This document shows, one piece after another, positions 1-64,000 of a stretch of DNA of 64,000 nt (position 1 is the first letter of the stretch; every line of letters begins with the position of its first letter). The notes under the pieces are model-generated. The model had not been told where the DNA came from. It was given only the letters and a program-made list of their open reading frames with translations, and ran no database searches. Source of the DNA: Mariprofundus aestuarium (GTDB taxonomy: Bacteria; Pseudomonadota; Zetaproteobacteria; Mariprofundales; Mariprofundaceae); the NCBI RefSeq assembly GCF_002795805.1, contig NZ_CP018799.1:427001-491000 (forward strand), in the 5' to 3' direction. The translations under genes were made by a program, and so were the position numbers.

Positions 1-800
1 TGTCACTGGTTCCAGCTCTGATTGCGTTTGCTGTTGTTCCATTTGGTGAAACTTCATTGTTTGGTATCTGGGACACCCCTCATGTGATGGCGATTTCCAA
101 TCTAAACATGGGCCTGCTCTATGTGATGGCGATCTCTTCACTCTCGATCTACGGCGTGCTGATGGCAGGCTGGGCATCGAACTCAAAATATCCGATTATC
201 GGATCGATCCGTTCTACCTGTCAGATGATCTCTTATGAGATATCCATGGGCTTTGGCCTTGTAACTGTGATGATGCTGGCCGGTTCACTTAATCTTTCCG
301 ATATCGTGCATGCTCAGGCTGGGGGCATTCTGCACTGGTACATGATCCCACTGTTTCCAATGCTGATTGTTTACTTTATCTCCGGTTGTGCGGAAGTAGG
401 GCGTACCCCCTTCGATCTGACTGAAACTGAAGAGTTGGTATCAGGTTATCACACTGAGTATTCGGGCATGTGGTTTGCCACCTTCTCGTTGGCTGAGTAT
501 GGCGCCATGATCCTGATCAGTCTGATGACCTCGATTATGTTTCTGGGTGGCTGGTATGCGCCAATTCCTGCTCTGGACGTTATCCCGGGCACCTTCTGGT
601 TGCTGGGTAAAACCGCATTCCTGATCTTTGTATTCATCTGGTTCCGGGCCACGTTCCCGCGTTACCGTTACGATCAGATGATGAGGCTGGGTTGGAAGAT
701 CTTCCTGCCGTGGACACTGGGCTGGATTTTTGTAATGGGTCTGTGCATCTATACACCGGGTCTGGATAACATTATCGACTTCTGGCTGGCGTGGAGGTAA
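1..800 (+). CDS. nuoH: NADH-quinone oxidoreductase subunit H (5' partial)
   Basis: Membrane subunit of respiratory complex I that forms most of the quinone-binding chamber at the junction with the peripheral arm. The reading frame is open from base 3, so the start codon lies before the window. The visible part has at least five hydrophobic segments. It carries the family signature loop [19 protein letters not shown] followed by HTEYSGM, the acidic loop lining the quinone tunnel. It stops with TAA at 798-800. The ribosome site GGAGG for nuoI lies across the stop. First visible member of a same-strand nuoH-I-J-K-L-M-N run. Identification is secure; only the N-terminus is missing. Confidence 0.96.
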
Positions 801-804
801 TGGC

Positions 805-1287
805 ATGCTGAAACGAGCGTTTAAAACCTGGTTTCTGTGGGAGCTGCTGATTGGTTTGTCAGTGACTGGCCGCTACCTGTTCAAGAAGAAGATCACGATT
901 CAGTATCCTGAAGAGAGGACGCCGCTTTCACCGCGTTTCCGTGGTCTGCATGCGTTGCGTCGATACGAGTCAGGTGAAGAGCGTTGCATCGCATGTAAGC
1001 TTTGCGAAGTGGTCTGCCCTGCAACGGCAATTTGGATTGAGTCAGAAGAGCGAGAGGACGGTTCGCGCCGCACCACCCGCTATGACATTGATTTTTCCAA
1101 GTGCATTTACTGTGGCTTCTGCCAGGAGGCATGCCCGGTTGATGCCATCGTTGAGACGCAGGAGTTTGAGTATTCATGCGAAACGCGTGATGGCCTCTAC
1201 TACAACAAAGAGATGCTACTGGCCAACGGTGACCGTAATGAGAAACAGATCGCAGCGAACCTCGCTGCTGATGCGCGCTACAGTTAA
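805..1287 (+). CDS. nuoI: NADH-quinone oxidoreductase subunit I, 2x[4Fe-4S]
   Basis: Ferredoxin-like subunit carrying clusters N6a and N6b, which pass electrons towards N2 near quinone. At 160 residues it is normal length. Two classical cluster motifs are visible: [12 protein letters not shown] at residues 61-72 and [12 protein letters not shown] at residues 100-111. The N-terminus has an amphipathic helix typical of NuoI. ATG at 805 is preceded by GGAGG at 793-797, which overlaps the nuoH stop and suggests translational coupling. The next gene, nuoJ, follows after 21 bases with an AGGAGG-like site. Confidence 0.97.
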
Positions 1288-1308
1288 GCGCGGAAATTAG
1301 GAGGGAAG

Positions 1309-1893
1309 ATGCTCGAAACCGCGTTTTTTTACATGTTCGGAGGCCTCGCTGTACTCTCCGGCATGGGTGTGGTGCTGGCGCGCAATACCATGCACTCGGT
1401 GATGTTTCTTATTTTCTGTTTCTTCAATGCATCAGGCCTGTTCTTCCTGCTTGATGCGGAGTTCCTCGGTATCATCCTGATTCTGATCTATGTCGGTGCT
1501 GTCATGGTGCTGTTCATGTTTGTGATCATGATGCTGGAAGTGAATGTGGCGAAACTGCGTGAAGGGTTTCTACAGTATCTGCCGCTGGGCGGCATGATTG
1601 CCGCGATTCTGATGATTGAGTTTATTGCTGCAGCCAGCTCTGGTGTGTTTGCCGAGGGTGCGATGGCGACTGCCGCGCATATTGGCCAAGAAGTGAACAA
1701 CACCAAGGAGATAGGCAAGGTGCTCTATACCAAGTATCTGCTCGGCTTCGAGATTGCTGCAATTATCCTGCTGGTTGCACTGATTGGTGCGGTTGTGCTG
1801 ACCATTCGTGAGCGAAAGGATGCCAAATACCAGAATATGTCTGCGCAGGTGAAAGTGCGCAGGGAAGATCGTGTTCGCAAGGTGAGTATGTGA
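1309..1893 (+). CDS. nuoJ: NADH-quinone oxidoreductase subunit J
   Basis: Small membrane subunit of complex I (ND6 family) next to the E-channel. The 194 residues contain five hydrophobic segments, then a basic C-terminal tail of about 25 residues. The conserved stretch [17 protein letters not shown] lies near residue 65, matching the pi-bulge helix of ND6/NuoJ. ATG at 1309 follows the purine-rich AGGAGGGAAG site. The end overlaps nuoK by four bases if the GTG start of nuoK is used. Confidence 0.95.
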
Positions 1894-2198
1894 TGGTTGG
1901 ACTCTCTCAATATCTAATCGTCGGTGCAGCCCTGTTTTCGCTGGGGATCATCGGCCTGTTTTTGAATCGTAAAAACGTGATAACAATTTTGATGTGCATC
2001 GAGCTGATGTTGTTGGCTGTGAATATCAACTTTGTCGCATTTTCACACTATTTGAATGACCTGTCCGGTCAGATATTTGTCTTTTTCGTATTGACGGTAG
2101 CCGCATGTGAAGTTGCGGTGGGCCTTGCGATTCTTGTTTCATTCTATCGACTGCGTCGATCGATCGATATCGAAGATATCAATACGTTGCAGGGATAA
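1890..2198 (+). CDS. nuoK: NADH-quinone oxidoreductase subunit K
   Basis: Three-helix membrane subunit of complex I (ND4L/MrpC family). The protein has 101-102 residues. The helix-2 segment [17 protein letters not shown] carries the conserved membrane glutamate, and a second conserved acidic residue lies in the helix-3 segment [13 protein letters not shown]. Two adjacent starts are possible: GTG at 1890, overlapping nuoJ by four bases, or ATG at 1893. The sequence alone does not decide between them. Ends 12 bases before nuoL. Confidence 0.95.
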
Positions 2199-2210
2199 GG
2201 GGGAGTTCCA

Positions 2211-4226
2211 GTGCAAGAGACCGCATTAACACTGAGTATGACCGAACTGCTCGCCATTCCCGCGCTGCCGTTGATTGGCGCGTTGGTTGTCGGCCTGTTC
2301 GGCTGGGCCATGAAAGAGAGAGTCGCCCACACGATCACCTCCGCTTGTGTGATTCTCGCTGCACTGCTGTCGATTCATGTGTTTACACAGGTGCTGGCAG
2401 GGGCTTCATTTCACGGCAACCTCTGGACCTGGATGATTGCTGGTGATTTCGTTGTGCCGGTGGGGCTGCTGATTGACCGACTGACCACCATCATGATGAT
2501 CACGGTGACTATCGTTTCAGCCTGTGTGCATATCTATACCATTGGATATATGCATGGTGATCCGGGTTATCCGCGTTTCTTTGCATACATCTCAGCATTT
2601 ACCTTCTCGATGCTGGTGCTGGTGATGGGTAACAATTTCTTCACCCTCTTCTTCGGTTGGGAGGCTGTAGGTCTCTTCTCCTACCTGCTGATCGGCTTCT
2701 GGTTCAAGCGTGAGAGTGCCAATTATGCTTCGATGAAGGCATTTATTGTGAACCGTATCGGCGATTTTGGTTTTGCAGTAGGTATCCTGGCGGTTTGGTA
2801 CTTCTACGGTTCGGTTGAATACAAGACAGTTTTTGCCATGACACCTGATTTCGTGGCACAGAATATCACCCTCGGTTTCATGGGCTGGGAAATTGCGGCA
2901 ATCACCTTTATCTGTCTGGCACTGTTTGTCGGTGCGATGGGTAAATCCGGTCAGGTTCCGCTGCATGTATGGCTGCCTGACTCCATGGAAGGCCCAACTC
3001 CGATCTCCGCACTGATCCATGCTGCAACGATGGTAACAGCGGGTGTGTTCATGGTGGCGCGTCTCTCGCCGATGTTTGAGTTCTCAGAAACTGCGCTGGT
3101 TGTAGTGACACTGGTCGGTGCGATAACCGCCTGGATGTGCGCCACCATCGGTCTGGTGCAGAACGATATTAAACGCGTTATTGCATACTCCACCTGTTCA
3201 CAGCTTGGTTACATGTTTGTCGGCCTGGGTGTCTCTGCCTACTCGGCCAGTATCTTCCACCTGATGACACACGCTTACTTTAAGGCGCTCCTATTCTTGG
3301 CAGCCGGCTCTGTTATTCATGCTGTGATGGCTGAGCAGGATATTCGCAAGATGGGGCAGCTGCGCAAGTATATGCCGGTTACCTACATCACCATGTTCCT
3401 CGCTGCACTTGCACTGGCTGGTGTGCCGCCATTTGCAGGTTTCTTCTCCAAGGACCTGATCATTGAAGCGACGATGATACGCGAATTCACCGAATATGGG
3501 TGGGTTGGCAGCTTCGCAACCTTTGCGGTGCTGACAGGCGTATTTATGACCGCCTTCTACACCTTCCGTATGTTCTTCCTCACCTTCCATAACTCGGATC
3601 GTGTTGATTCACATACCAAGTCACATCTGCACGAGTCACCTAAGGTGATCACCATTCCACTGATGATTCTTGCCGTTGGCGCAGTTGGATCCGGTCTCTG
3701 GGGTGTGTCAGTTCTGGACATTGCCAATCCTGAAGTCATCAATGGTTACTTCGGTGACGCCATCTTTGTACTTGATGCGCATAATCCGCTGATGGCCTTG
3801 GCTGCAGAGGGAGGCGCTCACGGTGCTTTGGGTATGATGCTGCATGCACCATTCACTCTTCCATTCTGGCTGGCACTGGGCGGAATCGGACTTGCCTACT
3901 TCATGTATTTCAAAGAGACCAAGATGCCAGCGAAGATTGCTGCAGCATCCGGCCCTGTTTACACCTTCCTGCTTAACAAATGGTACTGGGACGAGCTCTA
4001 CGAGAAGATTTTTATTACTCCGGCTCGTGCGCTCGGTACCTTCCTGTGGCAGAAGGGTGACCTTGACATGATCGACAAGGGTGCGATCCACAAGGGTATT
4101 ATTGATAATATCATAGCCGGTGCTGCGCGTATGCGTGCGATGCAAACCGGTTTTGTATACCACTATGCATTTGCGATGGTGACGGGTGTCTTCGGATTCC
4201 TTACCTATCTACTGCTGAAGGCTTAA
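2211..4226 (+). CDS. nuoL: NADH-quinone oxidoreductase subunit L
   Basis: Antiporter-like proton-pumping subunit at the far end of the complex I membrane arm. At 671 residues it is in the normal range for NuoL, long enough for the 14-helix core plus the C-terminal lateral helix. The conserved region MGKSGQVPLHVWLPDSMEG followed by PTPISALIHAATMV (about residues 245-275) holds the channel lysine and histidine. The start is GTG at 2211, five bases after a GGGGGAG ribosome site at 2199-2206. A long C-terminal amphipathic helix precedes the last membrane segment. Confidence 0.97.
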   Translation: MQETALTLSMTELLAIPALPLIGALVVGLFGWAMKERVAHTITSACVILAALLSIHVFTQVLAGASFHGNLWTWMIAGDFVVPVGLLIDRLTTIMMITVTIVSACVHIYTIGYMHGDPGYPRFFAYISAFTFSMLVLVMGNNFFTLFFGWEAVGLFSYLLIGFWFKRESANYASMKAFIVNRIGDFGFAVGILAVWYFYGSVEYKTVFAMTPDFVAQNITLGFMGWEIAAITFICLALFVGAMGKSGQVPLHVWLPDSMEGPTPISALIHAATMVTAGVFMVARLSPMFEFSETALVVVTLVGAITAWMCATIGLVQNDIKRVIAYSTCSQLGYMFVGLGVSAYSASIFHLMTHAYFKALLFLAAGSVIHAVMAEQDIRKMGQLRKYMPVTYITMFLAALALAGVPPFAGFFSKDLIIEATMIREFTEYGWVGSFATFAVLTGVFMTAFYTFRMFFLTFHNSDRVDSHTKSHLHESPKVITIPLMILAVGAVGSGLWGVSVLDIANPEVINGYFGDAIFVLDAHNPLMALAAEGGAHGALGMMLHAPFTLPFWLALGGIGLAYFMYFKETKMPAKIAAASGPVYTFLLNKWYWDELYEKIFITPARALGTFLWQKGDLDMIDKGAIHKGIIDNIIAGAARMRAMQTGFVYHYAFAMVTGVFGFLTYLLLKA

Positions 4227-4236
4227 GGGGAGAGAA

Positions 4237-5805
4237 ATGGAGTTGCATAACGTTCTGGACTTTCCGATTCTCTCGCTGAGCATCTTCCTGCCGCTGGCAG
4301 GTGCTCTAGTGATCTGGCTGTTCGTTAAAGGTGATGATGCAGTACGCTGGGCTAGCCTTGCTGTGTCTGTCGCCGCATTTATCGTCACACTGCCGCTGGC
4401 GTTGATGTTTGATAAGACAACGGCGCATATGCAGTTTGAAGAGTTCGCGCCGTGGATATCTACATTTAACATTAATTATCAGCTCGGTGTTGACGGTATC
4501 TCGATGCCGTTCATCATATTAACCAGCTTCCTGACTGTGGTCTGTATAGTTTCGGCCTGGCGCTGCATTCAGAATCGTGTCAAAGAGTACATGATCGCAT
4601 TTCTCGTGCTTGAAACCACGCTGATTGGCGTGTTCAGTTCACTCGATGCAGTACTGTTCTACTTCTTCTGGGAAGCGCTACTGATTCCAATGTATCTGAT
4701 TATCGGTATATGGGGTGGTAAGAACCGTGTGTATGCCACACTGAAATTCTTCCTCTATACACTGGCTGGTTCTGTGTTGATGCTGATTGCGCTGCTGGCC
4801 ATGTATTTCGAGGCAGGTAAGACATTCAGCATGCTGGCCTTCATGGATTACCCGTTTAATCTTGAGTGGCAGATCTGGATCTTTATCGCCTTCTTCATTG
4901 CCTTTGCTGTGAAGGTGCCGATGTGGCCAGTACATACCTGGCTTCCTGATGCGCATACAGAGGCTCCGACTGCAGGCTCTGTTATCCTGGCCGGTATCCT
5001 GCTGAAGATGGGCGCCTATGGCTTCCTGCGCTTCTCTCTGCCGATGGTGCCAGACGCTTCCCAGTATTTTGTTCCATTCATGGTTGCGCTCTCACTGGTG
5101 GCTATCGTTTACATCTCATTTGTGGCGATGATGCAGACGGATATGAAGCGTCTAATCGCCTACTCATCAATTGCCCACATGGGCTTTGTAACACTGGGTA
5201 CATTCATGTTTACTCAGGCTGCTGTTGAGGGTGCGGTCATCGGTATGATTTCGCATGGCTTTGTCGCTGCTGCGCTCTTCCTCTGTGTTGGTGTGATGTA
5301 CGATCGCCTGCATACACGAGAGATTGGTGATTACGGCGGGGTTGTGAATGTGATGCCGGTCTTTGCAGCTGTGATGCTCTTCTTCTGTATGGCCAATATC
5401 GCTCTTCCAGGTGCCTCGGCATTCGTGGGCGAGATCATGGTTCTGATTGGTACTTTTGAAGCCAACCCAGTATACATGGATGTTTCGACCAAGTGGGTTG
5501 CAATTGCAGCGACCTCCAGCGTGGTACTTTCAGCCTGTTATACACTCTGGATGTACAAGCGGGTGGTGATGGGTGATCTGGTTAAGGATTCGGTTAAATC
5601 GATGAAGGATATGACAGCACGTGAGTTCGGCTTCTTTGTGCCGCTGATGCTGCTGACCCTGTGGATGGGGTTCTATCCTTTGCCATTCCTGGATATTTTA
5701 CATGTGTCAGTTGAGCATCTGATTGCTCAGGCCACAACAAGCAAGCTGGATGCAGCTGCAGTACTGGTTCAGGCGATGCCTGTACTTGATGCTGTGCATC
5801 ATTGA
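4237..5805 (+). CDS. nuoM: NADH-quinone oxidoreductase subunit M
   Basis: Second antiporter-like proton-pumping subunit of complex I. The 522-residue protein is almost entirely membrane helices. It has the family motif VKVPMWPVHTWLPDAHTEAP (about residues 225-244) followed by AGILLKMGAYGFLRF, containing the functional lysines of the half-channels. The conserved helix-5 glutamate lies in FFWEALLIPMYLIIG near residue 145. ATG at 4237 follows GGGGAGAG. Ten bases separate it from nuoL and 12 from nuoN, consistent with one operon. Confidence 0.97.
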   Translation: MELHNVLDFPILSLSIFLPLAGALVIWLFVKGDDAVRWASLAVSVAAFIVTLPLALMFDKTTAHMQFEEFAPWISTFNINYQLGVDGISMPFIILTSFLTVVCIVSAWRCIQNRVKEYMIAFLVLETTLIGVFSSLDAVLFYFFWEALLIPMYLIIGIWGGKNRVYATLKFFLYTLAGSVLMLIALLAMYFEAGKTFSMLAFMDYPFNLEWQIWIFIAFFIAFAVKVPMWPVHTWLPDAHTEAPTAGSVILAGILLKMGAYGFLRFSLPMVPDASQYFVPFMVALSLVAIVYISFVAMMQTDMKRLIAYSSIAHMGFVTLGTFMFTQAAVEGAVIGMISHGFVAAALFLCVGVMYDRLHTREIGDYGGVVNVMPVFAAVMLFFCMANIALPGASAFVGEIMVLIGTFEANPVYMDVSTKWVAIAATSSVVLSACYTLWMYKRVVMGDLVKDSVKSMKDMTAREFGFFVPLMLLTLWMGFYPLPFLDILHVSVEHLIAQATTSKLDAAAVLVQAMPVLDAVHH

Positions 5806-5817
5806 GGAATATAAAAC

Positions 5818-7278
5818 ATGGCTAATGTGACTTTCCCATTCCCGTTCCCTGATCACCTGATCACGCTGCTGCCTGAGATGATCGTTGCGATCATGGCAAT
5901 GGCACTGCTGCTCATCGATGTGTTTATCACCAAGGGCAGCAAGGTGACTGCTTACCTGGCAATCCTGACAACGATTGTCGCTGGCTTTGCTACATATGCA
6001 CTGCAGGGGCCAGAGCCTCTGGTGGCTTTCTACGGTTTCTTCGTATTCGATGCGTTTGCAGTCTTTAGCAAGATACTCATCTTTGCTGCAACCGGCATGG
6101 CGATGATACTGTCGCTGGAGTATATGAAGGATGAGAAACATATCGGCGAATATTATGTGCTGATGCTGTTTGCTATGCTCGGTATGATGCTGATGGTTTC
6201 ATCCAACAACTTTATCACCATGTACTTGGGTCTGGAGTTGATGGCGCTTTCTGTCTACGTATTGGTTGCCTACCAGCGTGATGTTCTGCGTTCCAATGAG
6301 GCGGCACTGAAGTATTTCATTCTTGGAGCCCTCTCTTCCGGCATGCTTCTTTACGGTATCACTTTCCTTTACGGCGTCTCCGGCAGCTTTGAATTCGCAG
6401 TGATGGGTGAAAAGCTTGCACATGCAGAGGGCAATGCAGCTACTGCCGTAATGCTTGGTCTTGTTTTCCTGATCGCTGGTCTTGGATTCAAGGTTTCAAT
6501 GGCTCCGTTCCATATGTGGACCCCGGATGCCTATGAAGGTGCACCAACTCCGATTACCGCCTTCATGTCAGTGGCTCCCAAGGTGGCTGGATTTGTGATC
6601 TTCATGCGTATCATTGTTGATCTTCTGCCATCGCTGCAGCACGAATATCAGACGATCCTGACAGGCATTGCGGTTCTGACGATCGCTATCGGTAACCTGG
6701 CTGCAATCGCCCAGCGTAACATCAAACGTATGCTGGCTTATTCTACTGTCGGCCATGTCGGTTTTATCATGATGGGCCTTCTTGCAGGGACCCCGGAAGG
6801 CTTCTCAGGTATTCTCGTATATCTGTCGATCTACCTGGTGATGACCATGGGTGTGTTTGCTGTCATTATCCTGATGCGTCGCGAAGGTATTCAGGGCGAG
6901 CTTCTGGATGATTTTGCTGGACTTTCAAAGGTGCGTCCCGGTTATGCTCTGGCGATGGGGCTGTTCATGTTCTCTATGGCCGGCATTCCTTTTCTTGGTG
7001 GATTCTGGGCCAAGTATGTTGTCTTTATGGCCGCTGTAGAGGCGGGTCACCTTTATCTGGTTCTCTATGCTCTTTTGTTCTCCGCCGTGGGTGCGTTCTA
7101 CTACCTGCGCGTCGTCAAATATATTTACTTTGATGAAGAGCGCGTGGCATTCAACTTTATTGAAAGCAAGCCTATGCAGGCGACTGTATTTGTGACGGCT
7201 GTAACGATCGTGTTCCTGGGGTTGTTCCCGGAAGCACTATTTGAGGTCTGCAGGCAGGCACTTGGTGGATTGGTTTAA
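5818..7278 (+). CDS. nuoN: NADH-quinone oxidoreductase subunit N
   Basis: Third antiporter-like subunit of complex I and last gene of the visible nuo run. The 486 residues are largely hydrophobic. Key segments are LGLELMALSVYVLVA (helix-5 glutamate, near residue 145) and GLGFKVSMAPFHMWTPDAY with EGAPTPITAFMSVAPK (near residues 220-255). Start ATG at 5818 follows GAGGAATATAAAAC. No strong terminator is visible after the TAA at 7276-7278; the next gene is 190 bases on and has its own promoter candidate. Confidence 0.97.
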   Translation: MANVTFPFPFPDHLITLLPEMIVAIMAMALLLIDVFITKGSKVTAYLAILTTIVAGFATYALQGPEPLVAFYGFFVFDAFAVFSKILIFAATGMAMILSLEYMKDEKHIGEYYVLMLFAMLGMMLMVSSNNFITMYLGLELMALSVYVLVAYQRDVLRSNEAALKYFILGALSSGMLLYGITFLYGVSGSFEFAVMGEKLAHAEGNAATAVMLGLVFLIAGLGFKVSMAPFHMWTPDAYEGAPTPITAFMSVAPKVAGFVIFMRIIVDLLPSLQHEYQTILTGIAVLTIAIGNLAAIAQRNIKRMLAYSTVGHVGFIMMGLLAGTPEGFSGILVYLSIYLVMTMGVFAVIILMRREGIQGELLDDFAGLSKVRPGYALAMGLFMFSMAGIPFLGGFWAKYVVFMAAVEAGHLYLVLYALLFSAVGAFYYLRVVKYIYFDEERVAFNFIESKPMQATVFVTAVTIVFLGLFPEALFEVCRQALGGLV

Positions 7279-7370
7279 GTAATTATAGTGCTGCAGTAGC
7301 AGGTTATGTTTACTCTCCATTGCTATGGTCGGATTAAGCTTCATAACTATGCTTGTGCAGGATTATTTGC

Positions 7371-7399
7371 TTGATCAGGTGGGGCTGTTTAGCTACAAT
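7371..7399 (+). promoter_or_regulatory. Sigma-70-like promoter before the atp operon
   Basis: In the 190-base gap between nuoN and atpI the sequence holds TTGATC at 7371-7376 and TACAAT at 7394-7399, exactly 17 bases apart. Both boxes match the sigma-70 consensus at four or five of six positions. Transcription would start near 7406, about 65 bases upstream of atpI. This suggests the ATP synthase operon can be expressed independently of nuo. The call rests only on pattern and spacing. Confidence 0.6.
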
Positions 7400-7469
7400 G
7401 CGCCACCGCACGAATCGAGGGAGAGGGTTTGCACTGTCTCTATAGCTCGGCTGATCAAATGAGGCGTAA

Positions 7470-7859
7470 ATGTCTTTGTTAAAAGAATCTGCAGTTGGCC
7501 TGATGGTGCGCTTGCAGATACTGGTCGGAGCAGTTGGTTTTATCGGCTTGATGCTGTATGATCAATCCAACGCTGCGTTGTCACTGCTGTATGGTGTAAC
7601 CATGATGGTTGTGAATTCACTCTGGCTTTCCAGGCGACTGGATAAGACTCGAGGGATGGATGTTAGCGGCAGTAAGCGCTCGCTCTATGTTGGGGCCGTG
7701 CTTAGGTTTGTGGCGCTGATTGCCGGCTTGATGCTGGCGCATCTGGCGGGGCTTCACTTGCTGGTGGTGGCTGCTGGAGTTTTTGTTGCGCAGGCTGTAG
7801 TTTTTGTGTCTGCGCTGATAGGTTTTAGAAAAGAGTACAAAGGAGGGGGACTTGGCTGA
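7470..7859 (+). CDS. atpI: ATP synthase subunit I (AtpI, long type)
   Basis: Small membrane protein encoded first in many proteobacterial atp operons; in other bacteria it assists assembly of the c-ring. The protein has 129 residues with four hydrophobic segments and a short cytoplasmic basic loop (LSRRLDKTR) between the second and third, the architecture of the proteobacterial AtpI family. It overlaps atpB by eight bases, and the ribosome site AGGAGGGGG of atpB lies inside its last codons. It is different in kind from the 80-residue protein that opens the second atp locus at 62981. Confidence 0.8.
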   Translation: MSLLKESAVGLMVRLQILVGAVGFIGLMLYDQSNAALSLLYGVTMMVVNSLWLSRRLDKTRGMDVSGSKRSLYVGAVLRFVALIAGLMLAHLAGLHLLVVAAGVFVAQAVVFVSALIGFRKEYKGGGLG

Positions 7860-8676
7860 TCAGAGTCACGGTGACGGCGGAATTGCCGGCCATCTGCAGT
7901 ATTGGACGCTAAAGATTGATGAATCCAATCCGTTCATGCAGATCCATTTAGATACTATGCTTGTTTCACTTGTAGTTGCCGGACTTATGTTTGGTTTTGC
8001 ACTGTGGTTGAAAGGCAGGCTTGTGAGTGGTGCGCCAAGTGGTGCCCAGAATGCTGTTGAGTCTGTTGTCGGGTTTGTTGACCAGACCGTGAGAGACAAC
8101 TTCCCTGTACATAACCCGTTAATTGCGCCTCTGGCATTTACCGTTTTTGTGTTTATTGCACTGATTAATACAATCGATATCCTGCCGGCGTTCCTGCTTG
8201 GAAATGTTGCTCATCTGTTCGGTGTAGAGCACTTCCGTCCTGTTCCAACCAATGACCTTAACCTTCCTGCTGCAATGGCTGTCTCTGTCTTCGTGCTGGT
8301 TCTGTACTACGAATTCAAGCTCAAGCCTGTGCATTTCTGCAAAGAACTGCTTATGGAGCCGTTCACTAACTTGGTTCCTGGATTCCTGAAGCCAGTTGTG
8401 ATGCCGATTAATCTTATTTTGAAACTCGTTGAAGAGGTGGCTAAGCCATTGTCACTCTCCTTCCGACTCTTTGGTAACATGTTTGCCGGAGAGGTTATCT
8501 TCCTGCTGATCGCATTCCTGCTGCTGGGTGGCGGCACTGTCGGCATGGCTGCGGGTTTCTTTGTTGGTCTGGGATGGACGATATTCCATCTGTTTATCGG
8601 TCTTCTTCAGGCATTTATCTTCATGATTCTTACGGTGGTGTATCTGTCAATTGCGCACCAACCGGTAGAGCACTAA
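7852..8676 (+). CDS. atpB: F1Fo ATP synthase subunit a (first locus)
   Basis: Stator half-channel subunit of Fo that conducts protons to the c-ring. The 274 residues contain the signature helix segment SLSFRLFGNMFAGEVIFLL (about residues 202-220), whose arginine is the essential proton-path residue. The C-terminal helix GLLQAFIFMILTVVYLSIA is typical. The start is TTG at 7852, placed after the strong AGGAGGGGG at 7841-7849; no better in-frame ATG exists nearby. The sequence is clearly diverged from the 245-residue subunit a at 63220, so the two are not recent duplicates. Confidence 0.96.
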   Translation: MADQSHGDGGIAGHLQYWTLKIDESNPFMQIHLDTMLVSLVVAGLMFGFALWLKGRLVSGAPSGAQNAVESVVGFVDQTVRDNFPVHNPLIAPLAFTVFVFIALINTIDILPAFLLGNVAHLFGVEHFRPVPTNDLNLPAAMAVSVFVLVLYYEFKLKPVHFCKELLMEPFTNLVPGFLKPVVMPINLILKLVEEVAKPLSLSFRLFGNMFAGEVIFLLIAFLLLGGGTVGMAAGFFVGLGWTIFHLFIGLLQAFIFMILTVVYLSIAHQPVEH

Positions 8677-8704
8677 TTATTTATAACGATAGGAGTATAT
8701 AAAT

Positions 8705-8959
8705 ATGGACGCAACAACAATCATTACAGCTGCAACCGCAATTTCGGTCGGCATTATCTTGGCTGCTGCAGGCATGGGTTCTGCAATTGGCTGGGGTCTT
8801 ATCTGCTCGAAGGCTCTCGAAGGTATCTCTCGTCAGCCAGAAATGCGCCCACAGTTGATGTTTAACATGTTCATCTTTGCAGGTTTGATGGAGTCTTTCC
8901 CATTCATCGTCATGGCTTTCGCTCTGTGGTTCCTGTTCGCAAACCCATTCCTGGGTTAA
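8705..8959 (+). CDS. atpE: F1Fo ATP synthase subunit c (first locus)
   Basis: Forms the proton-driven rotor ring of Fo. The 84 residues fold as a two-helix hairpin: an alanine/glycine-rich helix 1, a polar loop with SRQPEMRP, and helix 2 containing the ion-binding glutamate in FAGLMESFPF (near residue 62). The helix-1 position that is glutamine in known sodium-binding c subunits aligns with tryptophan here (GSAIGWG), so proton coupling is more likely. ATG at 8705 follows AGGAG at 8691-8695. Confidence 0.95.
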   Translation: MDATTIITAATAISVGIILAAAGMGSAIGWGLICSKALEGISRQPEMRPQLMFNMFIFAGLMESFPFIVMAFALWFLFANPFLG

Positions 8960-8993
8960 TAGAAAGAACATTGGAATTTAAAGAGGAGGTCGT

Positions 8994-9476
8994 ATGAGTT
9001 TAGACCTGACATTTATCGGTCAGATCGTAATTTTCCTGACGCTGGTAATCCTGATGAGGAAATACCTGTATGGACCAATGATCGATCTGATGGAAGCTCG
9101 CTCCCAGAAGATTGCTGACGGTCTTGCTGCAGCGGATGCTGGCAATGAAGCCAAGGCTCTGGCTGAAGCGGAAATTGCAGATCAGTTGAAAGAGGCTCGC
9201 AACAAGGCTGTTGAGATCATTGCCTCTGCTGAGAAGCGTTCAGCAGAGATCAATGAGGAAGCTGTTGTTAAGGCTCGTGACGAGGCTCAGTTGATCGTTG
9301 ATGCTGCTCGTGATGAGGTTAACGCCGAGTTGAGTCGTGCCCGACAGACGCTGCGTGCTGAGGTTGCTGGTATTGCGATGCTGGCAGCTGAGCGTGTTGT
9401 TGAATCCGAGCTGGATGCAAGTCGCCACGCCAAGTTGGTTGAGGGTATTGTTAGCACTGGGTTTGGTAACGCATGA
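8994..9476 (+). CDS. atpF: F1Fo ATP synthase subunit b
   Basis: Peripheral stalk subunit joining subunit a to F1. The 160-residue protein has one N-terminal membrane helix (about residues 5-24) followed by a long, highly charged helix rich in alanine, glutamate and lysine, as expected for the dimeric coiled coil. A single b gene is present in this locus (no b'). ATG at 8994 follows AGAGGAGG. The end overlaps atpH by four bases (ATGA). Confidence 0.95.
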   Translation: MSLDLTFIGQIVIFLTLVILMRKYLYGPMIDLMEARSQKIADGLAAADAGNEAKALAEAEIADQLKEARNKAVEIIASAEKRSAEINEEAVVKARDEAQLIVDAARDEVNAELSRARQTLRAEVAGIAMLAAERVVESELDASRHAKLVEGIVSTGFGNA

Positions 9477-9997
9477 GCACGTCACAGATATCCCGTCGAT
9501 ACGCACGCGCTCTGTTCGACCTGATTCAGGAAGGCACAGATTTACGTGAAGACCTGGCATCAGTTGCATCAGCTGCTTCTGAAGCCCAGGTGGCTGCGCT
9601 TTTAGACTCTCCGGAATATCCGGCAGCTCTGAAACAGACTGTAATCATTAAGTCTGCCGGCGGTGAGATATCTGCAGAAGTAGTCCGACTGGTTGGCATG
9701 CTTGCTGAGCGTAACAAAGCTGTGCTGCTTCCTGAGATTGCGACGCTGGTTGAAGAGATGATTCACGAGGCAGAGAGCGAGCTGGAAGCAGAGGTTACAG
9801 TCGCAGCACCAATTGATGAAGCCATGCAGGGCAAGCTGTCCAAGGCACTGGAGACATCAACTGGCAAAAAGGTGCGTCTATCCATATCAGAGGATAAAAC
9901 AATCCTTGGTGGCATGGTGGTTCGCATTGGCGACCGCAAAATTGATTATTCGTTGCGTACGAAGTTGACCGGCCTGGGCCGTGCTCTGGCTTCTTAA
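9473..9997 (+). CDS. atpH: F1Fo ATP synthase subunit delta
   Basis: Caps the F1 hexamer and ties it to the b stalk (OSCP homologue). The 174 residues begin STSQISRRYARALFDL, the typical N-terminal helix of the family. The conserved C-terminal region IGDRKIDYSLRTKLTGLGRAL includes the short sequence that contacts subunit b. ATG at 9473 overlaps the atpF stop, consistent with translational coupling. Atp order F-H-A-G-D-C is the standard proteobacterial arrangement. Confidence 0.95.
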   Translation: MSTSQISRRYARALFDLIQEGTDLREDLASVASAASEAQVAALLDSPEYPAALKQTVIIKSAGGEISAEVVRLVGMLAERNKAVLLPEIATLVEEMIHEAESELEAEVTVAAPIDEAMQGKLSKALETSTGKKVRLSISEDKTILGGMVVRIGDRKIDYSLRTKLTGLGRALAS

Positions 9998-10029
9998 GCA
10001 AACAGATTGAGTATTAGAGGAATATACGT

Positions 10030-11571
10030 ATGAAGCTCGATACCGCAGAAATTAGTTCGATTATTAAAGAACAGATCAAAGGTTTTGAAGCAGCCGCTGC
10101 TGATGCCAATGTTGGTCAGATTATCTCCGTTGGTGATGGTGTTGCACTGATTCATGGTCTCTCCGGAGCCATGGCTGGTGAAATGCTGGAATTCCCGGGT
10201 GGAATCATGGGCATGGTACTCAACCTTGAAGAGGCTAGCGTCGGTGCTGTGATCTTCGGTGAGTTCACTACCCTTGGTGAAGGCGACGAAGTCAAATGTA
10301 CTGGTAAGATCTTTGAGGTTCCGGTTGGTCCTGAGCTGAAGGGTCGCGTTGTTAACGCACTTGGCCAGCCTATTGACGGTAAAGGCCCGATCAATCCAAC
10401 TGGCTATGATGCCGTTGAGAAGATCGCACCTGGCGTTATCGAACGTAAATCTGTGGATCAGCCGCTCCAGACCGGTATCAAAGCAATTGACTCCATGGTT
10501 CCTGTAGGTCGCGGCCAGCGTGAGCTGATCATTGGTGACCGCCAGACTGGTAAGACTGCTATCGCAATTGACACCATCATCAATCAGAAAGACGCTGGTG
10601 TTACATGTGTGTACGTAGCAATTGGCCAGAAAGCCTCTACAGTAGCTTCGGTTGTTCGTACTCTTAAAGAGCATGGCGCTCTAGATAATACCATCATTGT
10701 TGCAGCATCGGCTTCCGAGTCTGCTGCACTTCAGTTTATTGCTCCTTACTCTGGCTGCACCATGGGCGAGTACTTCCGTGATCGCGGTGAAGATGCACTG
10801 ATCGTATATGATGATCTGACCAAGCAAGCTTGGGCGTACCGTCAGGTTTCACTGATTCTTCGTCGTCCTCCAGGTCGTGAAGCATATCCTGGTGATGTAT
10901 TCTACCTGCACTCTCGTCTGTTGGAGCGTGCATCCCGTGTTGATGCAACATACGTTGAGAAATTCACCAACGGTGAAGTGACTGGCAAGACTGGTTCGTT
11001 GACTGCACTGCCAATCATCGAAACTCAGGAAGGCGATGTGTCCGCATTCATTCCTACCAACGTAATCTCTATTACTGACGGTCAGATCTTCCTTGAAACC
11101 AGCCTGTTTAATGCGGGTCAGCGTCCGGCGATCAACGCAGGTCTCTCTGTATCACGTGTTGGTGGTGCTGCTCAGACTAAGGCGATGAAGAAGGTTGGTG
11201 GCGGTCTGCGTCTGGATCTGGCTCAGTATCGTGAGCTGGCTGCATTCGCTCAGTTCGCATCTGATCTTGACGAAGCTACACGTATGCAGATCGAACGTGG
11301 TAAGCGTGGCATGGAGATCCTCAAGCAGGATGAAAATAACCCACAATCCGTAGCAGAAATGACTGCAGTATTGTATGCGCTTAACAATGGCGATCTGGAC
11401 GATGTTGAAGTAACCAAGGTTGTTGCATTCCAGAAAGCATACCTGGCTCACTTGAACTCTCAGTGCACATCTCTGGTCGAAGGACTGAATGAGACACCTG
11501 CACTGAATGAACAGGTTGAAGAGGGACTACAGAAAGCTGTCGCTGACTTTAAGTCAACCGGCACATACTGA
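10030..11571 (+). CDS. atpA: F1Fo ATP synthase subunit alpha
   Basis: Non-catalytic nucleotide-binding subunit of F1. It has 513 residues, the same length as E. coli AtpA. The Walker A motif GDRQTGKT is at about residues 169-176, the Walker B region [17 protein letters not shown] follows near 260-275, and the signature [15 protein letters not shown]-like stretch appears as [20 protein letters not shown]. The start ATG at 10030 follows AGAGGAATATACGT. No anomaly seen. Confidence 0.98.
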
Positions 11572-11583
11572 TAGGAGACGACT

Positions 11584-12438
11584 GTGGCTTCAGCTAAGGA
11601 AATTCGGACTCAGATTGGTGCAATCCAGAACACTGGTAAAATCACCAAGGCTATGGAGATGGTTGCCGCATCCAAGATGCGCAAGGCACAGGATCGCGTA
11701 GTTGCTGCTCGTTCTTACGCTGAAGGCATCAAGCGTGTTGTTGGTAACATGATGCACGCGCATGCTGAATACCAGCATCCATTTCTTGTCGAACGTGAAC
11801 AGATCAAGAAGGTTGGTGTCATTGTTGTCACTACCGATAAGGGTCTCTGTGGCGGTCTTAATACCAACGCATTGAAAGCTGCCCTTGGCCTGATGAAGGC
11901 GCAGGAAGCTGAGGTTGAGGTGTTTACTATCGGTAAACGCGCTGGCCTGTTTATGAAGCGTATTGGCGTCAAGATTAATGGTGTTGCTGAAAACATTTCA
12001 GATACGCCTGAACTCTCGGACATTCTTGGTGTAGTTACACTTGCTATGGATAAGTATATCTCTGGTGAGCTTGATGAGGTTCATCTGGTATTCAGTGAGT
12101 TCGTTAACACAATGACTCAGAGCCCGATTACAATGCGTCTGATGCCGTGCCCTGTGCCGGAATCAGAATCAACAGGTTACTGGGACTACCTTTATGAACC
12201 TGAGGCTAAAGATGTTCTCGAGGGCGTTCTGCGTCGCTACGTAGAATCTCTGGTTTATCACGCAGTACTGGAAAACAAAGCATGTGAACAGTCTGCACGA
12301 ATGGTGGCAATGAAAGCTGCAACAGATAATTCAAAAGACATTGTTAGTGATCTTAAAATCACATACAACAAGGCCCGTCAGGCCGCCATTACGCAGGAAC
12401 TGGCAGAGATTTGTGCTGGTGCGGCTGCGGCTGGTTAA
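11584..12438 (+). CDS. atpG: F1Fo ATP synthase subunit gamma
   Basis: Central rotor shaft of F1. The protein has 284 residues. The N-terminal helix runs KEIRTQIGAIQNTGKITKAM and continues into EMVAASKMRKAQ, the most conserved part of the family; the C-terminal helix RMVAMKAATDNSKDIVSDL is the other half of the coiled coil inside the alpha/beta ring. The start is GTG at 11584, 12 bases after atpA, preceded by AGGAGACGACT. No earlier in-frame ATG is plausible. Confidence 0.96.
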   Translation: MASAKEIRTQIGAIQNTGKITKAMEMVAASKMRKAQDRVVAARSYAEGIKRVVGNMMHAHAEYQHPFLVEREQIKKVGVIVVTTDKGLCGGLNTNALKAALGLMKAQEAEVEVFTIGKRAGLFMKRIGVKINGVAENISDTPELSDILGVVTLAMDKYISGELDEVHLVFSEFVNTMTQSPITMRLMPCPVPESESTGYWDYLYEPEAKDVLEGVLRRYVESLVYHAVLENKACEQSARMVAMKAATDNSKDIVSDLKITYNKARQAAITQELAEICAGAAAAG

Positions 12439-12446
12439 CAGTTTAG

Positions 12447-13858
<1,412 letters not shown>

Positions 13859-13859
<1 letters not shown>

Positions 13860-14269
13860 TGGCTTCTACCATGCAAGTGCTGGTCGCTACTGCTGAACGC
13901 GAGGTTTATCGCGGCGAAGCTGAGTTCCTGGTTGCACCTGGTGCGGCTGGTGAACTCGGTATTATGCCGAAGCATACCCCTCTGCTCAGTGCACTGACCA
14001 CCGGTGAACTCCGCATTACCAATGGCGAAACTGTTGATGAGGTGTTCGTTTCAGGCGGCTACATGGAAGTGCAGCCTGATATGATTACTATTCTCTCTGA
14101 CTCTGCAGAGCGTGCTGCTGATATTGATGAAGCCTCTGCTATTGAAGCAGAACGCAAAGCTAAAGAGGTCCTTGATTCGAAACATGAGGATATCGATTAT
14201 GCTGCAGCTGAAGCTGAACTCTCCATGATGACTGCGCGTCTGATCTGGCTGAGAAAGAAGAAAAGGTAA
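13859..14269 (+). CDS. atpC: F1Fo ATP synthase subunit epsilon
   Basis: Regulatory rotor subunit of F1 that can inhibit ATP hydrolysis. The 136 residues show the N-terminal beta-barrel signatures LVAPGAAGELGIMPKHTPLL and VFVSGGYMEVQPD, then a helical C-terminal domain. The C-terminus is highly basic (WLRKKKR). The ATG overlaps the atpD stop by one base. It is the last gene of the operon, followed after 21 bases by a strong terminator. Confidence 0.95.
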
Positions 14270-14290
14270 TAATAGAATCGTTTGGTTTAA

Positions 14291-14320
14291 AAGGGCTGCA
14301 CTCTGTGCGGCCCTTTTTTT
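14291..14320 (+). terminator. Rho-independent terminator of the atp operon
   Basis: A stem of 11 pairs, AAGGGCTGCAC against GTGCGGCCCTT with one G-T wobble and a three-base loop, is followed directly by seven T residues ending at 14320. Lies 21 bases after the atpC stop. Classical intrinsic terminator. Confidence 0.92.
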
Positions 14321-14352
14321 GTCAAAGTCACTGCATTCCAATTATTTTGATC

Positions 14353-14358
14353 TATAAT
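14353..14358 (+). promoter_or_regulatory. -10 box before glmU
   Basis: A perfect TATAAT at 14353-14358 lies 46 bases before the glmU ATG and after the atp terminator. No good TTGACA-like box is found 16-18 bases upstream, so only the -10 half is supported. GGAGG at 14394-14398 is the glmU ribosome site. Confidence 0.5.
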
Positions 14359-14404
14359 AGCTGCTGTTCTATCTTAACGCCCACTATTCCATCGGAGGAA
14401 ATCT

Positions 14405-15802
14405 ATGAGCAAACTCCATTATCCGGATTTGCAGGTTTGTGTATTAGCTGCAGGCAAAGGCAAACGGATGTGTTCCAATCTCCCCAAGGTTCTGCACAAG
14501 GTGCTTGGCAGGGCTATGATTGATCATGTTCTTCATACAGTAGAAGCCCTGCGGCCGAAATCCATTGCTCTGGTGACTGGCCACGCCTCTGAGATGGTTC
14601 GCGAGCATGTAGGGCAACCAGCCAACCTTGATTGGGTAATTCAGGATAAACAGCTGGGGACCGGCCATGCTGTTCAGCAGTGTGAAAGGGTGATTCGTGA
14701 TGTTCGTGATGTTCTGATTGTTTGTGGTGATACACCTCTACTAACTGTTGATACATTGGCTCACCTGGTTGATGAACACAGGCGTGCAGGGACAGATGTC
14801 ACAGTGTTAACTGCCAAACCAGTGAATCCATTCGGTTACGGCAGAATTGTTCGTGATGAGTCAGGGAATGTTACCAGCATTGTAGAGCAGAAGGATGCTA
14901 CCGATGAACAGCGTCTGATTGGTGAGGTCAGCAGTGGTATCTACTGTGTACGGCATGAGGTTCTGTTTGACCTGCTGCATCTTATTGAAAACCGGAATGC
15001 CCAGGAGGAGTATTACCTTCCCGATATCGTGCCGCTGGCACTAAAGGCAGGCCAGTCTGTTGCAGCAGTCGCAATGAACGACTCTGATGAGATGGTTGGG
15101 GTGAATGACCGTGTAGATCTCGCTCATGTCGAAGGTCTCATGCAGAAGCATATTATTCAGGACTGGCAGCGCAGAGGCGTTACTATTGAAAAGCCGGACA
15201 CTGTACGAATTGAGGCCGGGGTTAAGATTGGAATTGATACGGTCATTCAGGCTGGCTGCTATCTCATCGGCACCACCAATGTCGGTGATGAGTGTCGTGT
15301 TGGCCCCAATGCAGTGCTGGTAAATGCATGGCTTGATGATCGGGTGAATGTTTATGCGTTCAGCCATATCCATGGTGCAAGTGTTGGTTCCGATACGCTT
15401 GTTGGTCCATACGCCCGTCTTCGTCCTGGTGCACAACTGGATGAGGAAGTACATATAGGCAATTTCGTAGAGGTTAAAAAGTCAGTTGTTGGACGGGGAA
15501 GCAAGATTAATCACCTCTCCTATATCGGCGACGCTGTAATTGGCAGCTCATGTAATATCGGGGCGGGCACGATTACCTGCAACTACGATGGCGCTAATAA
15601 GTTTGTTACTGAAATCGGCGACAATGTGTTTGTTGGCTCTGATACGCAACTGGTGGCACCGGTGAAAGTCGGCAGTGATTCCACCATTGGTGCGGGCAGC
15701 ACAATCACCCGTAACGTTACTGAGGGTGGCCTGACGCTCTCTGAGCGCAATGCTGAGCGTTATATTTCTGGCTGGAAACGACCGCAGAAGGACAACGGCT
15801 GA
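14405..15802 (+). CDS. glmU: Bifunctional GlcN-1-P acetyltransferase / GlcNAc-1-P uridyltransferase
   Basis: Makes UDP-N-acetylglucosamine for peptidoglycan and LPS from glucosamine-1-phosphate, acetyl-CoA and UTP. At 465 residues it is full length with two domains. The N-terminal pyrophosphorylase has [18 protein letters not shown] at residues 15-32. The C-terminal left-handed beta-helix acetyltransferase has GNFVEVKKS, then [14 protein letters not shown] and [19 protein letters not shown] at 14405 follows GGAGG by six bases. It overlaps glmS by one base (TGATG), so the two enzymes of the same pathway are co-translated. Confidence 0.97.
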
Positions 15803-17628
15803 TGTGCGGCATAGTTGGTGCGATAGCTGACAGAAATGTCCTTCCCATCCTCTTGGAGGGGCTGCAGAGGTTGGAGTATCGCGGTTATGACTCTGCCGGT
15901 GTGGCCGTCAGGGATGCGAAAGGGGGGCTGAAGAGATTCAGGGCACTCGGCAAGGTTGCTGTTCTTAAAGAGCTAGTTGATCAATCAGATGTCACAGGTG
16001 ATCTCGGCATTGCTCACACCCGTTGGGCAACACATGGTGCTCCTGCAGAACGCAATGCTCACCCACATATGAGCGGCGTCAAGGTGGCTGTGGTCCATAA
16101 CGGTATTATTGAAAACCACAATGAGTTGCGTGATCGTCTTACAGGTCACGGGTACGTTTTCACCTCCGAAACGGACACTGAGGTGATTGCTCACTTGATG
16201 GCTGATAAGTTGGAGGCGGGTAAAAGCCTACTTGCAGCTGTTGTTGATGTGGCTGCAGAGTTGGAAGGCGCCTATGCACTCGCAGCATCCAGTCCAGAAG
16301 ATCACGATCGTATTGTAGTGACACGTGAAGGCAGCCCACTGGTGATCGGGCTGGGTGAAGGTGAGAACTTCATAGCATCCGACGTTATGGCCCTGCTGTC
16401 GGTCACGCGCAGGTTTATCTTTCTTGAAGAGGGTGATGTTGCCGAAGTTCGGCGTGATGGAGTCACCATCTATAATGCAGCTGGTGAAGAGGTTACGCGT
16501 GAGATCAAAGAGTCTGCGCTCTCCAATGCCAATATCGATAAAGGGCCATATGCGCATTATATGCTCAAGGAGATCTATGAGCAGCCGGGCGTGATATCGG
16601 AAACGCTGGAGGGGCGCATTCACAAGGGGCGTCTGCTCGAGGCAAGTTTTGGCCATGAGACAACAGCACTGTTGGACAAGACCAAGCATGTACAGATTGT
16701 CGCTTGTGGCACCAGCTATCACGCAGGACTTGTTGCGAAATACTGGCTTGAAGAGGTCGGTGTTGGCTGCAGTGTCGAGGTGGCGAGCGAGTATCGCTAC
16801 CGTAAGGTGGTTGTTCCCGAAGGTTCCCTGCTAATCACAATCTCCCAGTCAGGTGAAACGGCCGATACGCTTGCGGCCCTGCGTGACAGTTGTTCAAAGG
16901 GGTACATTGGCAGTCTTACCGTCTGCAATGTTCCTGAAAGCTCCCTGGTACGCGAGTCGGATGTCTGCTTCATGACCCGTGCCGGTACTGAGATCGGTGT
17001 TGCTTCCACTAAAGCGTTTACCACTCAGCTGGTGGCACTGCGTCTGTTGATGATCGCTCTCGCACGGCGAAAGGGGCTAACCCCCGAAGAAGAAGAGACG
17101 ATGGTCAACGAGCTTCATTCGCTTCCGCGTCAGGTTGAGGTCGTGCTGGAACTGGCTGATAAGATTCAGATCATGGCTGAGGACTTTTCGGACAAGCACA
17201 ATGCGCTGTTTCTTGGTCGTGGTGCCTTCTACCCGGTGGCTATGGAAGGTGCTCTCAAGCTCAAGGAGATCTCCTACATTCATGCCGAGGCTTATCCTGC
17301 TGGCGAGTTGAAACACGGCCCCTTGGCGCTGGTAGATGAAACCATGCCTGTGGTCTGTGCACTGCCTGATGATCCACTGCTCGAGAAGGTGCTCTCAAAT
17401 CTTCAGGAGGTTCGTGCCCGTGGTGGAGAGCTTTTCCTGTTTTCTGACCATAAGGTCAATATCGGTCTCGATCGATACCAGAGCCTGACATTGGCGGATA
17501 TCTACCCGGGTACTGCGCCAATCGTCTACAGCATTCCGCTGCAGCTATTGGCCTATCATGTTGCCCTGCTCAAAGGTACCGATGTTGATCAGCCACGCAA
17601 TCTCGCCAAGTCGGTGACGGTTGAATAA
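15802..17628 (+). CDS. glmS: Glutamine-fructose-6-phosphate aminotransferase (isomerizing)
   Basis: Converts fructose-6-phosphate and glutamine to glucosamine-6-phosphate, the first step of amino-sugar synthesis. Starts MCGIVGAIA, so the nucleophilic cysteine becomes residue 1 after methionine removal. The 608 residues include the glutaminase domain (about 1-230; HTRWATHG motif) and two SIS sugar-isomerase domains ([16 protein letters not shown] and STKAFTTQ motifs). The C-terminus [13 protein letters not shown] is the conserved tail that closes the active site. No ribozyme-like leader precedes it; it directly overlaps glmU. Confidence 0.98.
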
Positions 17629-17692
17629 CTTATAACGAAGCTGGTATTATGATTCATCTTCTAGATTGGGTTGTGGCCACAGTAACTATAGG

Positions 17693-17724
17693 AAAGGGCG
17701 GTTCATTGAGCCGCCCTTTCTTTC
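17693..17724 (+). terminator. Rho-independent terminator after glmS
   Basis: A 12-pair stem, AAAGGGCGGTTC at 17693-17704 against GAGCCGCCCTTT at 17708-17719 with one G-T wobble and loop ATT, is followed by CTTTCT. Lies 65 bases after glmS and 18 bases before the convergent yceH stop. The reverse direction lacks a T tract, so it mainly serves glmU-glmS. Confidence 0.85.
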
Positions 17725-17741
17725 TATTGGGTCATCGGGTT

Positions 17742-18410
17742 TTATAGAAAGGCGGATGTTTTTCCCTCTTTTAGCTCCCTGACCTCTTTTTGCAGCTGAA
17801 CTACGCTCTCTTCAAGGCGGGCAATACGCTCGAGGGTTTCACCTGAAAGTGATGGTGCTGCTGGAGCGGCAGTTCTTACAGGTTGGGTTTTAATGTCCGG
17901 GGTGCCGCAGAGCAGGTGGCTGTAGCGATCCTCGCGCTGGCCGTGGGCTCTGGGGATCTGGATTACCAGCGGTTCATCCCTGTCGGTTAAATCCTGAAGT
18001 ATCTTTTGAATCTCATCATTATCAGCGAACTCGACCATGCGACTGGTATTTACCTTGATCTCATTCAAGGTGTGCGAGCCACGCAATAACATCACGCAGA
18101 TAATGGCACGCTCTTTCGCTGAGAGGTGCAACTTGCGCGCAAGAAACTGCTCAAAACGGTCAGCACGGGCGAGGGTGTTGGCGGTGACCAGCCCTTCATG
18201 GCGGAGTTCGCTGATCACACTGGCAACCTGCTGTGGAGTCAGGTTCATCACCGGGTTGCGGCTCGACTTCTGGTTGCAGGCGGCAACGAGCGCATTGAGG
18301 GTGAGCGGATAGTAATCGGGCGTGGTCATCTGTTTTTCCATCAGGCTACCAAGCACCCGTGCCTGCAACTGACTCAACATCGCTTCTGTGCTCTCCTCAA
18401 ATTCACTCAT
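17742..18410 (-). CDS. yceH: YceH/DUF480 family protein
   Basis: Member of the widespread proteobacterial YceH family, built of two winged-helix domains; its biochemical role is not established. The 222 residues include the family region ARVLGSLMEKQMTTPDYYPL followed by LNALVAACNQKSSRNPV (about residues 17-55), then a second winged-helix half and a C-terminal coiled coil (VVQLQKEVRELKEG). The gene stands alone, convergent with glmS and divergent from the hybrid kinase at 18566. The family assignment is firm, the function unknown. Confidence 0.88.
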   Translation of the reverse strand: MSEFEESTEAMLSQLQARVLGSLMEKQMTTPDYYPLTLNALVAACNQKSSRNPVMNLTPQQVASVISELRHEGLVTANTLARADRFEQFLARKLHLSAKERAIICVMLLRGSHTLNEIKVNTSRMVEFADNDEIQKILQDLTDRDEPLVIQIPRAHGQREDRYSHLLCGTPDIKTQPVRTAAPAAPSLSGETLERIARLEESVVQLQKEVRELKEGKTSAFL

Positions 18411-18565
18411 GTCTTCACTCCTGCTTCCCTGGCATCAGGCTAGCGAATCGGAAGAGGCAGCGAAATATGTTTCATTTTCACGGAATAGATATATAACCTT
18501 GCATAATGAACATGTGATTTAAGCAAGAGAGTGATCAGGATGATTTCTATGGGTGGCATGAAGCC

Positions 18566-21469
18566 GTGAATGCAGACATGAAACTTGACCGTAGCACTGC
18601 TGATTCTCAGGAGATGCTACTCTCCGAGCGGGTGAGGATTGCCTACGGGAGCATGGCTAGTTCGCTTGCCGGAAATATCATTAACAGCTCTATTCTGGTC
18701 GCCCTTCTCTGGTCTGTTGCTGACCAAGCTATACTTGTCGGTTGGTGGTTATATATTTTCACCATCAGTGTATGGCGTGGATTTGACGGCTGGCGGTTCA
18801 AAAAAAGAGGTGATGGCTCCCGAGGTGTTTCCTACTGGGCCAGACGATTCTCCATTGCTGCTTACCTTGGCGCCATGGGCTGGTCAGCAGCCGTACTCCT
18901 GCTTTTTCAGTCGGATTCTGTAACCTATCAGGCACTGCTGGCTTTCGTTGTTGCAGGCATGACAGCGGGCGCAACCGTGGTGCTTTCCACCTTCTGGCTA
19001 CCCGGGCTGGCCTACCTTCTGTTGCCTCTTGTTCCTCTGGCTGTTCAGTTTTTCCGACTTGATGGTGAGATCGCATTAGGTATGGGTGTGATGATCTCCC
19101 TCTACCTGGTCGTTATGGTTTCTGTAGCTCGAAAAATCCATGATAATACAATACAGAATATTCGCCTGCGGATCGAAAGTGGCCTGCATGAAGAGGAGTT
19201 AAGCAAGTCTGAAGAGAAGTTTCGTCTTCTTTTTGAGTCGGTTGATGATGCCATCTTCATTTCGAACGCAAAGGGGCAGTTCATTGATGTGAATCCCGTG
19301 GCTCACCAGCGGCTCGGTTATACAAAAGATGAGATGCTCAACATGTATGCCTCCGATCTCAACTCCCCGAAACATGAAGCCACTGTTCCCGTGCGAATGG
19401 AGAAGCTCAAAAAATATGGCAGGGCCCGTTTTGAGGTCGGGCATCTCCACAAGGACGGAACGACAATGCCTGTGGAGGTCAATTGCCGTATTGTCGATTT
19501 TCAGGGGGAGCGGGTGCAGTTCAGTGTGGTTCGTGATTTAACCGAGCGCATACAGGCCGAGCAGGAGCTGAAGCAGAGTGAGGAGCGCTTCCGTGATATC
19601 TCGATGAGCATGGCTGACTGGATATGGGAGGTGAATAGCGACGGGGTCTACACCTTTGTTTCCGGCAAGGTGAAGGAGCTGCTTGGTTACGAGCCAGATG
19701 AAGTACTTGGCAAAACGCCACTCGATCTGATGAGCAAGGATGAAGCGAGCCGCGTAGGTCGCATATTTCAGGATGTTGCGGCTAACAAGCAGGCAATTGT
19801 TGACCTTGAAAACTGGCTCCTGACCAAGGATGGCCAGAGTGTTTGCATGCTCACCAGCGGTGTTCCGATTCTGGGTGGGCAGGGCGAACTTTTGGGTTAT
19901 CGCGGGGTGGATCAGGATATTACTGAGCGCCGACGGGTAGAGGATGAGCTGCGCAAGCTTTCAAGGGCAGTTGAGTATGCCGGCGAATCTATTGTGATTA
20001 CCGCTGCGGATGGCGTTATCGAATACATCAACCCCGCTTTTACCCGCCTGACAGGTTTTAGCGCAGAGGATGCCGTCGGGAAAACCCCCGCCATTTTGAA
20101 AAGTGGTGAGCAGGATGATGCTTTCTACCGTGCGTTCTGGAGCACCATCTCCAGTGGTAAGGTATGGCAGGGGCCGTTGGTGGATCGCCGTAAAGATGGT
20201 TCTGTGTACAGTGCGATGATGACAGTTGCTCCGATTACCGATGATCATGGCGAGATCACTCACTATGTGGCCATGCAGATGGATATGAGCGAATACGAAG
20301 AGCTTGAAGCGCGTTTCCAGCAGGCACAGAAAATGGAGGCAATCGGTACGCTGGTTGGGGGCATTGCCCATGATTTCAATAACATGCTGGCAGCGCTGCT
20401 CGGCAACGTTTATCTGGCTAAGAGTTCAGCGAAAGATAATCCAGCGATGGTCGAGCGGCTGGATCGCATTGAAACGGTCAGCCAGAGGGCGGCCGATATG
20501 ATAGGGCAGCTCTTGACCTTTGCGCGCAAGGGGACTGTGGCGATGCGTCCCTTGTCATTGGCACCATTTCTTAAGGAGATATTCAAGCTGGCCCGACCGT
20601 CCATTCCTGAAAGTATTGAAATGAAATTACAAATCTCTGATAAAGATCTGATTTCGACAGGTGATGTGACCCAGTTGCAGCAGGTTCTGCTTAACCTGAT
20701 TACCAATGCCTCTCATGCACTGGAGGGGGTGAATGATCCTGAGATTGTTGTCGGACTGAAACGTTTTGAACCGGACAGTCGCTTTTATCAGATACATGAG
20801 GAAATCAAGGCCGATCAGATGGCGTTGCTCTATGTGCGCGATAATGGTTGTGGTATTGAGGATAATGATCTAGATAAGGTGTTTGAACCCTTTTTTACCA
20901 CCAAAGAGGCAGGTAAAGGTTCAGGGCTGGGTCTTTCGATGGTGCATGGGGCAATCAAAACCCATCACGGCGCAGTTGAGATATTCTCGGAGCCGGATGC
21001 TGGAACCTCGGTGCACCTCTATCTTCCTCTTGAGGGAGACGGTGAATCATTACCTGAAAAAGCCGGCAAGCTGGAGGCTGAAAAGGGGGGCGGTGAAGGA
21101 ATTTTACTGATTGATGACGAAGTGCTGGTGCGTGAAGTGAATGCCGAGGTTCTGGAGAATCTGGGCTATCGGGTGTTTGTAGCAGAAAATGGAGTGCATG
21201 CTCAGGCGGTGTACCTGAGACATGCGGCGGAGATCGGGCTGGCCTTGGTCGACATGGTGATGCCAAAGATGGGTGGTCTGGAATTTGTGTCATGGCTGCG
21301 CGACAAGAGTGCAACGCTGCCGGTAATTATGATGACTGGATATGATCGGGATCATGCGCTGGCTGCGCAGGAGATGCCGGAGCACAGCGTTCTATTGAAC
21401 AAGCCAATAGAGGTGCCGGAGCTCAGCAGTATGGTACGTGTTATGATTGAAAGAGAGCGGGATAAATAA
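18566..21469 (+). CDS. Membrane-bound hybrid histidine kinase with three PAS domains and a receiver
   Basis: A 967-residue sensor kinase. In order: about six N-terminal membrane helices (residues 35-195), PAS domains at about 215-335, 340-455 and 460-580, a HisKA region with phosphoacceptor His602 in GGIAHDFNN, an HATPase domain ([16 protein letters not shown], and [11 protein letters not shown]), and a C-terminal receiver with Asp896 in [11 protein letters not shown] and lysine in LNKPIE. The HDFNN-type H-box matches the two other hybrid kinases at 47216 and 52943. GTG at 18566 is the first in-frame start; ATG at 18578 is also possible and neither has a strong ribosome site. No response regulator gene lies beside it, so the output is unknown. 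Confidence 0.9.
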
Positions 21470-21514
21470 GCTGCCTGTTGCGCGATAATCTGACCTTTAT
21501 GGTGCTCTCTTTGT

Positions 21515-22417
21515 TTACCATTGAAGGTTGAATTTACTTTTGAAAAGGAAATCCTCTCCTGTTAACGGGTCGGTGAAGGCAAGCTTCCTGGCAAGCAGTT
21601 GCAGTGGATTGTCGTAGCTGGGTGGGTCAGAAGGTGGCTGGAAGTCGGGGTAGAGGCGATCACCTACGATAATAGAGCCGATGAGCCCAAGGTGCAGGCG
21701 CAGTTGGTGGGTTTTACCGGTGATCGGTTCCAGCTTAAAACGTGCAAGCCCATCACGTGTTTCAAGCAGGTGGATGTGTGAACGGGCGTTGATCTCACCC
21801 TCCACATTCCTGAATCGCACCCATGGCTCGCCGCGTTCAATGCGACTTTCGACCAGCCATTTCCCCTGTTCCGGCTGATCCGGAATGGTCGCAATAGCCT
21901 CGTAAAACTTCTTGATGCCTCCATGTCGGAAAAGATCGAAATAGGGGGCGCGATGCTTCTCCCCGACGGTAAAGAGAACGAGACCTGCTGTTTCACGATC
22001 CAGTCTGTGCACAGGAACCAGGTGTTCAAGACCGGTGCTTCGCTTGAGGCGGTGAAGCAGGCATTCGTTGACGTATGATCCTCCCGGGGTGACCGGCAGG
22101 AAGTGCGGCTTGTCAGCTATCAGGAAGTTGTTATTGCAAAACAGTACAGACTCTCGGAACGGAATCGGATGTTCATGCGTCACTTCGCGGAAATAGCTTA
22201 GCCGTGCATTGACCCGGTAAGGTGTGCTTTCGTTAATGATTTTCCCCTTCTCGTTGCTGATTTTTCCGCTCTGCAGTCGGTGCAGCCAGACCTCGCGTCC
22301 CACATGGGGGAATCGGTGGTCAAAAAAATCGAGCAGAGATGGGTAAGGGGGGGGTGTGTTTGGCAGCGTGATAAACGACGGGCTGGGCGCGGTGCTCTGT
22401 GGGTCGATAGCTGTCAT
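21515..22417 (-). CDS. RluA-family pseudouridine synthase
   Basis: Isomerises uridine to pseudouridine in rRNA or tRNA. The catalytic motif VPVHRLDRETAGLVLF carries the invariant aspartate. Other signatures are ADKPHFLPVTPGGSYV upstream and KTHQLRLHLGLIGSIIVGD downstream. An S4-like N-terminal segment precedes (LLDFFDHRFPHVGREVWLHR). I place the start at ATG 22417 (300 residues). A GTG at 22486 would add 23 residues but would crowd the divergent aroE promoter, and neither has a clear ribosome site. Which uridine is modified cannot be told; the sequence is closest in style to the RluA/TruC-type proteins. Confidence 0.85.
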   Translation of the reverse strand: MTAIDPQSTAPSPSFITLPNTPPPYPSLLDFFDHRFPHVGREVWLHRLQSGKISNEKGKIINESTPYRVNARLSYFREVTHEHPIPFRESVLFCNNNFLIADKPHFLPVTPGGSYVNECLLHRLKRSTGLEHLVPVHRLDRETAGLVLFTVGEKHRAPYFDLFRHGGIKKFYEAIATIPDQPEQGKWLVESRIERGEPWVRFRNVEGEINARSHIHLLETRDGLARFKLEPITGKTHQLRLHLGLIGSIIVGDRLYPDFQPPSDPPSYDNPLQLLARKLAFTDPLTGEDFLFKSKFNLQW

Positions 22418-22506
22418 AATCCCGAAGCATGCTAAATCACTGTAGTATTCACCAGAAGAAAGGTTCCCTTTGACACTTTCCTTCACTGTTTCTAAGCTGA
22501 CGGAGC

Positions 22507-23388
22507 ATGGAAATCAACGGATCGACAAAGCTTTACGGCATCATTGGCTGGCCAGTGAAACACTCACTTTCACCTGTTTTTCAGGCATCTTTCCTGGAGC
22601 AGCTTCAGATCAATGCGGCCTATCTCCCCTTTGCAGTGGCACCTGATCTGCTTAATCAGGCCCTGGAGGGGTTGTTTGCTCTTGGTGTCGAAGGATTTAA
22701 TGTGACTGTTCCACATAAGGAATCGGTGTTTCAGCGGGTGTCGGCGGATGATGATGCCCGGCTAATTGGTGCGGTAAACACTGTTCGCCGTGGAGTGAAT
22801 GGATGGGACGCGACCAATACAGACTGGCGTGGATTCAAAGCGGTGGTTGAAGGGCTTGAGACCCCTGTGCGGGGGAAGAGGGCGCTGTTGTTCGGAGCCG
22901 GTGGCACTGCACGCGCTGTGCTGCATGCGCTGGCTGCACTTGGTCTCGATACCGTTTATATCTGCAATCGCAATTCTGAACGATTGGCTGGCTTTGTTGA
23001 ATTCGCCCACACCAATTATCCACAACTTGTTTGTGAGCCCGTTAGTTGGGAGCAGAAGAGTGTCACAGCTGCCTGTGCAGATGCTGTTCTGTTGGTGAAT
23101 ACCACGACGATTGGTCTGGCACCTGAGCAACAATTTCCATTTGCACTCTCTGGAGCAGGAGCGGCTATTGATGCTGTTTACAAGCCCGATGGTGATACGG
23201 CCTTTTGCCGGGCAGCGGAAGGGTCAAGGAGTGCTGTCGACGGACTGCCTATGCTGATCGCACAGGGAGCGGAGTCTTTTGCATGGTGGCACGGGTGCAC
23301 TCGCCCGAATTGCATCAGCGCGTTGAGCAGTATCGAGAAACATCTTGGCAGAACTCCCGTGAAGCTGCCGGGTTGGCAGGCTAACTGA
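22507..23388 (+). CDS. aroE: Shikimate dehydrogenase (NADP+)
   Basis: Reduces 3-dehydroshikimate to shikimate in aromatic amino acid synthesis. At 293 residues it is full length. Motifs: GWPVKHSLSP at residues 14-23 (substrate binding), FNVTVPHKE with the catalytic lysine, NTDWRGF with the catalytic aspartate, and LFGAGGTARAV for NADP+ binding. The C-terminal AQGAESFAWWHG is typical. ATG at 22507 follows CGGAG. Overlaps pilB by one base, so aroE leads a pil transcript, an arrangement seen in some other proteobacteria with aroE or coaE beside pilBCD. Confidence 0.95.
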   Translation: MEINGSTKLYGIIGWPVKHSLSPVFQASFLEQLQINAAYLPFAVAPDLLNQALEGLFALGVEGFNVTVPHKESVFQRVSADDDARLIGAVNTVRRGVNGWDATNTDWRGFKAVVEGLETPVRGKRALLFGAGGTARAVLHALAALGLDTVYICNRNSERLAGFVEFAHTNYPQLVCEPVSWEQKSVTAACADAVLLVNTTTIGLAPEQQFPFALSGAGAAIDAVYKPDGDTAFCRAAEGSRSAVDGLPMLIAQGAESFAWWHGCTRPNCISALSSIEKHLGRTPVKLPGWQAN

Positions 23389-25085
23389 TGAGTCGATCTC
23401 GTTTGGGAGATATTCTGCTACGGCAGCAGCGCATTACGCGTGAGCAACTTGATCAGGTTGTGCGTGAGTCTAAACTCAATGGCGATACGCTTACTTCGCA
23501 GCTGGTGAAGCAGGATATCTTTACCGAAGAGCAGCTGGTTGCTTTTGTTGCCCGTTCGTTCGGCTGTCCCGTGGTCGATCTGGACAAGGTTGAGGTAGAT
23601 CCTGAGGCCTCCAAGGTTCCTTTTGATATCCTGCGAAAGAATGTGATCCTGCCACTCCGGCAGGAAGGAAACATGCTTAAGCTGGCTGTTGCCGACCCCT
23701 ACGATATCAATGCCCTGGATGAGATCGCCTTTATCAGCGGCAAACAGATTGACCTTGTGATTGCAGCTGAAAGCGACCTGATTAAAAAGCTCGATGCCTT
23801 GAGCGGAACCGAGTCGCACCTGCAGGATGTGATGGCCGATCTCGGGGCGATGGATGTTCATGTTGTTGAGGAGATTGAAGAGGACGTCGATGAGCTCTCA
23901 CTCTCCGCCAAGACTGAGGCAGCACCCGTTGTCCGGCTGATTAACCTGATACTGCTTGATGCAATCAAGCGTGGTGCATCCGATATTCATCTGGAACCCT
24001 ATGAGAAGGTGCTGCGTGTGCGTTACCGCATTGACGGGGTGCTGCATGAGATTATGCGTCCGCGTATGAACATGCGCGATGCGATGATTTCACGTCTAAA
24101 AATTCTTGCTCGACTCGATATTTCAGAGCGCCGCATTCCACAGGATGGGCGCATCAAGTTGAGGCTTTCGCGGGCTAAAACGGTGGATTTTCGTGTCTCG
24201 GTGTTACCGACCCTGTTTGGTGAGAAGGTGGTGTTGCGCTTGCTCGATCCATCCAGTCTGCAACTGGATATGACCAAGCTGGGTTATTCGCCACAGGCAC
24301 TGGGCTGGCTGAAGGAGACTATCAGCCGCCCCTACGGCATGGTACTTGTGACCGGGCCGACAGGTTCGGGTAAAACCGTGAGCCTCTATTCAGCTGTTGC
24401 CGAGTTGAACCAGCCAGGCGTGAATATCTGCACGGCTGAGGATCCTGTAGAGTTTAACTTTATGGGTATCAATCAGGTTAATGTGAAGCCCGATATCGGC
24501 CTCGACTTCCCTGCCTCCCTGCGTTCATTCTTGCGTCAGGATCCCGATATTATCCTTATCGGTGAGATCCGCGATTACGACACAGCCGCCATCGGTATCA
24601 AGGCTGCACTGACAGGCCATCTGGTGCTGGCTACGCTGCATACCAACGATGCTCCATCCACGATGACACGCCTGGTCAATATGGGGGTTGAGTCATTTCT
24701 GGTGGGCTCTGCCGTGAATCTGGTCTCCGCCCAGCGTCTGGCCCGTCGCATTTGTGCTGATTGTAAAACGGAGATGGAAATTCCAGCTTCAGCCTTGCTG
24801 GAGGCGGGTGTTCCCGAGGGTGAAGTTGCATCCTATCGTCCAATGCATGGAACAGGCTGCCCTACCTGCAGTGGTACAGGCTATAAGGGGCGGACCGGCA
24901 TCTATCAGGTCATGCCCGTTTTTGATGAAATTCGCGAGGCGGTATATACAGGTGAAAATTCAGACAGGATTAACGAAATCGCAGTGCGCATGGGCGTAAA
25001 GACGTTGCGCATGGAGGCTCTGGAGAAAGTGAAGGCTGGTGAGATAACCCTGGAAGAGTGCCTCAGAGTGACGGTGGCAGGCTGA
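23388..25085 (+). CDS. pilB: Type IV pilus assembly ATPase PilB
   Basis: Cytoplasmic extension motor that powers pilus assembly. The 565 residues begin with an MshEN-type N-terminal domain (RSRLGDILLRQQRITREQLD). Walker A GPTGSGKT lies near residue 323. The Asp box is in TAEDPVEF and Walker B in IILIGEIRDYDTA; the His box is LATLHTNDAPST. Two CxxC pairs (CADC and CPTC) near 455-490 form the zinc site typical of GspE/PilB and absent from PilT. ATG overlaps the aroE stop. It is followed by pilC, supporting PilB over GspE. Confidence 0.93.
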   Translation: MSRSRLGDILLRQQRITREQLDQVVRESKLNGDTLTSQLVKQDIFTEEQLVAFVARSFGCPVVDLDKVEVDPEASKVPFDILRKNVILPLRQEGNMLKLAVADPYDINALDEIAFISGKQIDLVIAAESDLIKKLDALSGTESHLQDVMADLGAMDVHVVEEIEEDVDELSLSAKTEAAPVVRLINLILLDAIKRGASDIHLEPYEKVLRVRYRIDGVLHEIMRPRMNMRDAMISRLKILARLDISERRIPQDGRIKLRLSRAKTVDFRVSVLPTLFGEKVVLRLLDPSSLQLDMTKLGYSPQALGWLKETISRPYGMVLVTGPTGSGKTVSLYSAVAELNQPGVNICTAEDPVEFNFMGINQVNVKPDIGLDFPASLRSFLRQDPDIILIGEIRDYDTAAIGIKAALTGHLVLATLHTNDAPSTMTRLVNMGVESFLVGSAVNLVSAQRLARRICADCKTEMEIPASALLEAGVPEGEVASYRPMHGTGCPTCSGTGYKGRTGIYQVMPVFDEIREAVYTGENSDRINEIAVRMGVKTLRMEALEKVKAGEITLEECLRVTVAG

Positions 25086-26278
25086 TGGCAATATTTGTTT
25101 GGCAGGGAAAAAATAGGCAGGGCGGCCCCCAGAGCGGAGAAATGGAGGCGAAGAATCGTGAAATCGTATTGGCCACCCTTCGCCGCCAGGGATTGACCGA
25201 AACCAAGGTTAAGAAAAAGCCGATCGAGATTCATCTCTTCCCGGAAAAGGTTGATGAAAAGGATATCTCCGTTTTCTTTCGCCAGCTCTCAACCATGATT
25301 AATGCCGGACTGCCGCTGGTGCAGTGTTTTGAGATGGCAGAGAGGGGATCGGAGAAAAAAGCATTGAACAAATTGCTTAAAGATGTGCGCCAGAGCCTTG
25401 AGAGCGGCAACCCGCTGGGTGAAACGATGCGCAAATTCCCCAAGGAGTTCGACAGGTTGACCTGTGCGCTGGTCGAGGCGGGCGAGCAGGGCGGCATTCT
25501 CGACTCGATCCTGCTCAGGCTCTGCACCTACAAGGAAAAGGCGCTCAGCCTGAAGCGAAAAATCAAATCGGCGATGGTTTATCCTGCAGCTATTCTGGCG
25601 GTCTCCTTTATTGTGACAGCGATTCTGATGATCTTTGTGATTCCGATATTCGGTGAGATGTTTGCCGACTTCGGGGCCGACCTTCCTGCGCCGACCCAAA
25701 TTACGATGATGGTTTCGGATCTCTTTGTCGAGTACTGGTACTTAGTGGTCGGTGCGCCGATCGCGCTGGTGTTTGCCATCAAGTCGATCTATAAAACGCC
25801 CAAGGGACGCTACCAGCTCGATAAACTGTTATTGGCGCTGCCTGTTATGGGCGAGGTGCTGCGTAAAGCATCCGTAGCCCGTTTCTGCCGCACATTCTCG
25901 ACGCTGGCGGCAGCGGGTGTGCCGATTCTCGAGGCGCTGGATACGGTGGCCGAGACTGCAGGTAATGTGGTGATTGAAGAGGTGATTCTCTCATCCAAGG
26001 TTTCAATCGCGCAGGGCCAGACGCTTAGCGCGCCACTTGAAGAGAGTGGAATATTTCCAGTCATGGTGACGCAGATGATTTCGATCGGGGAACAGACAGG
26101 AAGCCTTGAAGAGATGCTCTCCAAGATCGCCGATTTTTATGAGGAGGAGGTCGATGTCGCGGTGGATAATATGCAGCAGCTGATGGAGCCTCTGATTATG
26201 GCCTTTCTCGGTGTGGTGATTGGTGGACTGGTGATCTCTATGTATCTGCCGATCTTCCAGATGGCTTCGATCGTCTGA
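25085..26278 (+). CDS. pilC: Type IV pilus inner-membrane platform protein PilC
   Basis: Polytopic inner-membrane protein on which PilB acts. The preferred start is ATG at 25085, which overlaps the pilB TGA and gives the usual MAIFVWQGKNRQG start (397 residues); an upstream GTG at 25058 would add nine residues inside pilB and is less likely. Two T2SSF domains are visible (about 60-185 and 265-390), each ending in membrane helices, with signature segments LPLVQCFEMAERG and GVPILEALDTVAET. No pilin gene is linked in this window. Confidence 0.93.
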   Translation: MAIFVWQGKNRQGGPQSGEMEAKNREIVLATLRRQGLTETKVKKKPIEIHLFPEKVDEKDISVFFRQLSTMINAGLPLVQCFEMAERGSEKKALNKLLKDVRQSLESGNPLGETMRKFPKEFDRLTCALVEAGEQGGILDSILLRLCTYKEKALSLKRKIKSAMVYPAAILAVSFIVTAILMIFVIPIFGEMFADFGADLPAPTQITMMVSDLFVEYWYLVVGAPIALVFAIKSIYKTPKGRYQLDKLLLALPVMGEVLRKASVARFCRTFSTLAAAGVPILEALDTVAETAGNVVIEEVILSSKVSIAQGQTLSAPLEESGIFPVMVTQMISIGEQTGSLEEMLSKIADFYEEEVDVAVDNMQQLMEPLIMAFLGVVIGGLVISMYLPIFQMASIV

Positions 26279-26356
26279 TCTTCCAAACCAACATTGGCAC
26301 AATCAACCCATTCTTACAGAGCTTTCTGCGCATGAAAGCCGGTCATTAAGCAGCAG

Positions 26357-27892
26357 ATGTCAATAATCTACTACAGAGCGATGGCTGGCGGTGTCATATC
26401 CCTGATTATCGCGACCTGGTTTTATAATGCTGCCGGAGGTTTTCAGCCGCTGCTGATTCTGGCTGGGCTGCTGTTTCTTTCCCTGCTGGTGCTTGAGTTC
26501 ATTCTTTCCTACAGCGAGGTAAGCCTGCGTAACCAGTACCTGATTGGCTATGGTGGCGATGCATTGATTGCAGGGCTGCTGATCTTTGCAACCGGTGGCG
26601 TAGCCAGTCCATTCTCATTTCTTTCGGGGCTGATCATTGTTGCCTCGGGCCTGCATGCCATGCGGATGCTGCCGCAGCTGGTGGCGATCATTGCCTGTTT
26701 CGGGTATCTGGCGGCGGCATACGGGGATGAATGGATAGCTTATCATGCACCGCTTGATTTTCAGCAGGCACTCAACGCCCTGCTGCAGGTATCCGCCCTG
26801 CTGCTGGTAGGCGGCGTGATGGCATATATTTCAAACCGGCATGCTACGCTGAGTGCTAGCAGCGACCGTATGGTTCGCAAACATCGCCAGCTCAAGGATC
26901 TCTACGATCGGGTGATGCAGTCGATGCATGAGGGCATGGTTGTACTGGATGAGAGCCTGCAACTTTCCGATATGAATGATGCGGCTGGCAAACTTCTCGG
27001 TTCACTGCAGTTGGAGGTGCTGCTCTCCAGTCCTGCATTGAAGAGATACCTTGAGCAGCCGCAATCAGTCTCATTTCAGTGTGATTACGAGCATGAGGGT
27101 AAGATGTTGCTGGTGCGGGTGACACGTCTGTCGGCGGGGCATGATGCGACCTGGTTATTAACACTGGTTGATATCAGTGAGGTCAGGAAGCTGGAGCGGG
27201 AGCTCATCCAGCAGGAGAAAATGGCTGCACTTGGTCAAATGGCGGCCATGCTGGCGCATGAGATTCGCAATCCGATTCAGACCATGACGCAGGGGCTGGA
27301 GTTTGTCGGTGTTGATGCTAGTCGGGATGTGAGCATCAAACATATCATGCACGATGAGATGATGCGTCTGAACAGGTTAGCCTCAACGATGCTGGATTAC
27401 GCGAAGCCATTGAACCCTTCTCCGGTTCCTGTTGCGGTTCCTGAACTGATCATATCCGCAGTTGCCCAGTTTGAGATGAGCGGGGCAGGCCATGTACACT
27501 GGGAGTGCGATGTGAGCCGATTGCAGCTGGATCCCGACCACTTTCGACTGGTGCTGGATAACCTGCTTTCCAACGCATTGGCTAACAGGAGTGGCGATGG
27601 TGAGGTTCGGATAGAGATGCATGCAGTCGGTGAAACATGGAGTTTTTCGGTCTGTAATCCGGGCCAGGTTCCGGATGATTTGAAAAACAGGATATTTGAA
27701 CCGTTTGTCAGCGGTCGTTCCCGAGGAGTCGGACTTGGGCTGGCGACTGTTCAGCAGGTTTGCCGTGCCAACGGCTGGCAAGTCGACCTGATGAGTAAAG
27801 AGGCATCCACCTGCTTTACAGTGACCGGTGCAATCAATACGGAAAGCAGTGAAGATAGAACGCGAGAAACAGTGGAGGGAAATCATGGCTGA
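26357..27892 (+). CDS. pilS: PilS-like sensor histidine kinase
   Basis: Sensor partner of the following NtrC-type regulator. The 511 residues have about six N-terminal membrane helices (15-175), a PAS-like region (about 195-275), a HisKA box with His301 in MLAHEIRNPI, and an HATPase domain with DNLLSNAL and RGVGLGLATVQQV. Position between pilC and pilD, and the PilR-like neighbour, support the name PilS; in Pseudomonas PilS/PilR controls pilin transcription through sigma-54. ATG at 26357 lacks a strong ribosome site. Overlaps pilR by eight bases. Confidence 0.85.
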   Translation: MSIIYYRAMAGGVISLIIATWFYNAAGGFQPLLILAGLLFLSLLVLEFILSYSEVSLRNQYLIGYGGDALIAGLLIFATGGVASPFSFLSGLIIVASGLHAMRMLPQLVAIIACFGYLAAAYGDEWIAYHAPLDFQQALNALLQVSALLLVGGVMAYISNRHATLSASSDRMVRKHRQLKDLYDRVMQSMHEGMVVLDESLQLSDMNDAAGKLLGSLQLEVLLSSPALKRYLEQPQSVSFQCDYEHEGKMLLVRVTRLSAGHDATWLLTLVDISEVRKLERELIQQEKMAALGQMAAMLAHEIRNPIQTMTQGLEFVGVDASRDVSIKHIMHDEMMRLNRLASTMLDYAKPLNPSPVPVAVPELIISAVAQFEMSGAGHVHWECDVSRLQLDPDHFRLVLDNLLSNALANRSGDGEVRIEMHAVGETWSFSVCNPGQVPDDLKNRIFEPFVSGRSRGVGLGLATVQQVCRANGWQVDLMSKEASTCFTVTGAINTESSEDRTRETVEGNHG

Positions 27893-29255
27893 TATTCTGC
27901 TCGTTGAAGATGAAGCGAATGCCAGACAGATTTTGTCTCTGGGGCTGAACATGCAGGGGCATCAGGTCAGGGGCTGTGAATCAGCGGCAGAGGCGGAAAA
28001 GCTGATGCGCGCCTACGATTTTGATGTCGTGCTGACCGACCTGCGCATGGATGGGCGCGATGCAGGATTGGATGTAATTCGTGCAGGGAAAAACCTGCAA
28101 CCCGGCGCCAGAATCCTTCTTCTTACCGCCTATGCCAGTGCTGAAACTGCTGTGGCAGCGATGAAAGAGGGTGCATTTGATTACCTGACCAAGCCGGTAT
28201 CAGCAGAGGAGCTAGCTGCTGCTGTAGAGCGGGCGCTTGCGGATAGTGCCACGGCTGATGCGGCTCACGGCGATCATGCTGGTGAAGATTCCGCCGCGAA
28301 AAATGAGATGCTGATCGGAGAGTCTGAGCCAATGAGGCGGGTGCGATCCCGCCTTCAACGCGCAGCGCAATCAGATTTCACGGTACTCATCAGCGGGGAG
28401 TCAGGGACAGGCAAGGAGCTTGCCGCCATATCTGTGCACGCCGCATCAAACCGCGCCAAAGGACCGTTCGTGCCAGTTCATTGTGGTGCTATTCCCGAGG
28501 GGCTGTTTGAATCGGAGCTGTTCGGCCACCGTAAGGGGGCGTTTACCGGTGCTGATTACAATCGAGCAGGTCTGATTGAATCTGCGAATGGCGGAACGCT
28601 ATTCTTGGACGAGATTGGCGAGATGCCTATTGCCGTTCAGGTCAAGCTGCTGCGTGCCCTTCAGGAGCGGCGCATCCGCCGTGTTGGTGATGACAGGGAA
28701 CATGATGTCGATGTGCGTATCATTGCAGCTACGAACCGGGATCTGGAAGCTGAGGTGCGCAAAGGCACATTCCGAGAGGATCTTTTCTTCCGTTTGAATG
28801 TAGTGCCGGTGCATATGCCGCCGCTTCGCCAGCGGCGGGAGGATATTCCTGAGCTGGCAAAGGCGCTTGTCCAGCAGTGGAATGATGGGCGAGCCAGACT
28901 GAATGATGACTGTCTGGCGCGCCTGTCTGAGCTTCCTTTTATGGGCAATGTGCGTGAACTGGAAAACCTGTTGCAACGGATGCTGGCCCTATCTGAGGGT
29001 GGAGATCTTGATCTTGCCCTGCTCAATGAACTCTATTCCGTGTCGCAACCGGAGCCCGAGGTGTCGCTGTCTCACCTGCAGAAGCAGGAGCAGGATCTGG
29101 ACAGCTGGCTGGAGAAAATCGAGCGGCAACTGATTGATGAAGCCCTAGCTAAAACCGGAGGTAATATCACGCGTGCCGCGGAGGAGCTGGGTGTCAGTTT
29201 CCGCTCGTTACGCTATCGACTGAAAAAGCTGGGCGTCGCCGGGGAGGATGAGTGA
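27885..29255 (+). CDS. pilR: PilR-like sigma-54-dependent response regulator
   Basis: NtrC-family activator. Start chosen at ATG 27885, preceded by GGAGGG, giving 456 residues. Domains: receiver (about 1-120; Asp52 in [10 protein letters not shown]), AAA+ sigma-54 interaction domain with GESGTGKE (Walker A near 170), the GAFTGAD loop that contacts sigma-54, and [11 protein letters not shown] (Walker B), then a Fis-type helix-turn-helix at the C-terminus ([20 protein letters not shown]). All catalytic motifs are intact. Probably controls pilin and related genes outside the window. Overlaps pilD by four bases. Confidence 0.92.
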
Positions 29256-30022
29256 GTCTGTTCATTCTTGCAGCAGGTTTGCTGGGACTTCTCTTCGGCA
29301 GCTTTGCCAATGTATGTGTACACAGGATTCCGCGCCGGGAGTCGATAGCCTTTCCGGCCAGTCATTGCCCTGCCTGCCATCATCCGATTGCCATAAGTGA
29401 TAATATCCCGCTCATCTCATGGCTATTGCTGAAAGGGCGCTGCCGGCACTGCTCTGCCCCGATATCATGGCGTTATCCGTTTCTGGAAGTGGTCATGGGT
29501 CTGAGCTTTGCTGGCCTGACATGGTTCTATGGGCCCAGCCCGATACTGTTGGTCGCAATCGTACTTTTTTTCCTGCTCTGGATACTGACGCTGATCGACC
29601 TTGAAACAGGCCTGCTGCCTAATGCCCTGACCTTCCCCGGCATTGCGCTGGGGTTGGCATTCTCATGGTGGTTTGGTTACTGGCAGGATGCGCTGATCGG
29701 TGCAATCGCGGGTTACTGGATCTTCTGGCTGGTGGCACGACTGTTCCTGTTGATCACCGGTCGAGAAGGGATGGGGTACGGAGATTTCAAGCTTCTGGCT
29801 ATGCTGGGGGCTTTTATGGGTTGGCAGGCACTGCCGTTTATTATTCTAACCTCATCGGTAACCGGTGTTGTAATCGGCACGATCTTCCTGCTGCTTTCAC
29901 GGCGTGGTATCCGGGCGGAGATCCCCTTTGGTCCTTACCTGGCGCTGGCGGGCATGATCTGGTTTGTCACAGGCAGTGATATTCTTAACTGGTATACGGG
30001 CCTGCTCGGAGTGAGCGGGTGA
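29252..30022 (+). CDS. pilD: Type IV prepilin peptidase/N-methyltransferase
   Basis: Cleaves the leader of type IV prepilins and methylates the new N-terminus. The 256-residue protein is polytopic. Four cysteines in two CxxC pairs (CPACHHP and CRHCSAP) lie in the N-terminal cytoplasmic loop. The two catalytic aspartates are in [14 protein letters not shown] and [15 protein letters not shown] at 29252 overlaps the pilR stop by four bases. Part of the classical pilB-C-D-coaE order with pilS-pilR inserted. Confidence 0.94.
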
Positions 30023-30636
30023 ATGCTCCGCTTCGAATAGGACTTACCGGCGGCATTGGGAGTGGAAAAAGTGCAGTGGCCTCCATGTTTGAACAACAGG
30101 CTGTTCCAGTGCTTGATCTTGACAAGAAGGGGCATGAGATCGTTTCTCCCGGTTCGTCTGGGCTGATAAAACTTGTCGAAGTCTTTGGTGATTCATTCCT
30201 CAATAGTGATGATTCACTGAATCGCGCAGCGCTGGCTACCCACTGCTTTAGTGATGCCGATGAAACGGCCAAATTAAATGCCATCATGCACCCGATGATC
30301 TGGCAAGCTGAGGAGCAGTGGCTGCAGTCGCAGCAGGCACCCTATGTGGTTATCGAGGCCTCGGTGCTCCTTGAATCCGGTGGTGCAGGCCGTATGGATG
30401 CGGTGATTGCAGTGCTGGCGAACGAGGAGCGTCGTCTGAAGCGGGTGCTCGCTCGCGGTGATCGTGATGAAAAGAGCTTTCGTGCGATTGTGGCCCGCCA
30501 ATGCAGTGATGATCTGCGCAGATCCAAGGCGACCTATCTCATAGAGAATAACGGCTCCCTGCAGGAGCTTCAGGAGCAGGTGAATACAATTCATCGGCAG
30601 ATTATAGAGAGAATTAGCCCTATTTCTGTTGAATAG
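30019..30636 (+). CDS. coaE: Dephospho-CoA kinase
   Basis: Last step of coenzyme A synthesis. The 205 residues begin with the P-loop [11 protein letters not shown], followed by [10 protein letters not shown] (substrate-binding DxD-like region) and a C-terminal helical lid. GTG at 30019 overlaps pilD by four bases. Linkage of coaE to pilD is common in proteobacteria and reflects gene order, not function. The stop lies within a hairpin. Confidence 0.95.
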
Positions 30637-30640
30637 GGCT
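30616..30640 (+). terminator. Hairpin at the coaE stop (weak terminator)
   Basis: Perfect nine-pair inverted repeat AGCCCTATT (30616-30624) and AATAGGGCT (30632-30640) with a seven-base loop, spanning the coaE stop. Only GTTGTT follows, not a T run, so it may be a weak terminator or a 3'-end stabilising structure. Confidence 0.5.
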
Positions 30641-30675
30641 GTTGTTGGCCGTGGCGATGAGGTAGGTTCTCAGGG

Positions 30676-30704
30676 TTGACATGGGGAGCACGCACAACAA
30701 CAAT
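30676..30704 (+). promoter_or_regulatory. Sigma-70-like promoter of rho
   Basis: A perfect TTGACA at 30676-30681 and AACAAT at 30699-30704 are 17 bases apart. This predicts a leader of about 135 bases before the rho ATG at 30848. The E. coli rho leader is an attenuator subject to Rho autoregulation; whether that holds here cannot be judged from sequence. Confidence 0.6.
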
Positions 30705-30847
30705 GCATCCGTTGCCGGTTCTCTCCGGCGTTCCGGTTATCCGCAAGTACTCTGGTTATCCGAAATTATTTGTCACCAATCTTAGTAATTCAATGAAGAC
30801 GCATCAGGCTTTATCTACACGACCCGTCTTTCCATTTGGAGAATTCA

Positions 30848-32692
30848 ATGTCTAACGAAATCGAAGCACCGCAGGAAGTGAAGACTTCTGAGGTAAAACC
30901 TTCTGAAGAGGCACCGCGCCGTCGAGGCCGGCCGCGTAAAGTTGTGGTTGATGATGCTGCTGAGACGAAAGCTACTGAATCCAAGCCTGTAAAACCTAAG
31001 GCTAAGCGAACCAAGGCTGAAGTGACACCTGCTAAAGTCGAACCTAAGACAGCCAAAGCAGAAGCTGCCCCTGCTGAGGCAGAGTCAGGTGCTGAAGAGA
31101 AACCACGTCGCCGTGGCCGGCCGAGCAAGGGTGAAGTGAAGGCCGAAGAGGTTGAAGTGAAGGCGGAGACTAAGCCAGCCAACGTTGAGGCTAAGATTGA
31201 GCAAGAGCCATCCAGTAACAACGAAGAGATGAACGCGGCAGATAACCAGGAGCAGGGTAAGCGCAGCCGCTGGCGCAATAAACCCGAGCGCAACAACGGC
31301 CCTGATCGCAATAATAGTAATAGGCCCGATCGCGGTAATAAACCCGAACGCGGCAACAAGCCTGATCGCAACCCTAAACGTGCTCGCCGGGATGATTCTG
31401 AAGAGAAGATTTCCGATGAGATGGAAGGAGTCACGCTGAATCTGAAAGAGATTTCGGCCAAATCACCAACTGAGCTGCTGGAGCTGGCCGATCAGTATGA
31501 TATTGATAACGCCGCTGGCATGCGCAAACAGGAGCAGGTTTCTGCGATTCTGCGCGCTCATGGTCTGCGTAGTGGAACCATCTACAGTGAGGGTGTTCTG
31601 GAGATCCTGCCGGACGGATTCGGTTTCCTACGCTCCCCTGATGCCAACTACCTTTCGGGTCCGGACGATGTGTATGTTTCAACCCATCAGATTCGCCGCT
31701 ATTTCCTGCGAAAGGGTGATACCGTAGCCGGTGAAATTCGTTCCCCTCGCCGTGGCGAGAAATATTTTGCCCTGAAAACAGTCGATACCACCAATGGTCA
31801 GTCGCCTGAGCAGGCACGAACCAAGGTTCTCTTTGATAACCTTACCCCTCTTTACCCGGATGAACGCCTTCATATGGAGATCGAGGATCCGACGAACAAG
31901 GATATTACCGGTCGTATTATCGATATAGTATCTCCGATCGGTAAAGGGCAGCGCGCCCTGCTGGTAGCACCGCCACGTACCGGTAAAACAGTGATGATGC
32001 AGTCGATTGCTCACTCTATTGCCGCTAATCATCCGGAAGTTGAACTGATCGTCCTGCTGATTGATGAGCGTCCTGAAGAGGTGACCGATATGAAGCGCTC
32101 GGTGAAGGGTGAGGTTGTATCCTCCACCTTCGATGAGCCGGCTCAGCGTCATGTTCAGGTTTCCGAGATGGTCATTGAGAAGGCCAAACGTCTGGTTGAA
32201 ACAGGCAAGGATGTGGTGATCCTGCTCGATTCTATTACCCGTCTGGCGCGTGCTTATAACACGGTGGTTCCCTCCTCAGGTAAGATTCTTACCGGTGGTG
32301 TGGATGCCAATGCACTGCACAGGCCAAAACGTTTCTTTGGCGCTGCCCGAAATATTGAGGGTGGCGGTTCCCTGACCATTATTGCCACTGCCCTGGTTGA
32401 GACCGGCTCCAAGATGGATGAGGTGATCTTTGAGGAGTTCAAAGGCACCGGCAACATGGAGATCAAGCTGGAACGTAAATTGACCGATAAGCGCATTTTC
32501 CCATCGATTGATATTGCACCATCAGGCACCCGTAAAGAGGAGCTTCTTACACCTCGCGAAGATCTTCAGAAGGTTTGGATTCTGCGCAAGATCCTCTCCC
32601 CTATGGGGTCAATTGATGCGATGGAGTTCCTGCTGGATAAACTCGGCACAACCAAGAGCAATGCTGAGTTCTTCAGTCGAATGAATCAGTAG
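30848..32692 (+). CDS. rho: Transcription termination factor Rho with long basic N-terminal extension
   Basis: Hexameric RNA-dependent ATPase that ends transcription. Start at ATG 30848 (GGAG at 30838-30841), 614 residues. The C-terminal 420 residues are a standard Rho: [20 protein letters not shown], the cold-shock RNA-binding fold with [15 protein letters not shown], Walker A PPRTGKT near residue 376, and the Q-loop/R-loop region. The first 192 residues are extra: low-complexity A/E/K/P-rich sequence with two AT-hook-like motifs (RRRGRPRK near 22-29 and RRRGRPSK near 97-104), then an Asn/Arg/Asp-rich stretch with repeated NKPERGN/NKPDRN units near 145-180. Confidence 0.95.
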
Positions 32693-32712
32693 AAATAATT
32701 CGTAGTAGTAAT

Positions 32713-32745
32713 AAAAAAAGGCCGGGTTAAACCCCGGCCTTTTTT
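32713..32745. terminator. Bidirectional terminator between rho and the HAD gene
   Basis: GGCCGGG and CCCGGCC form a GC stem around the loop TTAAAC, flanked by seven A residues on one side and six T residues on the other. Each strand therefore has a T tract after the stem. It lies 20 bases after rho and reaches into the stop codon of the convergent gene at 32744. Confidence 0.93.
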
Positions 32746-33370
32746 ATCGCTTCAGTGCTTCCGGAAGTTGATGGAAGCGGGGGATATGATAGTCCCAGTA
32801 ACCCTCATCTTCATGGGTAATCCAGACGGTTTTACAGCCCAGCTCGCGGGCGACCTTGAGGTTGTCCGCCATATCATCAACCACCAGCGTTCGCTCCGGC
32901 GTGCAGCCTTCAGCTTTAATCAGCATGGATAGCGTCTCTTTGTTTGGCTTGGGAATATAATTGTTAAAGCGGATATCATAGATCGCATCGAAGTGGTGGG
33001 CGATACCAAGGGCTGCCAGAATGCGCTCTGCATGTTCACGGATGCCGTTGGTGTGGATCACCTTGCGTCCAGTCAGTCTGGACAGCGCAGCATCCAGTTC
33101 ATCATCGGGTTTGAGTATTTCATGGGCATCAATATCGTGAACATCGTGCAGAAAGGCCTCAGCCTCCATGCCGTGGTGCAGCATCATGCCGCGCAGGGTG
33201 GTGCCGTACTCTTTCCAGTATTTCACCCGCAACCGGTCGGCCTCTTCTGGGTCCACATCCAACTCTTTGGCGACAAATGCAGTCATGCGCTTGTCCATGC
33301 GCGCAAACACCCCCGAATCGGCGGCGTACAATGTGTTGTCGAGATCAATAACTGCTAAATCAAATGGCAT
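32744..33370 (-). CDS. HAD-family hydrolase, pyrimidine 5'-nucleotidase type
   Basis: A 208-residue phosphatase of the haloacid dehalogenase fold. Motif I is VIDLDNTLY (nucleophile aspartate at about residue 9). A cap domain follows (YGTTLRGMMLHHGM), then motif II in KVIHTNGI, lysine of motif III in YIPKPNKE, and motif IV in LVVDDMADN. The arrangement, with FDLAVIDLDNTLY and the helical cap, matches the SDT1/YjjG-like pyrimidine 5'-nucleotidases. The exact substrate is uncertain. It is convergent with rho and 43 bases downstream of the next gene on its strand. Confidence 0.82.
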   Translation of the reverse strand: MPFDLAVIDLDNTLYAADSGVFARMDKRMTAFVAKELDVDPEEADRLRVKYWKEYGTTLRGMMLHHGMEAEAFLHDVHDIDAHEILKPDDELDAALSRLTGRKVIHTNGIREHAERILAALGIAHHFDAIYDIRFNNYIPKPNKETLSMLIKAEGCTPERTLVVDDMADNLKVARELGCKTVWITHEDEGYWDYHIPRFHQLPEALKR

Positions 33371-33413
33371 GTCAGGGCACTATCCGTTACGAGGTTTATT
33401 TATCTGACAGAAA

Positions 33414-33740
33414 TCAGGATTCGGGGTCCTGGTTTTCGTCTTTCTGCGCTGCGTAGGGATTAATCATTCTGAGGGCTGGCCTGGCCAAGATCTCTATGTA
33501 GAACGATTCCAGCTGCTGTGCTTCGGCGGCATCAATCTGTTTGCCGATCTCAGCCATGTGAACATTCTCGGCAGTTTCAGCAGTAGGGCCGAACTTGCAG
33601 TCGAAATCCCAGAAATCGGCACCTTCCGGCAGCTCTCTCCTGCGTTCCCTCTGGATGTATTTTTTGACATCACGCCTTACTGAATCCACCAGTCTGGCAT
33701 ATTTCTTTTTCGGGTGGGTCAATTTAAATACTTTTTTCAT
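33414..33740 (-). CDS. DUF6172 family protein
   Basis: Small basic cytosolic protein of unknown function. The start is placed at ATG 33740, preceded by GAGGAAG, giving 108 residues beginning MKKVFKLTHPKKKYARLVDS. Further recognisable features are KKYIQRERRRELPEGADFWD and AEAQQLESFYIEILARP. I recognise this as the conserved DUF6172 family from memory. A longer in-frame version from 33785 lacks a ribosome site. It probably forms a unit with the HAD gene downstream. Confidence 0.75.
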   Translation of the reverse strand: MKKVFKLTHPKKKYARLVDSVRRDVKKYIQRERRRELPEGADFWDFDCKFGPTAETAENVHMAEIGKQIDAAEAQQLESFYIEILARPALRMINPYAAQKDENQDPES

Positions 33741-33822
33741 GCTTCCTCGCGATGACTGTAAAACAAATGCTTTTCTAGTCTGCAATCCTGACTGTTAATA
33801 GTACTGGGTGGGAAGTTAATTC

Positions 33823-34704
33823 TTAAGCGGCTGTAAGCCTGCCGGTCAGGGATGTCGTGAACACATCCAGCGTCCTGCTTTTAAACAGTGCGACAAGCAG
33901 CCATAGCATGGCAAGGGGTAGCAGCAGAACCTGCACAACGAAAATGGCCAGATAGGCGGTCATCAGGTTCAGTAGTGAGCTGATGATATTTTCGGCGTTC
34001 TCTACCATGTTCAGAAATGCTGCTCTTGTTTTCGCCACTTTGTTGGTCGCACCCGCTGTCATGGAGGAGAAAAAACCTTCGTTCTCTTCCGAGGTCATAT
34101 TGCTCATTGCATCATAGCTGTTCGAAACGATCGTGAGTTTCTCTACGGAGTCTTCAATGCCTGGCTGCAACCAGTTGCTGTAAAGCGAATCGCTGATCAG
34201 TGCAGAAGTGGGTAGCATGAAGCGCAACAGCAGCAGAATCAGGCAGAGTTTGATGGCCGGGTGAAGCAGGGTGGTGAGCGTCGGGGAATTCAGCCAGATC
34301 AGCGGAATGGCCAGCAATAGTATAACGGCAATGGCTTTGAATGAGACCGCTTCACCGATCTCAAAGCCGAGTTTCTGGATGCCGATTGAGGCGATGGCTG
34401 CCACCAGTATCGAAGAGAGTCGCTCGGTCATGTCATCAATCGGATCTAGAATCTGCCCTGCGGCTATGGTCACGCCGACCCCTGCAGGGGCGAGCTCCAG
34501 GTGCGACTCCTTAGCCACGGAGACCACAGCATTCACGCCACGGGTGGTGGCATAAGCGATGGAGGCCGCTTTGATTGATTCACTGAAATAGTCATCGGCA
34601 AGCCGGTCAACGCCCGGAAGCTTCACGAAGGAAGCGCCGTAAAAAAGTGCGCTGAGCAGAAGCAACAGCAGGACAGATCTCAGCCTATGGCTTGAATCGC
34701 TCAT
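33823..34704 (-). CDS. Polytopic membrane protein, function unknown
   Basis: The 293-residue product (start ATG 34704) has an N-terminal hydrophobic segment (about residues 8-24) and a soluble stretch of about 80 residues. Four or five more hydrophobic segments follow: about 95-110, 120-140, 148-170 and 245-280. The middle contains an acidic/serine region (SNMTSEENEGFFSS) between membrane segments. I do not recognise a family. An upstream extension of 32 residues to 34800 would overlap the small gene at 34739 and is unlikely. It lies 34 bases downstream of that Pmp3-like gene, so they are probably co-transcribed. Confidence 0.7.
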   Translation of the reverse strand: MSDSSHRLRSVLLLLLLSALFYGASFVKLPGVDRLADDYFSESIKAASIAYATTRGVNAVVSVAKESHLELAPAGVGVTIAAGQILDPIDDMTERLSSILVAAIASIGIQKLGFEIGEAVSFKAIAVILLLAIPLIWLNSPTLTTLLHPAIKLCLILLLLRFMLPTSALISDSLYSNWLQPGIEDSVEKLTIVSNSYDAMSNMTSEENEGFFSSMTAGATNKVAKTRAAFLNMVENAENIISSLLNLMTAYLAIFVVQVLLLPLAMLWLLVALFKSRTLDVFTTSLTGRLTAA

Positions 34705-34738
34705 GCTGTGGAGCCCCGAAGGCCAAAGGTCGAAATGA

Positions 34739-34906
34739 TTACCCCTTCTGGTTTGTGGCGACGAGCCAGACAGCGTGCAGGACACCAGGCAGGAAGCCAA
34801 GCAGGGTCAGTACGATATTGATGAAGAAATGCTTGCTAGCTCCAACCTGAAGGAAGGCCCCGATTGGTGGCAGAATAATGGCAAGAATCAGATTTAATAT
34901 ATTCAT
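34739..34906 (-). CDS. Pmp3/UPF0057 (YqaE-like) small membrane protein
   Basis: A 55-residue gene read on the minus strand: MNILNLILAIILPPIGAFLQ, then two-helix hairpin residues VGASKHFFINIVLTLLGFLP and GVLHAVWLVATNQKG. The LPPIGAFL segment, the short polar loop, and the LLGFLPGVLHAVW helix are the hallmarks of the Pmp3/YqaE family. These are stress-linked proteolipids that affect membrane potential in yeast and plants; the bacterial role is unclear. ATG at 34906 has GAGG eight bases upstream. Stop TAA at 34739-34741. Confidence 0.88.
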   Translation of the reverse strand: MNILNLILAIILPPIGAFLQVGASKHFFINIVLTLLGFLPGVLHAVWLVATNQKG

Positions 34907-35003
34907 GTTTCAGCCTCGGTTTGAAGAGTTGATAGGGGCACACTATCTTTGTTGCTACGGAGCTGTCGACACTGGTTGTTACCGGTGAAGCAGCTTGCCT
35001 CTT

Positions 35004-35975
35004 TCAGCTCTTCTTTTCGATAGCTGCCCGTGTCCGCATCACTTCCTGTCGGGTCTGCTGGTAAAGCGCGCTGTTGCCATCGAGCCGGACAGCCTGCTCG
35101 ACTGCCTGCATGGCTTCATCGAAATGCCCCTGTTCCATTTGAACCTGGGCCAGGTTATTAAGCGGCTCTGCAGCACTGGTGTGTGCTTCGGCAGCACGAA
35201 CAAAGGCCTCGGCAGCACCATTCAGATCAGCCAGTGCATAGCGGATATTACCTAAACCCATCCATGCCGAAAGACTTTCCGGCCACCGGGTTACTGCGGC
35301 TTCATAGGATTTAAGCGCTGCTTCAGTGAAGCCTGCCTGTTCGAGATTTACAGCTGCGCGCAGGTAGGAGCTCTCTTCTGCACCTGCCGGAAAGCTGCCC
35401 GCAGGTTGTACGACCATGGCCCAGGAACCGGCTCTTACCCATGTGTGCTCAAATGTGGAGAGGGGTATCCGGTAGTCCGGGGTGTCGCCGGAGTGAAGGG
35501 TGATACTCTCCTCTGCAAGATCGAAACCTGTTACGACAGCATAGTGCCACTGCGGCGCAAGACTCAGGCCGAGGTTCTGGAATACGATTACCGGATGTCC
35601 GGCCTCGATCTCACGCAGAATGTCGCTCAGGTGTGGTGCCAGTAGATAGGCCAGTTGTCCGTATCCTCGCGGTAATGCCATCATCTCCACCTGCAGGCTT
35701 CCCTGCTTACCGGGGATAAACAGTTTGCCTCTCAGTTCATCAGGCGAAACGCTGGTTCCAGCGTGAGAGAGGGCCATGGCAAGGGATGCCGGGCCACACT
35801 GGTAGTCCAGCTGCGGAAAAAACGGGACATCACTCACGCTGGCTGAAGTGCTTATACCTGCTGGTTTCTCGTGCATCAGTGCAGCACTCTGTTTGGCTGC
35901 GCAGCCGCTGAAAAGCAGGGTGATAAGGCAAATGCCCGCCAGTAGGCGGGCATTTGCCACTATTTTAGTGACCAT
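35004..35975 (-). CDS. PA2778-family lipoprotein: C39-like cysteine peptidase with TPR repeats
   Basis: Predicted lipoprotein of 323 residues from ATG 35975, with signal peptide and lipobox LLFSGC (Cys25). A papain-like C39 fold follows: FPQLDYQCGPASLAMAL (catalytic Cys), QWHYAVVTG (His) and LHSGD (Asp). The second half, about residues 190-320, has three TPR-like helical repeats (AALKSYEAAVTRWPES, AAEAFVRAAEAHTSAAE, EAMQAVEQAVRLDGN). It matches the PA2778 family, which is usually encoded beside a PA2779-type partner, as here; the partner's end overlaps its start by 11 bases. Substrate unknown. Confidence 0.82.
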   Translation of the reverse strand: MVTKIVANARLLAGICLITLLFSGCAAKQSAALMHEKPAGISTSASVSDVPFFPQLDYQCGPASLAMALSHAGTSVSPDELRGKLFIPGKQGSLQVEMMALPRGYGQLAYLLAPHLSDILREIEAGHPVIVFQNLGLSLAPQWHYAVVTGFDLAEESITLHSGDTPDYRIPLSTFEHTWVRAGSWAMVVQPAGSFPAGAEESSYLRAAVNLEQAGFTEAALKSYEAAVTRWPESLSAWMGLGNIRYALADLNGAAEAFVRAAEAHTSAAEPLNNLAQVQMEQGHFDEAMQAVEQAVRLDGNSALYQQTRQEVMRTRAAIEKKS

Positions 35976-36372
35976 GATGATGTACAAACGGGTAGACGTC
36001 GGTAAGTCCGAGCACATCGGTAATCAGCAGTACTAGAAAGATGAACACGGCGGCACCGATGACTTCGCCGATCAAACCACCGGCAGGCAGCGCATCAATC
36101 TTTCCGGCCAGCATCTGAACCTCTGCATCACTGAGTTGGGCTACGCGCATCTTAGCCGCTTCGGATGAGACGCCCTGTTGCTGCAACTCCTGCTGTACCT
36201 CGGCGCGATTAAGGAACGCAACGACCTTTTCACGTTCCTGATCCATCTGCTGCTGCGTAATCATCTGTTCTGTTGGGACCATGGCTGCATGAGCGAGCGG
36301 TACCTGCACGTTCAGCCCGAGCATTACGAGGATGAGTAGCGATACCATTCCCTTTTTGATAAATCTGTTCAT
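35965..36372 (-). CDS. PA2779-family exported membrane protein
   Basis: A 135-residue protein starting at ATG 36372 (AGGAG seven bases before). The N-terminal signal peptide ends at AHAAM. A Gln/Glu-rich helical region follows (ITQQQMDQEREKVVAFLNRA) with SDAEVQMLAGKIDALPAGG, then a C-terminal membrane helix (IGAAVFIFLVLLITDVLG) and a short histidine-rich tail. It is the usual partner of PA2778-type lipoproteins. Function unknown; the pairing suggests both act in the periplasm as one unit. Confidence 0.8.
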   Translation of the reverse strand: MNRFIKKGMVSLLILVMLGLNVQVPLAHAAMVPTEQMITQQQMDQEREKVVAFLNRAEVQQELQQQGVSSEAAKMRVAQLSDAEVQMLAGKIDALPAGGLIGEVIGAAVFIFLVLLITDVLGLTDVYPFVHHHGH

Positions 36373-36550
36373 GTGGTTACTCCTATATGCCCTAATTCGC
36401 GTTATGCTGCGGCAGGCAAGGCTGAACACTAGAGTGGTGTAGCAACCTGATTATGTGATCTGGTCGACATTTTTTCGCAGGCTTGGCAGAAAACGGAAAA
36501 ATGGATCCTCCCGGTTTCCGTTCCCTCTGCTTTGGGGCTATACTCTTTAT

Positions 36551-37846
36551 ATGACATCCAATAAGCCTCGTGAAGAGATAGAGTCGATTTCACCTCAAGG
36601 GGAGACCTCTATCTGGAAAGGTTTTGTCTTTAATATCAGTGCTGTCATCCTGCTCTTTATTCTTGGGATATTTCTCGGTGTACAGTTGAATAATGAAACA
36701 CTGATCAATAATGAACTTCTCACTAGGGCCAAGTCAGACTTTGAAAATATTATTGCAACTCGAAAGTGGAATACGCAGCACAGTGGGGTATATGTAGAAA
36801 AAGTTTCTGGCGTGGAATCAAATCCCTACCTGACAGATCCAGATATCACAGCAACCAATGGCAAAGTCTACACGAAAAAGAACCCAGCCCTGATGACTAG
36901 AGAAATATCAGAACTGCTAAGCGAGAGCCTTGGTCATTCGTTCCGTATTACTAGCTTGAACCCTCTCAATCCAAGCAACAGGCCTGACGAGTTTGAAGCC
37001 GATGCATTGCGCTCATTTGAGAAGGGCGAGAAAGAACTTGTTACGGTTGAACAAAGTGATGGTAAGTCATTATATCGTTATATGGCTCCGCTTTTTGTCG
37101 AGAATTCCTGCCTTTCATGCCATGCCAAGCAAGGCTATAGGGTCGGAGATGTGCGCGGTGGTATAAGCGTTCAATTTGATATCAGTGATGTTGTAAAGCG
37201 GCTGAAGAGGAACAGGTACACTGTATGGGCACTATCACTGGCAATCTCGATTCTACTGATCGTGATTATATATACATTTGTCCGAAGGATTAGGCGGTCA
37301 CTTGAAGCAGCAAATGCCACGATTAGGAAGTTGGCGATAACCGATGAACTTACAATGTTGAATAACCGCCGTTACTTTATGAAACGGCTCGGTGAGGAGT
37401 TTTCAAGGGCTAAACGCTACGGGCGTCCAATATCCTGTATAATGCTCGATATTGATTTTTTCAAACAGGTCAATGATGAACATGGCCATTTGGAGGGTGA
37501 CCATGTGCTCCGATCTATTGCCCGCCTGATGGAGGCTCAGGAGCGAAACACCGACGTGGTGGCTCGTTACGGAGGTGAGGAGTTTGTATTTATGCTTCCC
37601 GAGACTGAATTAAATGAGGCCCTTCAGGTTGCTGAAAGACTGCGAAAGAGCATTGAGGCTTCCTCAGTTTCCTTGTCCGATGGCACAGTGCTGAATCTTA
37701 CTGTTAGTTTAGGTGTCTGTAGCTGGGGTAGTGAACAGATGGCTGCCACTGATGATTTCCACGCTTTGATAAAAGAGGCTGACGAAGCCCTCTACCGCGC
37801 CAAGGAGAACGGACGCAACCGGGTAGAGGCAACCGGGGCTGCGTGA
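36551..37846 (+). CDS. Diguanylate cyclase with Tll0287-like (DUF3365) sensor domain
   Basis: Synthesises cyclic di-GMP. With ATG 36551 it has 431 residues: a first membrane helix (about 20-40), a periplasmic region of about 160 residues, a second helix (about 228-250), and a GGDEF domain (about 262-425) with the active motif RYGGEEF near residue 341. The periplasmic part has ENSCLSCHAKQGYRVGDVRG, with a CxxCH c-type haem site at residues 187-191, as in haem-binding DUF3365/Tll0287 sensors. A GTG at 36455 would add 32 residues; neither start has a good ribosome site. The last four bases overlap the next gene. Confidence 0.86.
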   Translation: MTSNKPREEIESISPQGETSIWKGFVFNISAVILLFILGIFLGVQLNNETLINNELLTRAKSDFENIIATRKWNTQHSGVYVEKVSGVESNPYLTDPDITATNGKVYTKKNPALMTREISELLSESLGHSFRITSLNPLNPSNRPDEFEADALRSFEKGEKELVTVEQSDGKSLYRYMAPLFVENSCLSCHAKQGYRVGDVRGGISVQFDISDVVKRLKRNRYTVWALSLAISILLIVIIYTFVRRIRRSLEAANATIRKLAITDELTMLNNRRYFMKRLGEEFSRAKRYGRPISCIMLDIDFFKQVNDEHGHLEGDHVLRSIARLMEAQERNTDVVARYGGEEFVFMLPETELNEALQVAERLRKSIEASSVSLSDGTVLNLTVSLGVCSWGSEQMAATDDFHALIKEADEALYRAKENGRNRVEATGAA

Positions 37847-38727
37847 CTCAGTCGATTGATAGCTTACTGATTTTCGGTTGCGGTTACGTCGGTGAAAGGC
37901 TGGCCAAGGCATGCATTGCTGAGGGCATCCGGGGAGTTGCAACAACGCGCAGCGAAAATCGTGCAAATGAGCTTGAGGCTCTCGGTGTCGAAGCGGTGGT
38001 GGTTTCTTCTCCTGCCGATCTATCTGATCGACTGCTGGCATCTGTACATGCTGTTCTGGATTCAATTCCATTAACCCGCAGCGAACAGGGTATGCACGCT
38101 TCACAGGTTGAGTGGCTGCCATTGATAGCCGCGAAGATGAGAAGCCTGAAATGGGCTGGTTATCTCTCTACAACCGGTGTTTACGGCGATGCGAATGGTG
38201 CATGGGTGGATGAGGCGTATGCCTGTCACCCGTCAAGTGCACGGGGTACGGAGCGGCTGATTGCTGAAACGAGCTGGCTGGAGTCCGGTATGCCTTCTGA
38301 GGTGTTCAGGCTTGCCGGCATCTACGGGCCAGAGCGCAATATTCTCGCACGTTTGCAGGCCGGTGGTTACAAGGCTGTGCAGTGGCAGCCGCCGCACTGG
38401 TCCAATCGTATCCATGTTGATGATATCGTGGCGGCAGTAATGTCAGCGATGCAAAACCCCAGCCCTGGCCGCATTGTAAACCTGGCGGATGATGAGCCGC
38501 TGCCGCATGCCGATTATGTGACTGAGCTTGCCCGGCTGGCTGGTGCGCCTGAACCCGTGTTGTTAAGTGAACAGGCGGGAGAAAAAGAGCTTTCACCCAT
38601 GGCACTGGAATTCTTTCGCGATAACAAGCGCATATCGAACCGCCTTCTGCATCACGAACTTCTGGCTGAGCTGAAGTACCCATCATTCAGGGATGCTGTT
38701 GCTGACCTGAAAGGGTCAGAGGCATGA
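37843..38727 (+). CDS. NAD(P)-dependent epimerase/SDR family protein (YeeZ-like)
   Basis: Extended short-chain dehydrogenase fold of 294 residues. The nucleotide-binding motif LIFGCGYVGERLAKAC lies at residues 8-23; the active-site-like YLSTTGVYGD and RLAGIYGPERN follow, as in YeeZ-type atypical SDRs of unknown substrate. GTG at 37843 overlaps the diguanylate cyclase stop by four bases. The catalytic YxxxK is not clearly preserved, as is usual in this atypical group. Confidence 0.78.
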   Translation: MTQSIDSLLIFGCGYVGERLAKACIAEGIRGVATTRSENRANELEALGVEAVVVSSPADLSDRLLASVHAVLDSIPLTRSEQGMHASQVEWLPLIAAKMRSLKWAGYLSTTGVYGDANGAWVDEAYACHPSSARGTERLIAETSWLESGMPSEVFRLAGIYGPERNILARLQAGGYKAVQWQPPHWSNRIHVDDIVAAVMSAMQNPSPGRIVNLADDEPLPHADYVTELARLAGAPEPVLLSEQAGEKELSPMALEFFRDNKRISNRLLHHELLAELKYPSFRDAVADLKGSEA

Positions 38728-38770
38728 AGAAAGGAAGCAGGCCTAGGGAGCTTCCACACTATCCTGAGTC

Positions 38771-38804
38771 CGCAGGTGTGACGGCTGACCCTGCAACACC
38801 TGCG
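38771..38804. repeat. Inverted repeat, terminator-like hairpin
   Basis: Perfect nine-base arms CGCAGGTGT (38771-38779) and ACACCTGCG (38796-38804) around a 16-base loop, in the gap between the SDR gene and the zincin gene. Followed by GGCCGGTTTTC. It may end the upstream transcript; the T tract is short, so confidence is limited. Confidence 0.5.
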
Positions 38805-38831
38805 TGGCCGGTTTTCTGCTAGGATAACTGT

Positions 38832-39224
38832 ATGGATGCGCAACTGTTTCAAAGCACTGCCGAACGTTTGCTCGATGAGCTGCCTCTCAGGTTTCGCAAG
38901 GTTCTGGAGAATGTGGTGATTGTGATCGAGGATTTTGCTTCTGAAGAGGTTCTTGTGTCGATGCGGGCAACCTCACCGTATGAGCTTCTCGGTCTTTATG
39001 AGGGGTGGCCGATCACTGAGCGGGAGGCAGTTGATTCCGGCAATTTACCTGACATGATCCATCTCTACCGCAAGCCGATACTGGCAATGTGGCAGGCATC
39101 GGGCGAAAGCATCGAATCCTGCATTCAGGATGTCCTAATTCATGAAATCGGCCACCATTTTGGCTTCTCCGATGCCCAGATGGATGCGATTGAAGTCGAA
39201 TATGATAGGGAGGCGCTAACGTGA
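38832..39224 (+). CDS. Zincin-like metallopeptidase family protein (PF06262 type)
   Basis: A small 130-residue protein with the zinc-peptidase signature HEIGHHFGFSD near residue 107. It matches the minimal-zincin family with one domain: an N-terminal helix (LLDELPLRFRKVLENVVIVI) and a middle region GLYEGWPITER that recurs in the family. ATG at 38832 is preceded by AGGATAA. It overlaps the next gene, a MoxR ATPase, by four bases, so it is probably translated with it. Substrate unknown. Confidence 0.86.
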   Translation: MDAQLFQSTAERLLDELPLRFRKVLENVVIVIEDFASEEVLVSMRATSPYELLGLYEGWPITEREAVDSGNLPDMIHLYRKPILAMWQASGESIESCIQDVLIHEIGHHFGFSDAQMDAIEVEYDREALT

Positions 39225-40135
39225 ACAACGATCATGAAAAGATAACGACTCTTCACCACCAGTTATCTTCAGTGCTGGCCGGAAAGGAGGGGGCCATCCG
39301 GCAACTGCTGGTCACATTGCTCTCAGGCGGCCACCTGTTGATTGAAGATGTGCCCGGGGTAGGTAAAACCACGCTGGCCCATGCACTGGCCAACAGTCTC
39401 GACAGTGATTTCGGCCGTATCCAGTTCACTGCTGACCTTCTGCCTGCCGACATCGTCGGTGTGGAGATATTCGACCCAGCCAAGCAGCGTTTTGATTTTC
39501 ACCCCGGGGCTGTGTTTAACCACATCGTGCTGGCCGATGAGATCAATCGTGCCACGCCCAAAGCGCAATCCGCACTACTGGAGGCGATGGCCGAAGGGCA
39601 GGTGACGATCGAGCGTAAAACCCGTCAGCTGCCGCAACCCTTTTTCGTGATTGCCACGCAGAATCCCAATGAGCATATGGGTACATTCCCGTTGCCGGAG
39701 TCACAGCTTGACCGCTTCTTCATGCGCACCTCCATTGGCTATCCCGATAGGGAAGCCGAGCGCAAGGTGTTGCTTGGTGAAGCGGGGCAGGTAAGGTTAC
39801 CCGAGCTGCAACCTGTTGCCGGCTGGAGCGATATTCTGGCGGCGCGTCATGCCATTACCACGCTCAATGTTTCTGATCTGCTGCTCGACTATCTATTGAA
39901 ACTGCTGCAGGAGAGTCGTAACGGTGAATGGCTAAAGCAGGGGATCAGTCCACGGGCGGGACGCGACCTGATTAATGCGGCCCGTGCAGAGGCGTGGCTG
40001 GCGGGGCAGTCCTATGTTACGGCTGCCGATGTGCAGACGGTATGGCTACCGTGCCTTGCTCACCGCGTGCTGGCAGGTGGTGATAGTGAAGCAGCACTGA
40101 CAGCACTTCTTGAAAGTGTTCCTGTCCCTGCCTGA
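39221..40135 (+). CDS. MoxR-family AAA+ ATPase
   Basis: Chaperone-like ATPase that often helps mature metalloproteins or membrane complexes. The 304 residues have Walker A GVGKTTLAHAL near residue 46, Walker B LADEINRATPKAQSALLEAM near 110, and the sensor regions FFVIATQNPNEHMGTFPLPESQLDRF split by family signatures. GTG at 39221. It is followed by a DUF58 protein and a transglutaminase-like membrane protein, the standard MoxR-DUF58-TgpA arrangement. Confidence 0.93.
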   Translation: MNNDHEKITTLHHQLSSVLAGKEGAIRQLLVTLLSGGHLLIEDVPGVGKTTLAHALANSLDSDFGRIQFTADLLPADIVGVEIFDPAKQRFDFHPGAVFNHIVLADEINRATPKAQSALLEAMAEGQVTIERKTRQLPQPFFVIATQNPNEHMGTFPLPESQLDRFFMRTSIGYPDREAERKVLLGEAGQVRLPELQPVAGWSDILAARHAITTLNVSDLLLDYLLKLLQESRNGEWLKQGISPRAGRDLINAARAEAWLAGQSYVTAADVQTVWLPCLAHRVLAGGDSEAALTALLESVPVPA

Positions 40136-40156
40136 ATGAACTGAGCGGGAAATTCC

Positions 40157-41173
40157 GTGGCATACGATCCGGCTGACCTGAAACTTCCGCGCTGGCTGCT
40201 ACGTTCACTTGATACCCTGGTTGCCATTCACATACCGCTCGGTTTTGGCTGGCGGGTCGGGTTTACAAGGCCGGGGTTTATCTTTTTTGCTGCCCTTCTC
40301 GGTGTTTGGGCGGCAGCCTTCTATTCGGGTAATAACCTGCTCTATCTCTGCGGTGCGATGATGACTGCCATGACCGCGGCTGCAATCACTCAGGCGACGC
40401 GTCTGTTGAATCGTTTTCCTGATATGGGGCCATTGCTGCCTCTGCTGCAGGCAAACAGCGTAACGGTGCTGCGAAAATATACCGGCCTGCAGGAGCCCGC
40501 CTCGGCTGTCGTGGGTGTTGAGTGGCACTGTATTGAAGGGTGTTTCTCCCTGCTTGGGCGCTGTGAAGGTGACAGGGTGCGGCTTGAGGGGAAGATGAAA
40601 CCACAGAGTCGGGGAGTCTACCGCTGCAATAAGCTCCTCCTGTCGAGCGATGCTCCACTCGGGCTGTTCCTGCTTTCTCTGGAGCGTAGAGGCAGTGGGG
40701 ATGTGGTTGTTATGCCGGAGCCAGTGGCATGGCAACCTGACGGGCACAACGGCAATACCCTTTCCGGGGGGCAGCTGAACGGTGGTGATGAGTGGCTTGA
40801 TCTGCGCGGTTATGTGCCGGGGGATCCACTTTCAAGGGTGCACTGGCGCAAGGCATCAGGTGATATCAGGGAGTGGAAGGTGAAGCGCTTTGCATCTGAG
40901 ATAGAGCGCTCGCACGAGAAGTTACTGCGTGTGGATCTGCGTATGCCTGCCGGGGCAAGCGAAGCGGCATTCGAACGGTTGCTGGCTCGTGTCTGGTTCT
41001 GGGTTCTGGAGCAGGGAAGTTCCGGACAATTGATTCTCGGGCAGGACTCCTTTGATCTTGGAGACAGTGCGCAATCAGCTGCTCTGCAGAGGGCAGTAGC
41101 GGCCGCTCATCCTGAATCACTACCGGCTTCCGGGGAGGGGGGCTTGCAGCTGACGGTGTCTGATGACTCCTAG
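40157..41173 (+). CDS. DUF58 domain membrane protein
   Basis: The 338 residues have two membrane helices (about 38-60 and 65-85), then a beta-rich region and the DUF58 core with DLRGYVPGDPLSRVHWRKAS near residue 215, the most conserved segment of the family. GTG at 40157 lies 21 bases after moxR. Overlaps the transglutaminase gene by 11 bases. Works with the MoxR ATPase in a complex whose client is not known here. Confidence 0.88.
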   Translation: MAYDPADLKLPRWLLRSLDTLVAIHIPLGFGWRVGFTRPGFIFFAALLGVWAAAFYSGNNLLYLCGAMMTAMTAAAITQATRLLNRFPDMGPLLPLLQANSVTVLRKYTGLQEPASAVVGVEWHCIEGCFSLLGRCEGDRVRLEGKMKPQSRGVYRCNKLLLSSDAPLGLFLLSLERRGSGDVVVMPEPVAWQPDGHNGNTLSGGQLNGGDEWLDLRGYVPGDPLSRVHWRKASGDIREWKVKRFASEIERSHEKLLRVDLRMPAGASEAAFERLLARVWFWVLEQGSSGQLILGQDSFDLGDSAQSAALQRAVAAAHPESLPASGEGGLQLTVSDDS

Positions 41174-43091
41174 TCTTCTACGAGCTGAGCGTATGACGCT
41201 GGCCGTGCTGATGTGCGGGGTGGCTGCACTTGCACTTTCTGACTTCGTAAGCCCTTTTTACTGGCTGCTGTCGACAGTGGCGACACTATTTCGCCTCTGG
41301 CGGGGGCCATCGCTGCAGTTGAGTGAAATGCAGGCCAGCTTGGTCGGCTGGTTCGGATTCGTATGGGTGATTTTCGAACTGTTCCTCGGCAGGGCCCTGG
41401 TTGTCGCCTTTACCGATTTCCTGCTGATTCTGGCCTTTGCCATCGTGGTTGAAGCTGCCACACCCCGTAACCACCTGCACCGAATGCTGGTTGGCCTGTT
41501 TCTACTGCTGGCCGGAGCCGTGCTGACCGATTCGGTTCTCTATGCCGTGCCACTGTTTGCGATGATGTGGTTTTTGTGGCGGGCGGCTGCATGCCTCTAT
41601 GGGATGAATTTGTCCGGTGGTGATCTTCCCGCCATGCCGCTGCGACATGAGGTACGCTGGATGTTTTTGATGCTGGTGAGCACTGCTGTGTTGTTTGTAG
41701 CCCTGCCGCGTTTTGAGTTTCATTCGCTGCTCAAGCCAGCTCAACCACGCATGGAAACCAGTGGTTTTTCCGATCTGGTGCAGCTGGGTGATTTCGCCCG
41801 TTCTCTTGATGCTCGCGTGGCAATGCGGGTAGAGCCGCTGAATCTGACAGCTGCGGAGATCAATAACTTTCGTAAATGGACGCAGGGGCGTTACTGGCGT
41901 GGAGCGGTACTCTCCCGGTTTACCGGCAGCGGTTGGCAGAAGGTGGCAGCACCCCGACAGTTTCATCTGGGTGCAGGCGAAGACCTGATGTTTGCAGATG
42001 GGGAGGCTATGGCCGTAGCGCTCTACCGTGAAGCAAGCGATCACAGCTATATCCAGATTCCACAGGGGATTCTTCGCATTCGTGATCTGCCGCAGGGTAT
42101 TCAGACTGATGAAACAGCAACCGTTCAGTTTACCCGTGCTCCATCACGTAGGTTGCGCCTGCTGATGGATGTTGCATGGGCCAACACGCCTGAAGCTGTG
42201 CAGGGGCCGCAACGATGGGAGCTTGAGCAGGCGCATATCCCCGATGCACTGCGTAATTGGGTGAAGCCGTATGCGATGAATAGCGCTGATCAGGTTCAGG
42301 TCCTTGCCAGTATTGCTGCTGAATTACGGGGCTGGACGTATGACCTGAATGCACCGATTGATAGCGAAAGTCCCATCAGCTCCTTTTTGAAGCTGCAACG
42401 CGGCCACTGTGAACTATATGCCACAACGATGGCACTGGCGGCGCGCACATTGGGCATTCCCTCAAGGGTTGTGAATGGATACCTCGGCGGTGACTGGAAT
42501 GAGGTCGGTGACTTCCTGCAGATAAGGCACCTGCATGCTCATAGCTGGGTGGAGGTGTGGGTAAATGGGAGATGGCAGCGCATGGATGCAACGCCGGCTA
42601 CGCGCAGCGGACTGCTGAATCTCAGGTTCCCGAGGTTTGATCAGCTTTGGGAGTCGGCGAAGCTCGGCTGGTATCGCTATGTGCTGGAGTTCCAGAATTC
42701 CGATCGTGTCAACGTGATCAAGGCGCTCTGGCAGAGTATAAGGGTATACGGAGAGTGGCTTCTTTCGGCACTTATGGCCACAGCTGTTGTTATGTTGTTA
42801 TGGCGTTATGGTAGGGTGATACTACGTCATTTTACCCGCTATGACAAAACGCTGTGGTCTGTTCTTGATCGCTGGTTGAGCAGACGAGGCGTCGTTAGGG
42901 CGCAGTATCAGCCGTTAAGGGATACGGCTATTCCCGAAGGGGTCTCACATGAAGCTTGGGAAAGATTTGTATGCAAATGGGAGGCACAGAGCTATGGAGA
43001 GGAATCTCTGTGGAAGAAACGCGATTTGAAGCGCCATTTGCGTGCGCTTTTGAAAACAACTGATACTATTTCGGCCAATGTTTTGAGATAA
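41163..43091 (+). CDS. TgpA-like transglutaminase-domain membrane protein (DUF3488)
   Basis: The 642 residues comprise about five N-terminal membrane helices (10-180), a large periplasmic domain, a transglutaminase core and a last membrane helix near 540 with a cytoplasmic tail. The catalytic residues are recognisable: Cys in RGHCELYATTMALAARTLGI, His in HLHAHSWVEVW and Asp in RMDATPA. This is the architecture of Pseudomonas TgpA. With the MoxR and DUF58 genes it forms a three-gene unit. The stop is ten bases before the fabI GTG. Confidence 0.9.
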   Translation: MTPSLLRAERMTLAVLMCGVAALALSDFVSPFYWLLSTVATLFRLWRGPSLQLSEMQASLVGWFGFVWVIFELFLGRALVVAFTDFLLILAFAIVVEAATPRNHLHRMLVGLFLLLAGAVLTDSVLYAVPLFAMMWFLWRAAACLYGMNLSGGDLPAMPLRHEVRWMFLMLVSTAVLFVALPRFEFHSLLKPAQPRMETSGFSDLVQLGDFARSLDARVAMRVEPLNLTAAEINNFRKWTQGRYWRGAVLSRFTGSGWQKVAAPRQFHLGAGEDLMFADGEAMAVALYREASDHSYIQIPQGILRIRDLPQGIQTDETATVQFTRAPSRRLRLLMDVAWANTPEAVQGPQRWELEQAHIPDALRNWVKPYAMNSADQVQVLASIAAELRGWTYDLNAPIDSESPISSFLKLQRGHCELYATTMALAARTLGIPSRVVNGYLGGDWNEVGDFLQIRHLHAHSWVEVWVNGRWQRMDATPATRSGLLNLRFPRFDQLWESAKLGWYRYVLEFQNSDRVNVIKALWQSIRVYGEWLLSALMATAVVMLLWRYGRVILRHFTRYDKTLWSVLDRWLSRRGVVRAQYQPLRDTAIPEGVSHEAWERFVCKWEAQSYGEESLWKKRDLKRHLRALLKTTDTISANVLR

Positions 43092-43101
43092 GGAGTCATG
43101 C

Positions 43102-43884
43102 GTGGGTATTCTTGAAGGTAAAAAAGGGCTGATTCTTGGCGTTGCAAACAACAAATCGATTGCATGGGGCGTAGCTCAGGCAGCTAAGCGCGAAGGGGCT
43201 ATCCTGGGATTTAACTATCTTGGCGAAATGATGGAGAAGCGCGTACGTCCATTGGCAGAGAGTCTTGATGCCGAAATTATTGCACCGATGAACGTTTCCG
43301 AAGAAGCCAGTATCGACGCCTTTTTCGCTCAGGTGAAAGAGCAGTGGGGCGAGATCGATTTTATTGTGCATTCGATTGCTTTTGCCAATAAGGATGCGCT
43401 GCAGAACGGCTTCTCACAAACCTCGCGTGAGGACTTTCATCTTGCACTGGATGTTTCTGCATACTCGTTTGTTGCCTGCGCGCAGCGCGCTGCACCGATG
43501 ATGAAAGAGGGCGGCAGCATGGTTACTATGTCCTACCTGGGCGCTGAGCGTGCTGTTCCAGGTTATGGAGTGATGGGTGTTGCCAAGGCGGCACTTGAGG
43601 CATCAACACGTTATCTTGCACAGGATCTGGGTGAGAGTGGCATTCGAGTTAACTCGGTTTCTGCAGGCCCTATTCGCACACTGGCAGCATCGGCAGTTGG
43701 AGATTTCCGTAAGCTAATGGAAAAGAGTGCCCGCGGTGCCATGCTCAAGCGTAATGTAACGCAGGATGAGGTGGGTAATACCACGGTTTACCTGCTTTCC
43801 GATTTGGCATCAGGTGTGACTGGGGAACTGCATTATGTCGATGCCGGATTCCATATCGGTGCCGGTGATACAGGCGCGGAATAA
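43102..43884 (+). CDS. fabI: Enoyl-[acyl-carrier-protein] reductase (NADH) FabI
   Basis: Last step of each fatty acid elongation cycle. The 260 residues start with GILEGKKGLILGVANNKSIAWG, the FabI-type nucleotide-binding region. The active site Y-x6-K is in the region SYLGAERAVPGYGVMGVAKAA. Substrate-loop segment GPIRTLAASAVGDF follows. The start is GTG at 43102, downstream of AGGAG at 43092-43096. Clearly FabI, not FabV or FabK. Confidence 0.96.
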   Translation: MGILEGKKGLILGVANNKSIAWGVAQAAKREGAILGFNYLGEMMEKRVRPLAESLDAEIIAPMNVSEEASIDAFFAQVKEQWGEIDFIVHSIAFANKDALQNGFSQTSREDFHLALDVSAYSFVACAQRAAPMMKEGGSMVTMSYLGAERAVPGYGVMGVAKAALEASTRYLAQDLGESGIRVNSVSAGPIRTLAASAVGDFRKLMEKSARGAMLKRNVTQDEVGNTTVYLLSDLASGVTGELHYVDAGFHIGAGDTGAE

Positions 43885-43887
43885 AAA

Positions 43888-44949
43888 GTGTCAGGCTCTT
43901 CCACCGGCCAGATATTCCGGGTTACTACTGCAGGTGAATCACATGGGGCGGCACTGGTTGCCATTGTCGAGGGGTGCCCGGCAGGCATTGGCCTCTCCGA
44001 GGCCGATATCCAGCCCGATCTTGACCGTCGCAAGCCGGGGCAGTCCAAATACACAACCCAGCGTCGTGAAGACGATGAGGTAGAGATTCTCTCTGGCGTG
44101 TTTGAAGGCAAAACCACAGGTTGTCCGATTGCTCTGCTGATTCGTAATACTGACCAGCGCAGCAAGGATTACTCGGAGATCATGGATAAATTCCGTCCGG
44201 GTCACGCTGATTTCACCTATTTTGAAAAATATGGAAGGCGCGACTATCGCGGTGGCGGCCGTTCCTCCGCACGCGAGACCGCGGTACGCGTAGCAGCCGG
44301 TGCAGTTGCCAAGAAGCTGCTGGCTGAATCAGGCATTTCGGTTCTCGGCTGGGTTGATCAGATAGGCCCAGTGAAAGCGGATGCTGCAAAGTTTGATCGT
44401 GATGAGATCATCAACAACCCCTTTTTCTGCCCAGATGCTGAAGCTGCGGAGAAGATGGCTGCCTTTATGGATGCGCTGCGCAAGGAGGGCGACTCCATTG
44501 GCGCAGGTGTTACTGTTGAGGCGCATGGGATGATCCCAGGGCTTGGTGAGCCGGTATTCGACAGGCTTGACGCTGATATTGCCAAGGCGCTGATGAATAT
44601 CCCGGCCGTGAAAGCTGTCGAGATTGGTGATGGCTTAAGCTGTATCGAAGCGAAAGGCTCCGAATTCGGTGATGCGATTCGCATGAGTGGATTCCAGAGT
44701 AACCATGCCGGAGGCGTTCTCGGTGGTATCTCCAATGGTGATACGGTGCGGGCGCGCATGGCACTCAAGCCGACCTCATCGATCCTTAAATCACGTCCGA
44801 CGATCGACATTCATGGCAATGAAACAGATATTGTTACCAAGGGTCGTCATGACCCATGTGTGGGAATCCGTGCCGTACCTGTTGCCGAAGCGATGCTTGC
44901 GCTGGTGCTGGCTGATCATCTACTGCGTCATCGTGCCAGCAGGATCTGA
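43888..44949 (+). CDS. aroC: Chorismate synthase
   Basis: Makes chorismate from EPSP with reduced FMN. The 353 residues include [19 protein letters not shown] at the N-terminus, the FMN-binding regions [11 protein letters not shown] and [28 protein letters not shown], and ending region [22 protein letters not shown] at 43888, three bases after fabI. It is the second shikimate-pathway gene in the window after aroE. Confidence 0.97.
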
Positions 44950-44955
44950 TTCTTA

Positions 44956-46101
44956 TTAGGGTTTAACGGGCTCCAACCAGGCGCCAGAAAGCCCTGACCT
45001 GGCCTTCATCTCAGCCAGCGTTCTGTTTGCATCCACTCCGCCGACAGAGTCGCTGATGTAGAGGCGCTGCCAGATTGCATCATTTACTGTCACTTCTTTG
45101 ATGCTGGTTCTGATGTTCGCTGTTGAAAGTTGCTCTTGTGCCGCGATTGCATTCGCCTCTGTTTCGAATGATGCGAGATTGATGATAAACGCCTGATCGC
45201 CAGGAGTTCTGCTGGCAGTTTTAGTGCCGGACCTGCCTGCAGGCGCTGCTGCGGATTCATCTAACTCGGCTGCAGGTGAGGCAGGCGTATCGTCTTGCAT
45301 ATCGGGTGCTGGCTCCGGCTCTTTATCGAACTCATCTTCTTCAAAGCCGTTCTCCTCGCTCCCCCAGTTATCCTCTTCCCAGCCATCACCACTGCTTTTT
45401 TCAGGTTTGGGGGGGGTGCCATCATAGATCAGGTACTGCCTGTTTTGACGCCACGCTTCTCGCGTGAAAACGTAAGGGTCGAGTGCCAGCTCATCGCGCA
45501 TATCAGAGGCTTCCAGCAATTGCGCCCGCTGGTCCACATATTTCAGCACAGCCACCGGAATGGTGACCGCAGGTGCGAGGGTGAATGAGAGCCAGAAGAG
45601 TGGGTCGGTGGCAGTTGCGGTGATAAAATCGGGTGTGTTGCGCACCGAGTTTGGCCCCAGTAGCGGGTAAACAATATAGGCGCCCTGGCCGGAGCCCCAC
45701 ACTGCCAGCGTTTGACCGAAATCTTCGTCGTGTCGCTCAAGCCCCATGGATGAGGCGACATCCACGAGGCCGCCGGCACCGAGCGTGGTGTTAATCAGGA
45801 AGCGGAACAGGTCACTGAATCCCTGCTTGCCTTTGCCCTGCAGGAAATCGTTCAACACGGTGTTGAGGTAGGTGGCGTTGTCATAGAAGTTGGATACGGC
45901 TGTACGCATGGGCTTGGGAACGGCAGCCGTATAACCACGGGCCACCGGCTTGAGTGTTACCCGGTCAATGCCGTCATTCACCTTATCGGTTACCCGGTTG
46001 ACCGGTTCGATGGGGTCGTGGTTGTTTTCAGTGGTGGCACATGCGGAGAGCAGAACTGCCAGCAGCAGCGTAAGGATCAGGTTGAAGGGGCGCCGATTCA
46101 T
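44956..46101 (-). CDS. mlaA: MlaA/VacJ phospholipid-transport lipoprotein fused to a C-terminal SPOR domain
   Basis: Outer-membrane lipoprotein that removes surface phospholipids and passes them to the Mla pathway. The lipobox LLSACA places the lipid on about Cys21. The MlaA domain runs to about residue 240, with DPIEPVNRVTDKVNDGIDR and PLLGPNSVRNTPDF and typical TLGAGGLVDVASSMGL. A long acidic linker (about 245-300, rich in E and D) leads to a SPOR domain (about 305-381) with FIINLASFETEANAIAAQ and ending LSGAWLEPV. The usual MlaA is about 250 residues; this one has 381. It converges with aroC, six bases apart. Confidence 0.88.
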   Translation of the reverse strand: MNRRPFNLILTLLLAVLLSACATTENNHDPIEPVNRVTDKVNDGIDRVTLKPVARGYTAAVPKPMRTAVSNFYDNATYLNTVLNDFLQGKGKQGFSDLFRFLINTTLGAGGLVDVASSMGLERHDEDFGQTLAVWGSGQGAYIVYPLLGPNSVRNTPDFITATATDPLFWLSFTLAPAVTIPVAVLKYVDQRAQLLEASDMRDELALDPYVFTREAWRQNRQYLIYDGTPPKPEKSSGDGWEEDNWGSEENGFEEDEFDKEPEPAPDMQDDTPASPAAELDESAAAPAGRSGTKTASRTPGDQAFIINLASFETEANAIAAQEQLSTANIRTSIKEVTVNDAIWQRLYISDSVGGVDANRTLAEMKARSGLSGAWLEPVKP

Positions 46102-46175
46102 GGGGATGGAATTATGCCGTCAGTCGCAGTAAATGCACGAAAATGGAGATGGCACGGTGAGGGGTTGCATTGGCA

Positions 46176-47219
46176 TCACGGGCAGGGATTCGGGTATTGA
46201 AGAAAAACTGATTCAATGTCGGCAATACATTCATCGGAAAGGGTCACCTCATGGCTTTCAATGTTCTCGGACAGCTGCTGCATGGTTGTCGCTCCTATGA
46301 TTGTAGCAGAAACAAACGGTTGTTGCCGAATAAATGCCAAAGCCATCTGCGCAGGTTTCAGGTGATGTTTTTCGGCTACCCCGACGTAAGCAGCTGTGGC
46401 CATCTTTCCAAACTCATTGGAGTAGCGGGTATAGTGACCGAACATGCTCAGACGCCCCTGCTGTGTGGGGTGATCGTTGTTCAGGTATTTTCCAGAGAGA
46501 ACACCGAAGGCGAGCGGTGAATAAGCAAGCAGCCCCGTCTTTTCCCGACAGGCTATCTCGGCAAGACCTATTTCGAAGGCGCGGTTGAGCAGGTTGTACG
46601 GGTTCTGGATCGATACGATGCGTGAAAGCCCCATGGATTCGGCACAGTGCAGGTACTGCATGGCGCCCCACGGCGTTTCATTGGAAATCCCGATGTGGCG
46701 CACCTTGCCTGCTTTCACAAGCCCTGAGAGCGCCTCCAGCGTTTCGGCAATCGGGGTGAACGACTCCTCTTCGTTATGGTTGTAGTTCAGCTTTCCAAAA
46801 TAGTTGGTGCTGCGCTCAGGCCAGTGGGTCTGGTAGAGATCAATATGATCGGTCTGCAGGCGGCGCAGCGAAGCCTCGCATGCTGCAACAATATTGTTGT
46901 GATCAAGTTTCGCTTCTCCACCCCTGATGTGCGGACACAAGGCTGTCGGCCCGCACACCTTGGAGGCGAGAACCACCTCATTGCGCCGGCCGGTTTTGTG
47001 AAGCCATTCACCGATGATTGATTCTGTAGCGCCGTAGGTTTCGGCCTTGGGTGGAATGGCATATAGCTCGGCAGTATCGAAAAAATTGATGCTGTAATCG
47101 CGGGCATAATCCATCTGGGCAAAGGCATCGCTTTTACTATTCTGTTCGCCCCATGTCATGGTGCCGAGGCAGATCTCACTGATCTGAATATCTGTCTGTC
47201 CGAGCCTGTTCAGCTTCAT
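46176..47219 (-). CDS. Aldo/keto reductase (Tas-like)
   Basis: NADP-dependent oxidoreductase of 347 residues. The N-terminal strand is [19 protein letters not shown], and the catalytic tetrad pieces are visible: Asp in NFFDTAELYA (with Tyr), Lys in VVLASKVCG and His in LYQTHWPER. The sequence is closest in style to E. coli Tas. Overlaps the end of the hybrid kinase by four bases and has its ribosome site GGAG inside that gene, so it belongs to that operon. Substrate unknown. Confidence 0.88.
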   Translation of the reverse strand: MKLNRLGQTDIQISEICLGTMTWGEQNSKSDAFAQMDYARDYSINFFDTAELYAIPPKAETYGATESIIGEWLHKTGRRNEVVLASKVCGPTALCPHIRGGEAKLDHNNIVAACEASLRRLQTDHIDLYQTHWPERSTNYFGKLNYNHNEEESFTPIAETLEALSGLVKAGKVRHIGISNETPWGAMQYLHCAESMGLSRIVSIQNPYNLLNRAFEIGLAEIACREKTGLLAYSPLAFGVLSGKYLNNDHPTQQGRLSMFGHYTRYSNEFGKMATAAYVGVAEKHHLKPAQMALAFIRQQPFVSATIIGATTMQQLSENIESHEVTLSDECIADIESVFLQYPNPCP

Positions 47220-50200
47220 GTCTTCATCTCCAGCATGTCGCCCAGTGTCTGTTCGAGGTGTTCAACGGAGTAGGGTTTATTGATTACTGCAATCCCCTGC
47301 AGGCCACTGTCACGCTCAATTTCTTGACGTTTATCGTAGCCGGTTGCAAAAACGATCGGAATTCCGGGGTTCAGTACGCGAACCGTCCTGGCCAGTTCAA
47401 CCCCGCCCATTTTCGGCATCACAACATCTGTAAGGATCAGGTCGATAGCGTTACTGTTATACAACTCCAGCGCCTGCTCTCCGTTTTCAGCCGTTAATAC
47501 CCGGTAGCCGATGTTTTCCAGTACTTCAGCGATAATGGCAAGGACCCCTGTCTCGTCATCAACGAACAGAATGGTTTCACCGTTTGCCGCTCTTGAGGCA
47601 GCCTGTGTCTCTTCTTTGTTTTCCAATTCCGTGGTGATAAGGGGCAGGTAAATGTGGAAGGTGGTGCCTTTGCCAACCTTGCTTCTCACATCGATGATGC
47701 CGTTATGGGATTGAACCGCTCCAAATACCATCGACAGCCCCAGACCAGTTCCTTTGCCGACCGATTTGGTGGTAAAGAAGGGTTCGAAGATGTTGTCCAG
47801 ATCCTCTTCGGGGATGCCGTACCCGTTATCCTTGATGGTGAGGTGGGCATAGGGAGCGTTTTTTGCCGATTCATGGCTGGATAGAAAACCGGGGTCGGGC
47901 TGGAATTTCTCCAGACGAATGCGGATAACGGGCTGCTTCACATCCTCGACGGCATCGCGTGCATTGTTCAAAAGGTTGAGCAGAACCTGTTGAAGCTGTG
48001 TGATGTCGGCTGATACCTTCATGTTGGCCTCGATTTCGAGGCTGAAGTCGATATCCTCTGGGACGGATACCCTGTGAAGTTTGAATGTCTCTTTAATAAA
48101 AGGGGTAAGGAGAATTGTTCGTTTCTCGACAACGTCTTTTTTGGCGAAGGTGAGAAGCTGCTTGATCATATCGGCAGCCCTGTTGCTGAGGCCCTGGATG
48201 TTTTCGAGTTTCGTGGTGATCTTTGGCTGGCCTTCCGCAAGTCGCTTGGCCAGATAGATGTTGCCTGTGATGCCGGCCAGCATGTTGTTGAAGTCATGGG
48301 CGATGCCGCCAACCAGCGTACCGATGGACTCCATTTTTTGCGCCTGATAAAACTGTTCCTCCAGTTTCTGAATCTTGGAGATGTCCTCATGTACCCCGAC
48401 AAAGTGGGTGATGGTTCCATCGTCACTGCGAATAGGTGAAATCGTAAGCATGGCGGGATAGGTGGAGCCATCCTTTCTCTTTTCGATAATTTTCCCCTGC
48501 CATGTATTACCCAGCCGAATGACTTCTCGCATCTCAATCGCCAGTTTCTGGTACTCGTCTGATCGGAACAGTTGCGGTGTTTTGCCCATCGCCTCGTCAC
48601 TGCTGAAGCCGGTTATTCGCGTAAATGCTGGGTTCACATATTCGATCTCACCATTGCTGTTGGTGATGGTTACCACTTCACTGGCCTGTTCAACGGCGCT
48701 GGAGAGTTTCTGCATTTTCTCGATATAGAGGCTGCGTTCAATGGCGATAGCTGAAAGCTTAGCGGCATTGGTGATCTCGGCGATTTCCTCGTTATCGGGG
48801 AGTGCCGGATGGTCGTAATACATGGCAAAGGTGCCGAGAACATGACCGTCGGAATCCAGAATCGGTTCGGACCAGCAGGCTTGCAGCCCCAGTAGAAGCG
48901 CAAGCTCTTTGTAGGGGGACCAGCGCTCATCGGTGGAGATATCCTCGACGATCACGCGCTTCCTGCTATAGGCAGCAGTACCACACGAGCCGACCATTGG
49001 ACCAATCTCAATGCCTTCGAGCGCACGGTTATATTCATCGGGAAGATTGGGGGCGGCCCCCTTATAAAGTCTTCCTTCCTTTAACAGCAGAATGGATGCC
49101 TTCATCTCCGGATGGCGCTTCTCGTGGACCCGTACGATCTCTTCAAGGATATGGGGCAGGTTCCTATCACTGGCGATCATCTCCAGAATCATGGAGGTGG
49201 ACTTCACCTGGGATTCGGTTTGTTTCTGCTCCGAAATATCAAAAATATTACCTTCTAGACAGACCACCTTTTCGGCCGCATCAAAAACAGCCTGTCCTCT
49301 CTCATGCACCCAGCGGACCTGACCATTACGACAGATGAGGCGATACTCAAGGGTATATGGCTCCTTGTGCTTAACAGCTTTTATCATATCCTTGATGATC
49401 TGCTTTGTGTCATCCGGATGAATAATGCTGGCAAAAGAACGAATCTGGTTCGCGTAAAAGTCGGATGCGGGATAACCGCTGACCGTCTCCACTGCATCGC
49501 TGATGTAATCCATAGTCCGATTTTCATCGTAAGCACAGCGGTAGGTAATACCGGGGACGTTGTCGACAAGCTTGTGGAACCGCGCCTCACTTGTTTCAAG
49601 CTCTGCGGTACGGTTTTTAACCATACGACGCAGCAACAGGGTTTGCAGGGCGAAGATGGCTAGCAGTGAGAGTAGCCCGAATACCAGCAGTTGCCACAGG
49701 TATTGGCCAAGTATCTCTTCCAGCTCCAGAGCTGGTTCGTAAACCAGCCCGTTGACCTCGAAGTCGGCGGAAATCAGGTCGATATCCTGATAGGTCTGCG
49801 CAATCTTTTGCCAGCGGGCCAGACTCATGTATCCGGGGTTCACTACATTTTTAAGAATCATCTCGCCTGTTTTTACGGCTTCGAAATAGAGCTGACTTTT
49901 GGACAGGTGCTGGCTGTTATATTGTTTCTGGATCAGTTCGACGGTCTCATCCAGGTTGTCCAAGGCATATTGCCACCCCTTCATGCTCGCTCTGATCATG
50001 GCGTTGGCCCGCTCTGGATGGTTAGCCACTTCATCATCGGATGTGATCAGAAGGTCTCCGTAGAAGTCGATACCGTAGTCATTGGGATGGAGGATGTGAT
50101 AGGGGATGCCGAGATCTTCCAACTGGTGTGGCTGGTCGGTGGTGTAGATGCTGAAGGCATCGGTTTTCCTGTTGATCAGATCATCAAGGTTGAAGCTGGT

Positions 50201-50707
50201 ATTCTGGCGTATGAAGTCACCCTGATTCAGGCCAGATTTTTTCATTGCGGCGAGAATGACAGCATCCATATGGCCGGACTGCATCATCGCCTTTCTGCCT
50301 TTCAGGTCGCTAAATTTGCGGATGCCTGAATCAGCTCGCACCGCCAGCGCCAGAGGTGAGTGCTGGAAGATCGCTGCCAGTGTTTTTACCGGCTTGCCGT
50401 CGGCGCGCGCCAGAATTACACCGGTATCGGTGATGCCGTAACGCCCCTCCTCCATCAGGATATATTCGATAGGGTTTTTGCTGGGGCCACCCTCAATCAG
50501 TTTAACATTCAGCCCTTCATCCCTGTAGTACCCTTTTTCGACAGCCATGTAAAAGCCGGCAAACTGGAATGCATGCTTCCACTTCAGTTGCAGGGAGATG
50601 GCATCGTCAGCACCTGCCAGAACCGGATTGAACAGCAGAAGCAGCGCAAGCAGCGCCGTGCTACATGGGGCGGTTATCTTAAGCAGTGATTGCTTTACCA
50701 GATCCAT
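47216..50707 (-). CDS. Hybrid histidine kinase with periplasmic NMT1/THI5-like binding domain
   Basis: A 1163-residue sensor. In order: signal peptide or first membrane helix (about 10-30); an NMT1/THI5/SsuA-type substrate-binding domain (about 35-280; [48 protein letters not shown]); a membrane helix (about 340-360); PAS (about 375-500); GAF (about 510-670); PAS (about 680-790); HisKA with His804; HATPase ([21 protein letters not shown]); and receiver with Asp1094 in [11 protein letters not shown]. It overlaps the Tsx-like gene upstream by 13 bases and the aldo/keto reductase downstream by four. The THI5-like domain predicts a small ligand, possibly a pyrimidine. Confidence 0.9.
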
Positions 50708-51456
50708 TTCATCATCCCCTGCACAACACTGCTGTTCAGGTTGCGATTATGATGATAATCCCACTCAATGCCGACTAACAGGTTGTCAAAGTCCTGATCG
50801 GCCAGATTACCAAGATTAAGCAGCAGCTGTGGCTGCGTGCTTATTTCCGTGCCGTTATTATCAGAGCCATATATGTCGATGAAACCTTCAAACGATAACC
50901 ATGTGCCCAGAGGAACGCTCCATACACCGGTGGTCTGCCAGGTCTGGCTGTTAAAGTTATCCTTGCGCAGGTAAAGATTGATGCTGAGCAGGTTAAAGCC
51001 GGGAATGGTGAGGTCGGCACCCAGGCCGATCAGTTCGGCATGGAAGCCCTCTCCATCACGATTAAGCTGCCCTGCGAGAAAGAGATCCTTGAATATACCG
51101 GCGGATAGATTCTGGCCAGAAAGTGCAGAAAAACTCAGGCGGGGAGCCCATTCGGAATAGATGCGTGACCGGCTGCCGGTAGGGGCTCCGGCAAAATCGA
51201 GGAAGTTTCCTGAGAGAAAGTCGACAAAGAAATAGTTGTCACCATAAGACCAGGTGCTGAAATGCTCCAGCGTGAGGGTGGTCATTTTCCCATTAGAGGT
51301 GTTGTTGCCGTAATAGTTGTCATGAAAGTTGGTGCCGTAGAGCAGCTGTAGATTCGTGGTGGAGAAGTTTTCCGCATGTGATGTGGCCGGAGCGAAAGAG
51401 AGCAGCGTAAAGCAGAGCAGTAGCGTGCTGAGCGGGTGCTTAAGATTGGCGGGCAT
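50695..51456 (-). CDS. Tsx/OmpK-like outer-membrane channel
   Basis: A 253-residue beta-barrel protein. The start is ATG 51456 with AGGAAA before it; the signal peptide ends at SHA (about residue 27). The mature protein alternates aromatic and polar residues as in a barrel: STTNLQLLYGTNFHDNYYGN, LEHFSTWSYGDNYFFVDFLS, and a C-terminal MMKWIW ending in an aromatic residue, the signal for Bam. The LEHFSTWSYGDNYFFVD region resembles the Tsx/OmpK nucleoside-channel family. It overlaps the deaminase gene by 17 bases and the kinase by 13 bases. Confidence 0.82.
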   Translation of the reverse strand: MPANLKHPLSTLLLCFTLLSFAPATSHAENFSTTNLQLLYGTNFHDNYYGNNTSNGKMTTLTLEHFSTWSYGDNYFFVDFLSGNFLDFAGAPTGSRSRIYSEWAPRLSFSALSGQNLSAGIFKDLFLAGQLNRDGEGFHAELIGLGADLTIPGFNLLSINLYLRKDNFNSQTWQTTGVWSVPLGTWLSFEGFIDIYGSDNNGTEISTQPQLLLNLGNLADQDFDNLLVGIEWDYHHNRNLNSSVVQGMMKWIW

Positions 51457-52027
51457 TATAGATTTTCCTGTTAAGCTCTGCATAACTCTTAAGTACGGCA
51501 GCGGCTTCATCTCGACAGATATCGGCTTCAACCGTAATGCCACGCTCATTAAGCGCCTCCTTCCAGTCAGGGAGCTTAGGTCCCTCGTCAAAGCCGATAG
51601 CACGTGCATCCTCATCGCGTGCGCCGCAACTCAGGTGGCGGATACCGGACCATGGGATGGCCCCGAAACACATCGCACACGGTTCGGTGCTGGTGACCAG
51701 TTCAAAGTGGGGTAGCCCCTCTGCACCCAGATCAAAGGTGCCCAGCTTCTTCTGGGCAATAGAGATGGCGATCATCTCGGCATGTGCCATGGAGCAGTTT
51801 GAAGGGACGACAAGATTGATGCCTGCGGCAAGCAAGGTATGGCAATCCATGTCGAAGATTGCCGCGCCGAATGGCCCGCCACTGCCATGTTCTATATTCA
51901 GGCGGGCAAGATGGATGGCAAGCTGCATGCGCGACTCGCTGTCCGCATATACCCTGTCATCCCCTGCCATGAACTCGGAGAGCCACTGCGGCAGCTGGAT
52001 GGTGATGTTGGAAACGAACGCAGTCAT
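51440..52027 (-). CDS. Cytidine-deaminase-fold nucleobase/nucleoside deaminase
   Basis: Zinc-dependent deaminase of 195 residues. Zinc and proton-shuttle motifs are HAEM (near residue 83) and PCAMC (near residue 118), with GGPFGAAIFD before them. The layout is close to guanine deaminase/GuaD-like and TadA-like enzymes, with an extended C-terminal helix (AAAVLKSYAELNRKIYN). ATG at 52027 without a clear ribosome site; it is the first gene of the four-gene minus-strand unit. Substrate cannot be fixed from sequence. Confidence 0.85.
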   Translation of the reverse strand: MTAFVSNITIQLPQWLSEFMAGDDRVYADSESRMQLAIHLARLNIEHGSGGPFGAAIFDMDCHTLLAAGINLVVPSNCSMAHAEMIAISIAQKKLGTFDLGAEGLPHFELVTSTEPCAMCFGAIPWSGIRHLSCGARDEDARAIGFDEGPKLPDWKEALNERGITVEADICRDEAAAVLKSYAELNRKIYNARQS

Positions 52028-52053
52028 GCAAAGAAAATAGCAGGAACAGCAGT

Positions 52054-52071
52054 AACTATCAAAAAATAGTT
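52054..52071. repeat. Small hairpin between fkbP and the deaminase
   Basis: Six-base arms AACTAT and ATAGTT flank CAAAAA, in the 77-base gap. On the minus strand the loop reads TTTTTG. It may weakly separate fkbP from the downstream operon; too short to be a confident terminator. Confidence 0.3.
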
Positions 52072-52104
52072 CTCAGCGTATTTCCATACATTTTCCTGAT
52101 TTCT

Positions 52105-52581
52105 TCAGTGTACCAGTAGGAGTTCAACCTCGAAAATCAGGGTTTCTCTCGGGCCGATGGCATCGCCCGCACCGCGAGCGCCGTAGGCCAGTTGCTCGGG
52201 GATAAAGAGCTGCCATTTTGCGCCCACCTTCATCAGTTGCAGTGCTTCGGTCCAACCGGGGATCACCTTGTTGGTCTGAAAGATCATCGGTTTGCCACGA
52301 GCATAAGAGCTGTCGAACTCGCGCCCTTCGATTGTAGTGCCGCGGTAGTCCACGGTAACGTAATCTTTCAGTGCAGGTGATTTACCCGTTCCTGCTCGCA
52401 GAATCTTGTACTGCAGGCCACTGGCCAGAGCTACAACGCCTTCCTGTGTAGCATTGTGCTGCAGAAATGCGGCTCCTTTTGCGGCGTTGTCAGCAGCAAG
52501 CTGGTGGTTGTAGGCCTTCGGCGGTTCCGACGAGCAGCCAATAAGAAGCAGGGTCAATAATAGTGCGAATAACTTTTTCAT
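52105..52581 (-). CDS. FKBP-type peptidyl-prolyl isomerase lipoprotein
   Basis: Periplasmic folding catalyst of 158 residues from ATG 52581. The signal peptide with lipobox LLIGCS puts lipid on about Cys16. A helical stretch (AADNAAKGAAFLQHNATQEG) leads to the FKBP domain: LKDYVTVDYRGTTIEGREFD, then QTNKVIPGWTEALQLMKVGA and IPEQLAYGARG, with family aromatic residues kept. The N-terminal helical segment is shorter than in FkpA/Mip, so dimerisation is uncertain. Eight bases downstream of fmdB. Confidence 0.9.
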   Translation of the reverse strand: MKKLFALLLTLLLIGCSSEPPKAYNHQLAADNAAKGAAFLQHNATQEGVVALASGLQYKILRAGTGKSPALKDYVTVDYRGTTIEGREFDSSYARGKPMIFQTNKVIPGWTEALQLMKVGAKWQLFIPEQLAYGARGAGDAIGPRETLIFEVELLLVH

Positions 52582-52589
52582 GTTTAATC

Positions 52590-52817
52590 CTAGTTTAATC
52601 CCGGACAACAGCCACCGGAGCCACAGGCGGGAGCCGGTGAGCAGGGGGCAGTTCCGCAGGCTGTATCGGGCGAGCCTTTGGTGACGGAGTGGGCCGAGAT
52701 CAGCTTTTTTAAGTTTGTGCTGCTGCAGTGTTTGCAGGTCACGGTTTCGGAGCTGTTGCGTACCAGTGTTTCAAATTGCAGCTGACAATCACCACATCGA
52801 AATTCGTAAATAGGCAT
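52590..52817 (-). CDS. FmdB-family zinc ribbon protein
   Basis: A 75-residue putative regulatory protein starting MPIYEFRCGDCQLQFETLVR, the classical FmdB opening. The zinc ribbon cysteines are in CGDC and CKHC. The C-terminus is rich in Cys, Gly, Ser and Pro (ACGTAPCSPAPACGSGGCC), as is common in this family. ATG at 52817 has AGGAGAG upstream. The longer in-frame reading to 53006 runs into the divergent kinase and is not supported. Role unclear. Confidence 0.88.
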   Translation of the reverse strand: MPIYEFRCGDCQLQFETLVRNSSETVTCKHCSSTNLKKLISAHSVTKGSPDTACGTAPCSPAPACGSGGCCPGLN

Positions 52818-52942
52818 GGGTCTCTCCTTGGGGGGTAATCCTACATGCTTGAAGGAATGAGTGAAGCGTATACCCGCAAGAGAGTATGCCGCTTGTGTTG
52901 CAGTTGCTTGCTGGAGTGCTGAAAGGAGGCTAGAAAGCAGAG

Positions 52943-55051
52943 ATGAACGTTGTGATGGAGAGAGGGGGTTTGTCGATATTTGATGATCGACGAAAAGTCC
53001 TGGCATTAGTACATCTGGTAACCGGCTGCACGCTGGTGTTCTTCATCGCCGTTCATCTCTTCGAACAGTGCTGTTATAGCCTCTCTCTGGTTCAAGCAGG
53101 GGCGGCTATACTGATGCTGGTTAACTGGGTCCGGATTCGCAATGATGCAGATCTCTCCGTCATCGAAAATAGTCTGATGCTTGGCGCTCTAATTGTTTTC
53201 TCCGCCCTGTTTGCCTTTGAGAGCCTTGAGGATACGGGCATCTACTGGGTCGCGGGTTACCCGTTTGTCGCCTACTTCGTGCATCCGGCAACAAAAGCCA
53301 GGTACTGGGTTGGCGCTTATGTGGCTGTGCTGATTGCTGTTGATGGGCTTGTGGCTGCAGGACTGTTTGAGCTGTCATATTCAACCACCCAGATTCTCTG
53401 CCTTATCTCCGTAGTGTTTGTTTTCGGGGCGCTGGCCCATATCTACAAATCGCAGCTCGAACTTCGCCAGCAACAGCTGGCTGAGGCCAACATACGACTG
53501 GAGCAGCAACAGAAGCATATGCAGACAATTCTCGATCATTCACCGGTCGGTATCTGGATGGTGGACTCCAATCGCCGGTTCCTGTTCGTAAACAGGGTCT
53601 GGTCTGAATGGTTTGGCTTTTCGGAGAAGCAGGCCCGGCAGGTGGAAGACTACACCCTGCTAATCCCCGAAGCGTTGGCAGCGAAATGGCAGGCATCTGA
53701 TCAGGCGTGTTTGGCTTCGGATGAGCCCTATCTTCTCAGGGATGAGGTCTCCTGTACTGACGGCGTGGTAAGAACCTTTGATGCGATCAAAGTAAAGGTA
53801 TCGGGAAGCAGTGGCGAGGTACTTGGCATTGTCGGCTTTGCTATCGATGTCAGTGATAAATTAAGAGCAGAAGAGGAGCAGCGGGATCTGGAGAGGCAAG
53901 TGCAGCATTCGCAGCGACTGGAGTCGCTTGGCGTGATGGCCGGTGGCGTGGCGCATGATTTCAATAATCTGCTGACGGCCATTCAGGGCAGTCTCGAACT
54001 GGCAAAGCTGGAGGAGGGTGTAAGCGAATCGATGCAGGAGTCACTTTCATGTATTGATTCAGCGGCGCATGCAGCTACCGAACTTTGCCGTCAGATGCTT
54101 ACCTACTCCGGTAAGGGGGTGTTGAAAACTGAGCCCATCAATCTCCGAGACCTGATTGAGGATATGCACTCACTGTTCGAAATCTCAGTCGGTAAGCAGA
54201 TCACTCTGGATTATAATTTTGATCAGACTCCCAGTGTGGTTCAAGGTGATAGAAGCCAGATCAGCCAGGTGCTGCTGAACCTAGTGATCAATGCCGCTGA
54301 AGCCATAGGTAGTGATGAAAAGCAGGGTAAGATATCGATGTCGCTCACCCATCGTGACCTGGATGCGGGAAATCAGAAACTTGCGTCAGGTTTTGAACTT
54401 CAATCCGGCTGTTATGTTGTGATGACAGTAGAAGATAATGGTGCCGGCATGGATGGTGACATCATCGAACATATGTTCGATCCTTTCTTTACAACCAAGT
54501 TTACAGGACGTGGGCTGGGTTTAAGTGCCATCATGGGAATATTACGTACGCATCAAGCTGGAATCGAGGTGCAGAGCACGCCCGGTGTTGGCACCTCGAT
54601 GACTATCTGGATTCCCTGCCATCGCGATGAAACGCTTGTTTCTGAGGATGAGAAGGCGCCCAAGGGTGCGCCGGTGAAGGGTGCCAAGGTTCTGGTAGTC
54701 GACGATGAAGTGGCTGTGGCGGCAGTAGCTAAAAGAATGCTGGAGAAGTTGGGCCAGCAAGTTGTCTTGGCCTCAAATGGCCGCGAGGCAGTAGAGATCT
54801 TTTCGCATGAGGAAGATTTCGACTGGGTATTGCTGGATGTGACCATGCCTGAGATGGATGGAGTGGAGTGCCTGAAGGCCTTGCGTAAAGTTGATCCCGC
54901 TGTCTATGTCACGATGTCATCCGGTTACGATGCGGAAAATGCATTGAATGGATCCGGTGATTGCCATCCGAATGGTTTCCTTAGTAAACCCTACAGCTTT
55001 GCTGCCTTGCGAGCAGTGGTTGAAAATGCAGAGGCAGCTCGAAGCGATTAA
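52943..55051 (+). CDS. Hybrid histidine kinase (TM-PAS-HisKA-HATPase-receiver)
   Basis: A 702-residue membrane sensor kinase. About six membrane helices (residues 20-170) and a short coiled coil (RQQQLAEANIRLEQQQKH) lead to a PAS domain (about 190-310), a HisKA box with His338 in GGVAHDFNN, an HATPase domain (NAAEAIG, DNGAGMDGD, GRGLGLSAIMG) and a receiver with Asp632 in LLDVTMPEMDG. ATG at 52943 lies 13 bases after AGGAGG; an ATG at 52955 is an alternative. Its stop overlaps that of the convergent CDGSH gene inside a palindrome. No response regulator neighbour. Confidence 0.9.
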   Translation: MNVVMERGGLSIFDDRRKVLALVHLVTGCTLVFFIAVHLFEQCCYSLSLVQAGAAILMLVNWVRIRNDADLSVIENSLMLGALIVFSALFAFESLEDTGIYWVAGYPFVAYFVHPATKARYWVGAYVAVLIAVDGLVAAGLFELSYSTTQILCLISVVFVFGALAHIYKSQLELRQQQLAEANIRLEQQQKHMQTILDHSPVGIWMVDSNRRFLFVNRVWSEWFGFSEKQARQVEDYTLLIPEALAAKWQASDQACLASDEPYLLRDEVSCTDGVVRTFDAIKVKVSGSSGEVLGIVGFAIDVSDKLRAEEEQRDLERQVQHSQRLESLGVMAGGVAHDFNNLLTAIQGSLELAKLEEGVSESMQESLSCIDSAAHAATELCRQMLTYSGKGVLKTEPINLRDLIEDMHSLFEISVGKQITLDYNFDQTPSVVQGDRSQISQVLLNLVINAAEAIGSDEKQGKISMSLTHRDLDAGNQKLASGFELQSGCYVVMTVEDNGAGMDGDIIEHMFDPFFTTKFTGRGLGLSAIMGILRTHQAGIEVQSTPGVGTSMTIWIPCHRDETLVSEDEKAPKGAPVKGAKVLVVDDEVAVAAVAKRMLEKLGQQVVLASNGREAVEIFSHEEDFDWVLLDVTMPEMDGVECLKALRKVDPAVYVTMSSGYDAENALNGSGDCHPNGFLSKPYSFAALRAVVENAEAARSD

Positions 55052-55056
55052 TCGCT
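55043..55056. repeat. 14-base palindrome holding both convergent stop codons
   Basis: AGCGATTAATCGCT is a perfect palindrome. Read on either strand it encodes Ser-Asp-stop: it ends the hybrid kinase on the plus strand (stop 55049-55051) and the CDGSH protein on the minus strand (stop 55048-55050). The genes therefore overlap by four bases. Confidence 0.85.
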
Positions 55057-55686
55057 GCTAAAACCAACTGCAGCATGGCTGCCATCGCAGTAGGGTTTGT
55101 TTTTCGAGGAACCACATCTGCACAGCGCACTTTTTCCGCACACCCTTGCCGTGTTCCCTCCTGCATCACAAATCGCATGCGGGCCGACCAGGTAGAGCGG
55201 TCCATCCTTTAGTGTTTTGATATCCAGAGTGCCTGACTCCGGATTCTCATCCGGATTAAATGGTTGCACATGACCAGCATCGCTGAACCCTCCATCGGTA
55301 TGAGAGCCGTCACACCAGGGCTTGGTTTTGGATGCGCCGCATCTGCACAGGGTGGCGCGCGGGGAGGCCTGCGCTTCGCCGTTGATTGTAAAATCGGCAT
55401 GGACGGATAACGGGCCATCGGCCTCAGCAGTTACCCTGTTCACAGCAGGAACCGTTTCGTTAGCTCCAAGTTTCTTTTCATAACGAAGGGCGCCGGAAGG
55501 GCAGGTCTCGATCAGGCTGGCCAGAGTATCGGCATTGCATGCATCAGGGTTGATCCACGGCCCCTTTATATTCGCCCTGAAGACGTCGGGCAGGCCGTGC
55601 ACACATTTTCCTGAGTGAATACAGCGAATTGCATCAAAATAGACAGTTATTTCCTTGCCTTCGTATTTCTGAACGTTATTACTCAT
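55048..55686 (-). CDS. CDGSH iron-sulfur protein with N-terminal mono-cluster ferredoxin-like domain
   Basis: A 212-residue predicted redox protein. The start is ATG 55686 with AAGGAG upstream. The N-terminal part (about 1-75) is a divergent 4Fe-4S mono-cluster domain: CIHSGKCVHGLPDVF, then CNADT and ETCPSGALRYE. Two CDGSH motifs follow, CRCGASKTKPWCDGSH near 135 and CRCGSSKNKPYCDGSH near 195, each expected to bind a 2Fe-2S cluster with three Cys and one His. The last gene of a four-gene operon of redox and stress genes. Function in vivo unknown; electron transfer or cluster transfer are both possible. Confidence 0.88.
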   Translation of the reverse strand: MSNNVQKYEGKEITVYFDAIRCIHSGKCVHGLPDVFRANIKGPWINPDACNADTLASLIETCPSGALRYEKKLGANETVPAVNRVTAEADGPLSVHADFTINGEAQASPRATLCRCGASKTKPWCDGSHTDGGFSDAGHVQPFNPDENPESGTLDIKTLKDGPLYLVGPHAICDAGGNTARVCGKSALCRCGSSKNKPYCDGSHAAVGFSSD

Positions 55687-55702
55687 GTCAAACTCCTTAA
55701 GT

Positions 55703-56422
55703 CTAGTCGACAAATGGGCCGTGCTGGTGGATCGGCTCACGGTGCGCTCTGCCAAAGCACCACATCAGTCTTGCACCCTGTTCACTCTTCAATTCAAGCC
55801 GTTGCTCATCCTCTGCAAATGCAGCCTGGCCGGTTACAAGCTGGGTGTTATTTGCTGTGAGCTTGCCTGCCACAGCATAGATGAAGCCGCGCAAATCGGA
55901 AGGGATGTTATGCCTGAGCAGGCTTCCCGGCTGCAGCTGGATATCGAGATACTCCATCTCGGTGTGTAGATGTAACGGTGATCCCTCTCCAACGATGGTG
56001 CGCACCTTGACGCCATCTATGCAGCGTTCGTGAATCTCCTTGCCCTGCAACTGCTGGTAGCCTGGATCAATTGACTTCAGCTGCCTGGGAAGGTTGATCC
56101 ATAATTGGATGCCGTGGGCGCGACCATCCGGAAATTCGGAGTGCACCAGCCCGCGCCCGGCAGTGAATCGTTGGGCCCCACCACCATGAATGGTGCCGCT
56201 GTTTCCTAGGTTGTCGGTATGTTTCATGCCGCCGTCAAAGAGGTAGGTGATCGCCTCGAAACCGCGATGCGGGTGGTCGGGAAAACCGCCGCCGCTGATA
56301 TCGAAGTGGTCCCAGAGCACGAAAGGATCAAAGTTACGCAGCCCCGCCAGTGGCATCAGCCTTTTGACGGTAACGCCATCACCTTCAGGTACGCTGGTGG
56401 ATTGAACAATGGTTATGCTCAT
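55703..56422 (-). CDS. Pirin family protein
   Basis: Bicupin protein of 239 residues. Metal-ligand motifs are FPDHPHRGFEAITYLFDG near residue 48 and GRGLVHSEFPDG near 90. Some bacterial pirins have quercetinase activity; others regulate enzymes. The C-terminal domain is a typical shorter cupin. ATG at 56422 overlaps yqjG by four bases. Sixteen bases separate it from the CDGSH gene. Confidence 0.92.
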   Translation of the reverse strand: MSITIVQSTSVPEGDGVTVKRLMPLAGLRNFDPFVLWDHFDISGGGFPDHPHRGFEAITYLFDGGMKHTDNLGNSGTIHGGGAQRFTAGRGLVHSEFPDGRAHGIQLWINLPRQLKSIDPGYQQLQGKEIHERCIDGVKVRTIVGEGSPLHLHTEMEYLDIQLQPGSLLRHNIPSDLRGFIYAVAGKLTANNTQLVTGQAAFAEDEQRLELKSEQGARLMWCFGRAHREPIHQHGPFVD

Positions 56423-57375
56423 GATGAAAACCTCGCTCTGTCATGTGGGAGACCGAAATCAAGCGCTGGCCCTTTGGGAACAATGCGGGTTGGGTTAATG
56501 CTTTCGTGACTGTAGTAGTAGTGCTCTTTGATGTGTTCGAAATCCACTGTCTCAGCGATGCCCGGCTGCTGGTAGAGATCGCGCAGGTAACCCGTGAGAT
56601 TGGGCATGTCGGCGATACGGTTGCGATTGCATTTGAAATGGCCGACATAGACGGCATCAAAGCGAATCAGCGTGGTGAAGAGTCGCCAGTCAGCTTCGGT
56701 GATGCGGTTTCCCACTAGATAGCGCTGCTCTGAAAGCATCCCTTCGACCTTGTCGAGTGCAGCGAAGAGGTTGTCGAATGCCTCCTCATACGCCTGCTGT
56801 AGCGTGGCGAAGCCGCATTTATAGACGCCATTGTTGATGCCGGGATATACAAAGGCATTGATCAGATCAATCTCTGAATGCAGTGCTTCAGGGTAGTAGT
56901 CATCGCTATTGCCGGTCAGCCCATTAAAGGCGGAGTTGAAGATGCGGATAATCTCTGCTGACTCATTACAGACGATGCGCTCCTCTTTTTTGTCCCAGAG
57001 AATCGGCACGGTCACACGCCCTGTATAATGAGGGTCGGCTTTGCCATAGAGCTGATGGGCATGGGTAAAACCGTAGAGCGGTTCTGGTTCTGAAAACTGC
57101 CAGCCCTGATCCAGCATATGTGGTTGTACGACAGTGACCGGAATGATCTCCTCCAAGCCTTTGAGTTTACGGAATATAAGCGCTCTATGCGCCCACGGGC
57201 AGGCCAGTGAGACATAGAGGTGATATCGGTCTGCCTCTACCTTTAGTTCATATTTGCCAGTTTCATTGGAGGTTGAGGGGCAGTGAAATTTCGAAGGTGC
57301 ACGATGAAACTTACCATCCTTTGCTGCCCATTTGCCGTCATCAGTTTCCCAGACGCCATGAATCATCATGCCCAT
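56419..57375 (-). CDS. yqjG: Glutathionyl-hydroquinone reductase (Xi-class GST)
   Basis: Reduces glutathionyl-hydroquinones to hydroquinones with glutathione. The 318 residues carry the Xi-class signature LACPWAHRALIFR with the catalytic cysteine near residue 59. The GVWETDDGKWAAKDGKFHR N-terminus and the C-terminal region with CNRNRIADMPNL are typical. ATG at 57375 overlaps the nemA stop by one base. Sits between an ene-reductase and a pirin, consistent with quinone/electrophile handling. Confidence 0.93.
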   Translation of the reverse strand: MGMMIHGVWETDDGKWAAKDGKFHRAPSKFHCPSTSNETGKYELKVEADRYHLYVSLACPWAHRALIFRKLKGLEEIIPVTVVQPHMLDQGWQFSEPEPLYGFTHAHQLYGKADPHYTGRVTVPILWDKKEERIVCNESAEIIRIFNSAFNGLTGNSDDYYPEALHSEIDLINAFVYPGINNGVYKCGFATLQQAYEEAFDNLFAALDKVEGMLSEQRYLVGNRITEADWRLFTTLIRFDAVYVGHFKCNRNRIADMPNLTGYLRDLYQQPGIAETVDFEHIKEHYYYSHESINPTRIVPKGPALDFGLPHDRARFSS

Positions 57376-58448
57376 CAGGTGATCTCTAACATTGGATAAT
57401 CGGTGTAGCCGTGCTCATCTCCTCCGTAAAAGGTGGACTGATCCGCTTGATTCAGAGGTGCACTGCGACGAAATCGTTCAGGCAGGTCCGGGTTGGCCAG
57501 GAAGGGGATGCCGAAGGCTACCAAATCAGCAGCTCCGGAGGTGACCTTCTGTTCAGCACGGGCGTGGTCATAACCGCCATTGGCAATATAGATGCCATCA
57601 TAGCGCTCGCGTAGTTGGCCGGTGTCGAAGTCAGAGCTGGCTTCACCTGTCATGCTTACCTCTACAACATGCAGAAAGGCTAGTCCTAAACTGCTGAGTT
57701 TTGCGCTTACGTAATTGAAGGTGGCCTGAGGATCTGAATCTGACATATCGTTGAACGCATTAATTGGAGAGATGCGAACACCAACCCTGTGATGGCCAAT
57801 TTCGTTGCCAACGGCTGCCACAACCTCCAGTAGTAGTCGGGCACGGTTTTCCAGTGAACCTCCGTAACGATCCGTGCGCTGGTTGCTGCCATCGCGGATG
57901 AACTGATCGATCAGGTAGCCGTTTGCGGCATGGATCTCAACACCATCAAACCCGGCTTCTTTGGCGCAGGCCGCAGCATGGCGATAACTCTCGACGATGT
58001 CGGGAATCTCGGAGGTCTCCAGAGCCCGTGGCTCGACAAAGGCTTTCATGCCTTCATAGGTGATTGCCTCACCCGCAGGCCTGATAGCCGAGGGGGCAAC
58101 AGGCAACTCACCACCATGGAAATCGGGATGGGAGATGCGGCCGCAGTGCCAGAGCTGCACGAAGATGTGGCCGCCTTTGGCATGTACGGCTTCGGTAACC
58201 TGCTTCCAGCCGGTGACCTGCTCAGCGTTAAAGATGCCCGGTGTGGCCGGGTAACCCACTGCCTGTTCGGAAATTTGCGCGCCCTCAGTGACAATCAGCC
58301 CGGCTCCGGCGCGTTGGGCGTAATATTCGGCCATCATGGTATTGGCTACGGTGTCTGGAGCTCTGTTTCGGGTCATAGGCGCCATCACCATGCGGTTGCT
58401 CAGTCTCTGGCCACCCAGTTCTATGCTGGAAAATAGTTCGTTGCTCAT
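57375..58448 (-). CDS. nemA: Old yellow enzyme family ene-reductase (NemA-like)
   Basis: FMN-dependent reductase of activated alkenes, quinones and related electrophiles. With start ATG 58448 (AGGAGA before it) it has 357 residues. Motifs: NRMVMAPMTRNRA near 20, QLWHCGRISHPDF with the FMN-proximal histidine region, and GFDGVEIHAANGYLIDQF. The latter holds the substrate-binding His-Asn pair. RTDRYGGSLENRARLL follows. First complete gene of the operon nemA-yqjG-pirin-CDGSH. Confidence 0.92.
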   Translation of the reverse strand: MSNELFSSIELGGQRLSNRMVMAPMTRNRAPDTVANTMMAEYYAQRAGAGLIVTEGAQISEQAVGYPATPGIFNAEQVTGWKQVTEAVHAKGGHIFVQLWHCGRISHPDFHGGELPVAPSAIRPAGEAITYEGMKAFVEPRALETSEIPDIVESYRHAAACAKEAGFDGVEIHAANGYLIDQFIRDGSNQRTDRYGGSLENRARLLLEVVAAVGNEIGHHRVGVRISPINAFNDMSDSDPQATFNYVSAKLSSLGLAFLHVVEVSMTGEASSDFDTGQLRERYDGIYIANGGYDHARAEQKVTSGAADLVAFGIPFLANPDLPERFRRSAPLNQADQSTFYGGDEHGYTDYPMLEIT

Positions 58449-58498
58449 TCTTTCTCCTTTATGTCTACCAAGATTCATTCCACGAGGTGAATGCAATC

Positions 58499-58609
58499 TC
58501 AGGGCATAGGTTTTCTTTTACGATCCGCTGTTTCAAAGGCGTGGGGGCTCCAGTGCCCGGAGATAATGGCATGAATATCCGTCTCAATGTTAGCTCGATA
58601 TTGACTCAT
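58499..58609 (-). pseudogene. Nitroreductase-like N-terminal fragment
   Basis: A 36-codon reading frame on the minus strand with a good ribosome site (CAGGAGA, five to six bases before ATG 58609). It starts MSQYRANIETDIHAIISGHW and continues SPHAFETADRKRKPMP. The HWSPHAF motif resembles the RWSPRAF beginning of nitroreductase-family flavoproteins. The frame then stops at 58499 and no continuation is found, because nemA begins 50 bases on. I read it as a remnant, or possibly a short leader gene of nemA. Confidence 0.5.
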
Positions 58610-58644
58610 GGAATCTCCTGAAAACTGGATGTATAATGACCGCT

Positions 58645-58689
58645 TGCACGCCGGGAGGAGAGGGGATCAAGGAGTTCTCCCGGCGTGCA
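58645..58689. repeat. 13-base perfect inverted repeat
   Basis: TGCACGCCGGGAG (58645-58657) and CTCCCGGCGTGCA (58677-58689) surround 19 bases. It lies 13 bases after the yceI stop on the minus strand. It could be a rho-independent terminator for yceI (no T tract after it) or an operator upstream of the nemA operon. Confidence 0.7.
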
Positions 58690-58702
58690 TTCTTTGGTCG
58701 CT

Positions 58703-59287
58703 TTACTGGCGAACACCTTCAATAGAAAAGAACAGCTCTACGTTTTCAGCAACCGGGCCGAGCATGCCGGCTTTGGTCATGTTGTAGTCGGAGAGGTGCA
58801 GCGTGGTGGTGCCTTCAAAGCCGCGACGGAAACCGCCCCATGGGTCTTTACCGGCACCGATCTGTTTCACATCAAATGCGATCGCTTTGGTGATGCCGCG
58901 CAGGGTGAAGTTGCCTTTCAATACAGCTGTGCCGTTTCCTTTGTTTTCAAAGCTTGTGCTGGTGAAGCTGGCTTTCGGGAATTTGGCGACATCAAAAAAG
59001 TCAGCACTGCGCAGATGTTTATCACGCTCAGCGTGGTTGGAATCGATACTTGCCACGTCGATATCGACCGTGACGCTGTTATTGGCCGGTTTAGCCTCAT
59101 CATAGCTGTATGAGCCGTTGAATGTGTTGAAGTTGCCGATCAGCCAGCTGTAACCCAGATGTTTAACCTTAAACTGGATAAAGGCGTGCTGTCCTTTGAT
59201 ATCAAAGGCGTAGTTTTCAGTGGCCTGTGCAGAGGTGGTAATACCAAGTGCCAGAATCAGTGATGTTAACAGGTGTTTCATTTTCAT
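58703..59287 (-). CDS. yceI: YceI family periplasmic lipocalin-like protein
   Basis: A 194-residue exported protein. The signal peptide ends at AQA (about residue 22). The mature part begins ENYAFDIKGQHAFIQFKVKH, then SWLIGNFNTFNGSYSYD and a lipocalin-like barrel, as in polyisoprenoid-binding YceI. Encoded 14 bases after cybB, with AAGGAG before ATG 59287. The pairing with a cytochrome b561 is common and suggests a quinone-related function, though the function of YceI is not settled. Confidence 0.93.
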   Translation of the reverse strand: MKMKHLLTSLILALGITTSAQATENYAFDIKGQHAFIQFKVKHLGYSWLIGNFNTFNGSYSYDEAKPANNSVTVDIDVASIDSNHAERDKHLRSADFFDVAKFPKASFTSTSFENKGNGTAVLKGNFTLRGITKAIAFDVKQIGAGKDPWGGFRRGFEGTTTLHLSDYNMTKAGMLGPVAENVELFFSIEGVRQ

Positions 59288-59301
59288 TAGTTATTCTCCT
59301 T

Positions 59302-59850
59302 TTAGTTTTTCTTGTTGATGCCAAGCATGCGTAACAGGGTGTTATCTTTGTCAATAAAGTGGTGTTTCAGGGCAGCGCCTGCATGGGCTGCAGCGAGTCC
59401 AATTACAGCCCAGGTGATGTACAGGTGAATCAGACCGATCAGATCAGCCTGCTCTTTGGTGAACGAGAAGCTGGCTGGCACAGTGAACCATCCGAATACG
59501 CTAATGCCTACACCTTCTGCAGTAGGGATCAGGTAGCCGGTGATGGTGATGGCAAACAGCAGCAGATAGTGGCTACGGTGTACCAGCAGAGCTACGAACC
59601 GCTCCCATGCTTCACCCATCAGATTCGGACGTTTGTTGCTTAATCGCCAGATGAATCGGAAGATGAGCAGGAAGAGTAGCAGCATGCCCACTGCTTTGTG
59701 GATATAGGGTGCATCGTGATACCAGCTGTCATAATAGTTCAGCTCCACCATCCACAGTCCGAGTCCGAACATGGCGAAGATGGCAATAGCCATAGACCAG
59801 TGCATAAGGATGGCAATTAGGCCGTATGATGTGGATGAGTTGCGTAACAC
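59302..59850 (-). CDS. cybB: Cytochrome b561
   Basis: Four-helix di-haem b cytochrome, probably a quinol-linked electron carrier or superoxide oxidase. The 182 residues have haem-ligand histidines in HWSMAIAIFAMFGLG (helix 1), YIHKAVGMLLLFLL (helix 2), HRSHYLLLFAITITGYL and AHAGAALKHHFIDKD. GTG at 59850 follows GGAGG by ten bases. Upstream it is divergent from a LysR-type gene, the likely regulator. Confidence 0.9.
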   Translation of the reverse strand: MLRNSSTSYGLIAILMHWSMAIAIFAMFGLGLWMVELNYYDSWYHDAPYIHKAVGMLLLFLLIFRFIWRLSNKRPNLMGEAWERFVALLVHRSHYLLLFAITITGYLIPTAEGVGISVFGWFTVPASFSFTKEQADLIGLIHLYITWAVIGLAAAHAGAALKHHFIDKDNTLLRMLGINKKN

Positions 59851-59935
59851 GGTTTATTGACCTCCTTCGTTGTTTTGACAGGGGGAATTATTGCGAGCCA
59901 CATGATTTAAAAAAAGCATAATAAATTGATAGACT

Positions 59936-59954
59936 TGATTGTATTATCGAATCA
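59936..59954. promoter_or_regulatory. Candidate LysR binding site
   Basis: TGATT and AATCA arms with nine bases between, centred on an AT-rich stretch directly upstream of the LysR start and within the 114-base divergent gap. LysR proteins usually bind T-N11-A dyads in such gaps. Weak evidence, from symmetry and position only. Confidence 0.4.
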
Positions 59955-59964
59955 TTATGCCAGT

Positions 59965-60843
59965 ATGACACTGGATCAGTTGCGCGCCTTGTGCGCTGTC
60001 GTGGAGAAGGGGGGCTTTCATGCCGCCTCTCAATCACTCTTTCGTAGCCAGTCGGCGATCAGTATTGCCATCAAGAATCTGGAGCAGGAGCTCGGCATCT
60101 CTCTGTTTGACCGCAAAGATTATCGACCTGCATTGACCCCGGAAGGGCAGGTTCTCTACGGTAAAGCCAAAAGCATACTCTCCCGAAGTGAAGAGCTCTC
60201 CAGCATCGCCAAGCATTTTGCCCAAGGTGAGGAGACAGAGGTTTCTATTGCCCTTGGTGCCATCGCGCCTGTTGAGGAGGTGTTATCTGTGATTCGACAG
60301 GTTTCTGAATCAGCTCCTGCCACGCGCATGAGCTTGCAGATCGAGAATATGGGTGGCACGCTGGAGCGGCTGTTGGAGAAAGATGTGGATTTCGCTATTG
60401 CTGAACGCTTTATGCCGGTTCCGCACACCGAAGAGGTGCGCCTGACCTCGACGGAGATGGTTAGTGTCATCGGTGCCGATTTCCCTTTGGCGACTCACTG
60501 TCCTGCCATTACCGTTGCCGACTTGGAGCAGTGTGTTCAGGTGGTGGTTCGCGATACCAGTCGCAATCAGCCTAAGCAGACGGCAGGTGTACTGGAAGGT
60601 GCCAACCAGTGGCTGGTCAATGATTTCGATATGAAGAAGCGCATGATTCTCTCCGGTGCAGGCTGGGGGCGCATGCCACGCCACCGCGTTTTCGAAGAGT
60701 TGGCTGACGGTCGCCTGCTTGCTCTAGCCGGCAAAGGGCTCGACCCGCTACGGATTGATATCTACCTCTTTCGTCGTGCTAATGAGCCGATGGGCCCCAT
60801 CGGCGAACGCCTCTGGCAGCTACTCCAGAAGTGTGAATATTAA
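59965..60843 (+). CDS. LysR-family transcriptional regulator
   Basis: Start at ATG 59965 (292 residues); an upstream TTG at 59926 would only add a non-homologous leader. The N-terminal helix-turn-helix starts MTLDQLRALCAVVEKGGFHA and continues with ASQSLFRSQSAISIAIKNLE, LGISLFDR being the wing. The C-terminal half is the usual effector-binding domain. It is divergent from cybB-yceI, which it probably controls. The inducer is unknown. Confidence 0.9.
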   Translation: MTLDQLRALCAVVEKGGFHAASQSLFRSQSAISIAIKNLEQELGISLFDRKDYRPALTPEGQVLYGKAKSILSRSEELSSIAKHFAQGEETEVSIALGAIAPVEEVLSVIRQVSESAPATRMSLQIENMGGTLERLLEKDVDFAIAERFMPVPHTEEVRLTSTEMVSVIGADFPLATHCPAITVADLEQCVQVVVRDTSRNQPKQTAGVLEGANQWLVNDFDMKKRMILSGAGWGRMPRHRVFEELADGRLLALAGKGLDPLRIDIYLFRRANEPMGPIGERLWQLLQKCEY

Positions 60844-60905
60844 CCTCGCTGCTGAATGGCAGTTTTCGGTTATTCGCGGGTACGTAATCAAACAAGGCGC
60901 TTTCA

Positions 60906-62438
60906 TTAATGTACGCGAGATCGCAGGTCGTCGGTTCTTTGCATCATGGATGAAGCAATTCCCTTTGCCTGTTCGGAAGCAGCCTCGGTTTCACCTGATA
61001 ATCGCGACATATCGGATACGACGGCCTGCATGTTCTGCATGCATGAGTTTGCCTGCTGAGCACTCACAGAAATCTCACGTGTAGCACAGGCCTGCTCATC
61101 CATAGCTCCTGCCACTTGCTGGCTATGTTCATTCATTTTAGTGATGATTTGGCTAATGCTCACAATGGCTTGAGCAGCGTTTTCACTGTCGGACTGTATG
61201 GCCTTTATCTGCTCACTGATCTCATCCGTGGCACTGTGAGTCTGATGGGCCAATTCCTTTACTTCATTAGCAACTACTGCGAAACCTCGACCGGCTTCTC
61301 CTGCCCTAGATGCCTCGATCGTAGCATTCAGTGCCAGAAGATTGGTCTGTCGGGCAATTGTATTAATGGTATCAACCACCGAGCTGATATCTGTGATAGC
61401 TGTGGCCAGCTTTCCCACTAGGGCATTGGAGCTGTCTGCTTCTTTTACAGCTTGTTCGGAGACTCTCAGCGTTGCTTCGGTTTGGACAGACACTTCCTTA
61501 ATAGATGCGTTCATCTCTTCTATCGCTGCTGCTGTGCTCTGAACATGTTCCGTGCCTTCATTGACACCGCTGGATATATTCTGCGTCGCCTCCGTCAGGC
61601 TGTGAGCCACACTCATCAGGCTTTCAGAAGAGTCATTCATCTCCACTGACTCTCTGGAGATATTATCAACCAATCCGCCGACCTCAAAGGCCTCAAACTG
61701 AAGGCGCGACTGGAGCGTTTTGATGCGATCCATGATGAGGCCAAGCTCATCATCCCGCTCTTTAGTCACATTCATATCGTAGTTACTTTCAATGATACCG
61801 AGTAATCCTTCATCAATACGTCGTAAGGCAGTTGCACTCGAGCGCACAGTGAATATAGACGCCAGGATTGCCGTTATTAACAGCCCCGCTGTTGCTCCCT
61901 GTACCCATGCATACTCGGCAAAAGGCAAGCCGAGCAAGGCAAGAAAACAGGCGCCACCTATAAATGACTGCCGATGGGTCAATTTAATGCGTTTGCGCCA
62001 GGGGAAGTGCAATGAGGAAGGGAGGGTTACCTCGCCCTTCCATACTTTCTTGTAAATATCGCCAAGGGTCTCGATCTCACTCCGGGTTGGTTCCGTCCGG
62101 ATCGAGATATAACCGGAAATTTCACCATCCTTGTATTCCGGTGAGGCATCGGCCTTTACCCAGTAATAGTCTCCATTTTTAGCCCTGTTCTTCACAAAAC
62201 CTGTCCATGGCCTTCCTGCTTGGATTGTCTCCCAGAGGTCGGCAAACGCAGATGGAGGCATATCCGGGTGGCGCACCAGATTGTGCGCTTGACCGATCAG
62301 CTCTTCGCGGGAGTAACCACTGATATCAACAAAGGCCTGATTTACATATGTGATCCGGCCCTTGAGATCAGTCTTGGATGCCACAATCCTGCTATCCAAT
62401 GAGATTTCATGGTCCGTAACCGGCAGGTTCTTTTTCAT
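60906..62438 (-). CDS. Aer-like PAS-containing methyl-accepting chemotaxis protein
   Basis: Energy or redox taxis receptor of 510 residues. The N-terminal PAS domain (about 15-125) has [20 protein letters not shown] and [17 protein letters not shown], as in Aer FAD-binding PAS. Two close membrane helices lie at about 158-200 ([37 protein letters not shown]). A long coiled-coil signalling domain (about 240-505) has the receptor tip [20 protein letters not shown] and then [18 protein letters not shown] precedes ATG 62438. A sigma-28 promoter stands about 260 bases upstream. Confidence 0.93.
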
Positions 62439-62697
62439 CGAGACTCACTCCTTGTTGAGTTAAAACCTCTGGGTCTGCCTGTAGGTCAATGCACAAGCAG
62501 GGATGTTACAATGGGTGGCGGTATTATGGAGATCTTATACGTGATTCTCACGGCACTCTGGTGCCGTAAATATCAGGACAATTCCTTTGCTCTGAATCCA
62601 TATCAAGAGACAGATCAACGACCATCATCCATGGTCTCCTTTACAAGCAACCGTATTTATTCATCATCAGAGTCCCTCTTCCCCAGAGATAGCCTAT

Positions 62698-62724
62698 TTA
62701 TCGGCGAGATATATAAATACTTTA
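62698..62724 (-). promoter_or_regulatory. Sigma-28 (FliA-type) promoter
   Basis: On the minus strand the sequence reads TAAAGTAT at 62724-62717, then 11 bases, then GCCGATAA at 62705-62698. The classical flagellar consensus is TAAAGTTT-N11-GCCGATAA; fifteen of sixteen positions match with exact spacing. It points to the chemoreceptor gene at 62438, with a predicted leader of about 250 bases. Confidence 0.85.
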
Positions 62725-62933
62725 ACGAAAATAATGACGATTTATGGGTGTCCGGAAAAATAACTTTAACAGCCCAATTTCTAGGCGTTACTGAAGGCTG
62801 TTTTATTCATAGAGAACCTCCTTTAAACACTCTGGTAGACGCCTGAGTGGTGGTCTTACAGTTTGCGCTATCCTTGATCCTGCAAGCTCAAGACCTCGCC
62901 AAGAATATTGTGCAGGAATCAGAATCTGTGCCG

Positions 62934-62963
62934 TTACCGCTTCGAAGCGATTTGTGTTAAACT
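62934..62963 (+). promoter_or_regulatory. Weak promoter candidate with an internal 12-base palindrome, before second atp operon
   Basis: TTACCG at 62934-62939 and TAAACT at 62958-62963 are 18 bases apart, matching sigma-70 at about three and four of six positions. The spacer carries the perfect palindrome CGCTTCGAAGCG at 62938-62949. A protein bound there would block RNA polymerase, so an operator is possible. The ATG at 62981 lies 17 bases after the -10 box. Confidence 0.4.
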
Positions 62964-62980
62964 ATGAGTGAGGAATAGAT

Positions 62981-63223
62981 ATGCCCAAGCTGAAACATGA
63001 AGAGCAGCATCACGGCCATCAGTGGGGGTTACGGGTGGGCACGGAGATTGTCGCTTCGACGATGATCGGACTCGGTATTGGTTTCTTTTTAGATCGCTGG
63101 CTTGATACACGCCCGGTATTCCTTATTGTGTTTGCTATCTTTGGTTTGGCCGCAGGCTTCCTCAATCTCTACCAATTGATGGTCGTTGATCTGCAGAAGA
63201 AAAAAGAGCCTGACAAATCATGA
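62981..63223 (+). CDS. AtpZ/AtpI-like small membrane protein opening the second atp locus
   Basis: The 80 residues comprise a charged N-terminus with histidines (KHEEQHHGHQ), two hydrophobic helices (about 24-42 and 46-66) and a lysine-rich tail. The segment MIGLGIGFFLDRWLDTRPV is the signature of the short AtpI/AtpZ family (PF09527-type), associated with c-ring assembly or Mg2+/Ca2+ transport. GAGGAA precedes ATG 62981. Overlaps atpB by four bases (ATGA). Not homologous in length or helix number to AtpI at 7470. Confidence 0.82.
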   Translation: MPKLKHEEQHHGHQWGLRVGTEIVASTMIGLGIGFFLDRWLDTRPVFLIVFAIFGLAAGFLNLYQLMVVDLQKKKEPDKS

Positions 63224-63957
63224 GTTTGGATATGAGCGGGCCACTGGAGCATTTCAAGGTGATCATCTATCACGATCTTCACCTTGGCCCTCTTGATGTC
63301 TCAATCTCCAATACCGCCCTGTTTATGTGGCTTGCCGTTATCCTGATTATTGTGGCGCTGCATCTGATGCTGCTGCGCCCGAAAATTGTGCCTGGAGTGG
63401 GGCAGTTACTGGTTGAGATGCTTTACGGGTTTGTTGCCCGACAGACGCGGTTGAATATCCACGGAGAGGGTGAGAAATATGTTCCGCTGATGTTTACCCT
63501 TTTCACTTTTATTCTCAGCTGCAACCTTGTTGGACTTATTCCCGGGGCATTTACCCCAACCTCACAACTGGCGGTTACCGGGACACTTGCTGTCGGTATC
63601 TTCCTGTTTGCTGTTGGGCTTCGTTTTTACAGGCATGGCTGGGGGTTCTTCCATGCCTTTGCACCTCAAGGTGTGCCGAAAATCATGTTGCCGTTGATGG
63701 TTCCGATTGAACTTCTCTCATTTCTTGCCCGGCCTGTCACGCTGGCTCTGCGACTGTTTGCAAACATGACGGCTGGGCATATGGCACTTGGTGTACTTGC
63801 CGTTTTAGGGCTTGCCGCCCCCTGGTTTTTACAATGGCTTCCATTGGGTTTTACTGTGGTGCAAATTGCACTGGAGATGATTATTGCCTTTATTCAGGCC
63901 TATATTTTTGTAGTGTTATCATGTGTTTATATTGATGATGCTTTAGTCGATCACTAA
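63220..63957 (+). CDS. atpB: F1Fo ATP synthase subunit a (second locus)
   Basis: Second copy of the Fo half-channel subunit, 245 residues. The essential arginine is in the segment VTLALRLFANMTAGHMALGV, and the C-terminal helix is VVQIALEMIIAFIQAYIFVVL. This form (RLFANMTAGH) is the alphaproteobacterial/mitochondrial-type pattern, against RLFGNMFAGE in the first locus at 7852. ATG at 63220 overlaps the preceding gene by four bases. The 3'-end is complete at 63957. Confidence 0.95.
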   Translation: MSLDMSGPLEHFKVIIYHDLHLGPLDVSISNTALFMWLAVILIIVALHLMLLRPKIVPGVGQLLVEMLYGFVARQTRLNIHGEGEKYVPLMFTLFTFILSCNLVGLIPGAFTPTSQLAVTGTLAVGIFLFAVGLRFYRHGWGFFHAFAPQGVPKIMLPLMVPIELLSFLARPVTLALRLFANMTAGHMALGVLAVLGLAAPWFLQWLPLGFTVVQIALEMIIAFIQAYIFVVLSCVYIDDALVDH

Positions 63958-63967
63958 GGAGAGACGT

Positions 63968-64000
63968 ATGGATGCAGCAGCAATGATTCCAATTGGTATG
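63968..64000 (+). CDS. atpE: Probable F1Fo ATP synthase subunit c (second locus, 3' truncated)
   Basis: Eleven codons before the window ends: MDAAAMIPIGM. AAGGAGAG lies just before ATG 63968. Position after atpB and the alanine-rich, short start fit subunit c, which begins MDATTI in the first locus. The ion-binding residues lie outside the window. Confidence 0.75.
   Translation, partial: MDAAAMIPIGM

Follow-up and report, generated by a model that had tools for sequence, protein, structure and literature searches.

Why should a protein of the MlaA family, whose members remove misplaced phospholipid from the outer leaflet of the outer membrane, end in a SPOR domain? The question is raised by a gene of Mariprofundus aestuarium that lies within the 64,000-nucleotide stretch of DNA analysed here (the window). 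A preliminary description had proposed that an MlaA domain, a Glu/Asp-rich stretch and a SPOR domain are joined in one gene, and had suggested a domain search as a check. The open reading frame occupies exactly positions 44956-46101 on the minus strand, from its ATG start through the stop codon, and encodes 381 amino acids in which both families are matched above their curated Pfam cut-offs, in agreement with that proposal. The MlaA match (PF04333), which coincides with a domain in the AlphaFold2 model, covers aa 28-223 (45433-46020, minus strand) with an E value of 2.4e-66 and 223.6 bits against a cut-off of 25. The C-terminal match to the SPOR profile (PF05036) covers aa 303-372 (44986-45195, minus strand) and exceeds the curated cut-off of 21 by a narrow margin when the full-length protein is scanned (E 0.00022, 21.9 bits); the score rises to 23.7 bits when the C-terminal 164 aa are scanned alone. 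The two matches are separated by 79 aa, and the SPOR assignment draws on the predicted fold and on individual residues as well as on the profile.

Parts of the fused protein

From an LSAC lipobox read in the sequence, the window protein is a predicted lipoprotein. Signal peptide and lipobox span aa 1-21 (46039-46101, minus strand), and the residue expected to be lipidated, Cys21, is invariant among 34 aligned MlaA sequences (alignment A1). The gene is the sole mlaA of a 2.54-Mb single-contig genome. Its product has in common with E. coli MlaA (VacJ, of the OmpC/F-Mla system) the MlaA domain, the lipobox and an acidic C-terminal tail, and MlaC and mlaF/E/D-like genes are likewise encoded in the genome. 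It differs from the E. coli protein in carrying about 80 extra C-terminal residues, which are those that form the putative SPOR domain. The one MlaC gene adjoins mlaF/E/D-like genes far from mlaA, and this separation of mlaA from the mlaF/E/D/C-like genes is also the arrangement in E. coli. At one locus (L214; G000:C1:271500-282500), mlaF-E-D-C-like genes are followed in a single run by a gene for a 1043-aa protein, which we take to be AsmA/YhdP-like, and then by a second MCE, permease and ATPase-like set; apart from MlaD and MlaC, which were search hits, these names are presumptive.

The acidic stretch between the two domains had been described as a linker of about 55 residues belonging to the fusion. 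The estimate of its length was close, as aa 236-287 form a stretch of 52 aa with 37% D/E, but its attribution to the fusion has to be revised. An acidic-aromatic motif following the MlaA domain occurs in 24/24 fused loci and in 42/48 unfused loci of the order, as counted in the same tails whose inspection had served to define it, and by eye many MlaA proteins elsewhere end in short acidic tails. Because the same tail is present in unfused MlaA loci, the stretch is not peculiar to the fusion and corresponds for the most part to the acidic tail usual in MlaA. In the window protein this acidic-aromatic tail covers aa 236-262 (45316-45396, minus strand; 44% D/E). By analogy with E. coli MlaA, it is likely to be an MlaC docking tail: residues 227-251 of the E. 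coli protein are those that bind MlaC, which is no longer recruited when this segment is truncated or its charges are reversed, according to PMC10245069 and PMC10719372. The order of parts would then be lipid channel, MlaC docking tail, spacer and SPOR domain. Two MlaC charges, K84 and R90, are named in the accessible text of PMC10719372; in the MlaC of this genome the Lys is kept (position 83 by our count) and the Arg is replaced by Gln, and for this reason docking of MlaC on the acidic tail is rated as likely rather than more firmly.

A short TRI-containing motif (such as KTRIS or KTRIH) is visible by eye in the middle of the linker at L114, L115, L117-L120 and L124-L129. It loosely resembles the extreme C terminus, YKPHIRLN, of unfused proteins from genus g3 (L173, L180, L181 and L183), as if the old MlaA C terminus had been retained inside the fusion.

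For the full-length protein, AlphaFold2 (34 sequences, five of them with SPOR; mean pLDDT 82, pTM 0.56) predicts an MlaA domain of mostly high confidence and a confident C-terminal domain, joined by a disordered stretch at aa 239-299 (45205-45387, minus strand; pLDDT <50) that overlaps the acidic tail. Prediction of the C-terminal 86 aa alone (five sequences; mean pLDDT 85) yields the order E-H-E-E-H-E, with strands at residues 9-17, 37-44, 47-54 and 80-83 and helices at 20-32 and 60-72 of that segment. As modelled, the domain has the antiparallel sheet, the two helices on one side and the beta-alpha-beta-beta-alpha-beta order of a SPOR fold. When this model was compared with known structures using Foldseek, the rows included the SPOR domains of DedD, RlpA, CwlC and DamX, of which the best scored 5.1e-3; no row reached 0.001 or below, and unrelated rows were interspersed among those for SPOR. 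VIA-align gave Z values of 8.5 for the RlpA SPOR domain, 7.7 for CwlC, 7.5 for DamX and 7.2 for DedD, with unrelated folds beginning at 5.6. FtsN (1uta), at 5.1, falls among the unrelated folds, and the top row, at Z 9.2, is 6ozd, a Burkholderia exported protein without a SPOR label. A five-row SPOR profile (A2) searched against the sequences of solved structures returned no significant row; FtsN 1uta, with an E value of 0.52, ranked below two unrelated chains.

Distribution and history of the fusion

The preliminary description had also proposed looking for the same fusion in other genomes. It is present in 19 of the 23 genomes of the genus sample, 17 of them with a whole open reading frame and two with a 3′ part at the end of a contig, and outside the genus in 4/4 genomes of one genus (g6) and 1/4 of another (g7). 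The same architecture is thus found in 24 of the 78 genomes of the order sample, 70 of which have an MlaA match, and Pfam matches to both SPOR and MlaA at E values up to 1 were obtained for all 24 fused members. The MlaA-SPOR fusion is real and more than a chance match; it is kept in most of the genus and occurs in two more genera.

The exceptions within the genus take several forms. In G209, a stop codon follows the acidic tail, and a 34-aa remnant of the second half of a SPOR domain lies directly downstream (hmmsearch 2.5e-6; locus L123). The MlaA of G215 ends in the acidic tail without SPOR, G156 has only another MlaA type, also without SPOR, and no MlaA was found in G136. The remaining MlaA tails read in the order lack SPOR (the gene of G168 is cut by a contig end, and G275:C175 was left out). 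A scan for SPOR remnants 3′ of unfused genes was positive only at L123 among the 36 loci that it covered (E 2.5e-6; next 5.3), with 18 others outside the scan. A second MlaA type without SPOR, found in three genomes of the genus, G156 (L131), G120 (L135) and G260 (L136), falls on the tree with sequences from other genera and may represent either a paralogue or contamination.

That standard MlaA proteins have no SPOR domain, as had been asserted at the outset, agrees with a wider survey. Among 80 named loci, the best 80 of 584 confirmed relatives, four are fused, all of them named Mariprofundus (L032, L033, L039 and L058), and the 76 others have no SPOR. Outside the order, 57 MlaA genes (30 + 27) were read from a phylum sample comprising 304 genomes with MlaA, and they too lack it. 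The SPOR profile was run on tails of at least 25 aa, shorter tails being unable to hold the domain. Among 114 such tails, taken from 199 collected with some genes represented twice, it gave 17 matches at 1.7e-28 or below, all in fused genes of the family, and the next value was 0.98. Over 398 phylum genomes, a profile of 21 SPOR domains gave its highest scores, 89-120 bits, to all 24 fused genes together with two stand-alone proteins, followed by bitopic-looking SPOR proteins of g7 at 77 bits; the profiles were built from fused genes, and the rows that they contain score high by construction.

Fused and unfused mlaA genes share a common locus, flanked by an aldo/keto-reductase-like gene on one side and by a convergent aroC-like gene on the other, each of which adjoins mlaA in many loci of both kinds. 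In the window, the presumed counterparts of these neighbours lie at 46176-47219 (minus strand; upstream and co-directional) and at 43888-44949 (plus strand; convergent), respectively. At this locus the genes of L164 (g14) and of L202 and L205 (g7) are unfused, and those of L191 (g7) and L192 (g6) are fused. The synteny is not universal, since L117, a member of the genus, has neither neighbour within the stretch examined. Farther upstream in the window, a gene for a hybrid sensor kinase of 1163 aa (47216-50707, minus strand) ends in a stop codon overlapping the aldo/keto-reductase-like gene at its start; the periplasmic start of this kinase presumably resembles an NMT1/THI5-type binding protein.

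At least four changes between the fused and the unfused state occur on the MlaA tree, and the two MlaA copies of G254, which lack SPOR, nest within the genus there. A single gain represented as one fused clade on this tree was rejected by an AU test (p 8.5e-5), but in this test any loss within the clade weighs against a single gain as well. For the SPOR tree, a topology with all MlaA-SPORs in one clade is rejected with the stand-alone proteins L138 and L139 (p 0.0056), because those two nest inside, and is not rejected without them (p 0.447). With L138 and L139 set aside, the SPOR sequences are compatible with one origin. That the g7 SPOR domain (L191) nests with the SPOR domains of the genus is no more than suggestive (p 0.069). 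The SPOR domain of the window protein is 54% identical to that of L191, from another genus, versus 36% to that of its close relative L113 (G009), whereas the MlaA part is 69% identical to L191 and 91% to L113. These identities are at odds with one another and point to an exchange of the 3′ end of the fusion or to very uneven rates. Taken from the trees and identities, the history could be either one gain with losses and exchange or several gains. L138 (G044) and L139 (G203) are themselves small proteins in which a signal-peptide-like start precedes a SPOR domain that nests among the MlaA-SPORs of the same lineage, and their SPOR domain probably originated as a copy of the one in mlaA.

The putative glycan-binding face and its constraint

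In known SPOR structures, a glutamine contacts denuded glycan (RlpA Q270, FtsN Q251 and DamX Q351), and S254, W283 and R285 of FtsN are important, an S254A mutant being still septal, according to the accessible text of PMC6895207. In a sequence alignment, the places of the three FtsN residues are occupied by Ser, Trp and Arg, respectively, in 24/24 fused proteins each; the glycan-face places of the window protein are N308, S311, F312, W344 and R346. The glycan-contacting glutamine is absent from all 24 MlaA-SPORs, which have Asn (12), Phe (5), Tyr (5) or Ile (2) instead, Asn308 in the window protein. The same glutamine is kept in the FtsN-like SPOR domains of 21/21 genomes read in the genus. 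At the place of RlpA F274, Phe is found in 5/24 MlaA-SPORs, including that of the window, and His in 17/24; at that of RlpA R311, Arg is found in 13/24 and Tyr in the window protein. The glutamine is also missing from three other divergent SPOR proteins of the genome (Asn, Asn and Val), so that its absence looks like a trait of a subgroup of SPOR domains in Zetaproteobacteria, and the MlaA copy may be derived from this subgroup. Bitopic-looking SPOR proteins (L292, L293 and L294, and L145-L147 in the window's own genome), most of them without the glutamine, occur several per genome in the family, and pairs of SPOR matches about 1-2 kb apart are present in at least eight genomes of the genus.

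By analogy with other SPOR proteins, it is plausible that the SPOR domain of the fusion targets the septum; the basis for this step is what is known of the family, and the missing glutamine weakens it. Alternatively, the domain might be a general anchor to peptidoglycan or protein, binding some other wall feature or partner and holding MlaA near the wall all around the cell. Such a role would fit the replacement of the glutamine in every fused protein and in the three divergent SPOR proteins of the genome, as well as the Asn seen by eye at this place in the bitopic g7 proteins L292 and L293. The retained matches to FtsN S254, W283 and R285, however, speak for a kept glycan face, and we regard a non-septal anchor as possible but doubtful.

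The SPOR domain could also be a loosely constrained passenger from domain shuffling, swapped or lost without much effect while MlaA works as usual. Its fast divergence would be expected in that case: in 17/17 genomes compared with the window, the SPOR of MlaA shows lower conservation than its FtsN-like counterpart, although the FtsN-like figures cover the locally aligned part and are thereby favoured. The decayed copy in G209, the lack of SPOR in G215 and in both G254 copies, and the repeated changes of state on the MlaA tree point in the same direction. The dN/dS ratios, estimated on 12 chosen pairs, argue otherwise. In eight fairly close pairs, three of which share rows and two of which have dS >1, the SPOR values are 0.29, 0.04, 0.09, 0.12, 0.05, 0.09, 0.16 and 0.10, alongside 0.03-0.14 for the MlaA part and 0.16-0.36 for the linker (six pairs measurable). 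Other SPOR values are 0.29 (L112-L191) and 0.17 (L192-L198), with no value for L125-L126 and an outlier of 0.61 for L112-L113. Furthermore, six places are invariant across 21 SPOR domains, including a Trp near the C terminus that falls in the last strand of the model, and the fusion persists in most genomes of the genus; a mere passenger therefore seems unlikely to us. An assembly or annotation artefact has a negligible probability, as the window's genome is a single contig and the same architecture recurs in single-contig G009 and in the four named Mariprofundus loci. Misassembly was ruled out by the occurrence of the same fusion in other assemblies, those of relatives.

A proposed wall tether for MlaA

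The reading that we prefer, with about even confidence in it as a whole, is that of an ordinary MlaA with an MlaC docking tail, which a divergent SPOR domain would hold to the peptidoglycan, most likely at the septum. The likeliest function of the domain is thus to tether to the wall an MlaA that is otherwise complete, and the site is probably the septum. In such a protein, the MlaA domain would take misplaced phospholipid out of the outer leaflet and the acidic tail, as in E. coli, would recruit the shuttle MlaC. The disordered spacer would carry the SPOR-fold domain out to the peptidoglycan, thereby tethering the MlaA complex. The tether site would most likely be rich in amidase-denuded glycan, as the septum is, and retrograde lipid clean-up would then concentrate at the constricting outer membrane. 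The genome also encodes TolB and one Amidase_3, the latter of which could make denuded glycan.

More tentatively, and leaning towards doubt, we suggest that Mla clean-up in these iron-oxidisers may be wired to the dividing wall by placing lipid channel, MlaC tail and septal reader in one polypeptide. The reader would be an exchangeable cassette: at one locus it would have been acquired, lost and transferred from genus to genus, and a copy of it would have come to lie on another secreted protein. The covalent MlaA-SPOR fusion may be evolution's way of coupling the upkeep of outer-membrane lipid asymmetry spatially to division. Natural controls are offered by the unfused orthologues at the same locus, the decayed copy, and the strongly diverged or swapped SPOR parts.

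No paper on an MlaA-SPOR or VacJ-SPOR protein was found in the literature searched, which leaves most subscription journals outside. Four papers contain both terms: in the accessible portions of PMC12977461, PMC8228696 and PMC13251401 the term SPOR occurs solely within reference lists, and in that of PMC13411936 VacJ and SPOR proteins are separate P. aeruginosa genes. With FtsN, DamX and DedD, the window protein appears to share the SPOR fold, and on the glycan face it keeps Ser, Trp and Arg as in FtsN. Those three are bitopic inner-membrane proteins; the SPOR domain of the window protein, in contrast, has no such glutamine and would be carried by a lipid-transfer lipoprotein of the outer membrane. 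The closest layout is that of the outer-membrane protein RlpA, in which a lipid anchor, an effector domain and a C-terminal SPOR domain follow one another. In P. aeruginosa RlpA the effector domain is a lytic transglycosylase, as stated in the accessible text of PMC6895207 and PMC9712689. In the window protein, the place of the effector is instead taken by the MlaA domain. The same genome encodes a separate protein, L143, which we take to be RlpA-like.
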